From Paracyclopina nana (lineage: Eukaryota; Arthropoda; Copepoda; Cyclopoida; Cyclopettidae), in the NCBI GenBank assembly GCA_019096065.1, contig JAGUCH010000002.1:9994501-10058500 (forward strand): 64,000 nt of DNA, written 5' to 3'. The position numbers and the translations under genes were made by a program. The notes under the pieces were generated by a model. The model was given only the letters and a program-made list of their open reading frames with translations, ran no database searches and was not told where the DNA came from. Position 1 is the stretch's first letter, and every line of letters begins with the position of its first letter. Positions 1 through 64,000 of the stretch are shown in pieces.

Positions 1-3000
1 AAGGCCACTTGTGCCAGAAAGGTCATGCCACCAGCTATCTTTTGCAGTAACCACTTTGAAAAAAGTTATTTCTTGGCGCGGGTTTGAAATTGCACTTGAA
101 GTTTTGCTTCGCTACATAGGAGAGCAGAAATGGCTCTTTCTGTGCCTGCCACTGCAGTAACTTTTCTTGCAAAGGCCAAAAGGCCAGTTGTGCCAGAAAG
201 GTCATGCCACCAGCTATCTTTTGCAGTAACCACTTTGAAAAAAGTTACTCCTTGGCGCGGGTTTGAAATTGCACTTGAAGTTTTGCTTCGCTACATAGGA
301 GAGCAGAAATGGCTCTTTCTGTGCCAGCCACTGCAGTAACTTTTCAGGCAAAGGCCAAAGGGCCACTTGTGCCAGAAAGTTCATGCTACCAGCTATCTTT
401 TGCAGTAACCACTTTGAAAAAGTTATTTCTTGGCGCGGGTTTGAAATTGCACTTGAAGTTTTGTTTCGCTACATAGGAGAGCAGAAATGGCTCTTTCTGT
501 GCCTGCCACTGCAGTAACTTTTCTTGCAAAGGCCAAAGGCCAGTTGTGCCAGAAAGGTCATGCTACCAGCTATCTTTTGCAGTAACCACTTTGAAAAAAG
601 TTACTTCTTGGCGCGGGTTTGAAATTGCACTTGAAGTTTTGCTTTGCTACATAGGAGAGCAGAAATGGCTCTTTCTTGGCCAGCCACTGCAGTAACTTTT
701 CTTGCAAAGGCCAAAAGGGCCACTTGTGCCAGAAAGGTCATGCTACCAGCTATCTTTGCAGTAACCACTTTGAAAAAAGTTACTTCTTGGCGCGGGTTTG
801 AAATTGCACTTGAAGTTTTGCTTCGCTACATAGGAGAGCAGAAATGGCTCTTTCTGTGCCTGCCACTGCAGTAGCTTTTCTTGCAAAGGCCAAAAGGGCC
901 ACTTGTGCCAGAAAGGTCATGCTACCAGCTATCTTTTGCAGTAACCACTTTGAAAAAAGTTACTTCTTGGCGCGGGTTTGAAATTGCACTTGAAGTTTTG
1001 CTTCGCTACATAGGAGAGCAGAAATGGCTCTTTCTTGGCCAGCCACTGCAGTAACTTTTCTTGCAAAGGCCAAAAGGGCCAGTTGTGCCAGAAAGGTCAT
1101 GCTACCAGCTATCTTTTGCAGTAACCACTTTGAAAAAGTTACTTCTTGGCGCGGGTTTGAAATTGCACTTGAAGTTTTGCTTCGCTACATAGGAGAGCAG
1201 AAATGGCTCTTTCATGGCCAGCCACTGCAGTAGCTTTTCTTGCAAAGGCCAAAAAGGCCAGTTGTGCCAGAAAGGTCATGCCACCAGCTATCTTTTGCAG
1301 TAACCACTTTGAAAAAGTTACTTCTTGGCGCGGGTTTGAAATTGCACTTGAAGTTTTGCTTCGCTACATAGGAGAGCAGAAATGGCTCTTTCTGTGCCTG
1401 CCACTGCAGTAGCTTTTTCTTGCAAAGGCCAAAAAGGCCAGTTGTGCCAGAAAGGTCATGCCACCAGCTATCTTTTGCAGTAACCACTTTGAAAAAAGTT
1501 ACTTCTTGGCGCGGGTTTGAAATTGCACTTGAAGTTTTGCTTTGCTACATAGGAGAGCAGAAATGGCTCTTTTCTTGGCCAGCCACTGCAGTAGCTTTTC
1601 TTGCAAAGGCCAAAAAGGCCACTTGTGCCAGAAAGGTCATGCCACCAGCTATCTTTTGCAGTAACCACTTTGAAAAAGTTACTCCTTGGCGCGGGTTTGA
1701 AATTGCACTTGAAGTTTTGCTTCGCTACATAGGAGAGCAGAAATGGCTCTTTCTGTGCCAGCCACTGCAGTAACTTTTCTTGCAAAGGCCAAAGGCCACT
1801 TGTGCCAGAAAGTTCATGCTACCAGCTATCTTTTGCAGTAACCACTTTGAAAAAAGTTACTTCTTGGCGCGGGTTTGAAATTGCACTTGAAGTTTTGCTT
1901 CGCTACATAGGAGAGCAGAAATGGCTCTTTCTGTGCCTGCCACTGCAGTAACTTTTCTTGCAAAGGCCAAAAAGGCCAGTTGTGCCAGAAAGGTCATGCT
2001 ACCAGCTATCTTTTGCAGTAACCACTTTGAAAAAGTTACTTCTTGGCGCGGGTTTGTAATTGCACTAGAAGTTTTGCTTCGCTACATAGGAGAGCAGAAA
2101 TGGCTCTTTCTGTGCCTGCCACTGCAGTAACTTTTCTTGCAAAGGCCAAAAAGGCCAGTTGTGCCAGAAAGGTCATGCTACCAGCTATCTTTTGCAGTAA
2201 CCACTTTGAAAAAAGTTACTTCTTGGCGCGGGTTTGAAATTGCACTTGAAGTTTTGCTTCGCTACATAGGAGAGCAGAAATGGCTCTTTCTGTGCCAGCC
2301 ACTGCAGTAACTTTTCTTGCAAAGGCCAAAAAGGCCAGTTGTGCCAGAAAGGTCATGCCACTCAGCTATCTTTTGCAGTAACCACTTTGAAAAAGTTACT
2401 TCTTGGCGCGGGTTTGAAATTGCACTTGAAGTTTTGCTTCACTACATAGGAGAGCAGAAATGGCTCTTTCTGTGCCAGCCACTGCAGTAGCTTTTCTTGC
2501 AAAGGCCAAAAAGGCCACTTGTGCCAGAAAGGTCATGCCACCAGCTATCTTTTGCAGTAACCACTTTGAAAAAGTTACTTCTTGGCTGGTTTGAAATTGC
2601 ACTTGAAGTTTTGCTTTGCTACATAGGAGAGCAGAAATGGCTCTTTCTGTGCCTGCCACTGCAGTAACTTTTCTTGCAAAGGCCAAAAAGGCCACTTGTG
2701 CCAGAAAGGTCATGCTACCAGCTATCTTTTGCAGTAACCACTTTGAAAAAAGTTACTCCTTGGCGCGGGTTTGAAATTGCACTTGAAGTTTTGCTTCGCT
2801 ACATAGGAGAGCAGAAATGGCTCTTTCTGTGCCTGCCACTGCAGTAACTTTTCTTGCAAAGGCCAAAAAGGCCAGTTGTGCCAGAAAGGTCATGCTACCA
2901 GCTATCTTTTGCAGTAACCACTTTGAAAAAGTTACTTCTTGGCGCGGGTTTGAAATTGCACTTGAAGTTTTGCTTCGCTACATAGGAGAGCAGAAATGGC

Positions 3001-6000
3001 TCTTTCTGTGCCTGCCACTGCAGTAACTTTTCTTGCAAAGGCCAAAAAGGCCAGTTGTGCCAGAAAGGTCATGCTACCAGCTATCTTTGCAGTAACCACT
3101 TTGAAAAGTTACTTCTTGGCGCGGGTTTGAAATTGCACTTCGCTACATAGGAGAGCAGAAATGGCTCTTTCTGTGCCTGCCACTGCAGTAACTTTTCTTG
3201 CAAAGGCCAAAAGGCCAGTTGTGCCAGAAAGGTCATGCTACCAGCTATCTGCAGCTTTGAGGCCAGACTTGAAGGTCAGTTGTGCCAAAATGTCACCACT
3301 GCATTGCACTTGAAGTTTTGCTTCGCTACATAGGAGAGCAGAAATGGCTCTTTCTGTGCCAGCCACTGCAGTAACTTTTCTTGCAAAGGCCAAAAAGGCC
3401 ACTTGTGCCAGAAAGTTCATGCTACCAGCTATCTTTTGCAGTAACCACTTTGAAAAAAGTTACTTCTTGGCGCGGGTTTGAAATTGCACTTGAAGTTTTG
3501 CTTCGCTACATAGGAGAGCAGAAATGGCTCTTTCTGTGCCTGCCACTGCAGTAACTTTTCTTGCAAAGGCCAAAAAGGCCAGTTGTGCCAGAAAGGTCAT
3601 GCTACCAGCTATCTTTTGCAGTAACCACTTTGAAAAAAGTTATTTCTTGACGCGGGTTTGAAATTGCACTTGAAGTTTTGCTTCGCTACATAGGAGAGCA
3701 GAAATGGCTCTTTCTGTGCCTGCCACTGCAGTAACTTTTCTTGCAAAGGCCAAAAAGGCCAGTTGTGCCAGAAAGGTCATGCTACCAGCTATCTTTGCAG
3801 TAACCACTTTGAAAAAGTTACTTCTTGGCGCGGGTTTGAAATTGCACTTGAAGTTTTGCTTCGCTACATAGGAGAGCAGAAATGGCTCTTTCTGTGCCTG
3901 CCACTGCAGTAGCTTTTCTTGCAAAGGCCAAAAAGGCCAGTTGTGCCAGAAAGGTCATGCCACCAGCTATCTTTTGCAGTAACCACTTTGAAAAAGTTAC
4001 TCCTTGGCGCGGGTTTGAAATTGCACTTGAAGTTTTGCTTCGCTACATAGGAGAGCAGAAATGGCTCTTTCTGTGCCAGCCACTGCAGTAACTTTTCTTG
4101 CAAAGGCCAAAAAGGCCACTTGTGCCAGAAAGGTCAAGCTACCAGCTATCTTTTGCAGTAACCACTTTGAAAAAAGTTACTTCTTGGCGCGGGTTTGAAA
4201 TTGCACTTGAAGTTTTTTTCGCTACATAGGAGAGCAGAAATGGCTCTTTCTGTGCCAGCCACTGCAGTAGCTTTTCTTGCAAAGGCCAAAAAGGCCAGTT
4301 GTGCCAGAAAGGTCATGCTACCAGCTATCTTTTGCAGTAACCACTTTGAAAAAGTTACTTCTTGGCGCGGGTTTGAAATTGCACTTGAAGTTTTGCTTCG
4401 CTACATAGGAGAGCAGAAATGGCTCTTTCTGTGCCTGCCACTGCAGTAACTTTTCTTGCAAAGGCCAAAAAGGCCAGTTGTGCCAGAAAGTTCATGCTAC
4501 CAGCTAACTTTTGCAGTAACCACTTTGAAAAAAGTTACTTCTTGGCGCGGGTTTGAAATTGCACTTGAAGTTTTGCTTCGCTACATAGGAGAGCAGAAAT
4601 GGCTCTTTCTGTGCCAGACTCTGCAGTAACTTTTCTTGCAAAGGCCAAAAAGGCCACTTGTGCCAGAAAGGTGATGCTACCAGCTATCTTTTGCAGTAAC
4701 CACTTTGAAAAAGTTACTCCTTGGTGCGGGTTTGAAATTGCACTTGAAGTTTTGCTTCGCTACATAGAGGAGAGCAGAAATGGCTCTTTCTGTGCCAGTC
4801 TCTGCAGTAGCTTTTTCTTGCAAAGGCCAAAAAGGCCAGTTGTTCATGAAAGGTCAAGCTACCAGCTAACTTTTGCAGTAACCACTTTGAAAAAAGTTAC
4901 TTCTTGGCGCGGGTTTGAAATTGCACTTGAAGTTTTGCTTCGCTACATAGGAGAGCAGAAATGGCTCTTTCTGTGCCAGACTCTGCAGTAGCTTTTCTTG
5001 CAAAGGCCAAAAAGGCCAGTTGTGCCAGAAAGGTCAAGCTACCAGCTAACTTTTGCAGTAACCACTTTGAAAAAGTTACTTCTTGGCGCGGGTTTGAAAT
5101 TGCACTTGAAGTTTTGCTTCGCTACATAGGAGAGCAGAAATGGCTCTTTCTGTGCCTGCCACTGAAGTAACATTTCTTGCAAAGGCCAAACAGGCCAGTG
5201 GCTCATGAAAAGTCAAGCTCCCAGCTAACTTTTGAAGTAACCCCTTTGAAAAAAGTTACTTCTTGGCGCGGGTTTGAAATTGCACTTGAAGTTTTGCTTC
5301 GCTACATAGGAGAGCAGAAATGGCTCTTTCTGTGCCTGCCACTGCAGTAACTTTTCTTGCAAAGGCCAAAAAGGCCAGTTGTTCATGAAAGGTCAAGCTA
5401 CCAGCTAACTTTTGCAGTAACCACTTTGAAAAAGTTACTTCTTGGCGCGGGTTTGAAATTGCACTTGAAGTTTTGCTTCGCTACATAGGAGAGCAGAAAT
5501 GGCTCTTTCTGTGCCAGTCTCTGCAGTAGCTTTTCTTGCAAAGGCCAAAAAGGCCAGTTGTTCATGAAAGGTCAAGCTACCAGCTAACTTTTGCAGTAAC
5601 CACTTTGAAAAAAGTTACTTCTTGGCGCGGGTTTGAAATTGCACTTGAAGTTTTGCTTCGCTACATAGGAGAGCAGAAATGGCTCTTTCTGTGCCAGACT
5701 CTGCAGTAGCTTTTCTTGCAAAGGCCAAAAAGGCCAGTTGTGCCAGACAGGTCAATCTACCAGCTAACTCTTGCAGTAACCACTTTGCACAACGTTACTT
5801 CTTGGCGCGGGTTTGACATTGCGCTTGAAGTTTTGCTTCACTACATAGGAGAGCAGAAATGGCTCTTTCTGTGCCAGACTCTGCAGTAACTTTACTGGCA
5901 AAGGCCAAAAAGGCCACTAGTGCCAAAAAGGTCAAGCTACCAGCTCACTTTTGCAGTAACCACTTTGAAAAAAGTTACTTCTTGGCGCGGGTTTGAAATT

Positions 6001-6260
6001 GCACTTGAAGTTTTGCTTCGCTACATAGGAGAGCAGAAATGGCTCTTTCTGTGCCAGCCACTGCAGTAACTTTTCTTGCAAAGGCCAAAAAGGCCACTTG
6101 TGCCAGAAAGGTGATGCTACCAGCTATCTTTTGCAGTAACCACTTTGAAAAAAGTTACTTCTTGGCGCGGGTTAGAAATTGCACTTGAAGTTTTGCTTCG
6201 CTACATGGGAGAGCAGAAATGGCTCTTTCTTGGCCAGCCACTGCAGTAACCACTTTGAAT
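1..6260. repeat. Tandem satellite array, ~179-bp monomer, ~35 copies
   Basis: The landmark ATGGCTCTTTC recurs at about 130, 308, 487, 665, 844, 1024, 1203, 1382 and onward to about 6219, spacing 178-181 bp, giving roughly 35 head-to-tail monomers. The array runs off the left edge. Monomers differ by point changes (GTGCCTGCC versus TTGGCCAGCC, GGTCATG versus GTTCATG) and small indels. One monomer near 3241-3310 is rearranged. From about 4500 rightward a TTCATGAAA variant appears and copies become more divergent. Each unit holds short palindromes (GGCCAAAAAGGCC, ACTGCAGT). The last copy decays at 6240-6300. No transposon or gene signature is seen. A nucleosome-sized unit suggests heterochromatic satellite, which is inference. 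Confidence 0.97.
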
Positions 6261-6450
6261 TTTGAAGTTTAAAGTTCATGCTAGCTAGCACCTGACAATT
6301 CCACTTTGAGCTATGCATTATTAAATAGTTTTGATAAAACCCCTCTTTTCATATCCATTTTTGCCAAAAAGCTCTAGCTTGCTACTAATAGAAGTGCTTT
6401 ATCAGCTTTTAGTTAGTTTTTTTTTGTTTTTTTTTGTTTGTGTGGTATGG

Positions 6451-6560
6451 CGCGGGGTGGTGCGGGTTGGTGCGGGTCGGTGCGGGTCGGTGCGGGTTGG
6501 TGCGGGTTGGTGCGGGTCGGTGCGGGTCGGTGCGGGTCGGTGCGGGTTGGTGCGGGTCGG
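6451..6560. repeat. 10-bp G-rich minisatellite
   Basis: Eleven consecutive units of TGCGGGT(T/C)GG, in perfect 10-bp register, with only a T/C alternation and a slightly diverged first unit. GGG recurs every 10 bases, so the + strand could form G-quadruplexes (inference). It follows a T-rich tract at 6415-6440. The stretch 6261-6450 holds no gene I can see. Confidence 0.95.
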
Positions 6561-7008
6561 CGCAGCTTTTAGACGCGGCCGTTAGAGAGGATAAAAAATT
6601 GCGCTAGTATAGCTATCACCATCTAAGGATCATGAAAAAAAGTTTTTTAAACCAACCGGTGCTCCCAAGGTAGGATATATAGCAGGCAGTTTATGTAGCA
6701 GTGATATTTGCTGACCATGAAGTGGATATGAAGATATACCACACTGATATCGTACTATGCTATTTTTTGCCGCAGAAAGTCGTCGACATCCACTAAGCCT
6801 CTTATCAGCATCTTTACCACGTTGGATAGCCACAAAAGTAGCACAGCCTCGACAACGAATTTGCTCCACAGCAAAGGCGGAGGAAGCAATGCTAGGCTTA
6901 TCTCTTCAGAGGACAGTTCCCTCGGGTAAGAAGGAAAGCCAACCAGCTGGATTTAATTGCAAATTAAACGGAGGCTTTTGCAGAAATGAGCCAACAGCAG
7001 CAGCAGCA

Positions 7009-8320
7009 ATGAGGAGCAGCAAAAAGCTCTCTTATGAGGAGGAGCTGAGGCTGCCGGAATCTGGCAGCATTGTGCTTGGCGTTCCAGTGGATCCGCATTC
7101 TGCGGTCTTTGGCAAGAATGGTGTCCGCTTAGAGGAGCTTGAGAGGCAATTCCAAAATGGTCTTCCCGACGTCACAACAAGCAGCAATTTCTACTCGCAA
7201 AATCGACCCTACCTCTCCTCCTTTCAAAGTCCGTCAAGAGCAGCAATAACTACCACTTCCACGTCATCATCATCATCATCTCCGCAGCATGCTAACGCGC
7301 AAAGTGTGTGGCTCAACGGCAATGCTTGGGGTAAATGCTTTCTTCTTGAGAGGCCACTAGGGCAAACGTCGTCAGCTTGCACGGCCATCTTAGGAGGCCA
7401 ACAAATAACTTACTCGAGCGTAAGATATCTCTCTTGCCTCGCAAACAGGTTCCATTCCCCCACCACCTCCCGTGGTGAGGCCTTCGGGAAACGGCGATTT
7501 TTGGAAGATGGCGTTGGTGGAGCACATGACGCGTAATGTCTCCTCGTTACCCGCTAATGCGCATGCAGCAAATAGAGACCGTTCAAGGCTCTTCTCGGTG
7601 CGATCATTGAACGAGAGCGTGATCATGGCCCCACCCCAATTCAGCACTGCGGAATTACCCGCATTGGACGAGGCTGGCTATGCATCCTTGATCGTGCAAA
7701 AAAAGGCTCCCAAAGTGGAGCCGGTTTACGAGCGCATCAGAGGAGAACATCCCAGTTCCCAAGAGTGAGTGGGTTTTTTTGCGACCAGCAGATGAATCGA
7801 CCCGCACCTCTTCTCTTACTTTAGGGCATTGGAAAACGAGTCCGATCGGGAATCGCAAGCCTATTATTCGAGGGTGGCGAAAGACGAAGCGCAGAGCTTG
7901 TCTTCGGAACAGCCTCCGCCACTTAAAGAGCACTTGTACCAGAACTTTGATCAAGTTTTTCTGGCCATGGAGCACCGTCATCCCGACCTGTTATTGCTCC
8001 ATGACACGGACCAATTCTATGAGAACTTGAGGAGGCCGGTGAGCAGCAGTACGGACAAGGAGTCCAAGACGGTCGTCGTAAATGATGAAAAGTACGTCTT
8101 TCTTTCCGTCTCTTTCGTCATAATGTGACCTCTTTTCTCTTCGAAAAGGCTACGGAACATGTACGCTCAAGTGGACGTGGCCAAAAAGCATTTCGAGCGG
8201 AGTACCAAAAACTCGCCACCACCTCTTCAAGTGGAAGCGATCAGCGACCAGCCGCGTCCAGCGCCGGTGCCATTTGTCGACCTCAAAGAAGTCCAGACAG
8301 CCTGGGAGGAGCACATCTGA
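7009..8320 (+). CDS. Unrecognised proline-rich protein, 4 exons
   Basis: Proposed exons are 7009-7330, 7449-7764, 7825-8091 and 8149-8320, all GT-AG and phase-compatible, ending in TGA at 8318. The frame stays open upstream to an ATG at 6757, so the start is uncertain; I chose ATG 7009 because the upstream part looks non-coding, and a cag just before it could be a splice acceptor. The product, about 358 residues from 7009, has a Ser/Thr-rich segment, a run of five prolines opening exon 2, and a charged, partly helical C-terminal half. No signal peptide, membrane segment or catalytic motif is visible. I do not recognise the family; a cytoplasmic scaffold or adaptor is only a guess. Confidence 0.6.
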
Positions 8321-9600
8321 AAAACTAAACAAATAAACTGACATAAACAAACCACCGAAATCTCGTCAATTGACACACGTCAGTCAGTAGTAGCGCTATC
8401 TCATAACGGAAAGCCGCAAGACGGTGGGCTTTGCCTCGCTTGCGCGCCCGTCGTGTTAACATAAGCAGTGTTGTGAGTGTGTGCGCGAGAAAAGGCCATA
8501 AGACCTCAGGGGGATTTTGAAAGGAGCTTTCTCATTCTCTCTGCGTAGAACTTGCGCAAATTTCCAGTGTTTTGCCGACTTACGACACGTCCGGGTGTGC
8601 TTTGTCATTCGTCATTCCAAGAAGCCGTTTTTTATCTCAAACAGCTGACACTTCTCCAGTGAGTACTCCATATGCTATTTTTTCGCAATGTTTACGTAAG
8701 TTGGCTCATAAGCAGTTGCAATGGAGACAATAAATGGTGAGTGCATCATTTTGCAACACCATTGTTGTTGACCTCGTTTTACGAGCTAGCTTTTATGCGG
8801 AGAAAGGAGGCTGGTGCGTGTAGTGAGGCTATATGGCATTAGCAACTTTTAGTAAGCCAACTAAGGGCATCCATTTTGGCCGCCTTGACAGATGCCTAAT
8901 GGCCTAGACGCGGCCAGGACGGGTTTAGGACTTAGGCAGCTAAAAAACTGCCCTCTTCTTAGCATGCTCGGTGCTGGGAATTAGCAAATCTCCCTAATCC
9001 ATTGGCAGCAGGAAAGCCACTTGCTCAGTCATAATGTTTCCGGTGGCAGTTGCACTGTTGTATCTCAACCAAATCTGCTTATGACCCCATCTCCTACTCA
9101 TGCATATTTTCATACATACAAAGAATGCTGCTGGTCTTGACATGCGTTGGCAGCAAGTCTGGACTCTGCACAACTCCAATCAATATGTCAGGAAAGCTGC
9201 CTTGATTTTAGCTATCTCCAAGCTGTGTCGTCGTCTCTCGATCCACTGTCTTAGGAATGATGAAACATTGTGGAAAGTCTCCTTCGGTGCACTTTCTTTT
9301 CTCCCGTCAAGCCGTTGGTAGGATATAACCTGGCCTCGCACTACTGATTGGCATCATAACTCATTCCTCCGAAGCCTACGCTTTTGTGCCAAAACACCAC
9401 AGCTACTTCTCTATAGAGGGCATATCTTACAGCATCTCGTCACAGCTTATAACTTGATAACGCGAGCGGCATTTCAAGCGCCAAGTTACTACAGCCCCCA
9501 GGAGAAATAACCCAATTTTACTGTCTTCTAGCTACTTGCTGTTGAAACCGAAAGAAGAATTCGCAGCTCGATTAAACTGTTCTTGGCGGAGAAAGAAAGG
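8321..9600. other. Intergenic and probable LRSAM1 5' UTR
   Basis: No coding exon is supported here. AATAAA at 8331 fits the poly(A) signal of the upstream gene. A short ATG-initiated segment at about 8720-8737 ends at a good donor (GTGAGT), and an acceptor TTCTAG lies at about 9530. Joining them gives a stop after a few codons, so this may be a 5' UTR intron with a short upstream ORF preceding LRSAM1. Confidence 0.4.
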
Positions 9601-12600
9601 ATGCCGTTTTTCAAGCGGAAGGACAGCAAGGAGAAATGCGGAGATTCTTCCCATCCAGCTGGCAATGGAACCACTACCAACAAAGAAAAAGTCAACTACA
9701 AGTCCAGACTGGAGCACAAAATGTACTTGGTGAGACTTTTTCGATCACATGCTTAGCCTACGCAAATGCAAAATACATAGCTACGTAGTAAGGTCTTCCA
9801 AAAAAAGTTTTACATCTTTTCTTAGATATTCGCTTTCGTGACAGATAGTAGCATTTTCATAAATGTCGGATATGATTAAACTGACACTTCTAGATCAAAG
9901 AAGTATCGGTAAAGGGTGCTATATGCTGCATTATGTATCTTACCTTTGCCGTCCGCCTCCTTTCGTCGTCTACGATTCCTGTACTTCACGGAAACTTGAG
10001 ATACTAAGACCCAGGAGAGGTGCAGCTGTAATGGCCTCTAGCTGAGTATCCCCTTTTCAGTTTTCTGAGAAAAACTGTCAGTTCAGCAAGCTGTTTACGT
10101 TGCATTTGCCTGACTCGCCTAAGAGAAATGAGGCCAGGCGTGGGTTGTGTTTTGCCAAGCTATTTACAAAATTGGGCTTTAAAGGTTCTGCAACGATTCA
10201 TGGAAAACCTGGCTAACCAAGGTATTTCTTGCTATATGCAGAACATTGGCATAAATGTAAATTGCGCTTTTACTGCTCTGGCTCTAACCGTCCGTCTCCA
10301 ATGTAGCAGAGTAATTGGATTCTCCAACTTTTCTTCTGCAACTTTTAATGACTTTCCGAGAGTACCATCTCCAGTTACTCAATAAGGTAGACTAGCTTCC
10401 ACTAGATTTTCGACAATCGTTTTGTCCGCGTGCATGAGTAATGAGCCCATTGATTTTTTTTCTAGGCCACTGAGAGCCCTGAGCCAGTGTATGACATAAG
10501 TGACTGTGCCTTGAAGAATGTTCCCTCGGGAGTTTATTCAAGATGCATGATTCAGAGGAAAGAAGCTCTTCTCCTGCAAGTAAGTACTGATTTACCATCC
10601 GTAATAAATTATATAAGTTTGAGTTGCCATAGATAATTCGGTACATCTGTTGAAATCCGTGTCCGCAAAAATCCGTGCCGTTATATTCCATTCCGTTATA
10701 TTCCGTTCCGTAAATATCCGTTCCGTAAATATCCGTTCCGTGAAAATCTGTTCAGTCAAAATCATCTCAATTAAAAACTGTTCAATATATTTTAATGAAC
10801 GTTGCCTTTTAGTTGAAATAATATTTTTTTCATCCATGTATGTCAAATCTTGATTTTTCCGTTCTTTACCAGAATTTCTCAGATTGGCTACTTTGAAGAG
10901 CAAGGATAAAATCAGTAGTGCTTTCTGGCAATGAATCAATGTAAGGCCTTTGTACCTGAAGTGGTGTAATTGATTGTTAATGGGGGCTTAAAAACCTAGA
11001 CTCAGTAAGTGTATGGGGAATTCCTCTAAAGAGACCAGCCATCTTGTTTGTTAAGCCTTTTTCCAGTAGCATGACAACAAAAGAGTTATGCTGTTGCGTG
11101 CGCATGTTTTGATGATATATAGCTGATGCGAAAACACTAGCAACTTTTAAAAATTGAACTCACCAAATCTTCAAAAGAAAAAGACTACCCATATGTACTT
11201 GAGGATTACCGGAGATTTGCGGAGCTGATTATCACGGAACGGATTTTTACGGAATGGAATATAACAGCAAGGGTTTTTACGAAACGGAATATAACGGCAC
11301 GGATTTTTACAAAACGGAATATAACAGCACGGATTTTTGCGGACACGGATTTGAACAATACATTCGATAAATCAATTAGATGATTCTTTTTGTCCGATTA
11401 CAAAGAACTTAAATAATTATTTTCTACAGAATAATGAATTGGTTGCGCTGAACGGAGGAGGTAGTCTGGGAGATCTTTCAAAAGTCCTGCAGGTGTTAGA
11501 TCTGCAGAACAATCAGCTGGAAAAACTGCCCGAGGAAATTGGACAGCTCAAGTCCTTGAGAGTGCTCTACGTGCATCACAACAAACTGAAGAAGTTGCCC
11601 GATTCCATAGGCGATTTGTCGAGACTCCAAAACCTTAATATCAGCTCAAATGCTCTGAAGGAGCTACCCGTAAGTGTTTCCAAGCTGAAGCGACTCAAGA
11701 CCCTCGACATCAGCAATAATGCCAAATTAAAGAAGCTTCCAAAGCAGCTGGGACATTGTCACAGCCTCTACAACCTATCGGGTCCTGACTATGAGGTCAT
11801 TCAGTACCCAAGTGCTAGCATTTGCAAGGAAGGGCTCCAGTCCATCATGCGTTTTCTAGCGAAAGGTAAGGCCAACCTCACATAAATAAGTTTAACCAAA
11901 AACGCGTTGTTTTTCTTGCTTTTGATGTATTTTGTTGCGAGCATAAACATTTTTTGTCGATCAATTCATGTAACAGCTGCATTCTTGGAGGACGCGTTTT
12001 GAGGCCTCAATTGAGGATGTGAGCAGCCAATGTCCTTGGCCTAAATCGAGTGGCATCATATTTGCTTTGTGCAGAGCACTGAGAAGCTGTTTCTTTCGTG
12101 TGGCCATCACAAAGCTGAAAAGCCCCTTCGAAGCCCGATTTTCCCATAATTTCCGAATTGTTACAAACACGGCGCCTTCCCCTGCGTGAACATGCAACCG
12201 CAAAAAGCAAAAAGCATTAGATTCTGAGAGAACTTGTCATCGAAGTAAATGCCTACACAAGCTATTTTGGCAGGGAAATGGAACATGAAGCGAAAGCTGA
12301 AATCGAGTCGGTTTTATGGCTATTTTATTCGTTCTCCTGAGAGCTCGTACTGTTAAACGATGAAATCTTTCAGAATGTGATATTGAGTATATCGATCCCC
12401 TGAAGTATGCTCCACCGGATGATGGCCTCCCCCTGAAGAACGGCTGTTCTTTTGAAGAGGATCCCTACGAAAAGCTGGTGCGAGGAAACCTTCAACTTTT
12501 AGACAAACAAAAGGTACCACCACTACATAGAGCAAACAGTTTTGCATTCATCATCTTTTTACGCGCGAGAGTAGGAGGTCTAAGTAATTAAGAAAATATG

Positions 12601-14674
12601 CTCTAGGAGTCAAAGAAAAAGGAGATGGAGGCCTTGGAACTGGAAAGGGCTCAGCGAGAGAAAGAAGAGGCCGCATTGGCAGCTTCGATGCAAAATTCCA
12701 AGTTGAAATTGTTAAGTGCGATGGCTGAGGAGGAGGCAAAAAGGGAAAATGCCGTTAGGGAAATGCAAGAACTCAAGGGCAAAGAGAAGGAGGTCCTGAT
12801 TTCTTCCCTTTCTAATGGTAAACTGGACATGATGCCATATCAGACAGGGAACTTTATATCTCTAGCAAACATTCTTTTTATAGCTGAAAACCGAACGGAT
12901 GCTCTAATTAATGAGCTAATGAAAACGCAAAAGTCCATGAATGACCCGAAGAAGGTGTTGGAAGAAATGGAGCGCGAGCGAAAAGAAATGGAGGAAATGT
13001 TCACCATTAAAGCAGGAGAGTCTGAAAAGCTAAGGGAGCAAGATGTTCTAAGTAAGACCTGCGCACCTCGGTTTTATCGATGTCAGCCTCAATAATTTGA
13101 TTTTAGGAGCTATGCAGTCTGTCATGGAAGAAGAAATGAAGCGTGAAACTCTGAGACGTCAATACGAGGAGGGCAGGAAAGATGTTATCAGCTCGGCTTT
13201 ATCAAAGTAGGTTTTAATCCCTGCTAAAGACGAACAATTTACCTTAGCCAAGAGTAATCCAGAGAGCTGCCTAGCCAAGAGTTATTTTCTCCCAAACCAC
13301 TTTTTTTAAAGCAAACTTTCAGTTCTTATTTGTGGAAGCATCAAAGGAATGCCAGCACCAAATATTAGAGACATTTAGCCAAAGAGATTGCCTCGTTTAT
13401 CGTATTATTACCACCCATTTCAGAGACTTGGAGTCTGATCGGGCGGTGGAAAATGTGCTCGCAACGAAGGGAAAGCAACAAAAAGAGCTTATTCAAAACT
13501 TGCTGGAGGACGAGAAGTACCAAAGGGATGCATTTGCTGCCTTGTTTATGCAGCAGGACTCGAGGCACAAAGAGATTTGCGCACAAGTTGAGCAGATACA
13601 ATCCGAGTTGGCTTCCCTGACTATGGTTGAAATGACTAAGAAGGATCTCAAGGTCTACTATCTCTATTTTGCATTCTGGTCTCATTTCTGAATAACAATT
13701 TTTGGTGACTGCAGGTTGAATTTGAAAATGATCTGATGAAGGAGAAGAGAGAGACTCTAACACAGATGCTCATGGCCTTAATGGAGCAAAAGGAGGAAAG
13801 GCAGACAGAGCTTCACTCCAGACTTAATGAGTTGGAGAAGCACAAGAGCGAAGAGACAGAAAACTATTGGCTGATTCAGTATCAAAAGCTGCTAGACTCA
13901 AAGCCAAAGGTAGGCATTGTTTGCCAGCTAATTACTTCTCCCTACAAAGTTGCCTCTCAATTTAAACTAACGTGATTATTGCCTCCCCTACCAAAGAACA
14001 CTTGGAAAATAATTCCCATTCGAAATTTCTTGCAGCTGTACTGCTTCGGGCGGAGTGGTTTTTTACTGAGGTTTATTTTCTTCTAGGGCTTAATGGAAGC
14101 AGAAAAGGCCATAGACCCACAACTCAAGGCAATCCTTACAAAGGCAGGAGCTGAGGAATACATTCCAGTATTCGCCAAAAAGGGAGTTGGAGCGAAGCAA
14201 GTTATTTACATGAATGACAAACAACTCTCAGAGGTACAGTCCTATTGTGCATTTTCTGCATATATTGCTTGATTAACCGCGTGCCCTTCACAGTTGGGGG
14301 TTCATAACGCATATCTGCGCCAGAAGATCATAGCAGCCACTGAGGAGGAGGTTAAGGTGCCCAACAAGACGGTGGACTCGACTCCGTCAGCCCCTGCAGC
14401 CTCCGAGGCTAATGATATTCCCAGTGCTCCTCCGGCTCCACTTGAAACGTATCAGTCCAACGAGTGTGTGGTTTGCCTCGAAAATAAGGTGAGTCATATT
14501 TCATTTGCCTTTCGGCATACAAAAAACCTTCTGTAATGGCATATATTTTATTTGCAGTGCAACATCATTTTCCTTCCTTGTGGTCACGTTTGCTCATGCT
14601 GGAAATGCGAGTCGGGATTGACAGAGTGTCCCTTGTGCCGAACCGAAATAACTCAAAAAGTCAGGCTCAATTGA
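9601..14674 (+). CDS. LRSAM1: E3 ubiquitin ligase LRSAM1 (LRR-coiled coil-SAM-RING)
   Basis: Twelve exons are proposed: 9601-9729, 10466-10579, 11430-11865, 12374-12513, 12607-12817, 12884-13051, 13107-13206, 13424-13652, 13715-13909, 14087-14233, 14294-14488 and 14558-14674. They give about 726 residues, close to vertebrate LRSAM1. The N-terminus MPFFKRK matches the family start. Leucine-rich repeats (LQVLDLQNNQLEKLPEEIG type) fill exon 3. A long coiled coil follows, then the conserved ENYWLIQYQKLL segment, a SAM domain, two PSAP motifs (TPSAP, IPSAP) and a C-terminal C3HC4 RING (CVVCLENK, then CGHVCSCWKC and CPLC). Known relatives bind TSG101 through PSAP/PTAP motifs and ubiquitinate it, acting in endosomal sorting and xenophagy. 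All key RING residues are present. Confidence 0.95.
10648..11356. repeat. Foldback element with subrepeat-built inverted arms, in LRSAM1 intron 2
   Basis: The left arm (about 10648-10760) reads AAATCCGTGTCCGCAAAAAT and continues with repeated CCGTTATATTCCGT and CCGTAAATAT blocks. The right arm (about 11215-11356) is its reverse complement, ending GCGGACACGGATTTGAAC. The arms are themselves made of short tandem subrepeats, and about 450 bp of unique AT-rich sequence lies between them. No transposase is present. Target-site duplication is not clear. Confidence 0.85.
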
Positions 14675-15187
14675 ACTGATCTTTCATTTGTAAGAAGAGG
14701 TCCGTTTTTCCAACTGTCTTCGTGTTCTAAGATGAATTAAGTGTCGAACTGACTGTTCTAGCTGCCAAAATATGGTATATGATTTTATCTAGTGATATGC
14801 TACACATTTTCTGTGGAAATAATTCATACTACATCTTTTACAAAGAGTCATATCTCAAGTTTTTGACTGTTTCAAATAAATCGTGCACATTCCAAATAAA
14901 AACCGGCAATTTATTGTTATCATATATCATTACGTACGGAAGACCTTTACAACACTTTTTCTGGATAAATGCGCACAGTACATGAATAATAATATTGGTA
15001 GTACAGAGTTTGTGGCCAAAAATATAACAGAAGAACTTTTTCAAATTGTTGACACAAAAGTATTCAACGAAAGTAAGGGGAGATTATTTCGCCTCGTTCA
15101 GATCTACAATAAGAGAGATTGTACAGTAAACATAATATTAGATTGTAATGAAATGATGATATAATATTGGGGGTTCTCTATACAGAT
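14675..15187. terminator. Convergent 3' ends of LRSAM1 (+) and the PDZ-IF gene (-)
   Basis: Two AATAAA hexamers on the + strand near 14876 and 14895 fit LRSAM1 polyadenylation. TTTATT near 14909 (AATAAA on the - strand) fits the opposing gene. The two 3' UTRs may therefore meet or overlap. No coding sequence is seen here. Confidence 0.5.
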
Positions 15188-18100
15188 TCAAAGTTGAGTT
15201 TGGGACACAGTGATTTTCTTCTGATACGAAGTCTCCGAAGTCCTCTCGACTGACGTTCTGGCGGGAGGAGTTCTTGAGTTGGTTGATGCGCTTGAGTCAC
15301 TCATGTCCATGGAGCGATCATTGATACCAAGACGATCCTCCTCCGTCTCAATGAGTCTTCTGAAGACTGCAATCTCCATGTCCAATGCGATTTTGATATC
15401 CTGCAGCGCAAGCAAATGGCAACTGTGAAACAAGGATAACAAGAATTTAGGCGCATATTATGTACCTGAAGGTTTTGATACTCCTTAAGTTGATGGGAGA
15501 GCTCGTCGAGCAGCCTCTTGATCTCGTCATCTTTAGCGGCCAGCTGGGCCCTCTGGATTCCTTTGACGTCCTCCATTTCTTGAGCCAAATCAGCAATCTT
15601 CTGGTTCAGAGCCAGATTGGCACCCTCCAAATCAGAGACTTTGCTAATGAGAGCTGCAATCCGGTTTCTGCCCTCCTTCAGCTCCTGATGTGTTGAGGCG
15701 TTGCTACCTCTGGCGCTGCTCAATTGGGACTGAAGATCTCTGACCCGATCCTCGTATATCTTCTCAAAGTCCTCACGGCTTTGCTTCATCTTTGAGTCGT
15801 AGACCTCGCGCAGCTCCTCCAGAGCCTTTTGAAGCCTGTCCTCGTACTCCTCTTGGAGCTTGCCATCCATCTCAGTGATCTCGACCTCCTTGCGGTGCTT
15901 CACCTCGGTGAGCTCTTTCTCCAAAATTTGGAGCTTGAATTTGAGATCCTCTTCTAGCCTGGCACAAGTATTTTCCAAATCAGCGGATTTCAGCTGCTCC
16001 TCGTCCAGAGTCCTCTTGGCCTCGGCCAACTTTTCACGCAGCAACCCGATCTCGGGGAGGCTGTCATCCAACTGGCTTTGCAGCTTACTCTTGTCAGCCT
16101 CCAAGTAGTTCATCTTGTTGGCCATGTTGCGCATTTCATCCTCGAGGTTGCGCATTCTGTCCGTGGCGTGAAGCAAGTCACTGTCCTTCTTCTTCAGCTT
16201 GCTCTTGATGTCCTCGTTTTCCTGCAAGAGTCCCTCAGCTCCCACCTTGAGTTGATTGTACTGCTTGTTCATGGCGTCCAGAGCAGCCTTAAGGTCATCA
16301 ATCTGCTTCTGATACATATCCTTGACGTTGGTGATCTCAATCGTTTGATGCTTTTCAAAGGTCTTCACTTGATGGGTGAGACGGAAGTTTTCCTGTTGTA
16401 GCTGCCTCACTCGGTCGATGTAGCCTATGAAATAAGAAGATGGACTTACAATCTGCGAGGAAATTTTCCAAGAGTGAGTACTCACCAGCCAGCCTATTGT
16501 TCAAGTTCTGCAGAGACATTTTCTCCTCCTTCCTCGTCAAACGAGAGCTCTCGGGCATGTCGGGATTGGGGTAGTTATCCAGGCCAAGTTCATGCAGGCT
16601 CTGCGTAGATTTGTACTTGGATTGGGAGCTAGGTACACCCATGGTCTCAACGATGCGAGTAATGTTCTCGGTGGACCTCTTGGTCTCCTGCGAAGATCGT
16701 TTTTTTAGTATGCTAGCCTGCATGCTCTTGGTTGGATTTTAATATGCTTTTGAACAGGAGTGAAAATCTCGTTTAGACTGAATAATATAGCACAAGTGTG
16801 TGTGTAAAAGTGCTTGCATATTGTTATTAGCTACAAGTATATGTGAGTATAGTGACGTTGCGTATATTTAAAATGCTGTGTATATGTGTGTCTATATACC
16901 ACCAGGAAGTCCCATACGGCCTCAACCAGCTCAGTTTCACAAAGGCTGCACAATTGGCAGTGGTGCCTGTCACCGGACTTGCGACACAAATAAAATGTAC
17001 TATAGAGGTATGCAATGTTTGAATAGTTATAGCTAAAGCTGCAACAGTAGATGAGGCTTTAGCAGGTTAGCTATTTGCACAACAGTACGTAAAGCACAAT
17101 AAGGTGATCGTTTAGTATCAAGACTTACATGGGGAACTCTCTGCTATTTTTGGTCGCGATCCGAAAGTAGTAGGAGTATAGTAGGAAAAGAAAGCAACAA
17201 AGTATTATTATTGACTCAAAAAGGGTGCAAACTTGTCTAATTCACCGCAACATTTTCAGCATATCCCCCAAAAGATACCCTCCATTAACTGTTTGTAAAT
17301 GGCAGATCATTACCTGGATAATCCTGCTGTTGGGCGGGTAGAGGGCCCCCGAGGATTTGGGCCTCTCCATGAGGCTTCCAAAGTCAGTGTTGGCAATGAT
17401 ATCTCGGACGGTGTCTTTCACCGAGGGACTGATATACTGCTGCTGCTGCTGCTGTTGCTGCAGCTCTCGTCGCTAATAGAAATGAAACTGTGATGCAGTC
17501 GAATATGTAAGTGTATGTGCATAACAAAAGGTGCTCGAGCAAAAACAAGCTAAAAATTGCCACACTTAGATCGGCATTACCTGCTGGGCTTGTGCAGCAG
17601 CCTGCTGAGCCATGAGCTGCTGCTCCTGAAGTTGCCTTTGGATCTCTTGTTGCCTTTGCTGCTCCTGTTGTTGCCTCTGGATGTCTTGCTGCCTCTGCAG
17701 CTCCTGTTGTCTCCTGCAACAAAGGATAAATATAGCTTTCAGTTGCTTTTCATGTGAAACGCATGTACGCACTTGTATTCCTGCTGTTGCCTGAGAAACT
17801 CTTGCTGCTGGAAACTCTGGTTATGCCCCCCTTGAGCATGGCCTGGCAAGCTGGCCGAATTTCCGGCCTGTCCAAACTGAAATAAACATCATTCATCAGC
17901 GCCGACAATGGGAGCATTGAGCAAAAAGCATGTGCAAGCAAAAAAGAAGTGGAGTAAGGTGAACAGGTGCAATACTTGTGCGCGTTGCGTCCTTGGAGAG
18001 GGAGAGGCCGGAGCCCGGCCGAAGGACGTGTTGAAGCTGCGAGCGGACCCCGAGCGGCTGATGGGCTGTTGCTGACCGTGTATAGCTTCCCTCATCTGTT

Positions 18101-20576
18101 GATTGGATACATAGCATTCGGTTACAATTCGAAAGCATGCATTATACTTTAGGCTTGATGCCCTTGACATATTAAAGAACAAGTGGAACGCGCGATAAAG
18201 CAAACTGCTTATACGTAGCAGAAATAAGCGTGACGAGTGGTTAAAAGAGCGTGATTCTGTGCAAAAAAAAGCTAAATGGCAACGTCCATATCATGATGAA
18301 ATCATGCATGTTTCTATACTTATGATTGATGGCAGCAAAACTCACCCATTTCGAGTCGACCTCTCCGGAGGCCAGGGAGTTTCTATCGCCCCCATCATCC
18401 ACGATGATGTCAGGGTTGGGACCGACGTCCTCCTCCCTGAGCACCACGAGCTTGATTTGGTTGCCGGCCTGCTTGATGACCCCGACGGCGTCGTCCACGT
18501 TCCTCGGCGTTTTGCCGTTGATGGTGAGAAGCTTGTCGTTCTCGCGGACGCCATACCTGGCCGCCTGGCCTCCAGGCACGACTCTGGCCACGAAAATGCC
18601 AGTGTCCTTCTCCTCGTACTTGTCGAGGCCTCGGTAGATGAGGGAAAGGCCGAAGCCTCGAGAGCCCCTCTCGACGGTGATGGCCCTTGGCCTGAGCTGC
18701 ACGACCATGTCCACCTCCTCGCTTCGAATTGGCAGTCTGGAAAATGAATCATGACAATTTCACGCTTCAGTCTCGTCGTTAATGCCACCAGCTGAGGATC
18801 ATCATGGTTCTTTGATGGCAGTGCAAAAATTGGACGCTTCCGTAAATGACATAAAACCACGAGTTGCCATAGGCACAATTTTCCCTAATCGTTCCCCTCC
18901 CTGCTGCAGTTGCGTGCGCGGACGCATTAATTATTATGATCGCATTTGCGTACTATGATATAGTTAAACGGGAAGAAGCCTGTATAGCATTGTAGCCGAT
19001 GAAGCCATGGGTGGGGCCGCACCTTTGAAGCAAAGGTAGGAATGTCTATGGGATGATGATGGAATTCCACTAAAGTGCATTTCTACATTAAAGTCACCTC
19101 TATCTATCTCCATGCAGATAGAGAATGTGGCAACAAGTCACCGGAAGGCGCGCATAATAACAAAGCGCCGTGCATATAATACGCTAGCTTGCTTTACCTT
19201 CATGTAGAGTATATAGCTAGTAGGGGAACTTTTACTGTTCAGCCCCGAGGCTTCTTTTCAATGAGCCACGGTGAATTTCTCACAAATTCTTCTAGCGCGC
19301 AATAACTGCAGAAAATAATTTTTTTGCTGCGTCCATGCCTATTAAAAGCCCGATAGATGTGCGTTTGCAGCATAAACTAGCGTGAGAAACTCGCATGTGC
19401 GCGCAAATTTCGGCTGTAAATTGTAAATCAATACGATCGACGGGCGAAAAGCATTATCCCGCACTGGATTTCAACTATGGACTCTCATCAAGGGCTATCA
19501 AGTTACAAATGCTGCTCTAGAATGTTGGCTTGACAAAAAAAGGCCAGCTAAGCAAATGTCCGTCACGCATTCCGGACGGGAGCGCCCACGTAAATCATTT
19601 GATTTCGATGCATCCTAATGAGCAGTTGGGAAAGATGCGTTATTCTTTTTTTCTTATCCTGGCACCGAACCAGTTATTTCGAGTCGCGACGCCGGCCCTC
19701 AACGTATCCCAAAAGTGGGATTGGTCCGTTTTTTCTCTCTCTTCCGAGTACCATGTACTTTGGGATTCACCTGGCGCCTACATTGAGACTATTCTCGTTT
19801 GCCATGGGAAGCGCGCGCACGTACATAAAGTATATATATGCGTCCTGACGTATCGCAAATATGGCTGCCCTGAAATTGCACCGGCCAACCGCTCGTGCAG
19901 CAGGTGGGTCAAAGACGTCGCCGTGGTCCTGAATGGGGAGGTTTTCAGGTACTTGTTGCTACATCGCTGTATGGCCTGTCCAGGTGAGGAAGCCACTGGC
20001 TTGTCTACTACACTACCTTAGGCGTTGCCATGACTCAACCGTCATCTTGGTTCAAAGCCATCTTGATCTCGCTAGAACCCAACTTTCTCGAACCAAATGA
20101 TGCGCATACCATTGCGGAACTGCGGGAGACCCATTCAACATGCGCCAATTGCTCGCATGTTTTACTGTTGTGGAATGCGCGATAATTTTAAAAGGGCACC
20201 TTACCTTATGAATGCGTCCGCGGACGATGCTAGCAGAGCGATGGTACCGCCGTTGGCCTGAGGCTGATCTTGAGCGATGCCAAAGAGCAGGGGTTGATCC
20301 TCAAGCAGCGATCTCGGAGGCCGTACTGACGAGCTTAGTGGGTGTCGCTTTATTAGCGAGAGCTAGTGCGCTCGCACATAGTACCTGACTGGTGCATGCA
20401 TTGCATGCGAACATAGCAGGCTGGCCCCTTCGCTCGTCAGGTAGTCCATACCTGGATCCCTTCGCTCCGCTCGCTTTCCCCGAGAGCAGCAGCTTAGCCG
20501 AGGTCGACTGCAAAAACATTCCTGCCTCGCTGCATGCGCTCATACGGACGCCATCGTCGTCAGTTTCAAGCACCAT
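15188..20576 (-). CDS. PDZ domain + Q-rich linker + intermediate-filament rod protein
   Basis: Proposed exons in transcript order: 20576-20452, 20333-20205 (both tentative), 18736-18346, 18095-17976, 17876-17773, 17713-17581, 17472-17314, 16687-16486, 16424-15466, 15400-15188. All junctions keep phase, giving about 844 residues. Residues ~103-190 form a PDZ domain with the carboxylate-binding loop RGFGLSL. Residues ~215-387 are Gln/Ser-rich. Residues ~447-799 are an IF rod opening with LQNLNNRLAGYIDRVRQL and closing with EIAVFRRLIETEEDRLGI. The rod is about 352 residues, the lamin length rather than the shorter vertebrate cytoplasmic length. The ~45-residue tail has no lamin-tail Ig fold, visible NLS or CaaX box, and ends QTQL. 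This suggests a cytoplasmic, lamin-derived filament protein. A second start, MQASILKKRSSQ at 16723, could give a conventional IF without PDZ. Exon-level evidence for the IF part is strong; the fusion needs transcript proof. Confidence 0.75.
18737..20204. other. Probable intron of the PDZ-IF gene
   Basis: This 1.47-kb stretch separates the PDZ exon from the tentative exon ending at 20205, which has a strong donor (ATAAG followed by GTAAGG on the - strand). Its last two bases complete the split codon opening the PDZ exon. I see no convincing coding exon inside. A 163-codon + strand ORF at 19530-20021 has low-complexity, unpatterned composition and was not accepted. Confidence 0.45.
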
Positions 20577-20830
20577 CTGACTTGACACGATAATAATCCT
20601 AAATGGGTAGCGAGGTTGCGTGACGAAGAAATGGAATCTTCCGGACAATTTTTAAATTAACTTCTCTTTAATTCAAACAACTACGCTCGGATGGGCCCCT
20701 CACATCCCGATGAACGCGCAAAAAAGCTCATGGGCGCATTTTCTCGCTGATATTAAGCTTAAAGGTGAATCGAAACGGATTTGACGAGATGCCGTTGCTT
20801 CCAGCATTGCTAACTGTACTAATACTAAAA
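20577..20830. promoter_or_regulatory. Divergent intergenic region (254 bp)
   Basis: The proposed start of the - strand PDZ-IF gene (20576) and the start of the + strand N-rich gene (20831) are only 254 bp apart and point away from each other. A shared or bidirectional promoter is inferred. No clear TATA box was seen. Confidence 0.35.
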
Positions 20831-21788
20831 ATGGCGACTGCAACGGAGGAGCTTTTTTTGAGTACATTTGAAAACAACCTCGAAAGCATGCTGGTTGCTC
20901 ACGCGCGTCACCGAAGGTCGCCGTAAGTAGCGCAAAAAATATAACCAAGGCGTCATAACTAATTGGAATTTTGGTAGAGCGACGCAAAGTCCCCTAGTCT
21001 TCATCCCCGAGGAAGGTGGCAAGCAATGCCGACCGGCCAACTCCATCAGCTCCATTGGCTACTTGGCTCTCGTCACCTCGGTGCTCAACGCAGTGCTACA
21101 AGCCTCAAACAACATCAACAACAACAACAACAACAGAAACAACAACAACAACGACGTCAACAACAATAACAATAACGTCAACGTGGCCAACCTGGCATCC
21201 ATGCAAATGAACATGAACATGGTGATGGTGGGACGTCAGTTGGAGCACCTCAAAAAAGACCAGCAGAGGCTGATGGCAAAAATGGAGGCCAAAGAAGGGG
21301 AAAAGCCATCTCCTGGCAACGATTGGATGTCCAACGCGAAGCTGAAGCTGTCTAATATGCTGGATGACATTCCTGCCTCAGAGGAAAAAAGGCCAACCAC
21401 AGGAGGATCTTTGTGGGATTTCTGGAATGCCCTCAATGGCGTCCTCTTTCGCAGCAGAGCAAAAAGAGCCGTCAATGCTTTTTGTGCAGTCGATGCCGTA
21501 TACTTTGGGCTAACATATGTCGATTTTTGGATGTCCTCCACCACCATGCTAACCGACGAAAACCGAATGGCCATCGAGTTCTGCACCTTTGCTCGAGGAA
21601 AAAAGGCGGAGGCAAAAGGCAACTCTACTTTGGAGAAAATGGACGCAATATTGATGTTGGCAGCCGCAAAGTACATGCAACAAATGACCTCAGAGAGGAT
21701 AAGCTCGGCCAAATTGATGCAGGCTGCAGATTACGGGCGCAGTAGTTATAATAATAGCAGTGGCTGCAATCGAATGGAAATAGCATAA
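20831..21788 (+). CDS. Asparagine-rich protein of unknown function
   Basis: Exon 1 is 20831-20922 and exon 2 is 20978-21788, separated by a 55-bp GT-AG intron; codon phase is kept (CC|A). The product is about 300 residues. After a short acidic N-terminus comes a hydrophobic stretch (SSIGYLALVTSVLNAVLQA), then an Asn-rich tract of about 35 residues coded by AAC/AAT repeats, a Met-rich segment and a basic linker. A C-terminal region of about 150 residues has spaced cysteines and aromatic residues (WDFWNALNGVLFRSRAKR). Arthropod genomes commonly carry proteins with a hydrophobic segment next to poly-Asn, and this may be one. No function is assigned. Confidence 0.75.
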
Positions 21789-22611
21789 CATTGCTTGACT
21801 TGCGCAGTAGAAGCAAGTAATAATAGATCGTAACAATACGCTATAAGCCATACTTATACCATGTACGCTATGAGTTTTTAAAAGGTGATATGGCAATCGA
21901 TAAATCGGCTGGGTTTTGGCTGCAGAAGCCGACAATGGCCGACAAATGCTTTATGCCAAGCCATATTTATGCGTGAAACTTGAAGCAGAAACGAACTGCT
22001 TTCCAAGAAAAAGAAATGGGAGCTAGTACTTCTGCAACTTGCTAAGCTTGCGTGCTACCATAAAAAGTAACTAGTATCATTACATGATGTGAGGAACTAC
22101 ACGTTCTGAAGACGACCAGTTTTACGAGTACACACTTGCACAACTAACCATGCATACAAATGAGCTTCCCCAGCTCTACACTACCATTCTATGTACTAAC
22201 TAATGTGGTGCGACATTGATCGTAATCGGAGAAAGCAACACCATCACAGTAGTCGTGCGCTATTAGAGTATCCATGCCTTGACATTAAAAAATATTTTCC
22301 TGGAAAGCCCCAATTTGTCAACTGACGCAATTGGTATTAATCCCCGTCCCGACTGAGGAATTGGTGGCCCGAGCTGTTCCAGTGATTGCACATCGTTGGG
22401 ATTGCTATATTATTATGAATGCCACTCTGGGGCACCACAAAAGTTAGCCGTCGCTTTCCCCTTTCTTACACATGGTGTCGCCTCCGTTGAAGCACTTCCC
22501 TCTTGCTCTCTCGGGATTCAGCGGCGCCTCTCTTCACCAACAACAGTCGGGACTAACATTGCCAACTAGCCGTTTCTTAGACATACCACACTTGCTCTCG
22601 CAAATGACACC
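21789..22611. other. Intergenic, no feature seen
   Basis: AT-rich sequence between the N-rich gene and the Ly6 gene. No ORF, repeat or RNA gene is supported. The last part should hold the Ly6 promoter and 5' UTR. Confidence 0.4.
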
Positions 22612-24588
22612 ATGGTGATCAAAACAGAAGCTATCGTCGTCTTATCAATGATAGGTAAGGGAAAGCTCGAATTAGTTAGTCTTTTACTTGAAGGGCTCAT
22701 TGCTTATCAACCAAGGTAATTGGTAATTAAAAAGTTTTGGCAGCAAAGCTATTTGCAAAAAACAGGACCAAGATCGTTTTCAACTGCATGGCCCAACTTA
22801 GTGATGATGTAATTTTTTTACTAAAAGAGAACACCAAAAGTGTGCTCATAAGAATTTTTGAGGTGATGGTTGTTGCACTTTTTGTAGATAGAGAACTATT
22901 TTGAGCCATCTTGGGACATAAGAAAACTATTCCAAATAATCCAAGACCTTTCCATGCTCTTATTTGCTTACAATATTTATATATATGTATTATTCAATTC
23001 AGGAGCCTATTTATGAATAGGGAACAAACATCAGCCATCTAATAATCAAAACGGGAAAGTTGCGACAAATTTGGATCAAGAGTTATTAGCTTTTAAGCTA
23101 AGCCTACTTTTTTGCATTATTCCTTATTAGGCAGGACACGATACAAGATAGTTGAGGCAGTTCGCTTTTTTTGTCAAAATTGGACAAATCAGTAACTATG
23201 CTAATACTTTAAAATGTTTTGGCTTTGTGGGTACACTATTAATTGATAAAGAAAAACGATTAATATTGTGAGTCATCAGTTTTAGCACAGTTGCAAAAGC
23301 TTATTTTTCCGGTAGCAGGTCTAATAAAGAAAGATGGATTTGAGAAAAAAACTTGTCAAGATGTTAGGAAGCTACTAAGTTCTCAAGTTTGTGGCAAAAC
23401 TTTCTTATCAAATTTCTCATTTTTGGTCCGTTTATGTTGAGTTTGGTTGTAAAGGCTTGGTAAAGGTTAAGTTTTCGTACTTCTGATTAACCAAAACCCT
23501 TCAAACTCATGAGACCAAAAGAGGTGGGAAAAGTGGTCTACTTAAAGCTATCAAAAGTGAGTGAAAATGATCAGTACTAAAATAGGAGGCTTAGGTAAAA
23601 CGCAATTTAACGGAAGGAAAAAATTTCCTTTATAGGTGAACACAGCTTTAGTGTGCCTTAAAAAGCCGAAAGCATCAATTGAGGTCCTTAGCACCTAGCT
23701 TAATATTTGCAATAAGAAGCAAATGTGATTATTTATTTTAAGTTCTTATTGGAAATGGCTGAACGGAAGGGCAAGAAATAATCTCATCGTACTTTCGTGT
23801 TTTCCTAACTTTTTTTGTTTGGATCGATCAAATATGATCGTCATTATGTCGAAATATCGACAATAAAGTGCAGCTGAACACAGGCTTCTTCAGGCTTTAC
23901 ACTTCATTTTTTAAAATATTTTACTTTGGATCATTAATGTAATTCGAGCGCAAATATTGGCACGACAATGTTACTAAGACAGCTGAGAAAGGTAATGCAA
24001 ATTGTCAAGGAACGTCATCAGCCTAGCAAGGGCCACAAAAATAACTTTGCAAAAACTGGCTTACTTTTGAAGAGCCGAAAATGTACATTCTTTGCGTGAG
24101 AGTGACAGCTACTAGAAAAAATTGTCTGAATTATTGCTTATAATCTTTCCAGTGGCAACCACGGCTGGGCTGCAATGCTTTCAGTGCGGTGGCCTCTCTG
24201 AACTACCTTGTGAACAATTTGACACCGACAAAGTGGAGTACCAGAAAGTTTGCAATAGTACCGTCCAAAGTTGCATTACTTCGTATCTGAACGGAAGTAA
24301 GCCCACAGCTGATCTATGCCACTATGTAGACATGCTTATCCCTCTTACTTTTCAGTGGTTAACTTACGCGACTGCTGGACAAACAAGGCTGAGACGACGA
24401 CTTGCGACGGCGTGAATTCCCTCATGATTTGTATGTGTGCCAACTCGGACTTTTGCAACTGCCACAGCAACCCCGACCTCAATGGAGAAAAGTGTCCTCA
24501 TCCTCCGAACTTGAGCAACAGCATCAAACTCGATGTCGTGATTGTATATTCGGTTGGAGCTCTGCTTAGTATAATGTCTATGCTATGA
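22612..24588 (+). CDS. Ly6/uPAR-type (three-finger) GPI-anchored protein
   Basis: Exons are 22612-22654, 24153-24296 and 24356-24588, phase-consistent, giving about 139 residues. Exon 1 codes most of a signal peptide (MVIKTEAIVVLSMIVATTAG). The mature protein opens LQCFQCGG, the usual Ly6 start, and carries many cysteines including CMCANSDFCNC near the end of the fold. A hydrophobic C-terminus (VVIVYSVGALLSIMSML) after a small-residue region fits a GPI-anchor signal. The domain is followed by PHPPNLSNS, where the attachment site would lie. Relatives act at the cell surface in channel modulation, septate junctions and sensory behaviour; the specific role is unknown. The first intron is about 1.5 kb. 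The stop lies only 34 bp from the stop of the opposing kelch gene. Confidence 0.85.
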
Positions 24589-24622
24589 AAATAGAGCGGG
24601 TCATCGTCATGTTTTTCAGTTC

Positions 24623-26798
24623 TTAGCTTCCCGTGAAGAATTTGTCCGTGACCAGCTGCTTTCGCACAAGGACACCGGAGAAAGGTGCAAAGTGACCAGT
24701 AAATCCCTCTAACAGCGAGGTCCAAGTCTTGGTCCGCGTTTCAAATTTATACACAAAGTTCTTCCTGGCACTTTGGTATCCTATTAAGTAGAGGTAGCCG
24801 CAGTGCGCGAACAAAAGCCGCGGCTCGAATCTGAGGTCAAGAGCTGGCAGCAGAGGCTGCCATGAGGGCTGGTTGTCCGATAAATCGATTGTCCACATGG
24901 CGTTATTCCCGACTTTGGAGCTCTTCGAGTTGACCACGTAGATGACCGAGCCCATTGCGGCCACCGCCGGTGTCTCGTGACCGTATCCTTTCCGCGAAGG
25001 GAACTGATCCACTGACCTCCATTTACCGCTGTTGGTATCGAGCACATCGCAATAATTGGGGCCAACCACACACAAGGTATTGTTGTCGATGGTCACCACA
25101 TTGAAGCAGGTTCGGTGGGCTGGGAGCTCGCTGATCATCTTCCACTGCACAGACGAGGAGAACCAGTCAGCCTCGTGAATCCGATAGACCTGGCGTGTAA
25201 TTGCCAGCTTCCTCGACTGGCCTCGAAACGTCACCCTCCTCGTAGGCATGCCAGAGGCCGAGCCGATGAACTCGTCAGTGAGGCCGCCAACGATGTAGAG
25301 GTGTTTCTTGAGGTATGCAGCACCGAATTGCAGCAGCCTGCGAGGCATCGTGTTTGTCATTCGAAGCCAAGTGAGACTGGTGATTTCGAACACAGCCACT
25401 TCGTCGCTCATGATGTCGTTGACCGAGGGCTTTCCTCCCCCGCCAACGATATTGCCACCAATATAAAATATAAACGAATCGCTCGCGAGCAGCGTTCCAT
25501 TTATCCTGTGTATTGGGCCGTAATGCTGGTAAAAGCTGGGACTGCCTTGCATGGACACAGCCACTGACATTGGATTGGGCATCACCACGGTGTTTGGCGG
25601 CGGAGGAGGCAAATTGAACTGATAGCCGGTGAAGAGTTGCGCCTTTTGGCGCTCGTTGTACATGTGGCGAGTTTCGGGGTCGTCATCCTCGCCCAAGGTC
25701 CAAAGGAGGAGAAAGACGCAGTTGTCACATATCATGGGTCTTGGGGCGCGGTCAGGTAAGGGTGCAACGGGTAACCCAAAGCGAGCTAAAAACACTTGGA
25801 AATAGCCGTCAGACAACCCCAAGAAGAGCTCTCGACATTCTTCGATTAGTCTCAGTGCAAGCTCGCTATCATCTTCATTATCCGGACACCTTTTGTCCTC
25901 GATCCATGCCATTATTGCATCGCACACATTCTTTTCAGAACGGATGCAGAGTGTGGGCCGACAGAGGATTTCGTAGATCTCCTCAAAGCTCAAAAAGGCA
26001 AGAATTTTGTCCCCAATCAGAGTTTCGAACCGGCAATCCACAAACTCGAGGACGGACTCCTTCAGATCTTTGTTGCCATAAGTCTCACTCGCATTCCAAA
26101 CCTAAAACAATAACGCACCCAAATGAGACAGGAAAAAATAAACCGTATTGCTTAAAACTGGTTGCTACCTGCTTCATTTTCTACAAAACGAGTCATCAAT
26201 AAATTCGATCTGAGAACTGACATTTTGTAGCAAGACTCACATGCGTATAATGGCCTTTACACGTATGTTTTTTTGATGCTATGGCGTGCATTAAGCACAA
26301 AAAAGAGAGAGGGAAAGATGTACCTTAATCAGGAAAGGAACGTCGATGGTGACCGAGTGTTCAAGCTTGTACATCAGCCATTTGTTGCATTTTGTCACGA
26401 GCTGCTCGTTGGGGTGGTTCATCTGGAGGAAAAATGCCGATTCTATGAGGTCAAAGATGTTGTCTTCGCGGATAGTGATTGATCCCGTATAAAAGTAGTG
26501 CAGTAAAAGGGTAAAATTCTCCAACGAAATGCCTTGAATTATGTACTCATTCATAGAGCTGAAATTCAAAGGGTAGATAAATTATTGAAAACGTCGGAAA
26601 ATGAATGGATGTTGTTTACCTCTCGACAAATCCAGAGCAGGGGTCAGTCAAAGTCTTCAAATAATCGGAATGAAGCGAGACAATCAGCCTATGCGCAGAA
26701 ATCCTTGTCCCTTCTATTATGAAGTGAACGTCAACAAAATCTTCAGACAACCTGCGCTTGTTGAGCTCAAGTCCTCTGTCGATTTTGATCGTTTCCAT
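24623..26798 (-). CDS. BTB-BACK-kelch protein
   Basis: Three exons in transcript order: 26798-26620, 26558-26324 and 26101-24623, giving about 630 residues. Exons 1-2 form the BTB/POZ domain (DVHFIIEGTRISAHRLIVSL, then the YFYTGSI segment typical of BTB). The start of exon 3 is the BACK domain (ILAFLSFEEIYEILCRP). The rest is a divergent kelch propeller with recognisable repeats such as LYIVGG and FIFYIGGN; some blades lack the double glycine. Family members are usually substrate adaptors for Cullin-3 ubiquitin ligases. I cannot assign a specific ortholog. A Gly-rich loop and a proline run (LPPPPPN) interrupt the propeller. Convergent with the Ly6 gene and divergent from acyl-CoA oxidase. Confidence 0.88.
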
Positions 26799-27112
26799 TT
26801 TATTGCAAATTCCGTCAGTGGATAAAATTCATTAAAATTAAAAAATCGGAAGCATAAGAAATCACTGAGAATTAGGAATTTAAAGATCTGAGATCACCAG
26901 CTCCAGCTGAGATCAAAGCAACGTTATTCGACTGTATCAACTATAAACAAACTATTATTTCTCATAAACGCCAAAAATACAAAACGTAAGATGTTAATGT
27001 ATCAGTAACTCTTTTGAAATCCTTTGCATAAGCTGAAAACAATAACAAATCCATTTCACTACACTTCTCCTGTCAAAGAGCTACTTTTTGGGTGGCTCTA
27101 TTTAAAGGCAAA
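26799..27112. promoter_or_regulatory. Divergent promoter region, kelch (-) / acyl-CoA oxidase (+)
   Basis: The two start codons are 314 bp apart in opposite directions. The interval is AT-rich. A TATTTAAAG element lies just before the oxidase ATG, too close to be a normal TATA box for that start. Shared regulation is inference. Confidence 0.35.
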
Positions 27113-29485
27113 ATGTTGACCCAGATGCGCAAGTGTCACCATATTTTGGCTAGGTAAGATAGGAAGTGGCCAATACACCAGTGAAAATAATGCTCTTGTT
27201 GCAGAAATGGAAAATTTGTCACCGGTTATGCAACTGCGGCGCCATCTTCTGTGAAGTCAGATGGCAGCCTCAAATCTCCTGTCACCAACCAAATGCCATG
27301 TGAAAAACTTCGCGCCGCGTGGGGAGCATCTGCGTCTCCGTCTTTTGACGTCGATAAAATGAAGCATATCCTTGACCATGACAACCATGACATGAGAGAC
27401 AAGTTTAGGGAGTTCCTCAGGCAGCCTTTGTTCCAACCTAGGTTTGACTTGACACTCGAAGAGGAGCGCGAGGTTGCCTTGCAGCGCCTAAAGGCTGTTT
27501 GCGAGGCTGGCTTCATTTCAGTACTTGATTTCCACAAGAACCCTCTTAAGGTGTTTGCTGCTCATGAATTGGCAGTGATTGACCCCTCCATGGGGACGAA
27601 AATGACGGTACAATTTAACTTGTTTGGTGGGACTGTGCTCAAGCTGGGCACAGAAAGGCACCACCACTTGCTTTCTGGCATTGATTCTCTGGAGGAGGTT
27701 GGCTGTTTTGGCCTAACTGAACTTGGATATGGCAACAATGCAGTTGAAATGGAAACCACTGCAACGTATGACCCCAAAACTGATGAGCTCATTGTCAACA
27801 CTCCAACGCCACTGGCACAAAAATACTGGATCACAAATGGAGCCTGTCATGCTAAGCATGTCGTGGTTTTCGCTCAGCTCTATGTCAATGGCAAAAACGA
27901 GGGGATTCACGGGGTCTTGGTGCGATGCAGGGATAAGGACCTTAAGCCCATTCCTGGAGTTACTGTTGAAGATATGGGCTTCAAAATTGGACTGAATGGT
28001 GTTGACAACGCAAAGCTTTCCTTTGATCATGTTCGCGTTCCTCGTACCAATTTGTTGAACCGATACAGTGACATCACAAGCAATGGAGAGTAAGTTCAAT
28101 GAGATTATAGCTATGTTAAAGAGGAAAAATCATGTTGCACAATGTAGGTTTGTGACTGAAATTAAGCAAGGAGGAAGGGCCAGATTCCTTGCTATGGCTG
28201 ACCAACTTTTATCTGGAAGAATCTGCATTGCCAGTGGTTGTGTCGTAAGTTATTGGGAGTAATTTGGAGTCAATGTGGATATTAGTTGTAAAGGGGCTGA
28301 TTCATTCCAGATTGGTGCAAAGGTGAGCTTGGCTATTGCTCTAAGATATGCTGCCACGAGGTTGACTGTGGGACCCTCTGGGAAGTCTGACACTCCAATC
28401 TTGGCATACCAGCTGCAGCAGAGAGCACTGATGCCTTTGCTTGCCTCCACTTATGCCTACACCTTTGGACTGAATTACGTTAAGAGAGCCTGGGCTTTTC
28501 AGCCCAAGGATGGGTCCAAGCACATGGAAGTTGTAAGAATGTGCTGTGCCATCAAACCTATGACTGCATGGCATCTCAACAAGACTGTTACAGTCTGTAG
28601 AGAGCGATGTGGAGGGCAAGGATACTTGAGTGTCAACAGATTCGGTGCAATCTTTGCATCTGCTCATGCTGGAATGACCGCAGAAGGGGACAATTCTGTC
28701 CTCATGCAAAAGGTTAAAAGTCAACTATTACTTCTTCATTACGCGCTGCTTAGAAAGTCGATCTTTTGCAGGTTGCCAAGGAACATTTAGGTTTATTTAA
28801 GCCACACACAGTTGAGAGGCCCCATAACGGAGTTATTGATGCTGGAAATATCCATCACTTGATTTATCTTCTCAAAGCAAGAGAAAACCAACTGTACTCT
28901 GATTTGCAATCAAAGATGAAAAAAGCTTTTGTGTATACGAAGGCTGGCAAACAACTCTCTGGATTCGGCCTCAAGTCCATTGGAAATAGTTTGCAAGAGA
29001 AGGGAATTTTCAACGCTTGGATGTATGAAGACCAGGATAAAATTCAGGCCTTTGCCAAGTCATATGCTGACCGACTTGTGGCTGAAGCATTCCTTGAGAC
29101 CATCAGCGAAAACACAGGAAAAGGAGAGGAATACAAGGATAGTCCAATCGGACCAACCCCACTCACAATCAATGCAACTGCGGATTTGGAGCCAACCCTC
29201 AAGAAACTGTTCCACCTCCACCTTTTGTCTCGAATCGAATCCGATTTGTCCTGGTTTCTGGTTAGTGATCTTCTTTCAGAAAAAGGCGGAGCTGACATCC
29301 TGGATTACAGCCGTAAGCTTTGTGCTGAATTGGCTCCAGAGGCACTCAACCTTATTGATGCCTTTGGTCTTCCCGATGATGCTCTTGCTGCACCCATTGC
29401 CACAAATTGGGTCACTTACAACGAAATTGATAACCAAGGGGAACTGGGACCTAAAGAAGACTTCATGGCTATCTTGAAGAAATGA
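27113..29485 (+). CDS. Acyl-CoA oxidase-like flavoprotein, putative mitochondrial presequence
   Basis: Exons are 27113-27153, 27205-28089, 28148-28244, 28311-28712 and 28772-29485, giving about 712 residues. The product matches the acyl-CoA oxidase family, which oxidises acyl-CoA to trans-2-enoyl-CoA with FAD and passes electrons to O2, making H2O2. Visible signatures are [14 protein letters not shown] (substrate/FAD region), [11 protein letters not shown] and AEGDNSVLM; the Glu there is at the catalytic-base position. Exon 1 is tiny and codes [18 protein letters not shown], basic and without acids, resembling a mitochondrial presequence. The C-terminus is ILKK, not an SKL-type PTS1, and no PTS2 is visible. 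The exon-1 choice rests on a good donor and codon completion (AG|A); an alternative first exon cannot be ruled out. A poly-A run follows at 29550. Confidence 0.88.
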
Positions 29486-30169
29486 AGGATTCCTTGCTTC
29501 ATGGAAATTTGCCCTATTTCATCAACATGAAAAACCTTTTAATATTACAAAAAAAAAAAAACGCGAATTGATAATAGCTAGTGCCAAGTGAAACTTTTTC
29601 AGTCTTCTAGCCTTAAAAACCTGCTGCTTAGAAGCTTTTCGCTGTTTATGGACGGGTTTCCAGTAACGCCGTTGATAACCTCTTTCCGAGAATTAAGAAA
29701 GATAAGCTAATTTGCGAGAGCAAATAGTTGACTGCAGTTTTACCTTGAATGAGTAATTGCCCTCTTAGAATTTGAATGCGTTGGCTGCATCCAAATAGAG
29801 AAGATTTTAGACCTGTACCACGCCATCACATGCCATTTTCTAATTTGGAGGCAAGCTCTAACTCGACATGCATGCATTATTTCAATTATCAATGATCGAT
29901 GTACTATATTCATTTTGCTATAACTTAATGTTGTCCTACACCTTAACTTGCAAGGAGCTTAGTCGCATTGATCATACAGCCCAAGTGAATTTATGATATG
30001 GAGGTGCATAAAGAGAATTCTCGCCTTACTCAAATTAAGTAAGAATGTGGATGCAGTAGCAAAACTGCTTCATCTTGAGGCATAACACTCACGAACTTTA
30101 CCCTCCGCTGAGAAAAGCAGTTCTACCAGCAAACAGCATTCTAAGAGCGAACGAGGCTTTATTTTTGCC
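29486..30169. other. Intergenic, no feature seen
   Basis: AT-rich spacer with a 12-A run near 29550. No ORF or repeat is supported. It should contain the oxidase 3' end and the promoter of the downstream SDR gene. Confidence 0.4.
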
Positions 30170-31126
30170 ATGGATTTGAGTAGCTTCAAGGGAAAGAAGG
30201 CAGTCGTAACTGGTGCGGGAGCAGGTAACTTAATATGTCATTTTACCGACAAAAAATGAACCTTTGATAAAAGGCATCGGTCGATCGCTGTGCATCAGGC
30301 TACATGGCTTGGAAGTTGAAGTGTACGCAATTTCCAAGACTCTTGAAAACCTTCTTTCGTTGAAAGCGGAATGTCCTAACTTACACATCATCCAACAAGA
30401 TGTATCTAAATGGGATGAAACTAGGGACGTGATTGAGACGCTACCCGCCTTTGACTATTTAATCAACAATGCTGGAGTGGGAGAGCAAAATTCATTTCTT
30501 CATGTCCCAGAGAAGGAACTCGACCAGTAAGCGTCACTCGTATACTGTCCAAAACAGTTTGTCCATTATTTGCGTTATTAGAATGTGGAACGTGAATTTG
30601 AAACCTGTGGTCAACATAGGCCAAGTGATGGTTGCAAAGTTAATAGCGGCCCGAAGACCAGGAGCCATCGTAAATGTTTCTTCGCAAGCTTCCAAGTTGG
30701 GCATGGCCTTGCACACATCGTATGGAGCAACTAAAGCTGCCATGGACCACGTGACTAGAGTCATGGCTAATGAGTTGGGATCGTTCAATGTATACAGATC
30801 TGTTCAGCATCAGGGTAACTAATAACTGTTTTTTTCACGCAGATTCGCACGAACGCCGTTAATCCGACGGTTACTCTAACTCCCATGGGAGAAGAGTTTT
30901 GGGGCAGAGACCCGGAGAAAGCGAACAAAATGAAAGCTCGCATTCCACTGGGGAAATTCGCAGGTATTTTTTGCAAAACGAAACATTTTCAGGCAATGGC
31001 AGCAAATTTGCCTCCATTTCAGAGCCTAAGGACGTGGTCGATGGGATTATTTATTTGCTAAGCGATAACGCAGCCATGGTCAACGGAATCACTCTTCCCA
31101 TCGATGGAGGCTACACTGCTTGTTGA
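30170..31126 (+). CDS. DCXR: Short-chain dehydrogenase, dicarbonyl/L-xylulose reductase-like
   Basis: Five exons: 30170-30224, 30274-30526, 30582-30789, 30843-30963 and 31023-31126, all small-intron GT-AG and in phase, coding about 246 residues, the DCXR length. The Rossmann signature TGAGAGIGRS spans the first splice junction. NNAG follows, then the catalytic serine strand ([10 protein letters not shown]) and the YxxxK motif ([14 protein letters not shown]), and the C-terminal [13 protein letters not shown] reduces L-xylulose and alpha-dicarbonyls with NADPH. The residue after the nucleotide-binding strand (YAISKT) fits NADP preference, which is inference. The gene symbol rests on overall resemblance; another carbonyl-reductase-type SDR is possible. 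Confidence 0.88.
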
Positions 31127-31352
31127 TTTACCTCATAGATTAGATAGCTTGCAATAAAACTCTTATCATCAACTCTCAGGTGATTAGCATAATTGCAGTC
31201 AGCCATTTTGCATGCCATTCACTACAGAAAAATCGATCGTATTAAGAGTCTTGCAACTTTAATGGCAACTCGAATAAAGAAAGAATGCAGCTCGCGTGAT
31301 AAGCATTAGATTGCATGATTGACATTGCTTGGTTGTCATGCGCAACGAAAAC

Positions 31353-31395
31353 GCGCGCGCGCGCGCACACAAGCCGGCGGCGCCCGCCCGCCCGC
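31353..31395. repeat. Alternating GC tract
   Basis: A run of alternating CG dinucleotides (ACGCGCGCGCGCGCGC) followed by CGGCGGCGCCCGCCCGCC. It is Z-DNA-prone and sits about 145 bp upstream of the rhodanese start, within the likely promoter or 5' UTR. Confidence 0.7.
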
Positions 31396-31537
31396 GGATG
31401 CATGGCAGGTAAACAAACCGAGCTCTCGCAGTCTCACTCGCACTCACCGCTTCTCTACTGCCTAATTATTTAAAGTAGCCAGATTCAGATTTACCGCAAC
31501 AATTGGAAACTCGTGCACCTCCTCGCAAGCCATTGAC

Positions 31538-32076
31538 ATGGACTTTGAAGGCGTGAAGAGCGGCCTTGCCGACGGCAGCATCATCCTCATCGATGTACGC
31601 AACCCGGGGGAGCTCCAGAACCCGGGAAAAATTGTCGGCTCTCAAAATGTTCCTCGTACGTACTTTGAGACTTGGCAAAGGCGCTCCACACCTTAACTTG
31701 GCATTGTGACCGCCGGTGCCTTGGTTTGCCAAGGCCACTTGAGCGTATCGTGAGGGCGTGGCGGAGCAATGCACGGGCGTGGTCAATGCCGGATTTTTAA
31801 AAAATCCCAGGTACAATTTAGCTCATGTTCTTACTTTCTACCTTGATTGCAGTTGGAGAGGTGGACTCGGCCTTTGGCATGGACGATGAGGCTTTCAAGG
31901 CCAAGTATGGATTCGATAAGCCCGCCAAGGACGCTCCCATCGTGACCTCCTGCTTGCGTGGAGGCCGCGCTGCTGGAGGAGCTCAATCCCTTGAAAAGCA
32001 CGGTTATACCAACGTCAAGGTCTACTCCGGATCGTTCCTCGATTGGCAAGCCAAGGGAGGAGCCATTGAGCAATAA
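31538..32076 (+). CDS. Single-domain rhodanese (thiosulfate sulfurtransferase-like)
   Basis: Exons 31538-31655 and 31853-32076 join in phase (C|TT) and code about 113 residues, the size of TSTD1/TSTD3-type and insect single-rhodanese proteins. The N-terminal half has the LIDVRNPGEL strand-turn. The active-site loop is CLRGGR, with the catalytic cysteine followed by the arginine that closes the loop (CxxGxR type). The protein ends with the usual GSFLDWQAKGG helix. Such enzymes carry a persulfide on the cysteine and transfer sulfane sulfur to thiol acceptors such as glutathione or thioredoxin. No targeting peptide is visible. AATAAA follows at 32095. An upstream coding exon cannot be excluded but is not needed. 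Confidence 0.88.
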
Positions 32077-32637
32077 TTAATTTCACTCGAATCAATAAAT
32101 AATAGAGGGGATACGCTTTTGTCGGTCTTGCGACCCTAAACAATCCGGAGGTGTCATCTCATGAGATGTCTTTCGTTAAAAAGGTGAATCTGGCATAAAT
32201 TTTGCGAAACTGGCCATTTTTTTTTTTTGAGGACTCGGGCTGCCATCGCTTGATGAAGCGAGTACTGTTAAATCACACCGCTCCGCAGTCGCTAGTCAAT
32301 CAGCCAGATTTTTTTCCTGGATATACGCCCCACTTTTGCCAAAAGTAGTTGGGATCGGCGTAGTCAAAACTTTGGCCAAAAATACCCGGGTTATGGCAAA
32401 TTTGCTTTAAAAAAAAAAGGCCACTGAGTTTCTTAACTAAATGTTAAGAATCTGAAAAAAAAATGAAATTCATCAAAAATAGCCGTAATTAAGCTTATCC
32501 GGGCATTCACAAAAACAGACGACGTCGCCAATGTAATTTTTTTTTATTAACCATGCCGGTGAAGCCCCAAAAGTAGCCGCTGCGGCGTAAAACCTCTGGC
32601 AGCACTGGTCAGCCAATAAATTTGCAGGGATTAACTG

Positions 32638-32682
32638 AGCTCAGAGACTTATAAAATTTCTATATAAGTCTCTGACTGAGCT
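32638..32682. repeat. Short perfect-stem hairpin
   Basis: GAGCTCAGAGACTTATA is followed after about 9 bases by TATAAGTCTCTGACTGAGCTC, its reverse complement with a 4-base insertion. It could be a small foldback remnant. Confidence 0.7.
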
Positions 32683-34399
32683 CTTTATCAGAACACTACG
32701 CTGAGTAAAGTTTGTCAGTGCTTAGCAAGTTGACCACTAGTTGTTGGCTTGGATCCCTAATGACAATTCTAAGCTCGCTTGATAGCTGATCATCGCATCT
32801 ACTTGTGTAGTCTGTCTTGTCTCATCCAAATAAATCCTTAGGTATTCGGGTAAGAAGTGAAGTTCATATGCCCTCGGAAGGGACGTCAGTCAGTTTCGTT
32901 GGTGCACACCTGTATTTTAGCAACCTAGTATTGCGCGCCATTCAATTATTTTATCAATTACTAAGAAATAAGAATGCTAAGAATATGCACAACTAATACT
33001 CAATACATGTTACGCCGCCATTGAAGTAAGAAGTCAATTTCTTAGACTTTGGCCCAGAGGCCTTTATTCGGGACCTTTAGTGAGATTAAAGCGTCGTGTG
33101 TACAAGCCTCACAACATCGGGTCTATCCAAGTCAAATAGCCCCCTTGAATCCGACCCTTTCTTGCCTCGTCCTCTCCTTTGACCTCGACTACGACCTCAG
33201 GCAAGATAGAATTTTAGTAGGTCATCACCATTCGAAATTGTGGCTTCGATTGCTTTGGAAAGTTCTGTAGAAAACCAGAAATGGCGAAATTTTTTTCACC
33301 ACTTTTTTGCCTTGGATCTTTTAAAAGATATAAAGGTTTTGGACGCTAAAGCCTAATAAATGGATATCTCACCATCTTGGTTTTGAGGCTTACAATGAAA
33401 AGCTATGGTTTTTGAAAAGGTGTACTCCACTGGTTTTTAAGAACTTACAGTCTTGAATAGTGACTTTCAGGAACTTCATAATTACGCTCAATCGGTATCT
33501 TTATAATAAATTGAATTATGAAGAGCAATAAAATAAACAAGTGGTTTGGAAAGCTAATGTTATGTGCTTTCCAGCGACAAAGGTATGTTGTGGGTGCTGA
33601 AAACAATAATTGAGTGCAAAAAACAATAAAAAAAAAATAAAAAAGAACCATGGCTCTAGAGAACTGTTCTCTACATGGCTCTGAGCGTCTCTGGCAAGAG
33701 ATAATTAATAGAATCCTATTAACAGAATGTTTAGCTTGAACAAAAAAAATTAAAAGCCTTACTTGTTGCCGTAAACGATAATGGAAAGTAACTTTGTAGA
33801 TGACTTTTGCTGCTGCCCAACAAAACCTTTTGGTGTAGTTGACCACCAATGAAAAGGTAGTTGGCCAAAAAGGGGTAGTTGAACTACCCAGAAACTAGGT
33901 TTTTAAGAATGCATGGCAAAAATTCACTCGGCTGCCACTACCATTTCCTGTAACTATCTTCCTCCTAAGTGAACTTATGAACTTAGACAACACTGCCTTT
34001 TTTTAACTACGTGCACATCATGATGGGATGCTGCAAATTGTATTATCCATTTACTATGCTTTTTGTAACTACCTTTTGATGAGTTTGATACTATGTTAGC
34101 GCCTTAGGTGAAGTTTTCAATAACTTTTAATGGTTTTAAGATTTCAAAAATCATCATTAATAAATGTTGCTTAGAACAACATGAAAACTGAGTTGAAAGT
34201 ATCATGCTTCTTATTTTCAAAAACAAAAGCTGAGATTTTTTGAATATTTCAATACTTTATTCTTTGTGACACAACCACTATGAGCAACTCGTTTTTTCTT
34301 ATCACTGATAGAGATCCTAATCATATCATATTGTCGCTATGTAGTGTAAAAATATGGGAAATACTGGATTGGAAAGGGAATAGGGATGCGATAAGTTTT

Positions 34400-34518
34400 T
34401 TGTTGACAAAGCAGTGCATTTTTGTCAACTTGGCGGTGGGTTCACTACGTACGGCAGTGAAGCGAAAATCCTTGCATTTTGCTGAGTTTTGGCGTGCCCT
34501 CGCATCTACCGTACAATA
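34400..34518 (-). repeat. Inverted fragment of the SINE-containing element (3' part)
   Basis: The sequence TTGTCAACTTGGCGGTGGGTTCAC through CGTACAATAATGG is the reverse complement of the 3' parts of the copies at 40690-40795 and 44885-44990 (CCACCGCCAAGTTGACAA). It is a truncated minus-strand copy. Confidence 0.85.
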
Positions 34519-35405
34519 ATGGATTTTATTTGATGGAAAGTAATTTTCGCATGTATAATTCAGTTTACCAATTCGTCTCAGTTCATATAACTACACATAT
34601 ATAAAGGCTCAGACGTTTTACTTTATCAAGTGACACACATTATAAAGTATTTTACTAACTGTAACCGGTTTTACTCGCGAGTAAATTCACTTTGCCGATC
34701 GTGTCAGCTTTTTGCAAACCCCGTGACGTCACAACATGGCATTTCGGCAAGTTCATTTCGCTCGGATAATCGGTCACAGTTAATAAAATTTGACTTGCTG
34801 CTTCTCGGGACTTCGAAGGTAACGTAAATAATGCCCTCGGTGAGTAAGATAAAACCTCGCCTCACTATTCCCCTCGCTTCGCTCGGTTCAAGATTCGGCT
34901 TGGTTTCATTTACTCACCTAGGGCAATTTTTACGTTACCTTCTCAGTCCCAAAAAGCAGCAAGTAAAATACTATTATTAGGTGTGTTGCTCCTCTGTTTG
35001 ACCTAAAGCGCTGGATGTACGTAGTCCGCTCGCTGCCTTAGGAATAAGAAAGGTCGATCACTTAGAAGGGGAACCCTTAACCGGCCTGCCTGATGGGGCG
35101 TAATAATTTTTGTGTGGACTTGAAAAATATCCAAATATCACTTAGTTTAAAAAAATATTTTTCGGTGGTGATTTTCATTTTTTAATCGTTCTTTGGGATG
35201 AACTCGATTTTATTAGACTGCTGATCGACTTAGTTGAGACTTAGTAATTTTATATGATGGAAAGTAATTTTCGCATGTATAATTCAGTTTACCAATTTGT
35301 CTCAGTTCATATTACTACACATATATAAAGGCTCTGACGTTTAACTTTATCAAGTGACACACATTATAAAGTATTTTATAAGGTGTGTTGCTCCTCTGTT
35401 TGACC
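34519..35405. repeat. Direct duplication with an inserted foldback element
   Basis: A block of about 135 bp beginning TATATGATGGAAAGTAATTT occurs at about 34522-34656 and again at 35247-35378. In the second copy it runs straight into AGGTGTGTTGCTCCTCTGTT (35379-35405). In the first copy that tail is displaced to 34978-35004. The 34657-34977 interval is therefore an insertion. It contains inverted arms at about 34790-34846 and 34908-34966 (GAAGGTAACGTAAA and its complement). The duplicated block includes ATATATAAAGGCTC, a TATA-like site. Confidence 0.8.
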
Positions 35406-35527
35406 AGATATTGTCCAAGAAGTAAATCCCATTGCAGAAAAAAGGAGAAAAAATGCCTTGCATGGGGATCGAACCCTGATCATCTAGATTAGGAATCCGA
35501 CGCTCTACTGACTGCGCTACCACTACA
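35405..35527 (-). repeat. SINE, tRNA-headed family 2 (minus copy)
   Basis: Read on the - strand there is a tRNA-like head (GTAGCGCAGTCAGTAGAGCG, then box B GGTTCGATCCCC) with anticodon-loop bases TTCCTAA, then a T-rich linker and the tail ATTTACTTCTTGGACAATAT. The same tail follows the tRNA-like heads at 41832 and 42303. Acceptor and T-stem mismatches argue against a working tRNA. Confidence 0.7.
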
Positions 35528-36510
35528 GATAGAAAAGATTGTTGTTAGAATTCCTTTTTATTCTTCTTCTAAGCTGAGCAAAGCTTAGCAGAGGAGTAGA
35601 GTCTCTATCAGAGATACCAGACAAAACTTGATCTAACACATCTTTTAGCTTCAAAAAGTGCCAAATTCAAAATGCACACTTTTTAAGTGATTTGTAGCAG
35701 GAACACGGGTAGACGGGCGTGCTCGCAGACGCGCAGCGGGCGCGACGTCCCGGTGAAGCTAATTGTACAGAATCAGTAAATATATGGACATTGCCGAGTA
35801 AAGATCTCGACTAGTTATTTCACCCGTGCGTCGGGGGGCAAGCGTGTCACCCTTGGGGGGTCTATGCGAACCTATTACAGATTCATTAACACTTTCGGCT
35901 ACTCTTTCACTACTGAGGGCCTCTCAACCCAAGCCCTCAAAGTAATGGATCAAATGCTAAGTCAAGATTGCCTGGTCTGGTAACTTCATTAACATTTGAA
36001 AATTACTTTCCATCATATAAAATCGTATATATATGTAAACAAATTATAAAACAGGCTTACAAAATGTCTGAGCTCATTTTACAAAGTAAAAATCTCGTAG
36101 CATTACTTGGCTCTCGCAAGCTCGAGCCCGCAAAGTTGCCACTCGACTGCCACTTTACTTTACAAAATTTGCTCAGCTATTTTATTAGCTTGTTTTATAA
36201 ATTGTTTACATATATAAATAGATATTTTAAGCTTTTTTTAAACCTTTAAATGTGAGTAAAAACTAAAACAATGAAGTATTGCCATTCTACAAATAGCTAT
36301 ATGGCAGAAAATTGAATGTCAAATGAAAAGTGTACTCACTTTCTTAAATTTTATTTGTTGGTAAAAGCCTTAAAAATGTAAGCACAAAGATGGTTTCCCC
36401 TTATAACATAGCTGCTTTGAGCACACGCTTACTCAAAAAACGAGATCTTCCGTTCTTATTCTCGAGGCAGTGAGTGACGTCACTGACTAACATGTACATG
36501 CAGGTCTTTA

Positions 36511-36547
36511 GTTTGACCAGATATTGTCCAAGAAGTAAATCCCATTT
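36511..36547 (-). repeat. SINE family 2 tail fragment
   Basis: GTTTGACCAGATATTGTCCA and the following AGAAGTAAATCCC repeat the sequence at 35395-35432. Only the 3' end of the SINE is present; the tRNA head is absent. Confidence 0.75.
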
Positions 36548-36668
36548 CTTGATTAAATTGATAATTTTTTAGCATTTAAAAATACTATAGCAACTTAAAA
36601 CCGTCACGAAGCTGACAAAAATGTCAATACTGTCCTGATGACTCGTCATCAGGACAGTATTGTTACAA
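36548..36668 (-). repeat. 5' end fragment of the SINE-containing element, with intact hairpin
   Basis: On the - strand the element starts TAACAATACTGTCCTGATGA, then the palindrome partner and GACATTTTTGTCAGCTTCGTGACGG, as in the 40.3- and 44.4-kb copies. AATACTGTCCTGATGAC pairs with GTCATCAGGACAGTATT around a 3-base loop (36626-36662). This copy lacks the 104-bp MITE present at 44341. Confidence 0.8.
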
Positions 36669-37750
36669 TTTTTTCAGGAGCACAACCTTTATAAAAGTAG
36701 ACATAATTCTGGTCTTTCTTGAGAAAAATCGTAATTGACAAAAAATACAAGAAGTTTTCTAAATGGTCATATTAATTCATGTTAACTCCAAGCTAAAAAT
36801 CAAAGATTTAGCGAAAATACCAAAATTGAAAAAAGATAGTACTCCGATCGAACCGCTTGCAGTAGTACCTGATTTTGACTCAGAAAAATGTTATTTTTGG
36901 TATCTTATGGAAATATACAATTTCTGACAGAAAAAGCCAAGCCTTAGACTAACAAGTTCTGAATGGAACTTTCTGGTAATGATGACTTCTTTTCCGGCTG
37001 CACACCAACTTTGCCCATTAAGATAGTGTGGAAGACTCAATGTCAATGTTATTGTTATGATTTAGGTCTCTATACAATCTCTGCTGTCCAAATTTAAGAT
37101 GGGTAGTCAGCACCATCTTGCGCCAAATACGAATGCTGACGGTATGGAATTGACGGCCCATTAGAGGATGTTAGGTAATCTGTTGCGCACTATGTCTACG
37201 CTAGTGATGTCACCTAAGTTCATGCACCATCAAGTATGTTCTGATAATAACACGGATCATGCTTCAATTGTAATAATAATATAATAAATAAACTAGGTAA
37301 AGGAGTCCATAAATGGACAGTGGAGGGCGGGCCTACTGAAATATTTGAAAGTAGCCCTTTATTTAAATAAAAAAATGGAAAGCATGCTTCATATCACAAA
37401 GCTTTTTCCTTCAGCAACCTTCACTTTTAAATGTAGCTGAGTCACAATATGTGTAGTTGCTAGTTTAACTATGTTATAAGAGAGAGCGGCAATCTTCCAA
37501 CACACATTGCTGAGCAGATTGCAAAGGTTGAAACTGGTCAAAGTCATAGGTGGCGCAATTTTTAGGATTTTTAGGACAATTTTTCTGTCACTCCACCTCG
37601 CCAAGTAAATAAGTTCGACCTTTGCAAATTTTGGAGGGCTCGTGTAGATCTCAGCTAGCCAAGATTGCCGCTCTCTCTGATATTCAGTTGAACTAGTAGT
37701 TGCACTCAGGTTCAAATATGCTAATATTAAGAAGACCTGTGTCCTATGCA
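36669..37750. other. Gene-free region, no clear repeat
   Basis: AT-rich sequence without an acceptable ORF. A - strand 120-codon ORF at 37389-37751 has no recognisable motif. No structure beyond short homopolymers was noticed. Confidence 0.4.
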
Positions 37751-40700
37751 TGGATCAACTGAGACAAACTCAGACCAGGACCAACTGTTTGCTAGAACCA
37801 GGACCAACTATCAGGTGGCCATGCTTGGATCAACTAGGACATACTGTCCTTAGATAGACTGCAACAGATTGTCCTTGGATAGACAGACATAACTCATAGT
37901 CCCTGGATCAACTTTGAAGATAAACAGTCCTTGGATCAATGAAACGGGTAGTCCTTGGATAGACTAGTATGACCTAGCAGGACCTGGGACAAGTATAACA
38001 AACTGTGACTGGATAGCCTGACATAACTGATTGTCCCTGCACCAAAAAATGGATCATACTTGGATTGAAAGCTAGAACGTATTGTATGTACATTGTTAGA
38101 ATGCAGCAACAAACTGTCCCTGGATTGACAAAAACATACTGCCCTTGGATAGACTTGCAGAGCAGAGTATCCTTGGATAGACTGGCAAAAGAGACTACCA
38201 TGGCTGGAGAAAGTGCTCAGCTACTAAATTTAGACTCTTACAGCAAAAGTATAGCTAGATTTGAGACAGTATTTTCATGCTTTTTGATGGCATGAGTTTC
38301 TGCTTGGCTTGAAAGCTTGAGCTACAACAGCACAAAACTTGGGATTGCTTGAACCAAATTTTGAAAAGCTTGAAAGTTGAAAAAGCTTATTTGAATACGG
38401 TGACTTAATCACCATTTTTTCCTTTATGTAAAACAGTGAAAAGTTTGAAAAAAGCTTGAAAAGTGAAATTTTCAGTCGATGCAAGAACAGTATGTTTTCC
38501 CAGTCGATCCAAGGCTGACTAGTCATGTTGATGCACATACTGTCCATCTTTTGTCTATCCAAAGATGATCTGTTTGTAGATCCAAAAACTATGTTTTCAT
38601 AGTTGATTCAAGAACAATTAGTCCAGCCAATTCAAGTACAGTTGCACAGTGGTTCAAAATGCCGCTTTCATGCTCATCCCAAAAAAGTCGCGAATTTTTC
38701 ATGGCACCTTTTTCTTATAAGCCATTGGAGGGAAAAACTTTTTCACTAGATGGCGCTTTTTGGGCAAGCATATTTGGAAAGACTGTAGCACGTGAAACTT
38801 GTCATGTGATCAGAAACAGCAGTTTGATTGGCTCATCAGCGAAGCCAGGTTAGAAAAAAACAGTTTCAGCAATGAAAAGCTTATCTGTAAAATTAGTTGA
38901 TCCAAGAACGATTTGTTTTGTCCATGAGAGGCCAATTTGTTGTAGTCTATCCAGGGATGATCCATTGTGGATCCAAGGGTAGGAGTCCCAACTGTCCACA
39001 TGGACTGACTAGTGTCTTTGATCACAATGCTGATCATGACCAACTGAAAGACCAAGACCAAGTAATAGATTAGTCAGTTCTTGGACCTGGCTGCCCAAAA
39101 TCTACCTATGTCCTGGTAAATCTATGTCAGTCATGGTTATCCAAGTAATCCATTGCTGCTCAAGTCAGCTATGGTTTCCAAAGTCAGAAATGGTGACTCA
39201 AGTCACTCCTTAAGGGGCTGCACGAGGTAAAGCTTAATAAGGCTTGGCTACCCAAGTCAGTCCTAAGTACTTTGTGTTTTACCAAGTTAGCCCAAGCTAG
39301 TTAAGTCACAAGTCAGTTATATAGCTAGATTTGAGACAGGAGACAGTATTTTAATGTTATTGATGGAATGAGTGTCTGCTTGGCTTGAAAGCTTGAGCTA
39401 CAACAGCACAAACCTTGAGATTCCTTGAAGCTAGAATATTGAAAAAGCTTGTTAAATATGGTGACTTTCACCACCTTTTTTTCTTTTACGTAAAATAGTG
39501 AAAAGTTTGAAAAAAGCCTGAAATGTGAAATTTTTCAGTCGATGCAAGAACAGTATGTTTTCCCAGTCGATCCAAGGCTGATTAGTTGAGTTGACACAAG
39601 TGCTGTCCGCCTTATGTCTATCCAAAGATGATCCATTTGTCTATCCAAAAACTTAATGTGATTCAAGGACAATTTGTCCGGTTGATTCAAGTACAGTTGC
39701 GTAGTGGTTGAAAATGCCGCTTTCATGCTCATCCCGAAAAAGTTGCGAATTTGACATGGCACCTTTTTCTTATAGCCCTAAGCTAAAAACAGGCTATCAT
39801 AGCTCCTCATTCCACAAATTTCCGGGTCCAATTTCAATTGATTATCCTGAAATGGTGTCTTGGTTATTTTTTTGTCACAATATCTTGATTGCCTCAAAAT
39901 GGCCAAGCTGTTCTACTATTTCTCCAAAAATGGACTTTATCCAGGAAAAATTGATTGTTAAGGCTAATTTCCATCTTAATTTGTCAATAACTTCTAATTT
40001 GGACACTTTTAATAGCCATGAACTCATTCAAAAATGAGATGCTGAAAATTGGTCTTGAAATGAGAATTTGGCCAATTCATCCGAATATCTTGTGAGCGTG
40101 AAAAGGCTTTTTTATGTGGGTTGGTATTTCTTGTCTAACCCAATATATGTCTGTCCTGGTCTATCTATAGCCTGTGTGCTCTGACTGTTGATCCTATGAT
40201 GATCCATCGTGTTGATCAATGGATTATCTGTAAAAGTAGTTGATCCAAGAATGTAATCTGGACAGTATTGACATTTTTGTCAGCTTCGTGACGGTTAAAA
40301 GTCCAATAGCACTGTTTAAAATACTAAAAATTGATTAATTTACCAATTAAATTGGCCTTAAAAACGATAGCTCGTTTGCAGGTATAACTTTGCGGTCAAT
40401 CGCGCGCGCGCATATCCAGGTTAGCAACACAAGAGCTCAGCAGTCAACACAATCACTGCTTAATGCGGTGTCATTTCAATAGATGGCGCTTTTTCATGCG
40501 CTTTTAAATCACTCATCAGTTTTACATAGTTGATGTGATCTGGTGGTGTAGTGGTAGTGTGCAGACTTATCACTCAGCCGACCCAAGTTCGAATCCCGGT
40601 CAAGTCTCTTTTTTTAAATTGAAGAAGAACTCTCAAGTCGCCAACTGTACAATAATGAACATTATTTCTTCACATGTGACGAAAAAAAGTCATTATTGTA

Positions 40701-41450
40701 CGGTGGATGCGAGCGCACGCCAAATCTCAGCAAAATACAGGGATTTTCGCTTCACTGCCGTATGTAGTGAACCCACCGCCAAGTTGACAAAAATGATTTG
40801 TTTTGTCCATGAGATGCCAATTTGTTGTAGTCTATCCACGGATGATCCATTGTGGATCCAAGGGTAGGAGTCCCAACTGTCCACATGGACTGACTAGTGT
40901 CTTTGATCACAAATGCTGATCATGACCAACTGAAAGACCAAGACCAACTAATAGATTAGTCAGTTCTTGGACCTGGCTGCCCAAAATCTAAAAATGTCCT
41001 GGCAAATCTAAGTCAGCCATGGTTATCCAAGTAATCTATTGTTGCTCAAGTCAGCTATGGTTTCCAAAGACAGAGGTGGTGACTCAAGTCACTCCTTAAG
41101 TGGCTGCACAAGGTGAAGCTTAATTAGGCTTAGCTACCGATTGAGTCCGATTGGCTGGCTGCACTGTTGCACTAAATAAACCGGCCGAATTGGCCATAGC
41201 GCTTACCCGGTTTTGATGACTCAATCGGTACCTAAGTCACTCCTAAGTAGTTTATTTTTAACCAAATCAGTCCTAGCTAGTTAAGTCACAAGTCAGTTCT
41301 TCTTGCTGGGGTGAATTTAAGTCAGCCATGGTTACACAATTTAGCCCCAACTTAGTATGTTATTTGCTAGAATAGTAGTTGGTCCCTAGATCAAAGAGAC
41401 GGATCCTCCTTGGATCGATTGTTAGAACACACACTCCTTGGATAGACAGG
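37750..41450. repeat. Degenerate repeat region built on CCTTGGATAGAC/ATCAAC motifs with segmental duplications
   Basis: Short motifs such as TCCTTGGATAGAC, GGATCAACT and GACCAGGACCAACT recur many times on both strands. Longer duplications are nested within. About 38273-38560 resembles 39343-39640 (for example TGCTTGGCTTGAAAGCTTGA in both), and 38881-39330 resembles 40796-41310 (GTAGGAGTCCCAACTGTCCA in both). No ORF with a plausible product is seen. It looks like an old, rearranged satellite-like locus. Confidence 0.8.
40254..40795 (+). mobile_element. SINE-containing insertion with matching empty site
   Basis: This 542-bp block interrupts a sequence that is uninterrupted at 38881-38930 (GTTGATCCAAGAACG followed by ATTTGTTTTGTCC). 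AATG flanks both ends and is AACG at the empty site, suggesting a 4-bp target duplication. It holds a tRNA-Glu-like segment (40537-40606) with box A-like TAGTGGTAGTG and box B GTTCGAATCCC. An inverted pair GTACAATAATGA/TCATTATTGTAC follows, and it ends CCGCCAAGTTGACAAAAATG. Homologous to 44315-44990. Confidence 0.85.
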
Positions 41451-41469
41451 ACTTACTGGCCAGGGAGAG

Positions 41470-42425
41470 AGGGGTAGGCCTTTTGCCCACTCCCAATAAT
41501 ATGTATCAATCAGTTTGTTAATAGTATTACAGTTTTAGTTTTGAGGGCCCGCCCTCCCAAAATAATGAGAGTGGGCGGGCCTTCGGCCCGCTCCCACTAA
41601 TATTGCACGTATACTGGTGGCGCTTTTTTTTTACAGTTTCCTGTTTTTTGAACAGGGGAGCAACATAAGTCATAGTGAAATTTGGAGGGCAGGCCTTCTT
41701 TGGCCCGCTCCCAAAAAAATTGCCTGAATATTGTTGAATGTGGTCAACATAATTTGTTTGGTGTAAGGGCAATCCTTAACATTTGCTCAACTTTATATTT
41801 TAATCATAATGCAAAGAATTGGTAGTTGAGATGCTCTGATAGCTCAGTGACAGAGTTTCAGATTGCAATGCAGGTTCAAATCCCGGAAGAGGCAATAATT
41901 TTTTTGTCATTTTCTGGATAACAATTTACTTCCTGGTCAATATCTCGGCCCGCCCTCCAAAAACCAATGCTATGGAAGGGCTTCTGACATAATAAATATA
42001 ATTCTGTGAAAATAATTTTTTGAATTGAGAAACAAAAAAATTGAGAGGGGGCAAACCTTTTGCCAACTCTCAATAATATGCTTCAGTCACTTTTTTGAAA
42101 GCACTGCAATTTGAGTTTTTGAGGGACAAATTTTCAAATGCCCTCTATGGAAAAACAAACACTGTTGCATTCAGCCCAGTGACTGGGCTGAATGTGGCCA
42201 TAGCATATGATTTTAATTTGCTAGGTGTTGGGGCCATCCCAAAATGTTGTTCAACATTTTCTTTGAATTAAATTGCTCAAAAGTTGTACTTTTTGTGTGA
42301 TGTTAAGATGGCTCAGTGACAGAGTGTCTGATTGCCGTACTGTCTGACCCTGGTTCAAACCCCATAAGAGGCAAACATTTTTCTGTCTTTTTCTAGACTA
42401 GAATTTACTTCCTGGTCGATATCCT
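41470..42425 (+). repeat. Tandem duplication of a ~0.5-kb unit, each ending in a tRNA-headed SINE (family 2)
   Basis: Both units begin with GAGAG...CCTTTTGCC...CTC(C/T)CAATAATATG (about 41465 and 42040). They contain GGCCCGCTCCC-like or related text and end with a tRNA-like head: 41832-41895 (GATAGCTCAGTGACAGAG, GGTTCAAATCCC) and 42303-42374 (GGCTCAGTGACAGAGTG, GGTTCAAACCCC). The shared tail TTTACTTCCTGGTCAATATC follows. The first head has TTGCAAT in the anticodon region, like tRNA-Cys, though the fold is imperfect. Confidence 0.75.
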
Positions 42426-42427
42426 TG

Positions 42428-42998
42428 TGCAGTTTCCTGGTGCAGTTTCCTGGTGCAGTTTCCTGGTGCAGTTTCCTGGTGCAGTTTCCTGGTGCAGTTT
42501 CCTGGTGCAGTTTCCTGGTGCAGTTTCCTGGTGCAGTTTCCTGGTGCAGTTTCCTGGTGCAGTTTCCTGGTGCAGTTTCCTGGTGCAGTTTCCTGGTGCA
42601 GTTTCCTGGTGCAGTTTCCTGGTGCAGTTTCCTGGTGCAGTTTCCTGGTGCAGTTTCCTGGTGCAGTTTCCTGGTGCAGTTTCCTGGTGCAGTTTCCTGG
42701 TGCAGTTTCCTGGTGCAGTTTCCTGGTGCAGTTTCCTGGTGCAGTTTCCTGGTGCAGTTTCCTGGTGCAGTTTCCTGGTGCAGTTTCCTGGTGCAGTTTC
42801 CTGGTGCAGTTTCCTGGTGCAGTTTCCTGGTGCAGTTTCCTGGTGCAGTTTCCTGGTGCAGTTTCCTGGTGCAGTTTCCTGGTGCAGTTTCCTGGTGCAG
42901 TTTCCTGGTGCAGTTTCCTGGTGCAGTTTCCTGGTGCAGTTTCCTGGTGCAGTTTCCTGGTGCAGTTTCCTGGTGCAGTTTCCTGGTGCAGTTTCCTG
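42428..42998. repeat. 13-bp minisatellite, 44 units
   Basis: The unit TGCAGTTTCCTGG is repeated 44 times with no mismatch that I can see; the last unit lacks its final G. It starts right after the SINE tail (GTCGATATCCT) and ends at TGTCGACCGCCCTCC. It thus sits where the neighbouring SINE copy reads ATATCTCGGCCCGCCCTCC without the array. Because 13 is not a multiple of 3 and the unit lacks stops, long ORFs appear in several frames; they are not genes. Confidence 0.97.
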
Positions 42999-44310
42999 TG
43001 TCGACCGCCCTCCAAATATATGTAATAGTAATAATATATATAATTACTAACTTACAACTATCAAGTGAACTAGCAGTACCATGGTAGTATATTATGCGTC
43101 TGGTAGCAGCATTGTTTGAAAGTACACACTATCAGTGCACTATAGGGAGCCAAAGACAGACAAAATGCAATAGATGGTGCTGAATTTTTGGATCTTTGGC
43201 GTGCGTGTAAGCGTGCGTAGCAATTGCGGAAAAAATAGCGCTTCTAACAAAAAGTAAACAAAACGTGTTTTGGAATTGTAAGGAACAAAATGGCAAGGAA
43301 AGTGCTCATTTTGAGCTTGTAACTGCACAATTGATTCAAGGAACAGATTGGTACCATTTTGAGTAAGATTCATGAAAGTCGAGGAATTTTGGATCATGAG
43401 TCACATCATATCCAGACCTGAGCATGATGGATCGAATAAAAAAAATAGCCTTACTTTTTGCAGCTCTACTCTGTGTGAGTTCAAAACAAACAAGCTCATC
43501 TAGTGTGGATTCAATAAGAATAGCCAGTTTTTTGACAAACTAGCCATTTCTTGCTATGAATTGAGGAAAAAGTATTTTCTGGTAATCATGATGGCCATGC
43601 TATAGTTGTTGTACTGGCATGGAAAAAGCTATGAAAATTGGAAAATGGAAAAAGCCAGCCCAAAAGTAGTGAACGGTCCCATATTTTTAAAAATACTCCT
43701 CAAAAACTTGGTAATATCTTTGAATCTGGGGCTTTGAAAATAGGTATCTGTAGCATAGCATATCTTTTAAATTAAAAGTAGTTTAGAGAACCAAGGAGAA
43801 CCAAAATATATTGCACCTCTAATCAGAGAACCAGCCAATTTTGATTGTGAGCCCACCTAGACAAGGCAGTTCTCAGCCCACCATGGCTTCGACTAAAATC
43901 CGCTAGTAGGAATATGGCTCTTCTAGTTTCTCTCTATGCTTAAATGATATGGTACATCACCAGTGGCTCAAGTCACTTTGAAACATAATGCACTATATCA
44001 TTCTCACTAGCCCCTCACTACACCAACATGGTGCCGTAATCAACTTAATGCCTGTCTCAATTTAAGGGTAGTCAACTAGGCTGTCATATTTCATTGGTAA
44101 GATAGTTGCAACATAGTTACAGGTTAAAACAGGGTACGTTTTGTTGGGGGTTTCAATGAAATAGATGCGACTTTTGTGGTAAGTGTAACCCTTTAGTGGC
44201 TATTTATCATTAAATCTACCATATCAGATCGCTGAGTATTGGTAGCATCTGAACGATGATGCAACTTTTAAAAACAACTCAGAAAATTGAGGCTGTGTCG
44301 CTTTCTTAAA
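42999..44310. other. Gene-free region, no clear repeat
   Basis: AT-rich sequence with no acceptable ORF, tRNA or repeat that I could relate to other parts of the window. Short GATCC/TCCAAG words recall the neighbouring degenerate repeats. Confidence 0.4.
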
Positions 44311-44314
44311 AATG

Positions 44315-44990
44315 TAACAATACTGTCCTGATGACGAGTCCATATAGGGTTTTTCGCTCATGAGTAGTCAAATGAAAGATCACCAAGTGGCGAAGCCACG
44401 AGTGATCTGGAATTTTACTACGAATGAGCGAAAAACCCTATATGGACGAGTCATCAGGACAGTATTGACATTTTTACAGCTTCGTGAGGGTTAAAAGTCC
44501 CAATAGTACTTTTAAATGCAAAAAATTGAGTGATTTATCAATTAAATTGGCCTTAAAAAAGATAGCTCATTTGCAGGTAAAACTTTGCGGTCAATCGCGC
44601 GCGCGCATTATAATGAGGTTAGCAACACAAGAGCTCAGCAGTCATCAGTCACTGCTAAATGCGGTGTCATTTCAATAGATGGCGCTTTTTCATGCATTTT
44701 TAAATCACATAGCAGAGAAGGTTTTTAGATGTGCTCTGGTGGCATAGTGGTAGTGTGCAGGCCTTTCACTCAGCAGACCCAGGTTCGAATCCCGGTGTTG
44801 TCTTTTTTTAAATTGAAGAAGAACTCTCAAGTCGCCAACCGTACAATAATGAATATTATTTCTTCACATGTGATGAAAAAAAGATCATTATTGTACGGTA
44901 GATGCGAGCGCACGCCTAATCTCAGCAAAATACAAGGATTTTCGCTTCACTGCCGTATGTAGTGAACCCACCGCCAAGTTGACAAAAATG
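44315..44990 (+). mobile_element. SINE-containing element, fullest copy
   Basis: It starts TAACAATACTGTCCTGATGA and ends CCGCCAAGTTGACAAAAATG, with AAAAATG on both flanks. A 5' palindrome (interrupted by a MITE) is followed by about 270 bp shared with 40280-40535. Then comes a tRNA-like head at 44733-44803 (GGCATAGTGGTAGTGTGC, box B GGTTCGAATCCC, TTC at the anticodon position, like tRNA-Glu), a T run, an inverted repeat (GTACAATAATGA), and the 3' block also found inverted at 34400. No coding capacity; non-autonomous. Confidence 0.85.
44341..44444. mobile_element. 104-bp hairpin MITE with 8-bp target duplication
   Basis: Terminal inverted repeats CATATAGGGTTTTTCGCTCA and TGAGCGAAAAACCCTATATG are perfect. 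The interior also folds (GATCAC/GTGATC and GTGGC/GCCAC). The 8-bp GACGAGTC flanks both sides (44333-44340, 44445-44452). The 36.6-kb copy of the host element has a single GACGAGTC at this point, so it is an empty site. An 8-bp duplication is typical of hAT or P-type transposases. Confidence 0.93.
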
Positions 44991-45385
44991 AAGCTTTTCG
45001 TTGTTTTTTCCGTATCTCTGTAGCATACTAACAAGCCCAGCACCAAATTGGAAATTTTCATAGCTTGGCTTTCGAACAATCAAAATGGGAAAGCCATCAT
45101 CTTTGGTTCGTGGCTTAACCCATTTTATTTTTTACCGGGGACCCGATAGCATTGGGCTTGATTCTTGGAAACTGCTGGATGTGCCCGACTGGCTCGCAAA
45201 AGGGGCGAGGGCATGCATTAACGCGCTGAGAAAAAGTGACCTCCGTAGTTAGCACCGCGCGCTACATCTACATGCATACCTAACATACGCGCATGTAGTC
45301 GCTTTCTCTTTCTGCGCTCGTCTCTTGCGCTGAAGAAAGTAGATTTGAGTCACAGTTTCGCATCAGTCCTCGCGTCAAGAGAGAC
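44991..45385. promoter_or_regulatory. Upstream region of the 45.4-kb gene
   Basis: After the repeat-rich zone the composition becomes richer in GC (CGCGCG near 45255-45290). This stretch should contain the promoter and 5' UTR of the gene starting at 45386. No precise promoter element is claimed. Confidence 0.35.
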
Positions 45386-48300
45386 ATGACTATTGAAATA
45401 GCGATTGGAGCCGCCGGACCGAAAAGCCACCAGCAGCAGCAGCCGAGACGAGACAGCAACAGTTCCAATGGTTGCCAGGACTCGCCGAGCGACGATGACG
45501 GATATTTCACTTCGGCCGTTTCCGTGCAGCACAAGGTGAGAAGCACCGTCATTATGTCATGCTTTTTATGCGGCCGTACAAAACGAAACTGCTTTTGGAA
45601 CAAGCGCCCGCGATGATCTCATTGCATTATTAGCCAGCATCTCGCATCGTTACATGCGATGCATTCTTCTTTCGTTTGTTTCGGCCGGAGAGGAATGACA
45701 ATCAGGGCATTCCTTTCCTTTGACATCATCGTCTCGAGAGGCCTACGATGCACTTGCACGACATTTATTATGCAGCGCATCGGGCCATTTTTAAGATATG
45801 CCTTTTGAAGATAATTAGTCACTGCTAGACATCGAGGCCGCTCTCGGGCTAATTAATAAAAAATGTCCTCCAAAATCGGACAGGTGATCTCGTTTCGCGA
45901 GACAAATCGTTTTGCATTTTGCGTCGAAAAAGGAGACGAACAAATTATCAAAGATCGGCCCTGGCCGCGTTTGCCGCTTTCCAATTTCACGATCGTTTTT
46001 CGCGCACGAAGCGCGACCGTTGAATAACCCATTAGTCAGGTTTTGCGCAATTGGAAAGCGTGCGCAATTTTCCACCAGCCTCGTTGTCAATGAGGTGTCA
46101 CCCCCAATAGATGACAGCCCGATGAGCTCGCGGCCGTGTCCCAAGTTAACTGCCGTAATGGCCTGCCCACTTATTTGAGTCACTACAAATTGCGAGCGTT
46201 GTCACTCACTTTCAGCCTTTTTTGCCACAGTTTCAACGCTAATGCATCCCACTAGGCGCATATTAACGCGATCGCCTTCTTTTCAGACGAGCTCCGTCCA
46301 ACATCTGCAAACAATTGAGGCCGAGAGCGGCCTCGTGAAGAAGGTGGTGTGGCCGAACGTGCGACAGGCCACGCCCGCGCAGCCCTCGCCGGAGCAGCAC
46401 CGCCACGCCCACGCCAACGCGGCTTCGACCGAGACGCCCGCGGACAAGCCCATGGCCTGGATGAAGCACGTGGAGCAGCACCAGCACGTGGCCGAGGCCG
46501 CGGACTTGGAGGTCCAGAAGAGGGCGTGGGATGCCACCACCGGTCGGAGGCTGAGCCGGTCGCGCTCAAAGTCCAAGAACATCCTGGAGAGAGCGAGGAG
46601 CTTTGAACGCGCGGCCGCCGAGGCCGCTTCCGGCGGCGGCCTCGGATCCGCCAACAACTCCAGAGCTCCCAGCCGCCAGGGCAGCTTGAGCGAGCATCAC
46701 GCCAGAGGCCGAAGGCGCTCGCCCTCGCTCGGCCATCCGTTGGCCGACTTCTGGCTGAACGAGTCCCAGCAGCTACCCGCGAGTCGGCCTCCATCGAGGG
46801 CGGGTCGGGAACGGAGCGTGGGTCGCGTCGACACCTCCCAATGGGAGGCCGCGACGGCCAAAATCAAGTCCGACGCTCCGAAAAGCCACGCTGCCAAAGC
46901 CCCAACCGCTCCAGAAGATCATGCCGGCTCTCCCCCGCCCCCCATTCCGCCCCCGCCCCAAAGGGCGTCTAGGTCGGTCGGTCCTCAAGATCCTCAGCCT
47001 CAGCTGGGCGAGGCCACGATCCAGGGCCTGAGCCAAGAAGATAAGGATCAAATAGTGGAGGAGTGGGTGCGGCAGACCTCGGCCCACGCCGCGGCTCGCG
47101 ACGAACTCGAGCAGTTCGCCTTCGAAGTGGCCGAGTCCGTGGTGAGCACGATGGAAATGAGTCAAAAAGCAGTAAGTCGATGCAATGTTTTCGCACTTGC
47201 TCTCATCAAGACGTGCTAGCGATGAAATACCGGGAATGTCTGGCATTTTGCCCCTGCATCACTTGGAGCTAACTATCGCGCGCGGATATTGATGACTATT
47301 TGCTCGGCATTTCATGTACTATCTGCACAAAGCATAAAATTATTGGGGAAAATGCGCGAGCGTTTGTTGCAAGCTCGAACGGCTAACGAAGGATTGCGCG
47401 CTCCGCATGTTTTAATCTGCGCGAGAAAGCACGACCTACATATTTTAAACCCTTGAAAATTCCTTTTTATCTGCTCTAATATTTTGGCTTCATTAGCTAG
47501 CGCGAGCTGCGTGCGTGCATGCTAACTTTCGTTACTTTCGCGATCGAGGCAGGTACGTGAGAGAAAAATGAGATCGCAGCGAGGCTAATGGGGCGTTCAG
47601 CTTTACCAAAAGAAATCACTCAATAGTTAACCCCACAGCTTCAAGGAGAATGTCTAGCGTTTTCGCAATGCCTTTGTTCTGCTTTTTTGTCAGCTCTTGT
47701 TATTTAGCAGCATTGTCGGTGCGCGCGGCTTTCCGTTGAATATTTTTGGCTAATGCTGGATCAAGTTTTCGTGCATTTCGTAATGCTTTCATGTCCAGCT
47801 TGGAAGGGAAAAAATTCCAACTCAGCAGGCGATTGATGCTCACATATTATCCATCTTGTTTTTCTCCTTAAAACATCTTTCGTTTTTTTTGCTTTCAGCA
47901 TGAGCAGCATTCAGTGTCGTCCTCCGCAACGGCGAACGCTTCATCTGCAAAAGTAGTCTCAACGTCTTCATCCACCATGATGACTAGTCAAGAGCATCGA
48001 TCTGAAATGAGCTGCCACCAGGTAAAGTGCATTTCACGGGCTAGTTTTTGCCCGTCTGCTCGCTTCTTCTTCTGCACATACTGTATACCTTTGCCTTGGC
48101 TTTTGCAACGTATCCTGCCGCTGCTTTTGCTTTACATATTCTTCTTCTTCTCTTATCGCCCACTCACCCTCTTCTCGCTTTGCTGTTCGTATGCAGATAG
48201 AGCTAGACGAAAAGCTTTATTCACATTTCTGGGATCGGCAAATGAGCATCGTAGAAATGCCTTCCTCAACGAGAACTATGGCCGAGCAAAGAAGTTATTT

Positions 48301-51300
48301 TAATTCGACCAAGGTATGTTAACCATCAACATTGGGCAATCAATCAAAGCTAAGGAAAGTCAAGTATATCTTTTAACATACTTCTGTCTGGTTGATTTAT
48401 TTTGGGGTGGCGCTATTATGTCCTGTTCATGTACGCCCCAAACTCCTTAAGAAAATGCACGAAAAACGCCTCAAGGAAAGGAGAAAAATTGTCTTATGAC
48501 AAGCGCCAGCTGATACTAAAAAAATCAGATCGACTTTAAGCCAACTTGAAAGTAAACAAATCTAATTTTGGCTATTAGGTGATCGACATTTAAGTCCTTT
48601 TGAGCAATATAAGTAGTTAAATGTCACCATTTATAAAAGAAACGTGATAAAAGATTGTTTGTTTTGAAATATGCTGAAAGCCATGGGACAAAATAGCAAA
48701 AATTGCCATTAAAAATGCTGCTCGGCCCCAAGCTGAACTCGTAGAGTGGCAGTCAGCAACAGATTCACTTTTCCTTATGACAATTTTTTCCATACCTTAA
48801 GGCATTCTTAATACATGAACAGGGCGATGTCCTGTTCATGTACGCCACAAACTGCTTAGGAAAATGCACGAAAAACACCTCAAGGAAAGGAGAAAAATTG
48901 TCTTATGAAAAGCGCCAGCTCATACTGAAACAATCAGATCGACTTAAAGCCAACTTGAAAGTAAACAATTAAATCTAATTTTGGCTATTTAGCGCTCCAC
49001 ATTTGAGTACTTTTGAGCAAATTTCATCTTTTATTAAAGAAATGTGATGAAAGATAGTTTTGTTTTGAAATATTCTGAAAACCATGAGACAAAATAGCAA
49101 AAGTTGCCATTAAAAACGCTGCTCGGCCCCAAGCTGAACTCGTAGAGTGGCAGTCAGCAACAGATTCACTTTTCCTTAAGACAATTTTTTCCATACCTTA
49201 AGGCATTCTTAATACATGAACAAGGCAAAATCTACCTACCTTGAAAATGTACAAATATACAAACTTGACGGCAATTGACCCTGAGGTGCGAATTCATATC
49301 TTTGTGAAAGTTTGTATTTTAAAAATGAATAAAGTACAAACTCAGTTTGGTGGTATCAGGAGAAACTTGAACTCAGTTGACCCCCAAGTGTGATTGCATT
49401 GTTCATACAAAAATAACTGATTAAGTTATAGAAAAAATTGTATGGAAAAGTTATTCCACTGCTCTCTATCTCTGCAACAGCAACCCCATCTGGGAGGCCA
49501 AGTAGTGTTTTTGTTTACATATTGAGGAGTTTGGGATGTACATGAACAGGGCATAAGTTGCAGAACCATTTCATCACACATTGACTTGGCAAAGGACCTA
49601 ACCCAAACTACTTACAACACCCAATAATTATATATTTTCTGAAAGCGTATGTCCCAAGGGTTCATTTGGTGATAAAATAAAAATCCTGGCCTATCGCTTC
49701 CTATAACATAAAATTTTTAAAAACGTTTAGCGCAAAAACGGCTCATGTTTTGGGGATAGTTAGCTTCTATGACCCCCACTAAAATTCAAAAATAAAACTT
49801 AAATTACTTCATAGTAAAATGGCTAGGATGAACAGAAACGGAGATATAGCTATGCTAAAAGTTGATTACTGCCAACTTGATAAATTTTGCATAATAAATT
49901 TGGTAGCAAATATCTCAATTTGAGTGCATTTTACAGACTTGCTTATGAAATAAAAAAAAGTTAGATCTTCTTTTTTCAGAGGGGGTCATTGCTATGAATA
50001 ATCTCAAAAAATAATACACTGTGGGTGCTAGACGTTTTTGAAAATTTTATGTTATGGGAAGCCACAGGCCAGGATTTTAAAATTACTACCAAATGAACCC
50101 TAAGAACATAAGCTTTCAGAAAATGTATATTTTTTGGGTGTTGTAAAGAGTTTGGGTTAGGACCTCCTTCAAGTCAATGTGATCAGATTACCAAAATAAA
50201 GTACTCATCAAGTTGAATCCAATATCATCCATTCAAAAAATGAAAGCTTACCTTACTTTGTTGGCTGTTAAGTCTCATTAAAATGTTAAAAAAACCTTTG
50301 CATTCATATTGAAAAAGTGCCTTAACTCTGAAGGACAATTTAATTTTACCATTAAGAAGTCATCATAAATAAGTCAAACACTTATATTTTTAAATCAGCG
50401 GCCAAATTGGGAATTGAATCAGCCCAATTAGTGGCAAAGGTGTGAACTCGCACATTCGATCAAGTTTGCATAATCTAAATTATATTTGACAAACTCGCGC
50501 CTAGGAGTGAATTTCCGATTAAGCATCAAATTGTGCCAAGTATGTAGGTTAGTAAATTATCAAGGTGGCTAAAGAACGGCCGCCGTATATCTTTTGTCAT
50601 CTCAAAAACTGTACATATCCAGCCTGATTTCGAGAACTCAGACTGCGTGAATATTGTATTTTGTTAAGTAACCTTTAAGTTTAGAGTAATTAAGATACCT
50701 TCTGAAAAAAACCTTGTAGCACATTCATTTTCCTCCAATTTTCATCATTTTCAGTTTCCAATTTGTCATTTATATATTATATTTATTTGTAATATTCAAT
50801 GATTACAGGCCGTTGAGCAAACGATGTATTCAGGCTTGGCTAGAGCCACCCCAATTGAGATCAATGAAGTAAGCAACGAAGAAAAACGTGCGAGAGACTC
50901 TCGCGCTACTCTAAAGTTCAACGCAAAGCTGAAGGAAGAAGAGTCATTGCAAGTGGGAGCAATGAAGGAGAAAAGCACTGCAGTAGATCAAGAGGTGCGA
51001 GCTGCTAGCAAAAAACCCCTATTTGCTCCCAATGATTTATCATCCCAGTTTAAGAAGGCGGACAGCCATTTTAGCCAAGTGAAAACGGGGAATGTGCACG
51101 AAAAGCGCAACTTTTGGATGCGCTCCATATCCACGGACAAGCTCAATCAGCACGAAAGTAGTCCAGGGCCACGTAGGCGAAGGCTCATGGGGCAAGATTG
51201 GATAAAGCAGCCCTCAGACTCCTCCAGACCTGGATCTTCGCTTGGCCAGGTCATTGGGAGCAGCGACACGAGCCAGCATGTGAGGCAGGCGGCCTCGGGG

Positions 51301-52944
51301 TGGTCCGACTTGGCCAAGTCCAAGTCCAGCGCGGCCGTCCTCCAAGAGCGACCTCGCGCTATCCGAGGCCAGAGCAAAGAACGCAAGGAGTTTGTTCTCC
51401 ATCAACAGGTCGAAGAGGCCACCACTGCCAAGTCCGCCACCGTTCTCTCGGAGGCTCGGACCAACCAAGTCCACGATACCGTTCACAAATGGGGACAAGA
51501 GCTTGTGGAACCACGGAGCAGCACGCCAAACGGAGGTCAGCGTTCAAGGAACATTGGGGAGCAATTTTCTGACCAAAAATCGAGGCCAAGCACCGAAGAA
51601 AAGGCCGTACCGTGGCGATCGAGCAAGAACCCTGAGCCCTCGGTCAAGGTGGTCAACGTGGCCGTTGAGAACTCCGTGCATATCTCGGAGAACGCCGAGG
51701 CCCAAATTGCGAGCTTCATGAAGACGGAGCAGAGTGCTTCGAGTAGCCTCAGTGTCGAAAAAATGGGCGTGGTGACCCAAGTGCCTCCCAAGAGCCCCGG
51801 GCCGAGTCGCAAGGGTAAGTCGGTCCGAGCTCCGCCTGTCGAAATAGGTGCAGGTCCACCAAGGCCAGATCCTCTTCTTCCTTCTACTTCCAGTGGTCAG
51901 GTTCCAGCTCCAGTAGCATCTAGTCAACTGAGGCACCATCAAGAAAGTCTCTCCACCATGACGTCGTCGTCATCATCATCATCTTCAAAGTCCACTTCTG
52001 CTTTGGCCGTCATCTCAAGTTGGCTGGCTAACGAGGAGCAGCAGCTAGACCAAGAGATTCAATTGCAGCAAGAGGAGCTGGTCGTCAAGACCGAGAAGAA
52101 GGCCGCAATCAACAAGCCAACGAGGACAGCCCTGCTCAACAAAGCTATAATAAATGAAGACAAAAAACAGGATTTGGCCCATGATGAAACTGATCTTAGG
52201 AGCCAACAACCAAAGCAGAATGGAGGTGCTTTCCATAACAGCGCCATGCATGAGCCTAAACACCAAGAAGAAGATTCCATCTTGAGGAATGATGAAAGCA
52301 AGCAGCGAAGGGCTCAGGAGCTGGAAGAGGTTGCTCAAGCTGGCAAGGTGAGCCAACGCCAACGCGAGGAGGAAGCGGAGGCCACCAGGCTGAAGGACCT
52401 GGAAATACTGGAGGCTCGCTCCAAAATGTTGCAGCAAGTTGCCAGCATAAGGGAAGATTCCGACGATGATGAGACATTTACGAGCCAAGAAAAGGCTGCT
52501 GAGCGAGCAAAGCTTGAACGTTGCAAGGAACTGGCCGAAATTGCAGAGCTGCGCGGCAAATCCAACTGGGAGAGTATCTTGAGCACTTCCCAGCAACGCC
52601 ACTCCGCTACGAGGACTCCAGATCCCGAATTGGAAGAGGCGAGAAACACCATCAGAAATGCTGCTGCCAAGTGGCAGGAACGGGAGCAAAGTAGCCAGAA
52701 AGTGAGATACAGCACTCCTCCTTCGGGTAGGAACACCCCGTCCAGGAAGATTGGCAACCTCTTCAACCGAGGCTCTGAGCATTGGAGCATGGATGCTGGT
52801 GACGAAGATGAGGACTTCCCTGCCCCTCCCACCGATTTAGACGTTCAAATATCTCTTCCAGCCCCTCCACCTCGTGAGTCCAGTCGTGAGGTCATGATGG
52901 AGTACCAACATCCTGGAGCCAATTCCATTTGTAACAAAAAGTAG
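45386..52944 (+). CDS. Large low-complexity, disordered protein (unrecognised scaffold)
   Basis: Exons 45386-45535, 46287-47171, 47899-48021, 48197-48313 and 50809-52944 all join in phase 0, giving about 1136 residues. The 117-bp fourth exon (IELDEKLYSHFWDRQMS...) is easily missed. The protein opens with a QQQQ segment and continues Arg/Ser-rich (RRLSRSRSKSKN). It has a proline cluster (PPPPIPPPPQR), a helical acidic patch (EELEQFAFEVAESV-like, before the first long intron), a Ser run, and a Glu/Lys/Arg-rich coiled coil. It ends with SRKIGNLFNRGSEHWSMD, an acidic stretch and PAPPP. No catalytic domain, membrane segment or signal peptide. The architecture suggests a cytoskeletal or muscle-type scaffold, which is only inference. 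The first exons are markedly GC-richer than the rest of the window. Confidence 0.75.
48416..49557. mobile_element. Terminal-inverted-repeat element with internal tandem duplication
   Basis: Ends at 48416-48446 and 49527-49557 are inverted copies of about 31 bp (TTATGTCCTGTTCATGTAC and GTACATGAACAGGGCATAA). Inside, a unit of about 400 bp is duplicated head-to-tail: 48421-48826 and 48831-49227, sharing for example GCTCGGCCCCAAGCTGAACT. Each unit ends with an inverted end motif (ATACATGAACAGGGC, ATACATGAACAAGGC). No transposase ORF. Lies in the last intron of the 45.4-kb gene. Confidence 0.85.
49571..50185. mobile_element. Foldback element with long (~150 bp) inverted arms
   Basis: Left arm about 49571-49730, right arm about 50030-50185. 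Matching blocks include GGACCTAACCCAAACT, GGGTTCATTTGGT, AATCCTGGCCT and ATAACATAAAATTTT, each with its complement in the mirrored position. The 300-bp centre has no ORF. It is next to the preceding element in the same intron. Confidence 0.88.
50186..50808. other. Remainder of intron, no feature seen
   Basis: AT-rich intronic sequence ending in a normal acceptor (GATTACAG) at 50808. No repeat or ORF of note. Confidence 0.4.
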
Positions 52945-53058
52945 CTAACATTGCAATAACTGCTAGTAACAGACAAGCCCTACATATTTCTATATTAACA
53001 TCACTCATCTTAGTATGTACTCGATATTATACGATATGCTAAAACGACACTAATAAAT

Positions 53059-55888
53059 TTAATTGGCCTTAATTGCTCTTTCTTCAAAGCATGCGTTACA
53101 AATTGGGACGGCCTTCTGGCTGTAGTGACCTGGCAAAGGCCCACGTTGAGGGATGCACCGAATGCAGTACATTTCACCACATCGACGACAGTGCGTGCCG
53201 AGGTCGTTGGAGGCCGCGTCAAAGTACTTTCCACATGCACACTTCCGACTATGTCTCCATGAAGTCCAGTTAATGGCCACCTCATACTGGCGCCGCAACT
53301 GGTGATGATCGATGGCATGAATGGTGGTGGGCGGCTTGTTCGCGTCAAATCCTAAAGCAGGGGCAGCAAGGAGACTTTTGTAGTTTTGCAGCGACTCGCC
53401 CATCATTAGCGTGAGTCCTAAAAAGTTAACGGCTCAGAGTCTAAACAGCCCGTTAAATACACTCAACAAAAACAGTGATGTGGGATAACATAAAGTAAGT
53501 GCATACAAAACGAACAACATAGTGGGATGCAACATGAAAGACAAGACTACAATAAAGGACTACCAAACAGCTTTATCACAGGGTCTATTTAAACTATCAT
53601 GAGTGTTGGAACACAGCTTCTTTGTAATTGTAGTAGCAATACTAAATTGTGCGAACGTAGAATAACACCAAGTCTTGCTTTGCGTGCAGTGTATGCTACT
53701 AGAATATGGAATATTTATGAGAAAAAGTGACATTCAACAATCAACTAAGGATTCGATGACAATAATATTGATGATACAATACAATGCAAAAAATGGTGTC
53801 GAGTACTGAAGGCTGAAGAAACGACTTAGCATGGCTGTTGTTGATGCGGTGTGGTTAACTTTATAAACAGTGCAAGCAGTAGTTATCAACTTAGATGTTC
53901 ACATACTGGACTGACACTTATCCACCAAGGAAGCCGCCTTCAGCTTTTTATCCACAGCCTCTATCTCATTCCGATCGTCTTCGTAAGCAGCCTCGAGTAG
54001 GGCAGCCTCAACTGCCTCATTGTCAATCTCGTCGGGCTCCTCCTGGATTAAGGTACCGTCTTGTATCGAGGCCTTTCTCGGGGACAAATTTTGAGTAATG
54101 GTGCTCGCGATATTTGACCCCGAGAATGACGCCGTTGAGGACAGCATGCTTTTGAACATGCCCGAAGCTTTAGAGCCGCCCAGTTTGGATGCCACGTCCT
54201 GGATGGTTTTACTCAGCTGCCTCCCATGATCCTCCAAGGATGATGTGTGATTCTAAAACAATGAAACTCGAGTACATGCCAAATTATTAGAGCCGCCAAA
54301 TTCTGTATACCTGAGTAATTGTGAGCAAGTCCACCAAAGGCTCGCGAGGGTGGGCACCAGTTTCAAAGCGGCAATAGAGGCCGCGCCAAAATTTGATATT
54401 CTGTGGCGACAAGTTAGGCCTCAAAATCTGAGTCTGGGAGGATCGGTCATAGAGTGGATTGACAAACTCGTCGTTGTGCGTGACGAGGAAGCCCCACAAT
54501 GAATACGTCCGATCTCGTAGCTTCAACTCCGAGCGCTGTTTATCACAGTTTCCGATCATGGTGCCATACTGACAACTGTATGCATGCTCTTGAATTGCTA
54601 TCAGGTATTTTTCATTAAATTGAAATGCTTGAGGAAACATGTGAGTCAACTGCCAGGTCGCGTCCAAGAACTGCAAGAAGATGGGACTGACTTCGTTCGG
54701 GTCAGATATGATGTGGCCGCACCGGTCTTGAAATTTGTGACCAAAGGCCAACCAGTCCTTTTCTATCAGGGCTTGAAAGCCTTGCACGGTTCTGTAGTAG
54801 CCATCAAGCATTAGGCTGGCAAGGGCACAGGTTTGCGACGTTCTGTCCCATCCGTCGGAGCAGTGCACAACTACAGGGTAGCCGTTGATGATGTACTCGA
54901 CGATGTACTGCGTCGTGTCGAGAACAGCTCGTATGTGTTTCAGCCATCCTGAATTGGCCAGCTCGGTGATAAACCCATCCATTGACATGGCGGCCGATCC
55001 GCCACATATGATATTCACGGTCAGGTGATCGAGGCTTTTGCGCATTTTATGGATGTTTTCAATGCCTTTGAAGCTGAAATTCATATTTTCGTAGAATTTA
55101 TCGCTTTCGTGGCCTTTCCCGCCGGCCATGTTGACCTTTGCATTGACCATGGGCCGCGTGTCGACCACTTGAATGATCTGTGCATCTGGAGTGGCTTTTC
55201 TAAGGCATTGGATGTACTCTTCATCGGCAGTGGACCTGCGGCCTGCCATGCCGACCAAAGGTTGCGCACATCGAATTAGGCTGGCGCCGTTCTTGTGGAG
55301 ATACGTGAGCACAGGCAATCGGCCTTTGCTGCGGAACTTGGCACTACCCTCGACAACCTCGGGGCTGGCTTTGGATGGGACGAACAAATACTGGGGATAA
55401 GTCGGGCACATTTTGTAGTCGGCATTCAACGAGCAGACAGACCAATTCTCATTGGGCACGCCTTGCCTCTGGAATTCGGCCCTCAAATCGTGAAAGAACC
55501 AGCCGGTCGTCTGAGTCATTTCCCCCTTGGGATTATAGCTGAAGCAGTACAGGTCTGCGATCTCCTTTGGCCGTGACAGCTCGAGCAAAGACAAGTAGAC
55601 GTCGTGCGCATCTCGTTCGCGCTGGATCACAAATGTCACACTCTGGAAGTGACTGCAGAGGATTCGCAATTGACATCCAGATGTGGTGAGCAAAGGCTTG
55701 TCCACGGCTGTCATCAACATATGGAGGATCCACAACTCCTTTTTCGCGTTGTCATCGATAAAGATCAAGTGGGACGTTGTCAAGTACAAAGTGCCGACGG
55801 ACGAGTTTTTGCCATTGAGCCGATCCAAGAGTTTGACTTCCTCCACTTTTGGCTTGCGAATGTGATCCATGGGATTTCGCGACATCAT
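53059..55888 (-). CDS. Myotubularin-related phosphoinositide 3-phosphatase (MTMR6/7/8 type) with FYVE-like C-terminus
   Basis: Exons in transcript order are 55888-54311, 54252-53907 and 53417-53059, phase-consistent, about 760 residues. An inner start at 55870 (MDHIRKPKVEEVKLLDR) aligns best with human MTMR6. A PH-GRAM domain comes first, then the phosphatase domain with active site HCSDGWDRTSQ; Cys, Asp and Arg are all present, so it should be catalytically active. A coiled-coil/acidic C-terminal segment follows. The last exon adds LMMGESLQNYKSL and a FYVE-like zinc finger (THCRRCGEMYCIRC, then PICNAC). The basic RHHCR motif is altered to LGTHCRRC, and the first cysteine pair is CAC. MTMRs dephosphorylate PI3P and PI(3,5)P2 on endosomes. 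If the donor at 53906 is not used, translation stops at 53899, giving a form without the FYVE. Convergent with the 45.4-kb gene; AATAAA for that gene lies at 53051. Confidence 0.9.
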
Positions 55889-57470
55889 TTCCCTCTCAAA
55901 GGGAAATTCCCGTCTTCTTGCTTTTCTTCTTAGGGAGGGAGGTAGAGAAGAGGAGTTGACGTCAGCTGTCTATGCATCACATTGGCGCATAACCCAAAAG
56001 AGATGACTTGTAGAAGAAGTTGGGCTTTTTAGCATGACGTCCCTCAAGTAGCGGAACATGTACCATGTAATCACACAACCTAAGCTGCATTTTTCTTCTA
56101 TTATTTTTTCATTGACTTAAAACTGTAATACTATGCATGAGGCGCTAGGCCCGACGGCGCTTTGTAAGAAGCCCTGTAACGTGATTTTATTTTATCATCA
56201 TTCAAATACTATTCAATTTTAATGGAACACTCGTTTCTGAATTTTGCATAAATTGGGATAAAATAAGACTTCTATTATTTCTCAAACTAAATTGGTCCTG
56301 AAATTGAAACCCTAGATTTACATTGTGTTCATCAATACGTACGCAGTCGTTTAACTGCGAACAATTGGTCTGCATCCATGTAAAAAAATAATAGCATATT
56401 TTTGCAACATGCAGGTGGCAAAATGCTGAAAATTGCTACCAGCGTATGTTTCAGGTGGCTTCACCATTTAGAGATATGAACTTTTGATTGCATCGTCTCT
56501 TAGGAACATCTAAAAATTAATCAGAAGTTTTTGTCATTATGTGCTTGCTATCAATTCAATCGTTACTCGATGCTGACAAAATTAAGATCCAGCCAAACAA
56601 TATAGCTCCAACTTGTGGCTTAAACCATTATTACCACCAAGGCAAAGGCACATAAAAATCTTCCAAGGTTATCGTTAGCAAAGTATTTATCGCATAAAAA
56701 GAAGAAGTCATTATAGTCATTTCGTGTAGGCGTTTGATGTTTGAATTTGCAAAATATCATCAAAATATTATTTGTTCATTCCTCTCATGAACTTTGCTAC
56801 GAGCTTTTTTGATAGGGCCGTCGCTATAGCAGCTTGCAACCTTGGCTGCGTTCATTCACATCAAGGCGAGGGCCTTGACTTTCCACCTACATTATATAGC
56901 TAGCAGGAACATGCGCGACACAGTTTTCTCTGCTATGACCTTTTCCCAAAACAAAGTCGTTCACCCCAAAAAAGTGCTTTCACTTTCTTTCCCGATAAGG
57001 CGGCTGAAATAATGACACAGATATCTTGGGTTCGGCTGAAAAGACACTTTTTAGCAACTAAAATCAAACAATCAGGATTTGCTCGTTTTGCATTACTCTT
57101 TCAGGATGACCTTGACACACATTGAAGCACGTTAGTCTTTGCCGGGATCGTAGCTATTCTATAATAATTTTTTAGCTCCCAAAACACTTATCGAGGGAGA
57201 TTTACACAGACTTATAAGCTGCGAAGCACAAAGAAATGCTATTTGGGCTCATCTAGAAAGCATGACCCTGATGTACAGTAGAGACTCTCATTCGTTGCAG
57301 CGAGCTAGTTCAACGCACTCTGTCAAGGACTTTGCCGCCGTCGACGTCGTCGGCACTACTGCTGCAGCTACACACTTAGCTTCAGTCCGATCCAGAGCCC
57401 TTCTCTCGAAATATGTGCTCACGAAGATATTCTTGATGAAGTCAACTAATCGCACATATTCAGATACATC
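55889..57470. other. Intergenic, no feature seen
   Basis: AT-rich spacer between the divergent MTMR (-) and MED15-like (+) genes. A 92-codon + strand ORF at 57262-57540 overlaps the first exon of the downstream gene in another frame and is not supported. No repeats recognised. Confidence 0.4.
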
Positions 57471-58477
57471 ATGGGAGGGCAGTGCAATCTTAGCCTGTCT
57501 AGTCATCACAGAGATGACGACCAGTACAATGCAAAAGTAAGTGTCAAAGATTAATAGCAATCAGGACATATCCATATATTGTGACCAACTTTCATGCAGA
57601 GAAACGAGCTGAGGCAATACCTACCGCAACTTGAAAGGCACCTTCAACTTCTCCGTAAGCTCTGCTCAAGCCAGATACTTTTTGTAATTGTGTTCTATGA
57701 TGTGGTTGCCTCTTTTTAGGATCTCGGGGCCAACATTGGCAGCAATGTGGAACCTACACAGTATTGTACAACCTCTATCAGAACCTCACTGAGCCGACGA
57801 GAGTGCCCATACATGTCCTCTTGGGTGGCGAAGATCTCTTAAAGCGTGAAGTCCTCAACATTCACGAACCAAACGGTGAGGAATGTGTGTTTGCAACTGG
57901 GAGACCGAGGCGGAAAAATCGTTATTGAGCCATCGCGCACCCCGTAACCTATTGCTTTATTGATTCACCCACTTGGGTGAGCCAGATTAGCAAGAAGTGA
58001 TATGTACCTTGTTCCTAATATGCAACCATTTCAATAGTCAATTGCACCATTCTTCCAGATGCGGCTGTGGAGTGCATTTGGAGGTCTTCCCACTTTCGGA
58101 TGGCGATTCGACAAAAACTAGAAGATACGCTTAAGTCTATAGCAATTGATCAGGGCAACTCAGCTGAAGAGGAAGACGACGGACCGAATGACCAAGAGTC
58201 ATGGAAACTCAGCCCACAAACCATTGAAGCTCACGTTTTTGCAAAGTCAAGAACTAAAGACGAGTACCTAGAACTTTCAGCGCGAGTCATCATACACTTT
58301 AAGCACCTCCACAACGAGCTTAGAAGACGCAAAATGGAAGATAGCTTACACCCAGTTGTCAAAATCGCCCCTGGGCTCAAAATCGAGGCCAAAGGCAAAA
58401 AGAGGAAACGGACGAGTCCGTCATCCGAATCTTCGTCAACCAAAAGCCAAAAAGTAGGAGGATCAAGCGTTACATGA
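57471..58477 (+). CDS. KIX-domain protein, Mediator MED15-like
   Basis: Exons 57471-57536, 57600-57654, 57720-57875 and 58059-58477 join in phase and give about 231 residues. The N-terminal part (RNELRQYLPQLERHLQLL, then GTYTVLYNLYQNLTEPTRVP) is unrecognised. Residues ~97-180 resemble the MED15 KIX domain: WRSSHFRMAIRQKLED at the start and EAHVFAKSRTKDEYLELSAR, then VIIHFKHLHN, at the end. The pattern matches the ends of human MED15 KIX, with an acidic insertion in the middle. The C-terminus is a basic nuclear-localisation-like stretch (KGKKRKRTSPSS). KIX domains bind activator peptides in transcription complexes. The short length and N-terminal extension are unlike canonical MED15, so it may be a paralog or another KIX protein. 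Confidence 0.55.
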
Positions 58478-58569
58478 AAAGCTGAAGATCAAATACTAAC
58501 GAAATGTTACTGTCCTGAGTGTGCATAAGTGTTATTGAAATATAAAACAGGCAAAATAGCTTTCTATGT

Positions 58570-58645
58570 GATAGCATCGCTGATAAAGCATCAGTCAGCA
58601 AGGTTTGCGTAACTTTTACCCTAGCTGACGTCATTTTCAGCTATC
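58570..58645 (-). promoter_or_regulatory. SECIS element in the 3' UTR of the PRXL2B-like gene
   Basis: Read on the - strand, ATGA at 58634-58631 and TGAT at 58593-58590 form the non-Watson-Crick quartet. Helix II is GTCAGC pairing with GCTGAC, then GGT with ACC. The apical loop starts with AAAA, 12 bases after the ATGAC. Helix I is GCTGAAA pairing with TTT(AT)CAGC, extended by GATAG/CTATC. The core begins about 38 bases after the stop codon. This is the arrangement of a eukaryotic SECIS, which recruits SBP2 and the Sec-specific elongation factor. Confidence 0.92.
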
Positions 58646-58671
58646 AATCTCATGAGAAATTTCCAAAGTGC

Positions 58672-59452
58672 CTATGGTGACGACTTGTCTGCAGCAACAG
58701 ATTCTGCAGTTGGAATAGGTCCAGCAACAGAAATGCCGAGAGCCTACAAAATTGCCGATAAAAGCAAAAAAAAAGTTTCCAGCAACGTCATTTTTACCTT
58801 GAGTATATCAGCATTGCTTGCATGGTCTGGAGCTTCAAGTTGAACATAATGCCAAAGCGTTTCACCGCCAGCTTTGACTACCAAGCTACCTCCATTTTGG
58901 TATCCATCTCCAGCCATGTTTCCACCAAGACCGAGAAATTTGGCCCGACTGGCTGCAGCTCTGGCAGCTGCAGATAGCACGGCTGGGAAAAGGCCAAGGA
59001 AACCGAATCTCTTGAATCCCAATGCATTATAGCTTTTTTTGTCGGTGTCTATGTACAAATCTAAAATCGATAATATTTATGCACTTAGAAGTACTTTCTC
59101 AGCAAAGTAAAAGCAAAGGACACTGTACCTCCATCGAAAAAATTGCCCTCCATAAAGTCTTTGACGCCCAACTCCTCCAGACCGACGCCTACGAGCTTGA
59201 CATTGTTTTCGTCAAGGATTGGCTTGATCGCGGAAACCTCGCGAGCTGCCAACCTACAGTAGGGTCATCCAAACCTTCGGAAGAAGACAATGACGCAGGT
59301 GTGATCTTTCCAAAGGTCACCAAAAGTAGCTTCCTAGATTAGGAAAACTCAAAATTACTTGAACAAGGGAGGATTGCAACTGGTGCTTGACTTACAGGTC
59401 CGGATGGCGCCTTCTTGATGACATTGGCAGCAATTTTGCTTGCTACTGACAT
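58672..59452 (-). CDS. PRXL2B: PRXL2B-type peroxiredoxin-like selenoprotein (prostamide/PGF synthase family)
   Basis: Exons in transcript order: 59452-59396, 59333-59129, 59060-58798 and 58743-58672, in phase, giving 198 residues, the same length as human PRXL2B. Exon 2 reads VFFRRFG, then TGA at 59267-59265, then PYCRLAARE. The TGA is residue 42, exactly where relatives have the first Cys of the CxxC redox motif, giving UxxC. Conserved family blocks continue on both sides: VKLVGVGLEELG, DLYIDTDKKSYNALGFKR, GNMAGDGYQNGG and HYVQ...ILK. With the SECIS downstream, TGA is best read as selenocysteine. The family is a thioredoxin-fold reductase; PRXL2B reduces prostaglandin H2 and prostamide H2 with NADPH/thioredoxin in mammals. 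Substrate here is unknown. No targeting peptide is obvious. Confidence 0.93.
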
Positions 59453-60130
59453 TATGCAAGCCGCCGAAATGGGAGTGGAGCCCAGGTAACAAGAGAGCCG
59501 TCCTTTGGATTAGTAATTACGAGAAGCAAAGCGTATTTGTATAAGGCCAGAGAGTCACATGCAACAGCCGTGTCCGATTGTGTATTTAATCCTCGCGCTC
59601 GCAACTCGACAGCTGACCGCAACAGCGCTGCCAACAAGAGCAGAAAATGTCAAAAAAACAGCGATAATAATGATAAGGCTTATGTGCTTTAGAACTCGTG
59701 GCCCCAAAAAAGAATCTTGCCTTACTGATTTATAGCTCAAAAACTTGAGCTTTAAGCATCCGAATAAGAAAATTGAGATCACAGATCGAGGCAGCTCGAT
59801 CATGTAAACAAAAGATTCTCGAAGATAATTCCATGTCAAAATTGATTCTTTTGCGCAATTCTTCAAGCGATGAGATTTCCAATTATGACAATAGGAGCAT
59901 GAAAGCAAATCATCCTCAAAATCTTTTGTTGGCTTAAATTTAGTTTCTCACGAATGCATTCGGGCCTTAAACAAAAAGCTTCTTTCCACTGTTCAGCCAA
60001 CAATAAGTCATGCAGTAACAGACAACAGTAATGAAACTTATTTTTCTCAGTAATCGGAAATTTTCTGATTTACTCAGATTAGTGAATTTGGCCTGTGATG
60101 GTGAAGGAATGGACGTAGACTGCGACTGTC
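59453..60130. other. Intergenic, no supported gene
   Basis: A - strand ORF (59555-59908, 117 codons) with a hydrophobic segment exists but has no recognisable motif or splice support. The interval should contain the selenoprotein promoter. Confidence 0.35.
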
Positions 60131-60553
60131 ATGGCTGAGTTTTCACAATTTTGTCGCATTTTCTCAACTTTGGCGGTAGATTTTGGAGACCTTTGCCATA
60201 GAGGAGATTTCGGTCATTTCGAGGAGCACGCAAGGGCCAAACGTTTCGTCTTTAATGACTTCGAAGTGGACATTCACAACCCTGCGCAACTTTTGCTCAA
60301 CACGATCTGGTGGGTTGCCTACCTCGCGGTGTTCCTTGCATTTTTGTTCTGGATGCTGGCTGTGCGGATCAACCTCCTCATCACTGGAAATCCGGACGTT
60401 TGCGCAGTGCCAACTCCGCTCAATATGCTGTATGTGATCCTCACCATTTGCCCACCTGATATCTATACGCAGATGCACCACGAAATCACGCCTAATGACA
60501 TTTTGGCTTACTTGAACACTCTCAACGCAAGCAACTCGTCTGGACCTACATGA
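60131..60553 (+). CDS. Small predicted single-pass membrane protein, unknown
   Basis: A single-exon ORF of 140 residues starts at ATG 60131 and ends TGA 60551-60553. An acidic-to-basic N-terminal region is followed by one strong hydrophobic segment at about residues 57-80 (NTIWWVAYLAVFLAFLFWML). The region after it has VCAVPTPLNMLYVILTICPP, partly hydrophobic, and a polar tail ending NASNSSGPT with potential N-glycosylation sites. No family recognised. An alternative model with a small intron inside the N-terminal part (GTAGATTTTG...CATAG) is possible. The clear membrane segment and polar ends make coding likely but not certain. Confidence 0.5.
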   Translation: MAEFSQFCRIFSTLAVDFGDLCHRGDFGHFEEHARAKRFVFNDFEVDIHNPAQLLLNTIWWVAYLAVFLAFLFWMLAVRINLLITGNPDVCAVPTPLNMLYVILTICPPDIYTQMHHEITPNDILAYLNTLNASNSSGPT

Positions 60554-61791
60554 TATGTGGTAAGACATTGCGTGACTAATTGGGTTATATTCCGTCAATG
60601 AGGACTCAATTTTTTATTTGCTCATGAGGGCCCTTGATGATAATGAAGTAAAAGCAGGATTGTAGTTTCTTCCCGAGAAGGTTTTGTCAATTTTTGTATG
60701 ATTAGGTAGGTAATGCTAGAGAAACCTCACGTAAGCACAAGGGTAATCATTTTGTAAGTCAAATATTTCATGCCTACATAGTTTTTCATCTAATGTATTC
60801 CTTTTGGAGCTGCTAGTTAGCTACTTTTTCACCTGTTAGAGAATACGGGTTGAGGTTTCTGGCCGGAAAAAAATGAGCTTGTTGTTTACGGGCACCATCT
60901 CTTGGGATTTCGATTCGGGCAGAATGGAATGCTAGAAACACGTTGCGAAAGCCTTACTTGGCTTCATACCGTACATACAAAATTGACCTGCATGACAATC
61001 CCATTCCCTTCATTCTCATTGAGACAAAGTTTTGGCACCAAGTCTGTAATTAACTCTGCGGAAAATGAAACTTTTCATGCATCCGGGGTGAAGTGGTACA
61101 ATTTCTAAATTGTTACGTTGCCGCTATCACATATGAAAATGGGAGGCTCTTTCATTAGGTAAGCGAATGCAGCCACGCTTAAAAGTTCTTTGATCTTTGT
61201 CACCAACAATAGGCCTCAAAAGACGTAGATGTCGATTTCTCAACTTAAGCTAGCAGAATATGGCAAGGCTACGAAGATCGTCACATCTCAAGGGAGAGAC
61301 AGGCTTTAATCCCCTTTCATTTAAAGACCATTGTGACATCACTGCCCCCAGTGAGTTAGTTGGAAAGGAAGGGCAACAACTTATGTGGAGGACAACATCA
61401 ATGTCAGCCTTGTACCATCTGTGACTAACGACAAAAGACCATAATTGTCTTTGTTGTTACCTGCGTTTCCAGAGCACAAACGAATCGTGCCTCATAATTT
61501 TTTGAGCTCCTTTTTAGCTTTCCAAATCACGTGAAATGTAAGCTTCTCAAGGAGCATCGGGCATTACGGTTTTAAAGCGCAATTTACCCGTCAGTGCTGT
61601 ATGGGAGCTAGTATTATTGTAGATATCAACTCACGTCTTCTTTGTATCGGATTAGTAATCAAGTTATTTCGGTGGAACTTGGGAAAACGGCGATGAGCTC
61701 GCTCGCCCTTAGCAAAGCGAAGAGGCTCGGTTGTCTCGTCTGACAATGGAGTGACGTGTAACATATCAGCAAAATGAAGCATCTTTATTCT
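60554..61791. other. Intergenic, no feature seen
   Basis: AT-rich sequence with only short, unpatterned ORFs. TTTATT near 61785 (AATAAA on the - strand) lies just after the HOGA1 stop and is its probable poly(A) signal. Confidence 0.45.
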
Positions 61792-62839
61792 TCACTGCAA
61801 GAACCGCTCATTGACGAAAGCTTTCCTCACTATTCCTTCTTCCGCCGGAGTCAAAGGAAGCAGAGGTCGACGCACTGGACCTCCGTAGAATCCGAGCCAG
61901 TCCATGGCCTTCTTTAAGGCCGGCACTCCGAGCTGGCGGGTGACTACCAAGTTGGGCACCACCAGACGGTGATGGAGGTCGACGGCTGCCTCGGAGGCTC
62001 CCTCGCTCCAGAGCCTCGCCAGGTCACCGACCTCCTTGGGAAGGGCATTGGCGAGGGCGCAAATGCCTCCCACCGCTCCCACCTGTAAGGCGGGCAGCAA
62101 GAAGCTCGCGGATCCCGCGAGAATAGCAAACTTTTCCCCTCTCGTTTGATGCACAAGTTGGCTGATTTTGCCAATGTCCCCGCCACTGTCCTTCATGCCA
62201 ATAATATTGGGATGCTTGGCAAGTTTGGCAGCCACCTCCACCGAGAGGTCTATGGTTGTGTTCGCAGGCACGCTATACAAAATGATCGGAATCTGCGACT
62301 CGTCAGCCACTCGAGTAAAGTGCTGATACTGAGCCTCGTTGCTCATGCGGTTCTTGAAATAGCTCGGGGTGATGACGACGGCAGCGTCGGCTCCAGCATT
62401 GGCCATGTCGGCCGTCATTTTGACGGTGTCAAGGGTGGACTCCATGCCGGAGCCAGCGAGCACCAGCTTCTCTTTCGAGGCCCACTGACGCACTCTGCGA
62501 ATCATCTCTACTCGCTCTTCCCAGCTGAGGTAACAGTACTCGCCATTGGAGCCCTGCACCAAGTACCCCTTCAAGCTCTCCACTGCATTCCACTTGTCAA
62601 TGTTCCTTTGTAAGTGATCCCATGCGATGCTTTCGTCCGGCGAGAACGGTGTTGTCACCGGAGGGTAGACTCCAGAAATGTTCAAGGATCGAGTCTGAAA
62701 ACAAAGTGAGCTTTTGAGTTTCTTAAACTTGCCCTGTGAGATTGTTATATTGGTATATAGTTACCGCAAACGTACGACGAAATACAACGCCCCGTTGCAG
62801 CCCATGTCTTAAAAAGGCCATTGACATGGTAGCAGCCAT
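61792..62839 (-). CDS. HOGA1: 4-hydroxy-2-oxoglutarate aldolase, mitochondrial
   Basis: Two exons, 62839-62765 and 62694-61792, join in phase 0 and give 325 residues (human HOGA1 is 327). Exon 1 is a basic presequence (MAATMSMAFLRHGLQRGVVF, then RRTFA) consistent with mitochondrial import. The body is a DHDPS/NAL-superfamily TIM barrel: SGVYPPVTTPF at the start, QGSNGEYCYLSWEERVEMI, PSYFKN, and the Schiff-base lysine in GMKDSGGD. The C-terminus PALKKAMDWLGFYGGPVRRP matches HOGA1. The enzyme cleaves 4-hydroxy-2-oxoglutarate to glyoxylate and pyruvate, the last step of hydroxyproline degradation. The match is strong across the whole length; all key residues seen are intact. Confidence 0.95.
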
Positions 62840-64000
62840 AGCTTACTGTTGAATGAAGCTCTATCTGCTCTGAAAGTAGAATAACCAGATTCACCCGTCT
62901 CCAAATCCCACCTGAGAGTGTGGGCGCACTTCAGCTAATCCCACTATTTATTATCTGTTACGCGCCTCCTTTAAAACTTGCTGTACGTGGTGATGTGCTT
63001 TCAAAGAATAAGCCATAAGCGAGCTGATTCAGCCTTTCTGCACCAACATGGCGCTTACATTTCTGAGAGGTGCTTGTTTTTTCACGATATCACCTTGTGA
63101 TTCAAGCGCATGTCAAGCTGCCATGCTTTGTAACCGCGGAATTGTCTGTGGTCACTGTTTAGCTTTGTTAGTAGCTAACAGTGGGCTGAACTATTTTTAA
63201 AACAACGAAAAGCTACTTAGGTTTTTAAATAATTTGCTAAGCCTAGAAGCAATCGCCTTTTTGAAGCAAATGAGAACGTTAATTGTTTTTTTTTTGGTGT
63301 GGCTCATTCTCAAACCGACCTTTTATTGAAATTCTTTCGATGTTTTGCGTATCTCTTATCGAAGTTGGCAAAAATCGTAGGATACAGTTTTCTCATAAAG
63401 CATAAATTGATACGCATTGCAAGTATGCTTAAGTAGATGTCTGTAGAGAAGTAGATTTTGATGAGAGTATCTCGCTCTCAACAGCAGTTGACCTTTTTTT
63501 GGAAAAAATTTACAAAGGTAGAGCTGAAGCTACTGCTTCAATCGGAACGAAAAAATTGAGGTGTTCATTTCGGTAAAATAACCGAATTCAAAATAAAATA
63601 TTGTGTAACACTACGTAACAAACGTTGGAATAAAATTGGGCAGATGTCCTGCTACCGTAGGCCGGCCGGCTACCTTTAGGATGGTTTTTGGAACTGAGTT
63701 TTGAGAACGTTTTACTTTCATCAAAATCTATTACTCTGGATGGTTGAATCAGATGTTTTAAAGTGAAGTGGCGCATTAAGTTTTAGGTGTTTTTTGATTT
63801 TTTGGTATTTCTTAAAGATGTAGAGATGTTCGTAGCACACAAACTGCTAGAGAAGGAGATTAATCTCACAAAAAGGAAGAGTGAGTCTAGCGTCACAGAA
63901 AGCTTTGTGGAAATGCCAAAACAAAAATTGTCCACAACATATCATAATTATAATAAAATTTCTTTTTTCTGTCATATTTTAAGCCTATTAAACAAAGTTA
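62840..64000. other. Right end of window, no supported gene
   Basis: The first part should be the HOGA1 promoter. The rest is AT-rich. A possible small + strand exon near 63828-63878 (ATG followed by a GTGAGT donor) is too weak to call. No repeats recognised. Confidence 0.35.

Follow-up and report, generated by a model that had tools for sequence, protein, structure and literature searches.

A PDZ domain located N-terminally of a lamin-type rod has been described for LhsLamin-C from the salmon louse Lepeophtheirus salmonis in the architecture passages of Kollmar (2015; PMC4448529). The corresponding passages of a 2022 paper in Protoplasma repeat this PDZ-headed architecture and extend it to many other crustaceans, but deny any kinship with lamins. 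According to the relevant sections of Hering (2016; PMC4829535), arthropods and related animals no longer have the ancestral gene for cytoplasmic intermediate filament (IF) proteins, and copepods belong to the animals with lamin-derived cytoplasmic IFs, being among three groups whose cytoplasmic tasks were assumed by a lamin. The statement in the preliminary description of the Paracyclopina nana locus treated here that IF proteins headed by a PDZ domain are not known has thus been overtaken by the 2015 report and its repetition in 2022, at least as far as their architecture passages go. The architecture is not new, and the P. nana gene belongs to the kind printed for the salmon louse in 2015. 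On the whole, we consider it rather likely that the locus is a copepod gene, present as a single copy, for a PDZ-intermediate-filament (PDZ-IF) protein that originated from a duplicated lamin and acts as a two-ended adaptor.

Gene structure and coding start

The analysed window is a stretch of 64,000 nucleotides. In it, eight minus-strand exons encode one in-frame protein of 750 residues (ATG 18708, stop at 15188) with the order PDZ domain, Q-rich linker, lamin-length filament rod and short tail. Eight phase-compatible exons running in one direction had been proposed before, and this is confirmed by GT donors and AG acceptors at all seven junctions and by a frame that stays open through each of them. 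The introns comprise 250, 99, 59, 108, 626, 61 and 65 bases. The features are:

18736-18346, minus strand: exon 1, coding part 18346..18708 from ATG 18708; PDZ domain with ligand loop GFGL
17976..18095, minus strand: exon 2, linker with conserved block PISRSGSARSFNT
17773..17876, minus strand: exon 3, linker
17581..17713, minus strand: exon 4, Q-rich linker
17314..17472, minus strand: exon 5, last part of the Q-rich linker plus block SVKDTVRDII..NSRIIQ
16688..17313, minus strand: intron of 626 bases between linker exons and rod exons, containing the alternative in-frame start MQASILKKRSSQ
16486..16687, minus strand: exon 6, IF head (KYKSTQSLHELGLDNYPNPDMPESSRLTRKEEK) and beginning of coil 1A
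15466..16424, minus strand: exon 7, bulk of the rod including a lamin-length coil 1B
15188..15400, minus strand: exon 8, end of the rod followed by a short tail that lacks CaaX and a lamin tail domain, NLS absent by eye
15188..15202, minus strand: C-terminal QTQL and stop, class-I PDZ-ligand pattern
14910..14915, minus strand: candidate polyadenylation signal AATAAA, six-base match only

Relatives were collected in three protein searches, each of which scored the 8000 candidates sharing most words; two of them listed the best 120 of 157 and the best 120 of 1118, respectively. ATG 18708 is probably the coding start, as judged from the many relatives that begin with the same Met, although two of them, P0022 and P0027, contain residues upstream of it. 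A coding start near 20576 was rejected on the same grounds. Of the gene stretch proposed originally (15188..20576), exons and frame are therefore borne out while 18737-20576 is probably not coding and would, with a start at 18708, be 5' untranslated or lie outside of the gene. An acceptor at 18737/18736 in front of exon 1 points at the presence of at least one further 5' exon upstream.

Rod and descent

The filament part has conserved motifs at its start and end and covers the entire Pfam Filament model (PF00038; E 3e-50, profile positions 1-313 of 313). The lamin length originally claimed for the rod proved right: it spans 356 residues from start to end motif, just as in 99/108 family sequences and in 38 of the 51 lamins measured. 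The extra coil 1B heptads typical of lamins are present, while the single GFAP sequence lacks a block at this place. Among solved structures, the best relative found for the rod is lamin A/C. The genome encodes one ordinary lamin elsewhere, equipped with GVKRKR, a lamin tail domain and CAIM, which would leave the PDZ-IF gene free of a nuclear job. The rod of this lamin is seven residues shorter, a trait that was dropped as a marker of descent because it is shared by the lamin of the tick Ornithodoros.

In rod trees, the PDZ-IF family forms one clade (100/100). Its sister is a lamin clade containing the two copepod-labelled lamins (100/97), and both clades together are supported with 100/99. 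This sister placement with copepod lamins was recovered, with 100/99, in two sequence sets that were both hand-picked from the listed sequences; nine intended sequences (two PDZ-IF proteins and seven lamins) were dropped from the first tree by a strict pattern, and the second tree was built on a larger, non-identical set. The most likely origin of the PDZ-IF gene is a lamin duplication in the copepod lineage. It is conceivable, albeit unlikely, that the family is not of lamin descent and belongs outside all lamins: the branch leading to it is long (0.59), neither of its rod introns matches the two in the genome's lamin, and grouping all lamins without the PDZ-IF family was not rejected by the AU test (p 0.084, with one non-lamin IF sequence in the tree). 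This reading is opposed by the sister placement in both sequence sets and by the rod length of 356 residues that most family members share with most of the lamins measured. A lamin duplication remains our preferred origin, and the rod trees bear on the dispute between Kollmar (2015; PMC4448529) and the 2022 Protoplasma paper, as laid out in their architecture passages, on whether the family is lamin-derived or not.

Tail tip and PDZ head

The tail tip -TQL fits the class-I PDZ-ligand pattern [ST]-x-[LIVMF]. Such a tip is present, according to simple patterns, in 96/113 relatives that contain the rod end (90%-identity clusters, unevenly related), even where the remaining tail has diverged, and the same pattern occurs at 110/3874 internal positions when the tails of the first 97 sequences are considered. 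Counted by tail-identity groups (70% or 50%), the share is 26/37 or 11/19, respectively. Our table of tail positions uses motif-bearing tails only, such that positions 0 and -2 are fixed by choice. Among the 17/113 tails without the tip, six point at an apparent loss in one lineage (P0091, P0092, P0095, P0097, P0101, P0103), one belongs to the salmon-louse isoform P0022, which has a different C-terminal end, and the remaining ten look cut short or misread. A C-terminal PDZ-ligand motif is not mentioned in the architecture passages of Kollmar (2015; PMC4448529) or in those of the other papers cited here. What is new here is the conserved tail tip as a putative class-I PDZ ligand, with PDZ binding predicted from the sequence.

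The PDZ head of the P. nana protein matches the Pfam model with an E value of 2.8e-11, and in an alignment of 35 relatives, its ligand loop GFGL is nearly invariant (90% or more). In class-I PDZ domains, a histidine at position alphaB1 reads Ser/Thr at ligand position -2. At this position, sequence alignments of the PDZ head feature a two-residue gap and the segment TPRNVDDAV without His, so the head would not be expected to qualify as class I. Any His in the segment was found in 6/97 family sequences in which the segment was detected; it resides at the presumed helix start only in P0092 and P0095, both of which are devoid of the tail tip, and in the other four it is located before the helix start or further along. 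The co-occurrence of PDZ head and tail tip in one protein, both kept over most of the family, could suggest that the head recognizes and binds the T-Q-L tail on other subunits, resulting in self-linking or capping. The apparent lack of the alphaB1 His does not favour a link between the head and its own tail, and neither does the absence of the tip from the two proteins with His at the helix start. We therefore deem self-linking rather improbable.

Cytoplasmic character, unity of the gene and comparison with known systems

Loss of the lamin tail, as originally stated, was verified: in the PDZ-IF protein, a lamin tail domain (PF00932) was not matched at E values up to 1, CaaX is absent from the C-terminus QTQL, and no NLS-like cluster was recognized in the tail by eye. 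Furthermore, Ser-Pro sites just before the rod, SPLSPTR in the genome's lamin, are absent at the matching place, although SP pairs are found in the linker. While the lamin-like length of the rod, its closeness to lamins and the NCBI names of the relatives, which say lamin, could be taken as indications that the protein is a nuclear lamin of an unusual kind and not a cytoplasmic IF, these features of the tail and the lack of Ser-Pro sites before the rod speak against such an assignment, which we consider quite unlikely. The protein fits the copepod LhsLamin-C type, i.e. N-terminal PDZ domain, linker, lamin-length rod and no lamin tail.

The proposed fusion of PDZ domain and rod is right, and the suggested search for relatives with both domains in one ORF was positive. 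The Pfam models for PDZ and Filament occur together in 77/120 listed relatives (hand count from a precomputed Pfam column), and simple patterns of our own detected both parts in 84/136 family sequences from two protein searches. Two-domain relatives include NCBI-annotated proteins from Tigriopus californicus, L. salmonis and Eurytemora carolleeae as well as ORFs with transcript-assembly names, i.e. P0021 (TRINITY), P0031 and P0121 (both GFUD). The GFUD prefix is linked with publications about Neocalanus flemingeri, a copepod. In P0001, P0002 and P0005, the residues flanking the junction (..SR[IV][IV]Q-ETKRSTEN..) follow each other without interruption, and a strict junction motif is present in 32 of the 84 sequences having both parts. 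No PDZ model was found in 40/117 family sequences (e.g. P0008, P0011, P0012), many of them short, and it is possible that rod-only isoforms exist besides the PDZ-headed form. None of the listed relatives starts like MQASILKKRSSQ or with MQASILKK, and one, P0018, begins with MFLQETKK. Two neighbouring genes, one for a PDZ protein and one for a tail-less IF, that are phase-compatible by chance were rejected as extremely improbable, since the relatives' proteins, transcript-named ones included, read across the 17314/16687 junction in spite of the second in-frame start just upstream of exon 6, the joining intron being the longest and the family members without PDZ model.

Starting from a duplicated lamin, this one gene would have shed the NLS, the CaaX box and the lamin tail domain while acquiring a Q-rich linker and an exon for the PDZ domain. 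The complete rods would assemble into filaments in the cytoplasm, and the linker would hold the PDZ head out from the filament. The head, in which the ligand loop is present, would bind C-termini of membrane or junction proteins, while the conserved T-x-L tip would dock on class-I PDZ scaffolds, e.g. of the Dlg/Scribble type. In the resulting filament, either end of each subunit would provide a PDZ-based attachment, making it a two-ended adaptor that perhaps replaces the missing cytoplasmic IFs in epithelia. It is plausible that junction proteins are tethered to a network of cytoplasmic IFs in this way. We give roughly even chances to the more specific idea that, with a PDZ domain and a PDZ ligand on every subunit, a lamin-derived cytoplasmic network is wired into the PDZ scaffolds of cell borders, or into itself, without linker proteins. 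If true, PDZ head and PDZ-ligand tail would anchor such a network directly at junctions, and the tail tip makes this idea accessible to peptide and simple deletion tests.

Nuclear lamins from copepods and insects have the rod-end motifs and, in most of those measured, the rod length in common with the P. nana protein. Lamins have an NLS and a lamin tail domain, usually together with CaaX, features also found in the genome's own lamin, and they are not known to contain a PDZ domain. Scaffolds of the Dlg/Scribble type are multi-PDZ proteins without an IF rod; the PDZ domains of PSD-95 and Scribble are the nearest solved structures to the PDZ head, but the aligned domains have His where the P. 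nana domain has a gap. The same architecture as in P. nana is present in T. californicus lamin-C-like isoform X2 (P0014) and E. carolleeae lamin-L(I) (P0057), which share 72% and 59% identity, respectively, in the searched region and both end with -SQTQL; their source names say lamin and do not reflect the PDZ domain. LhsLamin-C from L. salmonis shares the N-terminal PDZ domain, the lamin-type rod and the lack of NLS, Ig-fold tail and CaaX as given in the architecture passages of PMC4448529. It stems from another species, and the annotated L. salmonis protein P0022, probably the product of the LhsLamin-C gene, matches the P. nana protein by 66% and is an isoform with a different end. 'PDZ' is absent from the main text of Hering (2016; PMC4829535) on cytotardin from the tardigrade Hypsibius dujardini, and the passages concerned assign to this protein a separate origin. 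Cytotardin is portrayed there as an IF that derives from a lamin, as the P. nana protein probably does, and both are devoid of CaaX, NLS and lamin tail domain. Cytotardin was localized by those authors to the cytoplasm, where it follows the borders of epithelial cells in belts.

Gene structure and evidence from relatives

The preliminary description had proposed that a PDZ domain is joined to an intermediate filament (IF) rod across eight minus-strand exons, and this was borne out when the exons were joined from the DNA. The reading frame is continuous, GT-AG borders are present at seven of seven junctions, and the PDZ-IF product has 750 residues when counted from the ATG at 18708. Pfam detects PDZ (E 2.8e-11) as well as Filament, the latter over its full profile (E 3e-50); a lamin tail domain is not matched even when E values up to 1 are allowed. 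The closest solved structures are PDZ domains of PSD-95 and Scribble for the head and lamin A/C for the rod. The following frames surround the gene in the window:

20931-21788, plus strand: 285-residue open frame containing a long run of Asn, on the opposite strand from the PDZ-IF gene and immediately upstream of it
about 12300-14700, plus strand: coiled-coil protein frames, the end resembling a RING finger (by eye)
24116-24588, plus strand: small cysteine-rich frames with Ly6-type resemblance (by eye)
about 24600-26800, minus strand: kelch/BTB-like protein frames (by eye)
about 27200-29500, plus strand: acyl-CoA oxidase-like frames (by eye)

The joined protein's rod region served as query against 5.8 billion proteins; 8000 candidates were scored and 157 proteins matched. 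Among the best 120 of these 157, PDZ and Filament occur together in 77 (hand count of a precomputed Pfam column), 40 carry the Filament model without PDZ and the remaining three are ordinary lamins, complete with lamin tail domain. The species named among the matches listed, Tigriopus californicus, Lepeophtheirus salmonis and Eurytemora carolleeae, are all copepods; most rows are nameless. The 87 rows from a second search, made with a profile from 12 distant family members, included 21 new ones, and 19 of these were counted to the family; the two named non-copepod rows are a fish GFAP (Filament alone) and a ZO-3 (PDZ without Filament). Simple patterns recover the PDZ loop in 91, the rod start in 127 and both in 84 of 136 family rows. 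The residues flanking the 626-base intron 17314/16687, which separates linker exons from rod exons, are contiguous in the relatives P0001, P0002 and P0005, and the alternative start MQASILKKRSSQ, considered earlier for rod-only transcripts, matches none of the listed relatives' protein starts. PDZ and rod exons belong to one gene, and a rod-only isoform may exist alongside the joined form. The locus is a real gene of a known kind from a copepod family.

TRINITY stands in the name of relative P0021 and the prefix GFUD in those of P0031 and P0121; we take these to be transcript-assembly names, and a literature listing links GFUD to papers on the copepod Neocalanus flemingeri. P0031 and P0121 are different PDZ-IF sequences on separate tree branches, and a second PDZ-IF paralogue therefore seems to be present in this calanoid.

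Relationship to lamins

The genome of the same animal (92 million bases, 10 contigs) was searched for IF genes. The rod query found two IF genes, the PDZ-IF gene itself and a second on contig C3; weak matches on contig C7 were taken as unrelated coiled coils. The second gene is a textbook lamin and the only ordinary lamin found in the genome:

G000:C3:2994893-2996770, minus strand: ordinary lamin gene, four exons, joined

In its product SPLSPTR precedes the rod, GVKRKR and a lamin tail domain are present, and the C-terminus is CAIM; the rod, of 349 residues, is seven shorter than that of 38 of the 51 lamins measured. Apart from that of the PDZ-IF gene itself, the closest PDZ domain that the genome yielded (42% identity) resides in a multi-PDZ frame, also on C3.

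A rod length of 356 residues, taken from start to end motif, is shared by 99 of 108 family rows and 38 of the 51 lamins measurable by pattern. In two rod trees (47 and 50 rows, with a single, long-branched non-lamin IF protein) the PDZ-IF family forms one clade (100/100). Its sister is a lamin clade (100/97) containing the L. salmonis, GFUD and further nameless lamins and the genome's own. The two clades are joined at 100/99, and the insect, tick, decapod and onychophoran lamins lie apart from them. In the larger tree the genome's lamin pairs with that of L. salmonis (100/95), the GFUD lamin lying outside this pair, and the P. nana PDZ-IF protein sits among family members with named copepods on both sides; both placements point to a copepod. 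Forcing all 26 lamins into a group that leaves out the PDZ-IF family carries a cost of 7.7 log units (AU p 0.084), and descent of the family from lamins is thus favoured, not proven. The two rod introns of the PDZ-IF gene match neither of the two in the C3 lamin.

A conserved tail tip and the PDZ head

The PDZ-IF protein ends with -SQTQL. The sequence [ST]-x-hydrophobic at a C-terminus is a class-I PDZ ligand, and [ST]-x-[LIVMF] terminates 96 of the 113 family rows (out of 136) that contain the rod end, as TQL (85), TML (3), SNM, TEI and TQI (2 each), SNI and SDV (1 each). The same pattern occupies 110 of 3874 internal tail positions in the first 97 rows. When tails are grouped with the last three residues left out, the tip is present in 11 of 19 groups at 50% and 26 of 37 at 70% identity, and it is kept in distant members with otherwise different tails (P0042, P0081, P0084, P0090, P0114, P0116, P0132). 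It is absent from 17 of the 113: six from one lineage (P0091, P0092, P0095, P0097, P0101, P0103), the salmon-louse isoform P0022, and ten more (P0002, P0024, P0028, P0029, P0048, P0056, P0065, P0079, P0080, P0098) whose tails look cut, frame-shifted or like intron read-through. The lineage, to which P0093 also belongs, has seemingly lost the tip; two of its members, P0092 and P0095, have a His where the alphaB segment begins. P0022, annotated as isoform X6, differs at its C-terminus and has additional residues ahead of ETRKSTEN, and alternative splicing may therefore switch the tail tip.

A His at alphaB1 marks class-I PDZ domains. By alignment, the PDZ head has the ligand loop and no such His, so that judging from sequence its own tail would not be an obvious ligand. 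In the simplest model the filament would be attached in two ways, the PDZ head binding protein C-termini and the tail tip docking on class-I PDZ scaffolds. Because nuclear parts are missing, and in view of the cytotardin paper, we infer a cytoplasmic location; that paper states that lamin duplicates lacking an NLS occur in copepods too, and that where the copepod protein resides and what it does await clarification (Hering, 2016; PMC4829535).

Relation to published work

The combination of PDZ and rod, initially regarded as novel, is already in print: Kollmar (2015; PMC4448529) described it for LhsLamin-C of the salmon louse, and a 2022 Protoplasma paper (PMC10125929) reports it from many other crustaceans while denying kinship with lamins. 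The portions of open-licence papers on this architecture that were available yielded no mention of the tail-tip motif. What is new here compared with these reports is the conserved PDZ-ligand tip, together with the rod trees.
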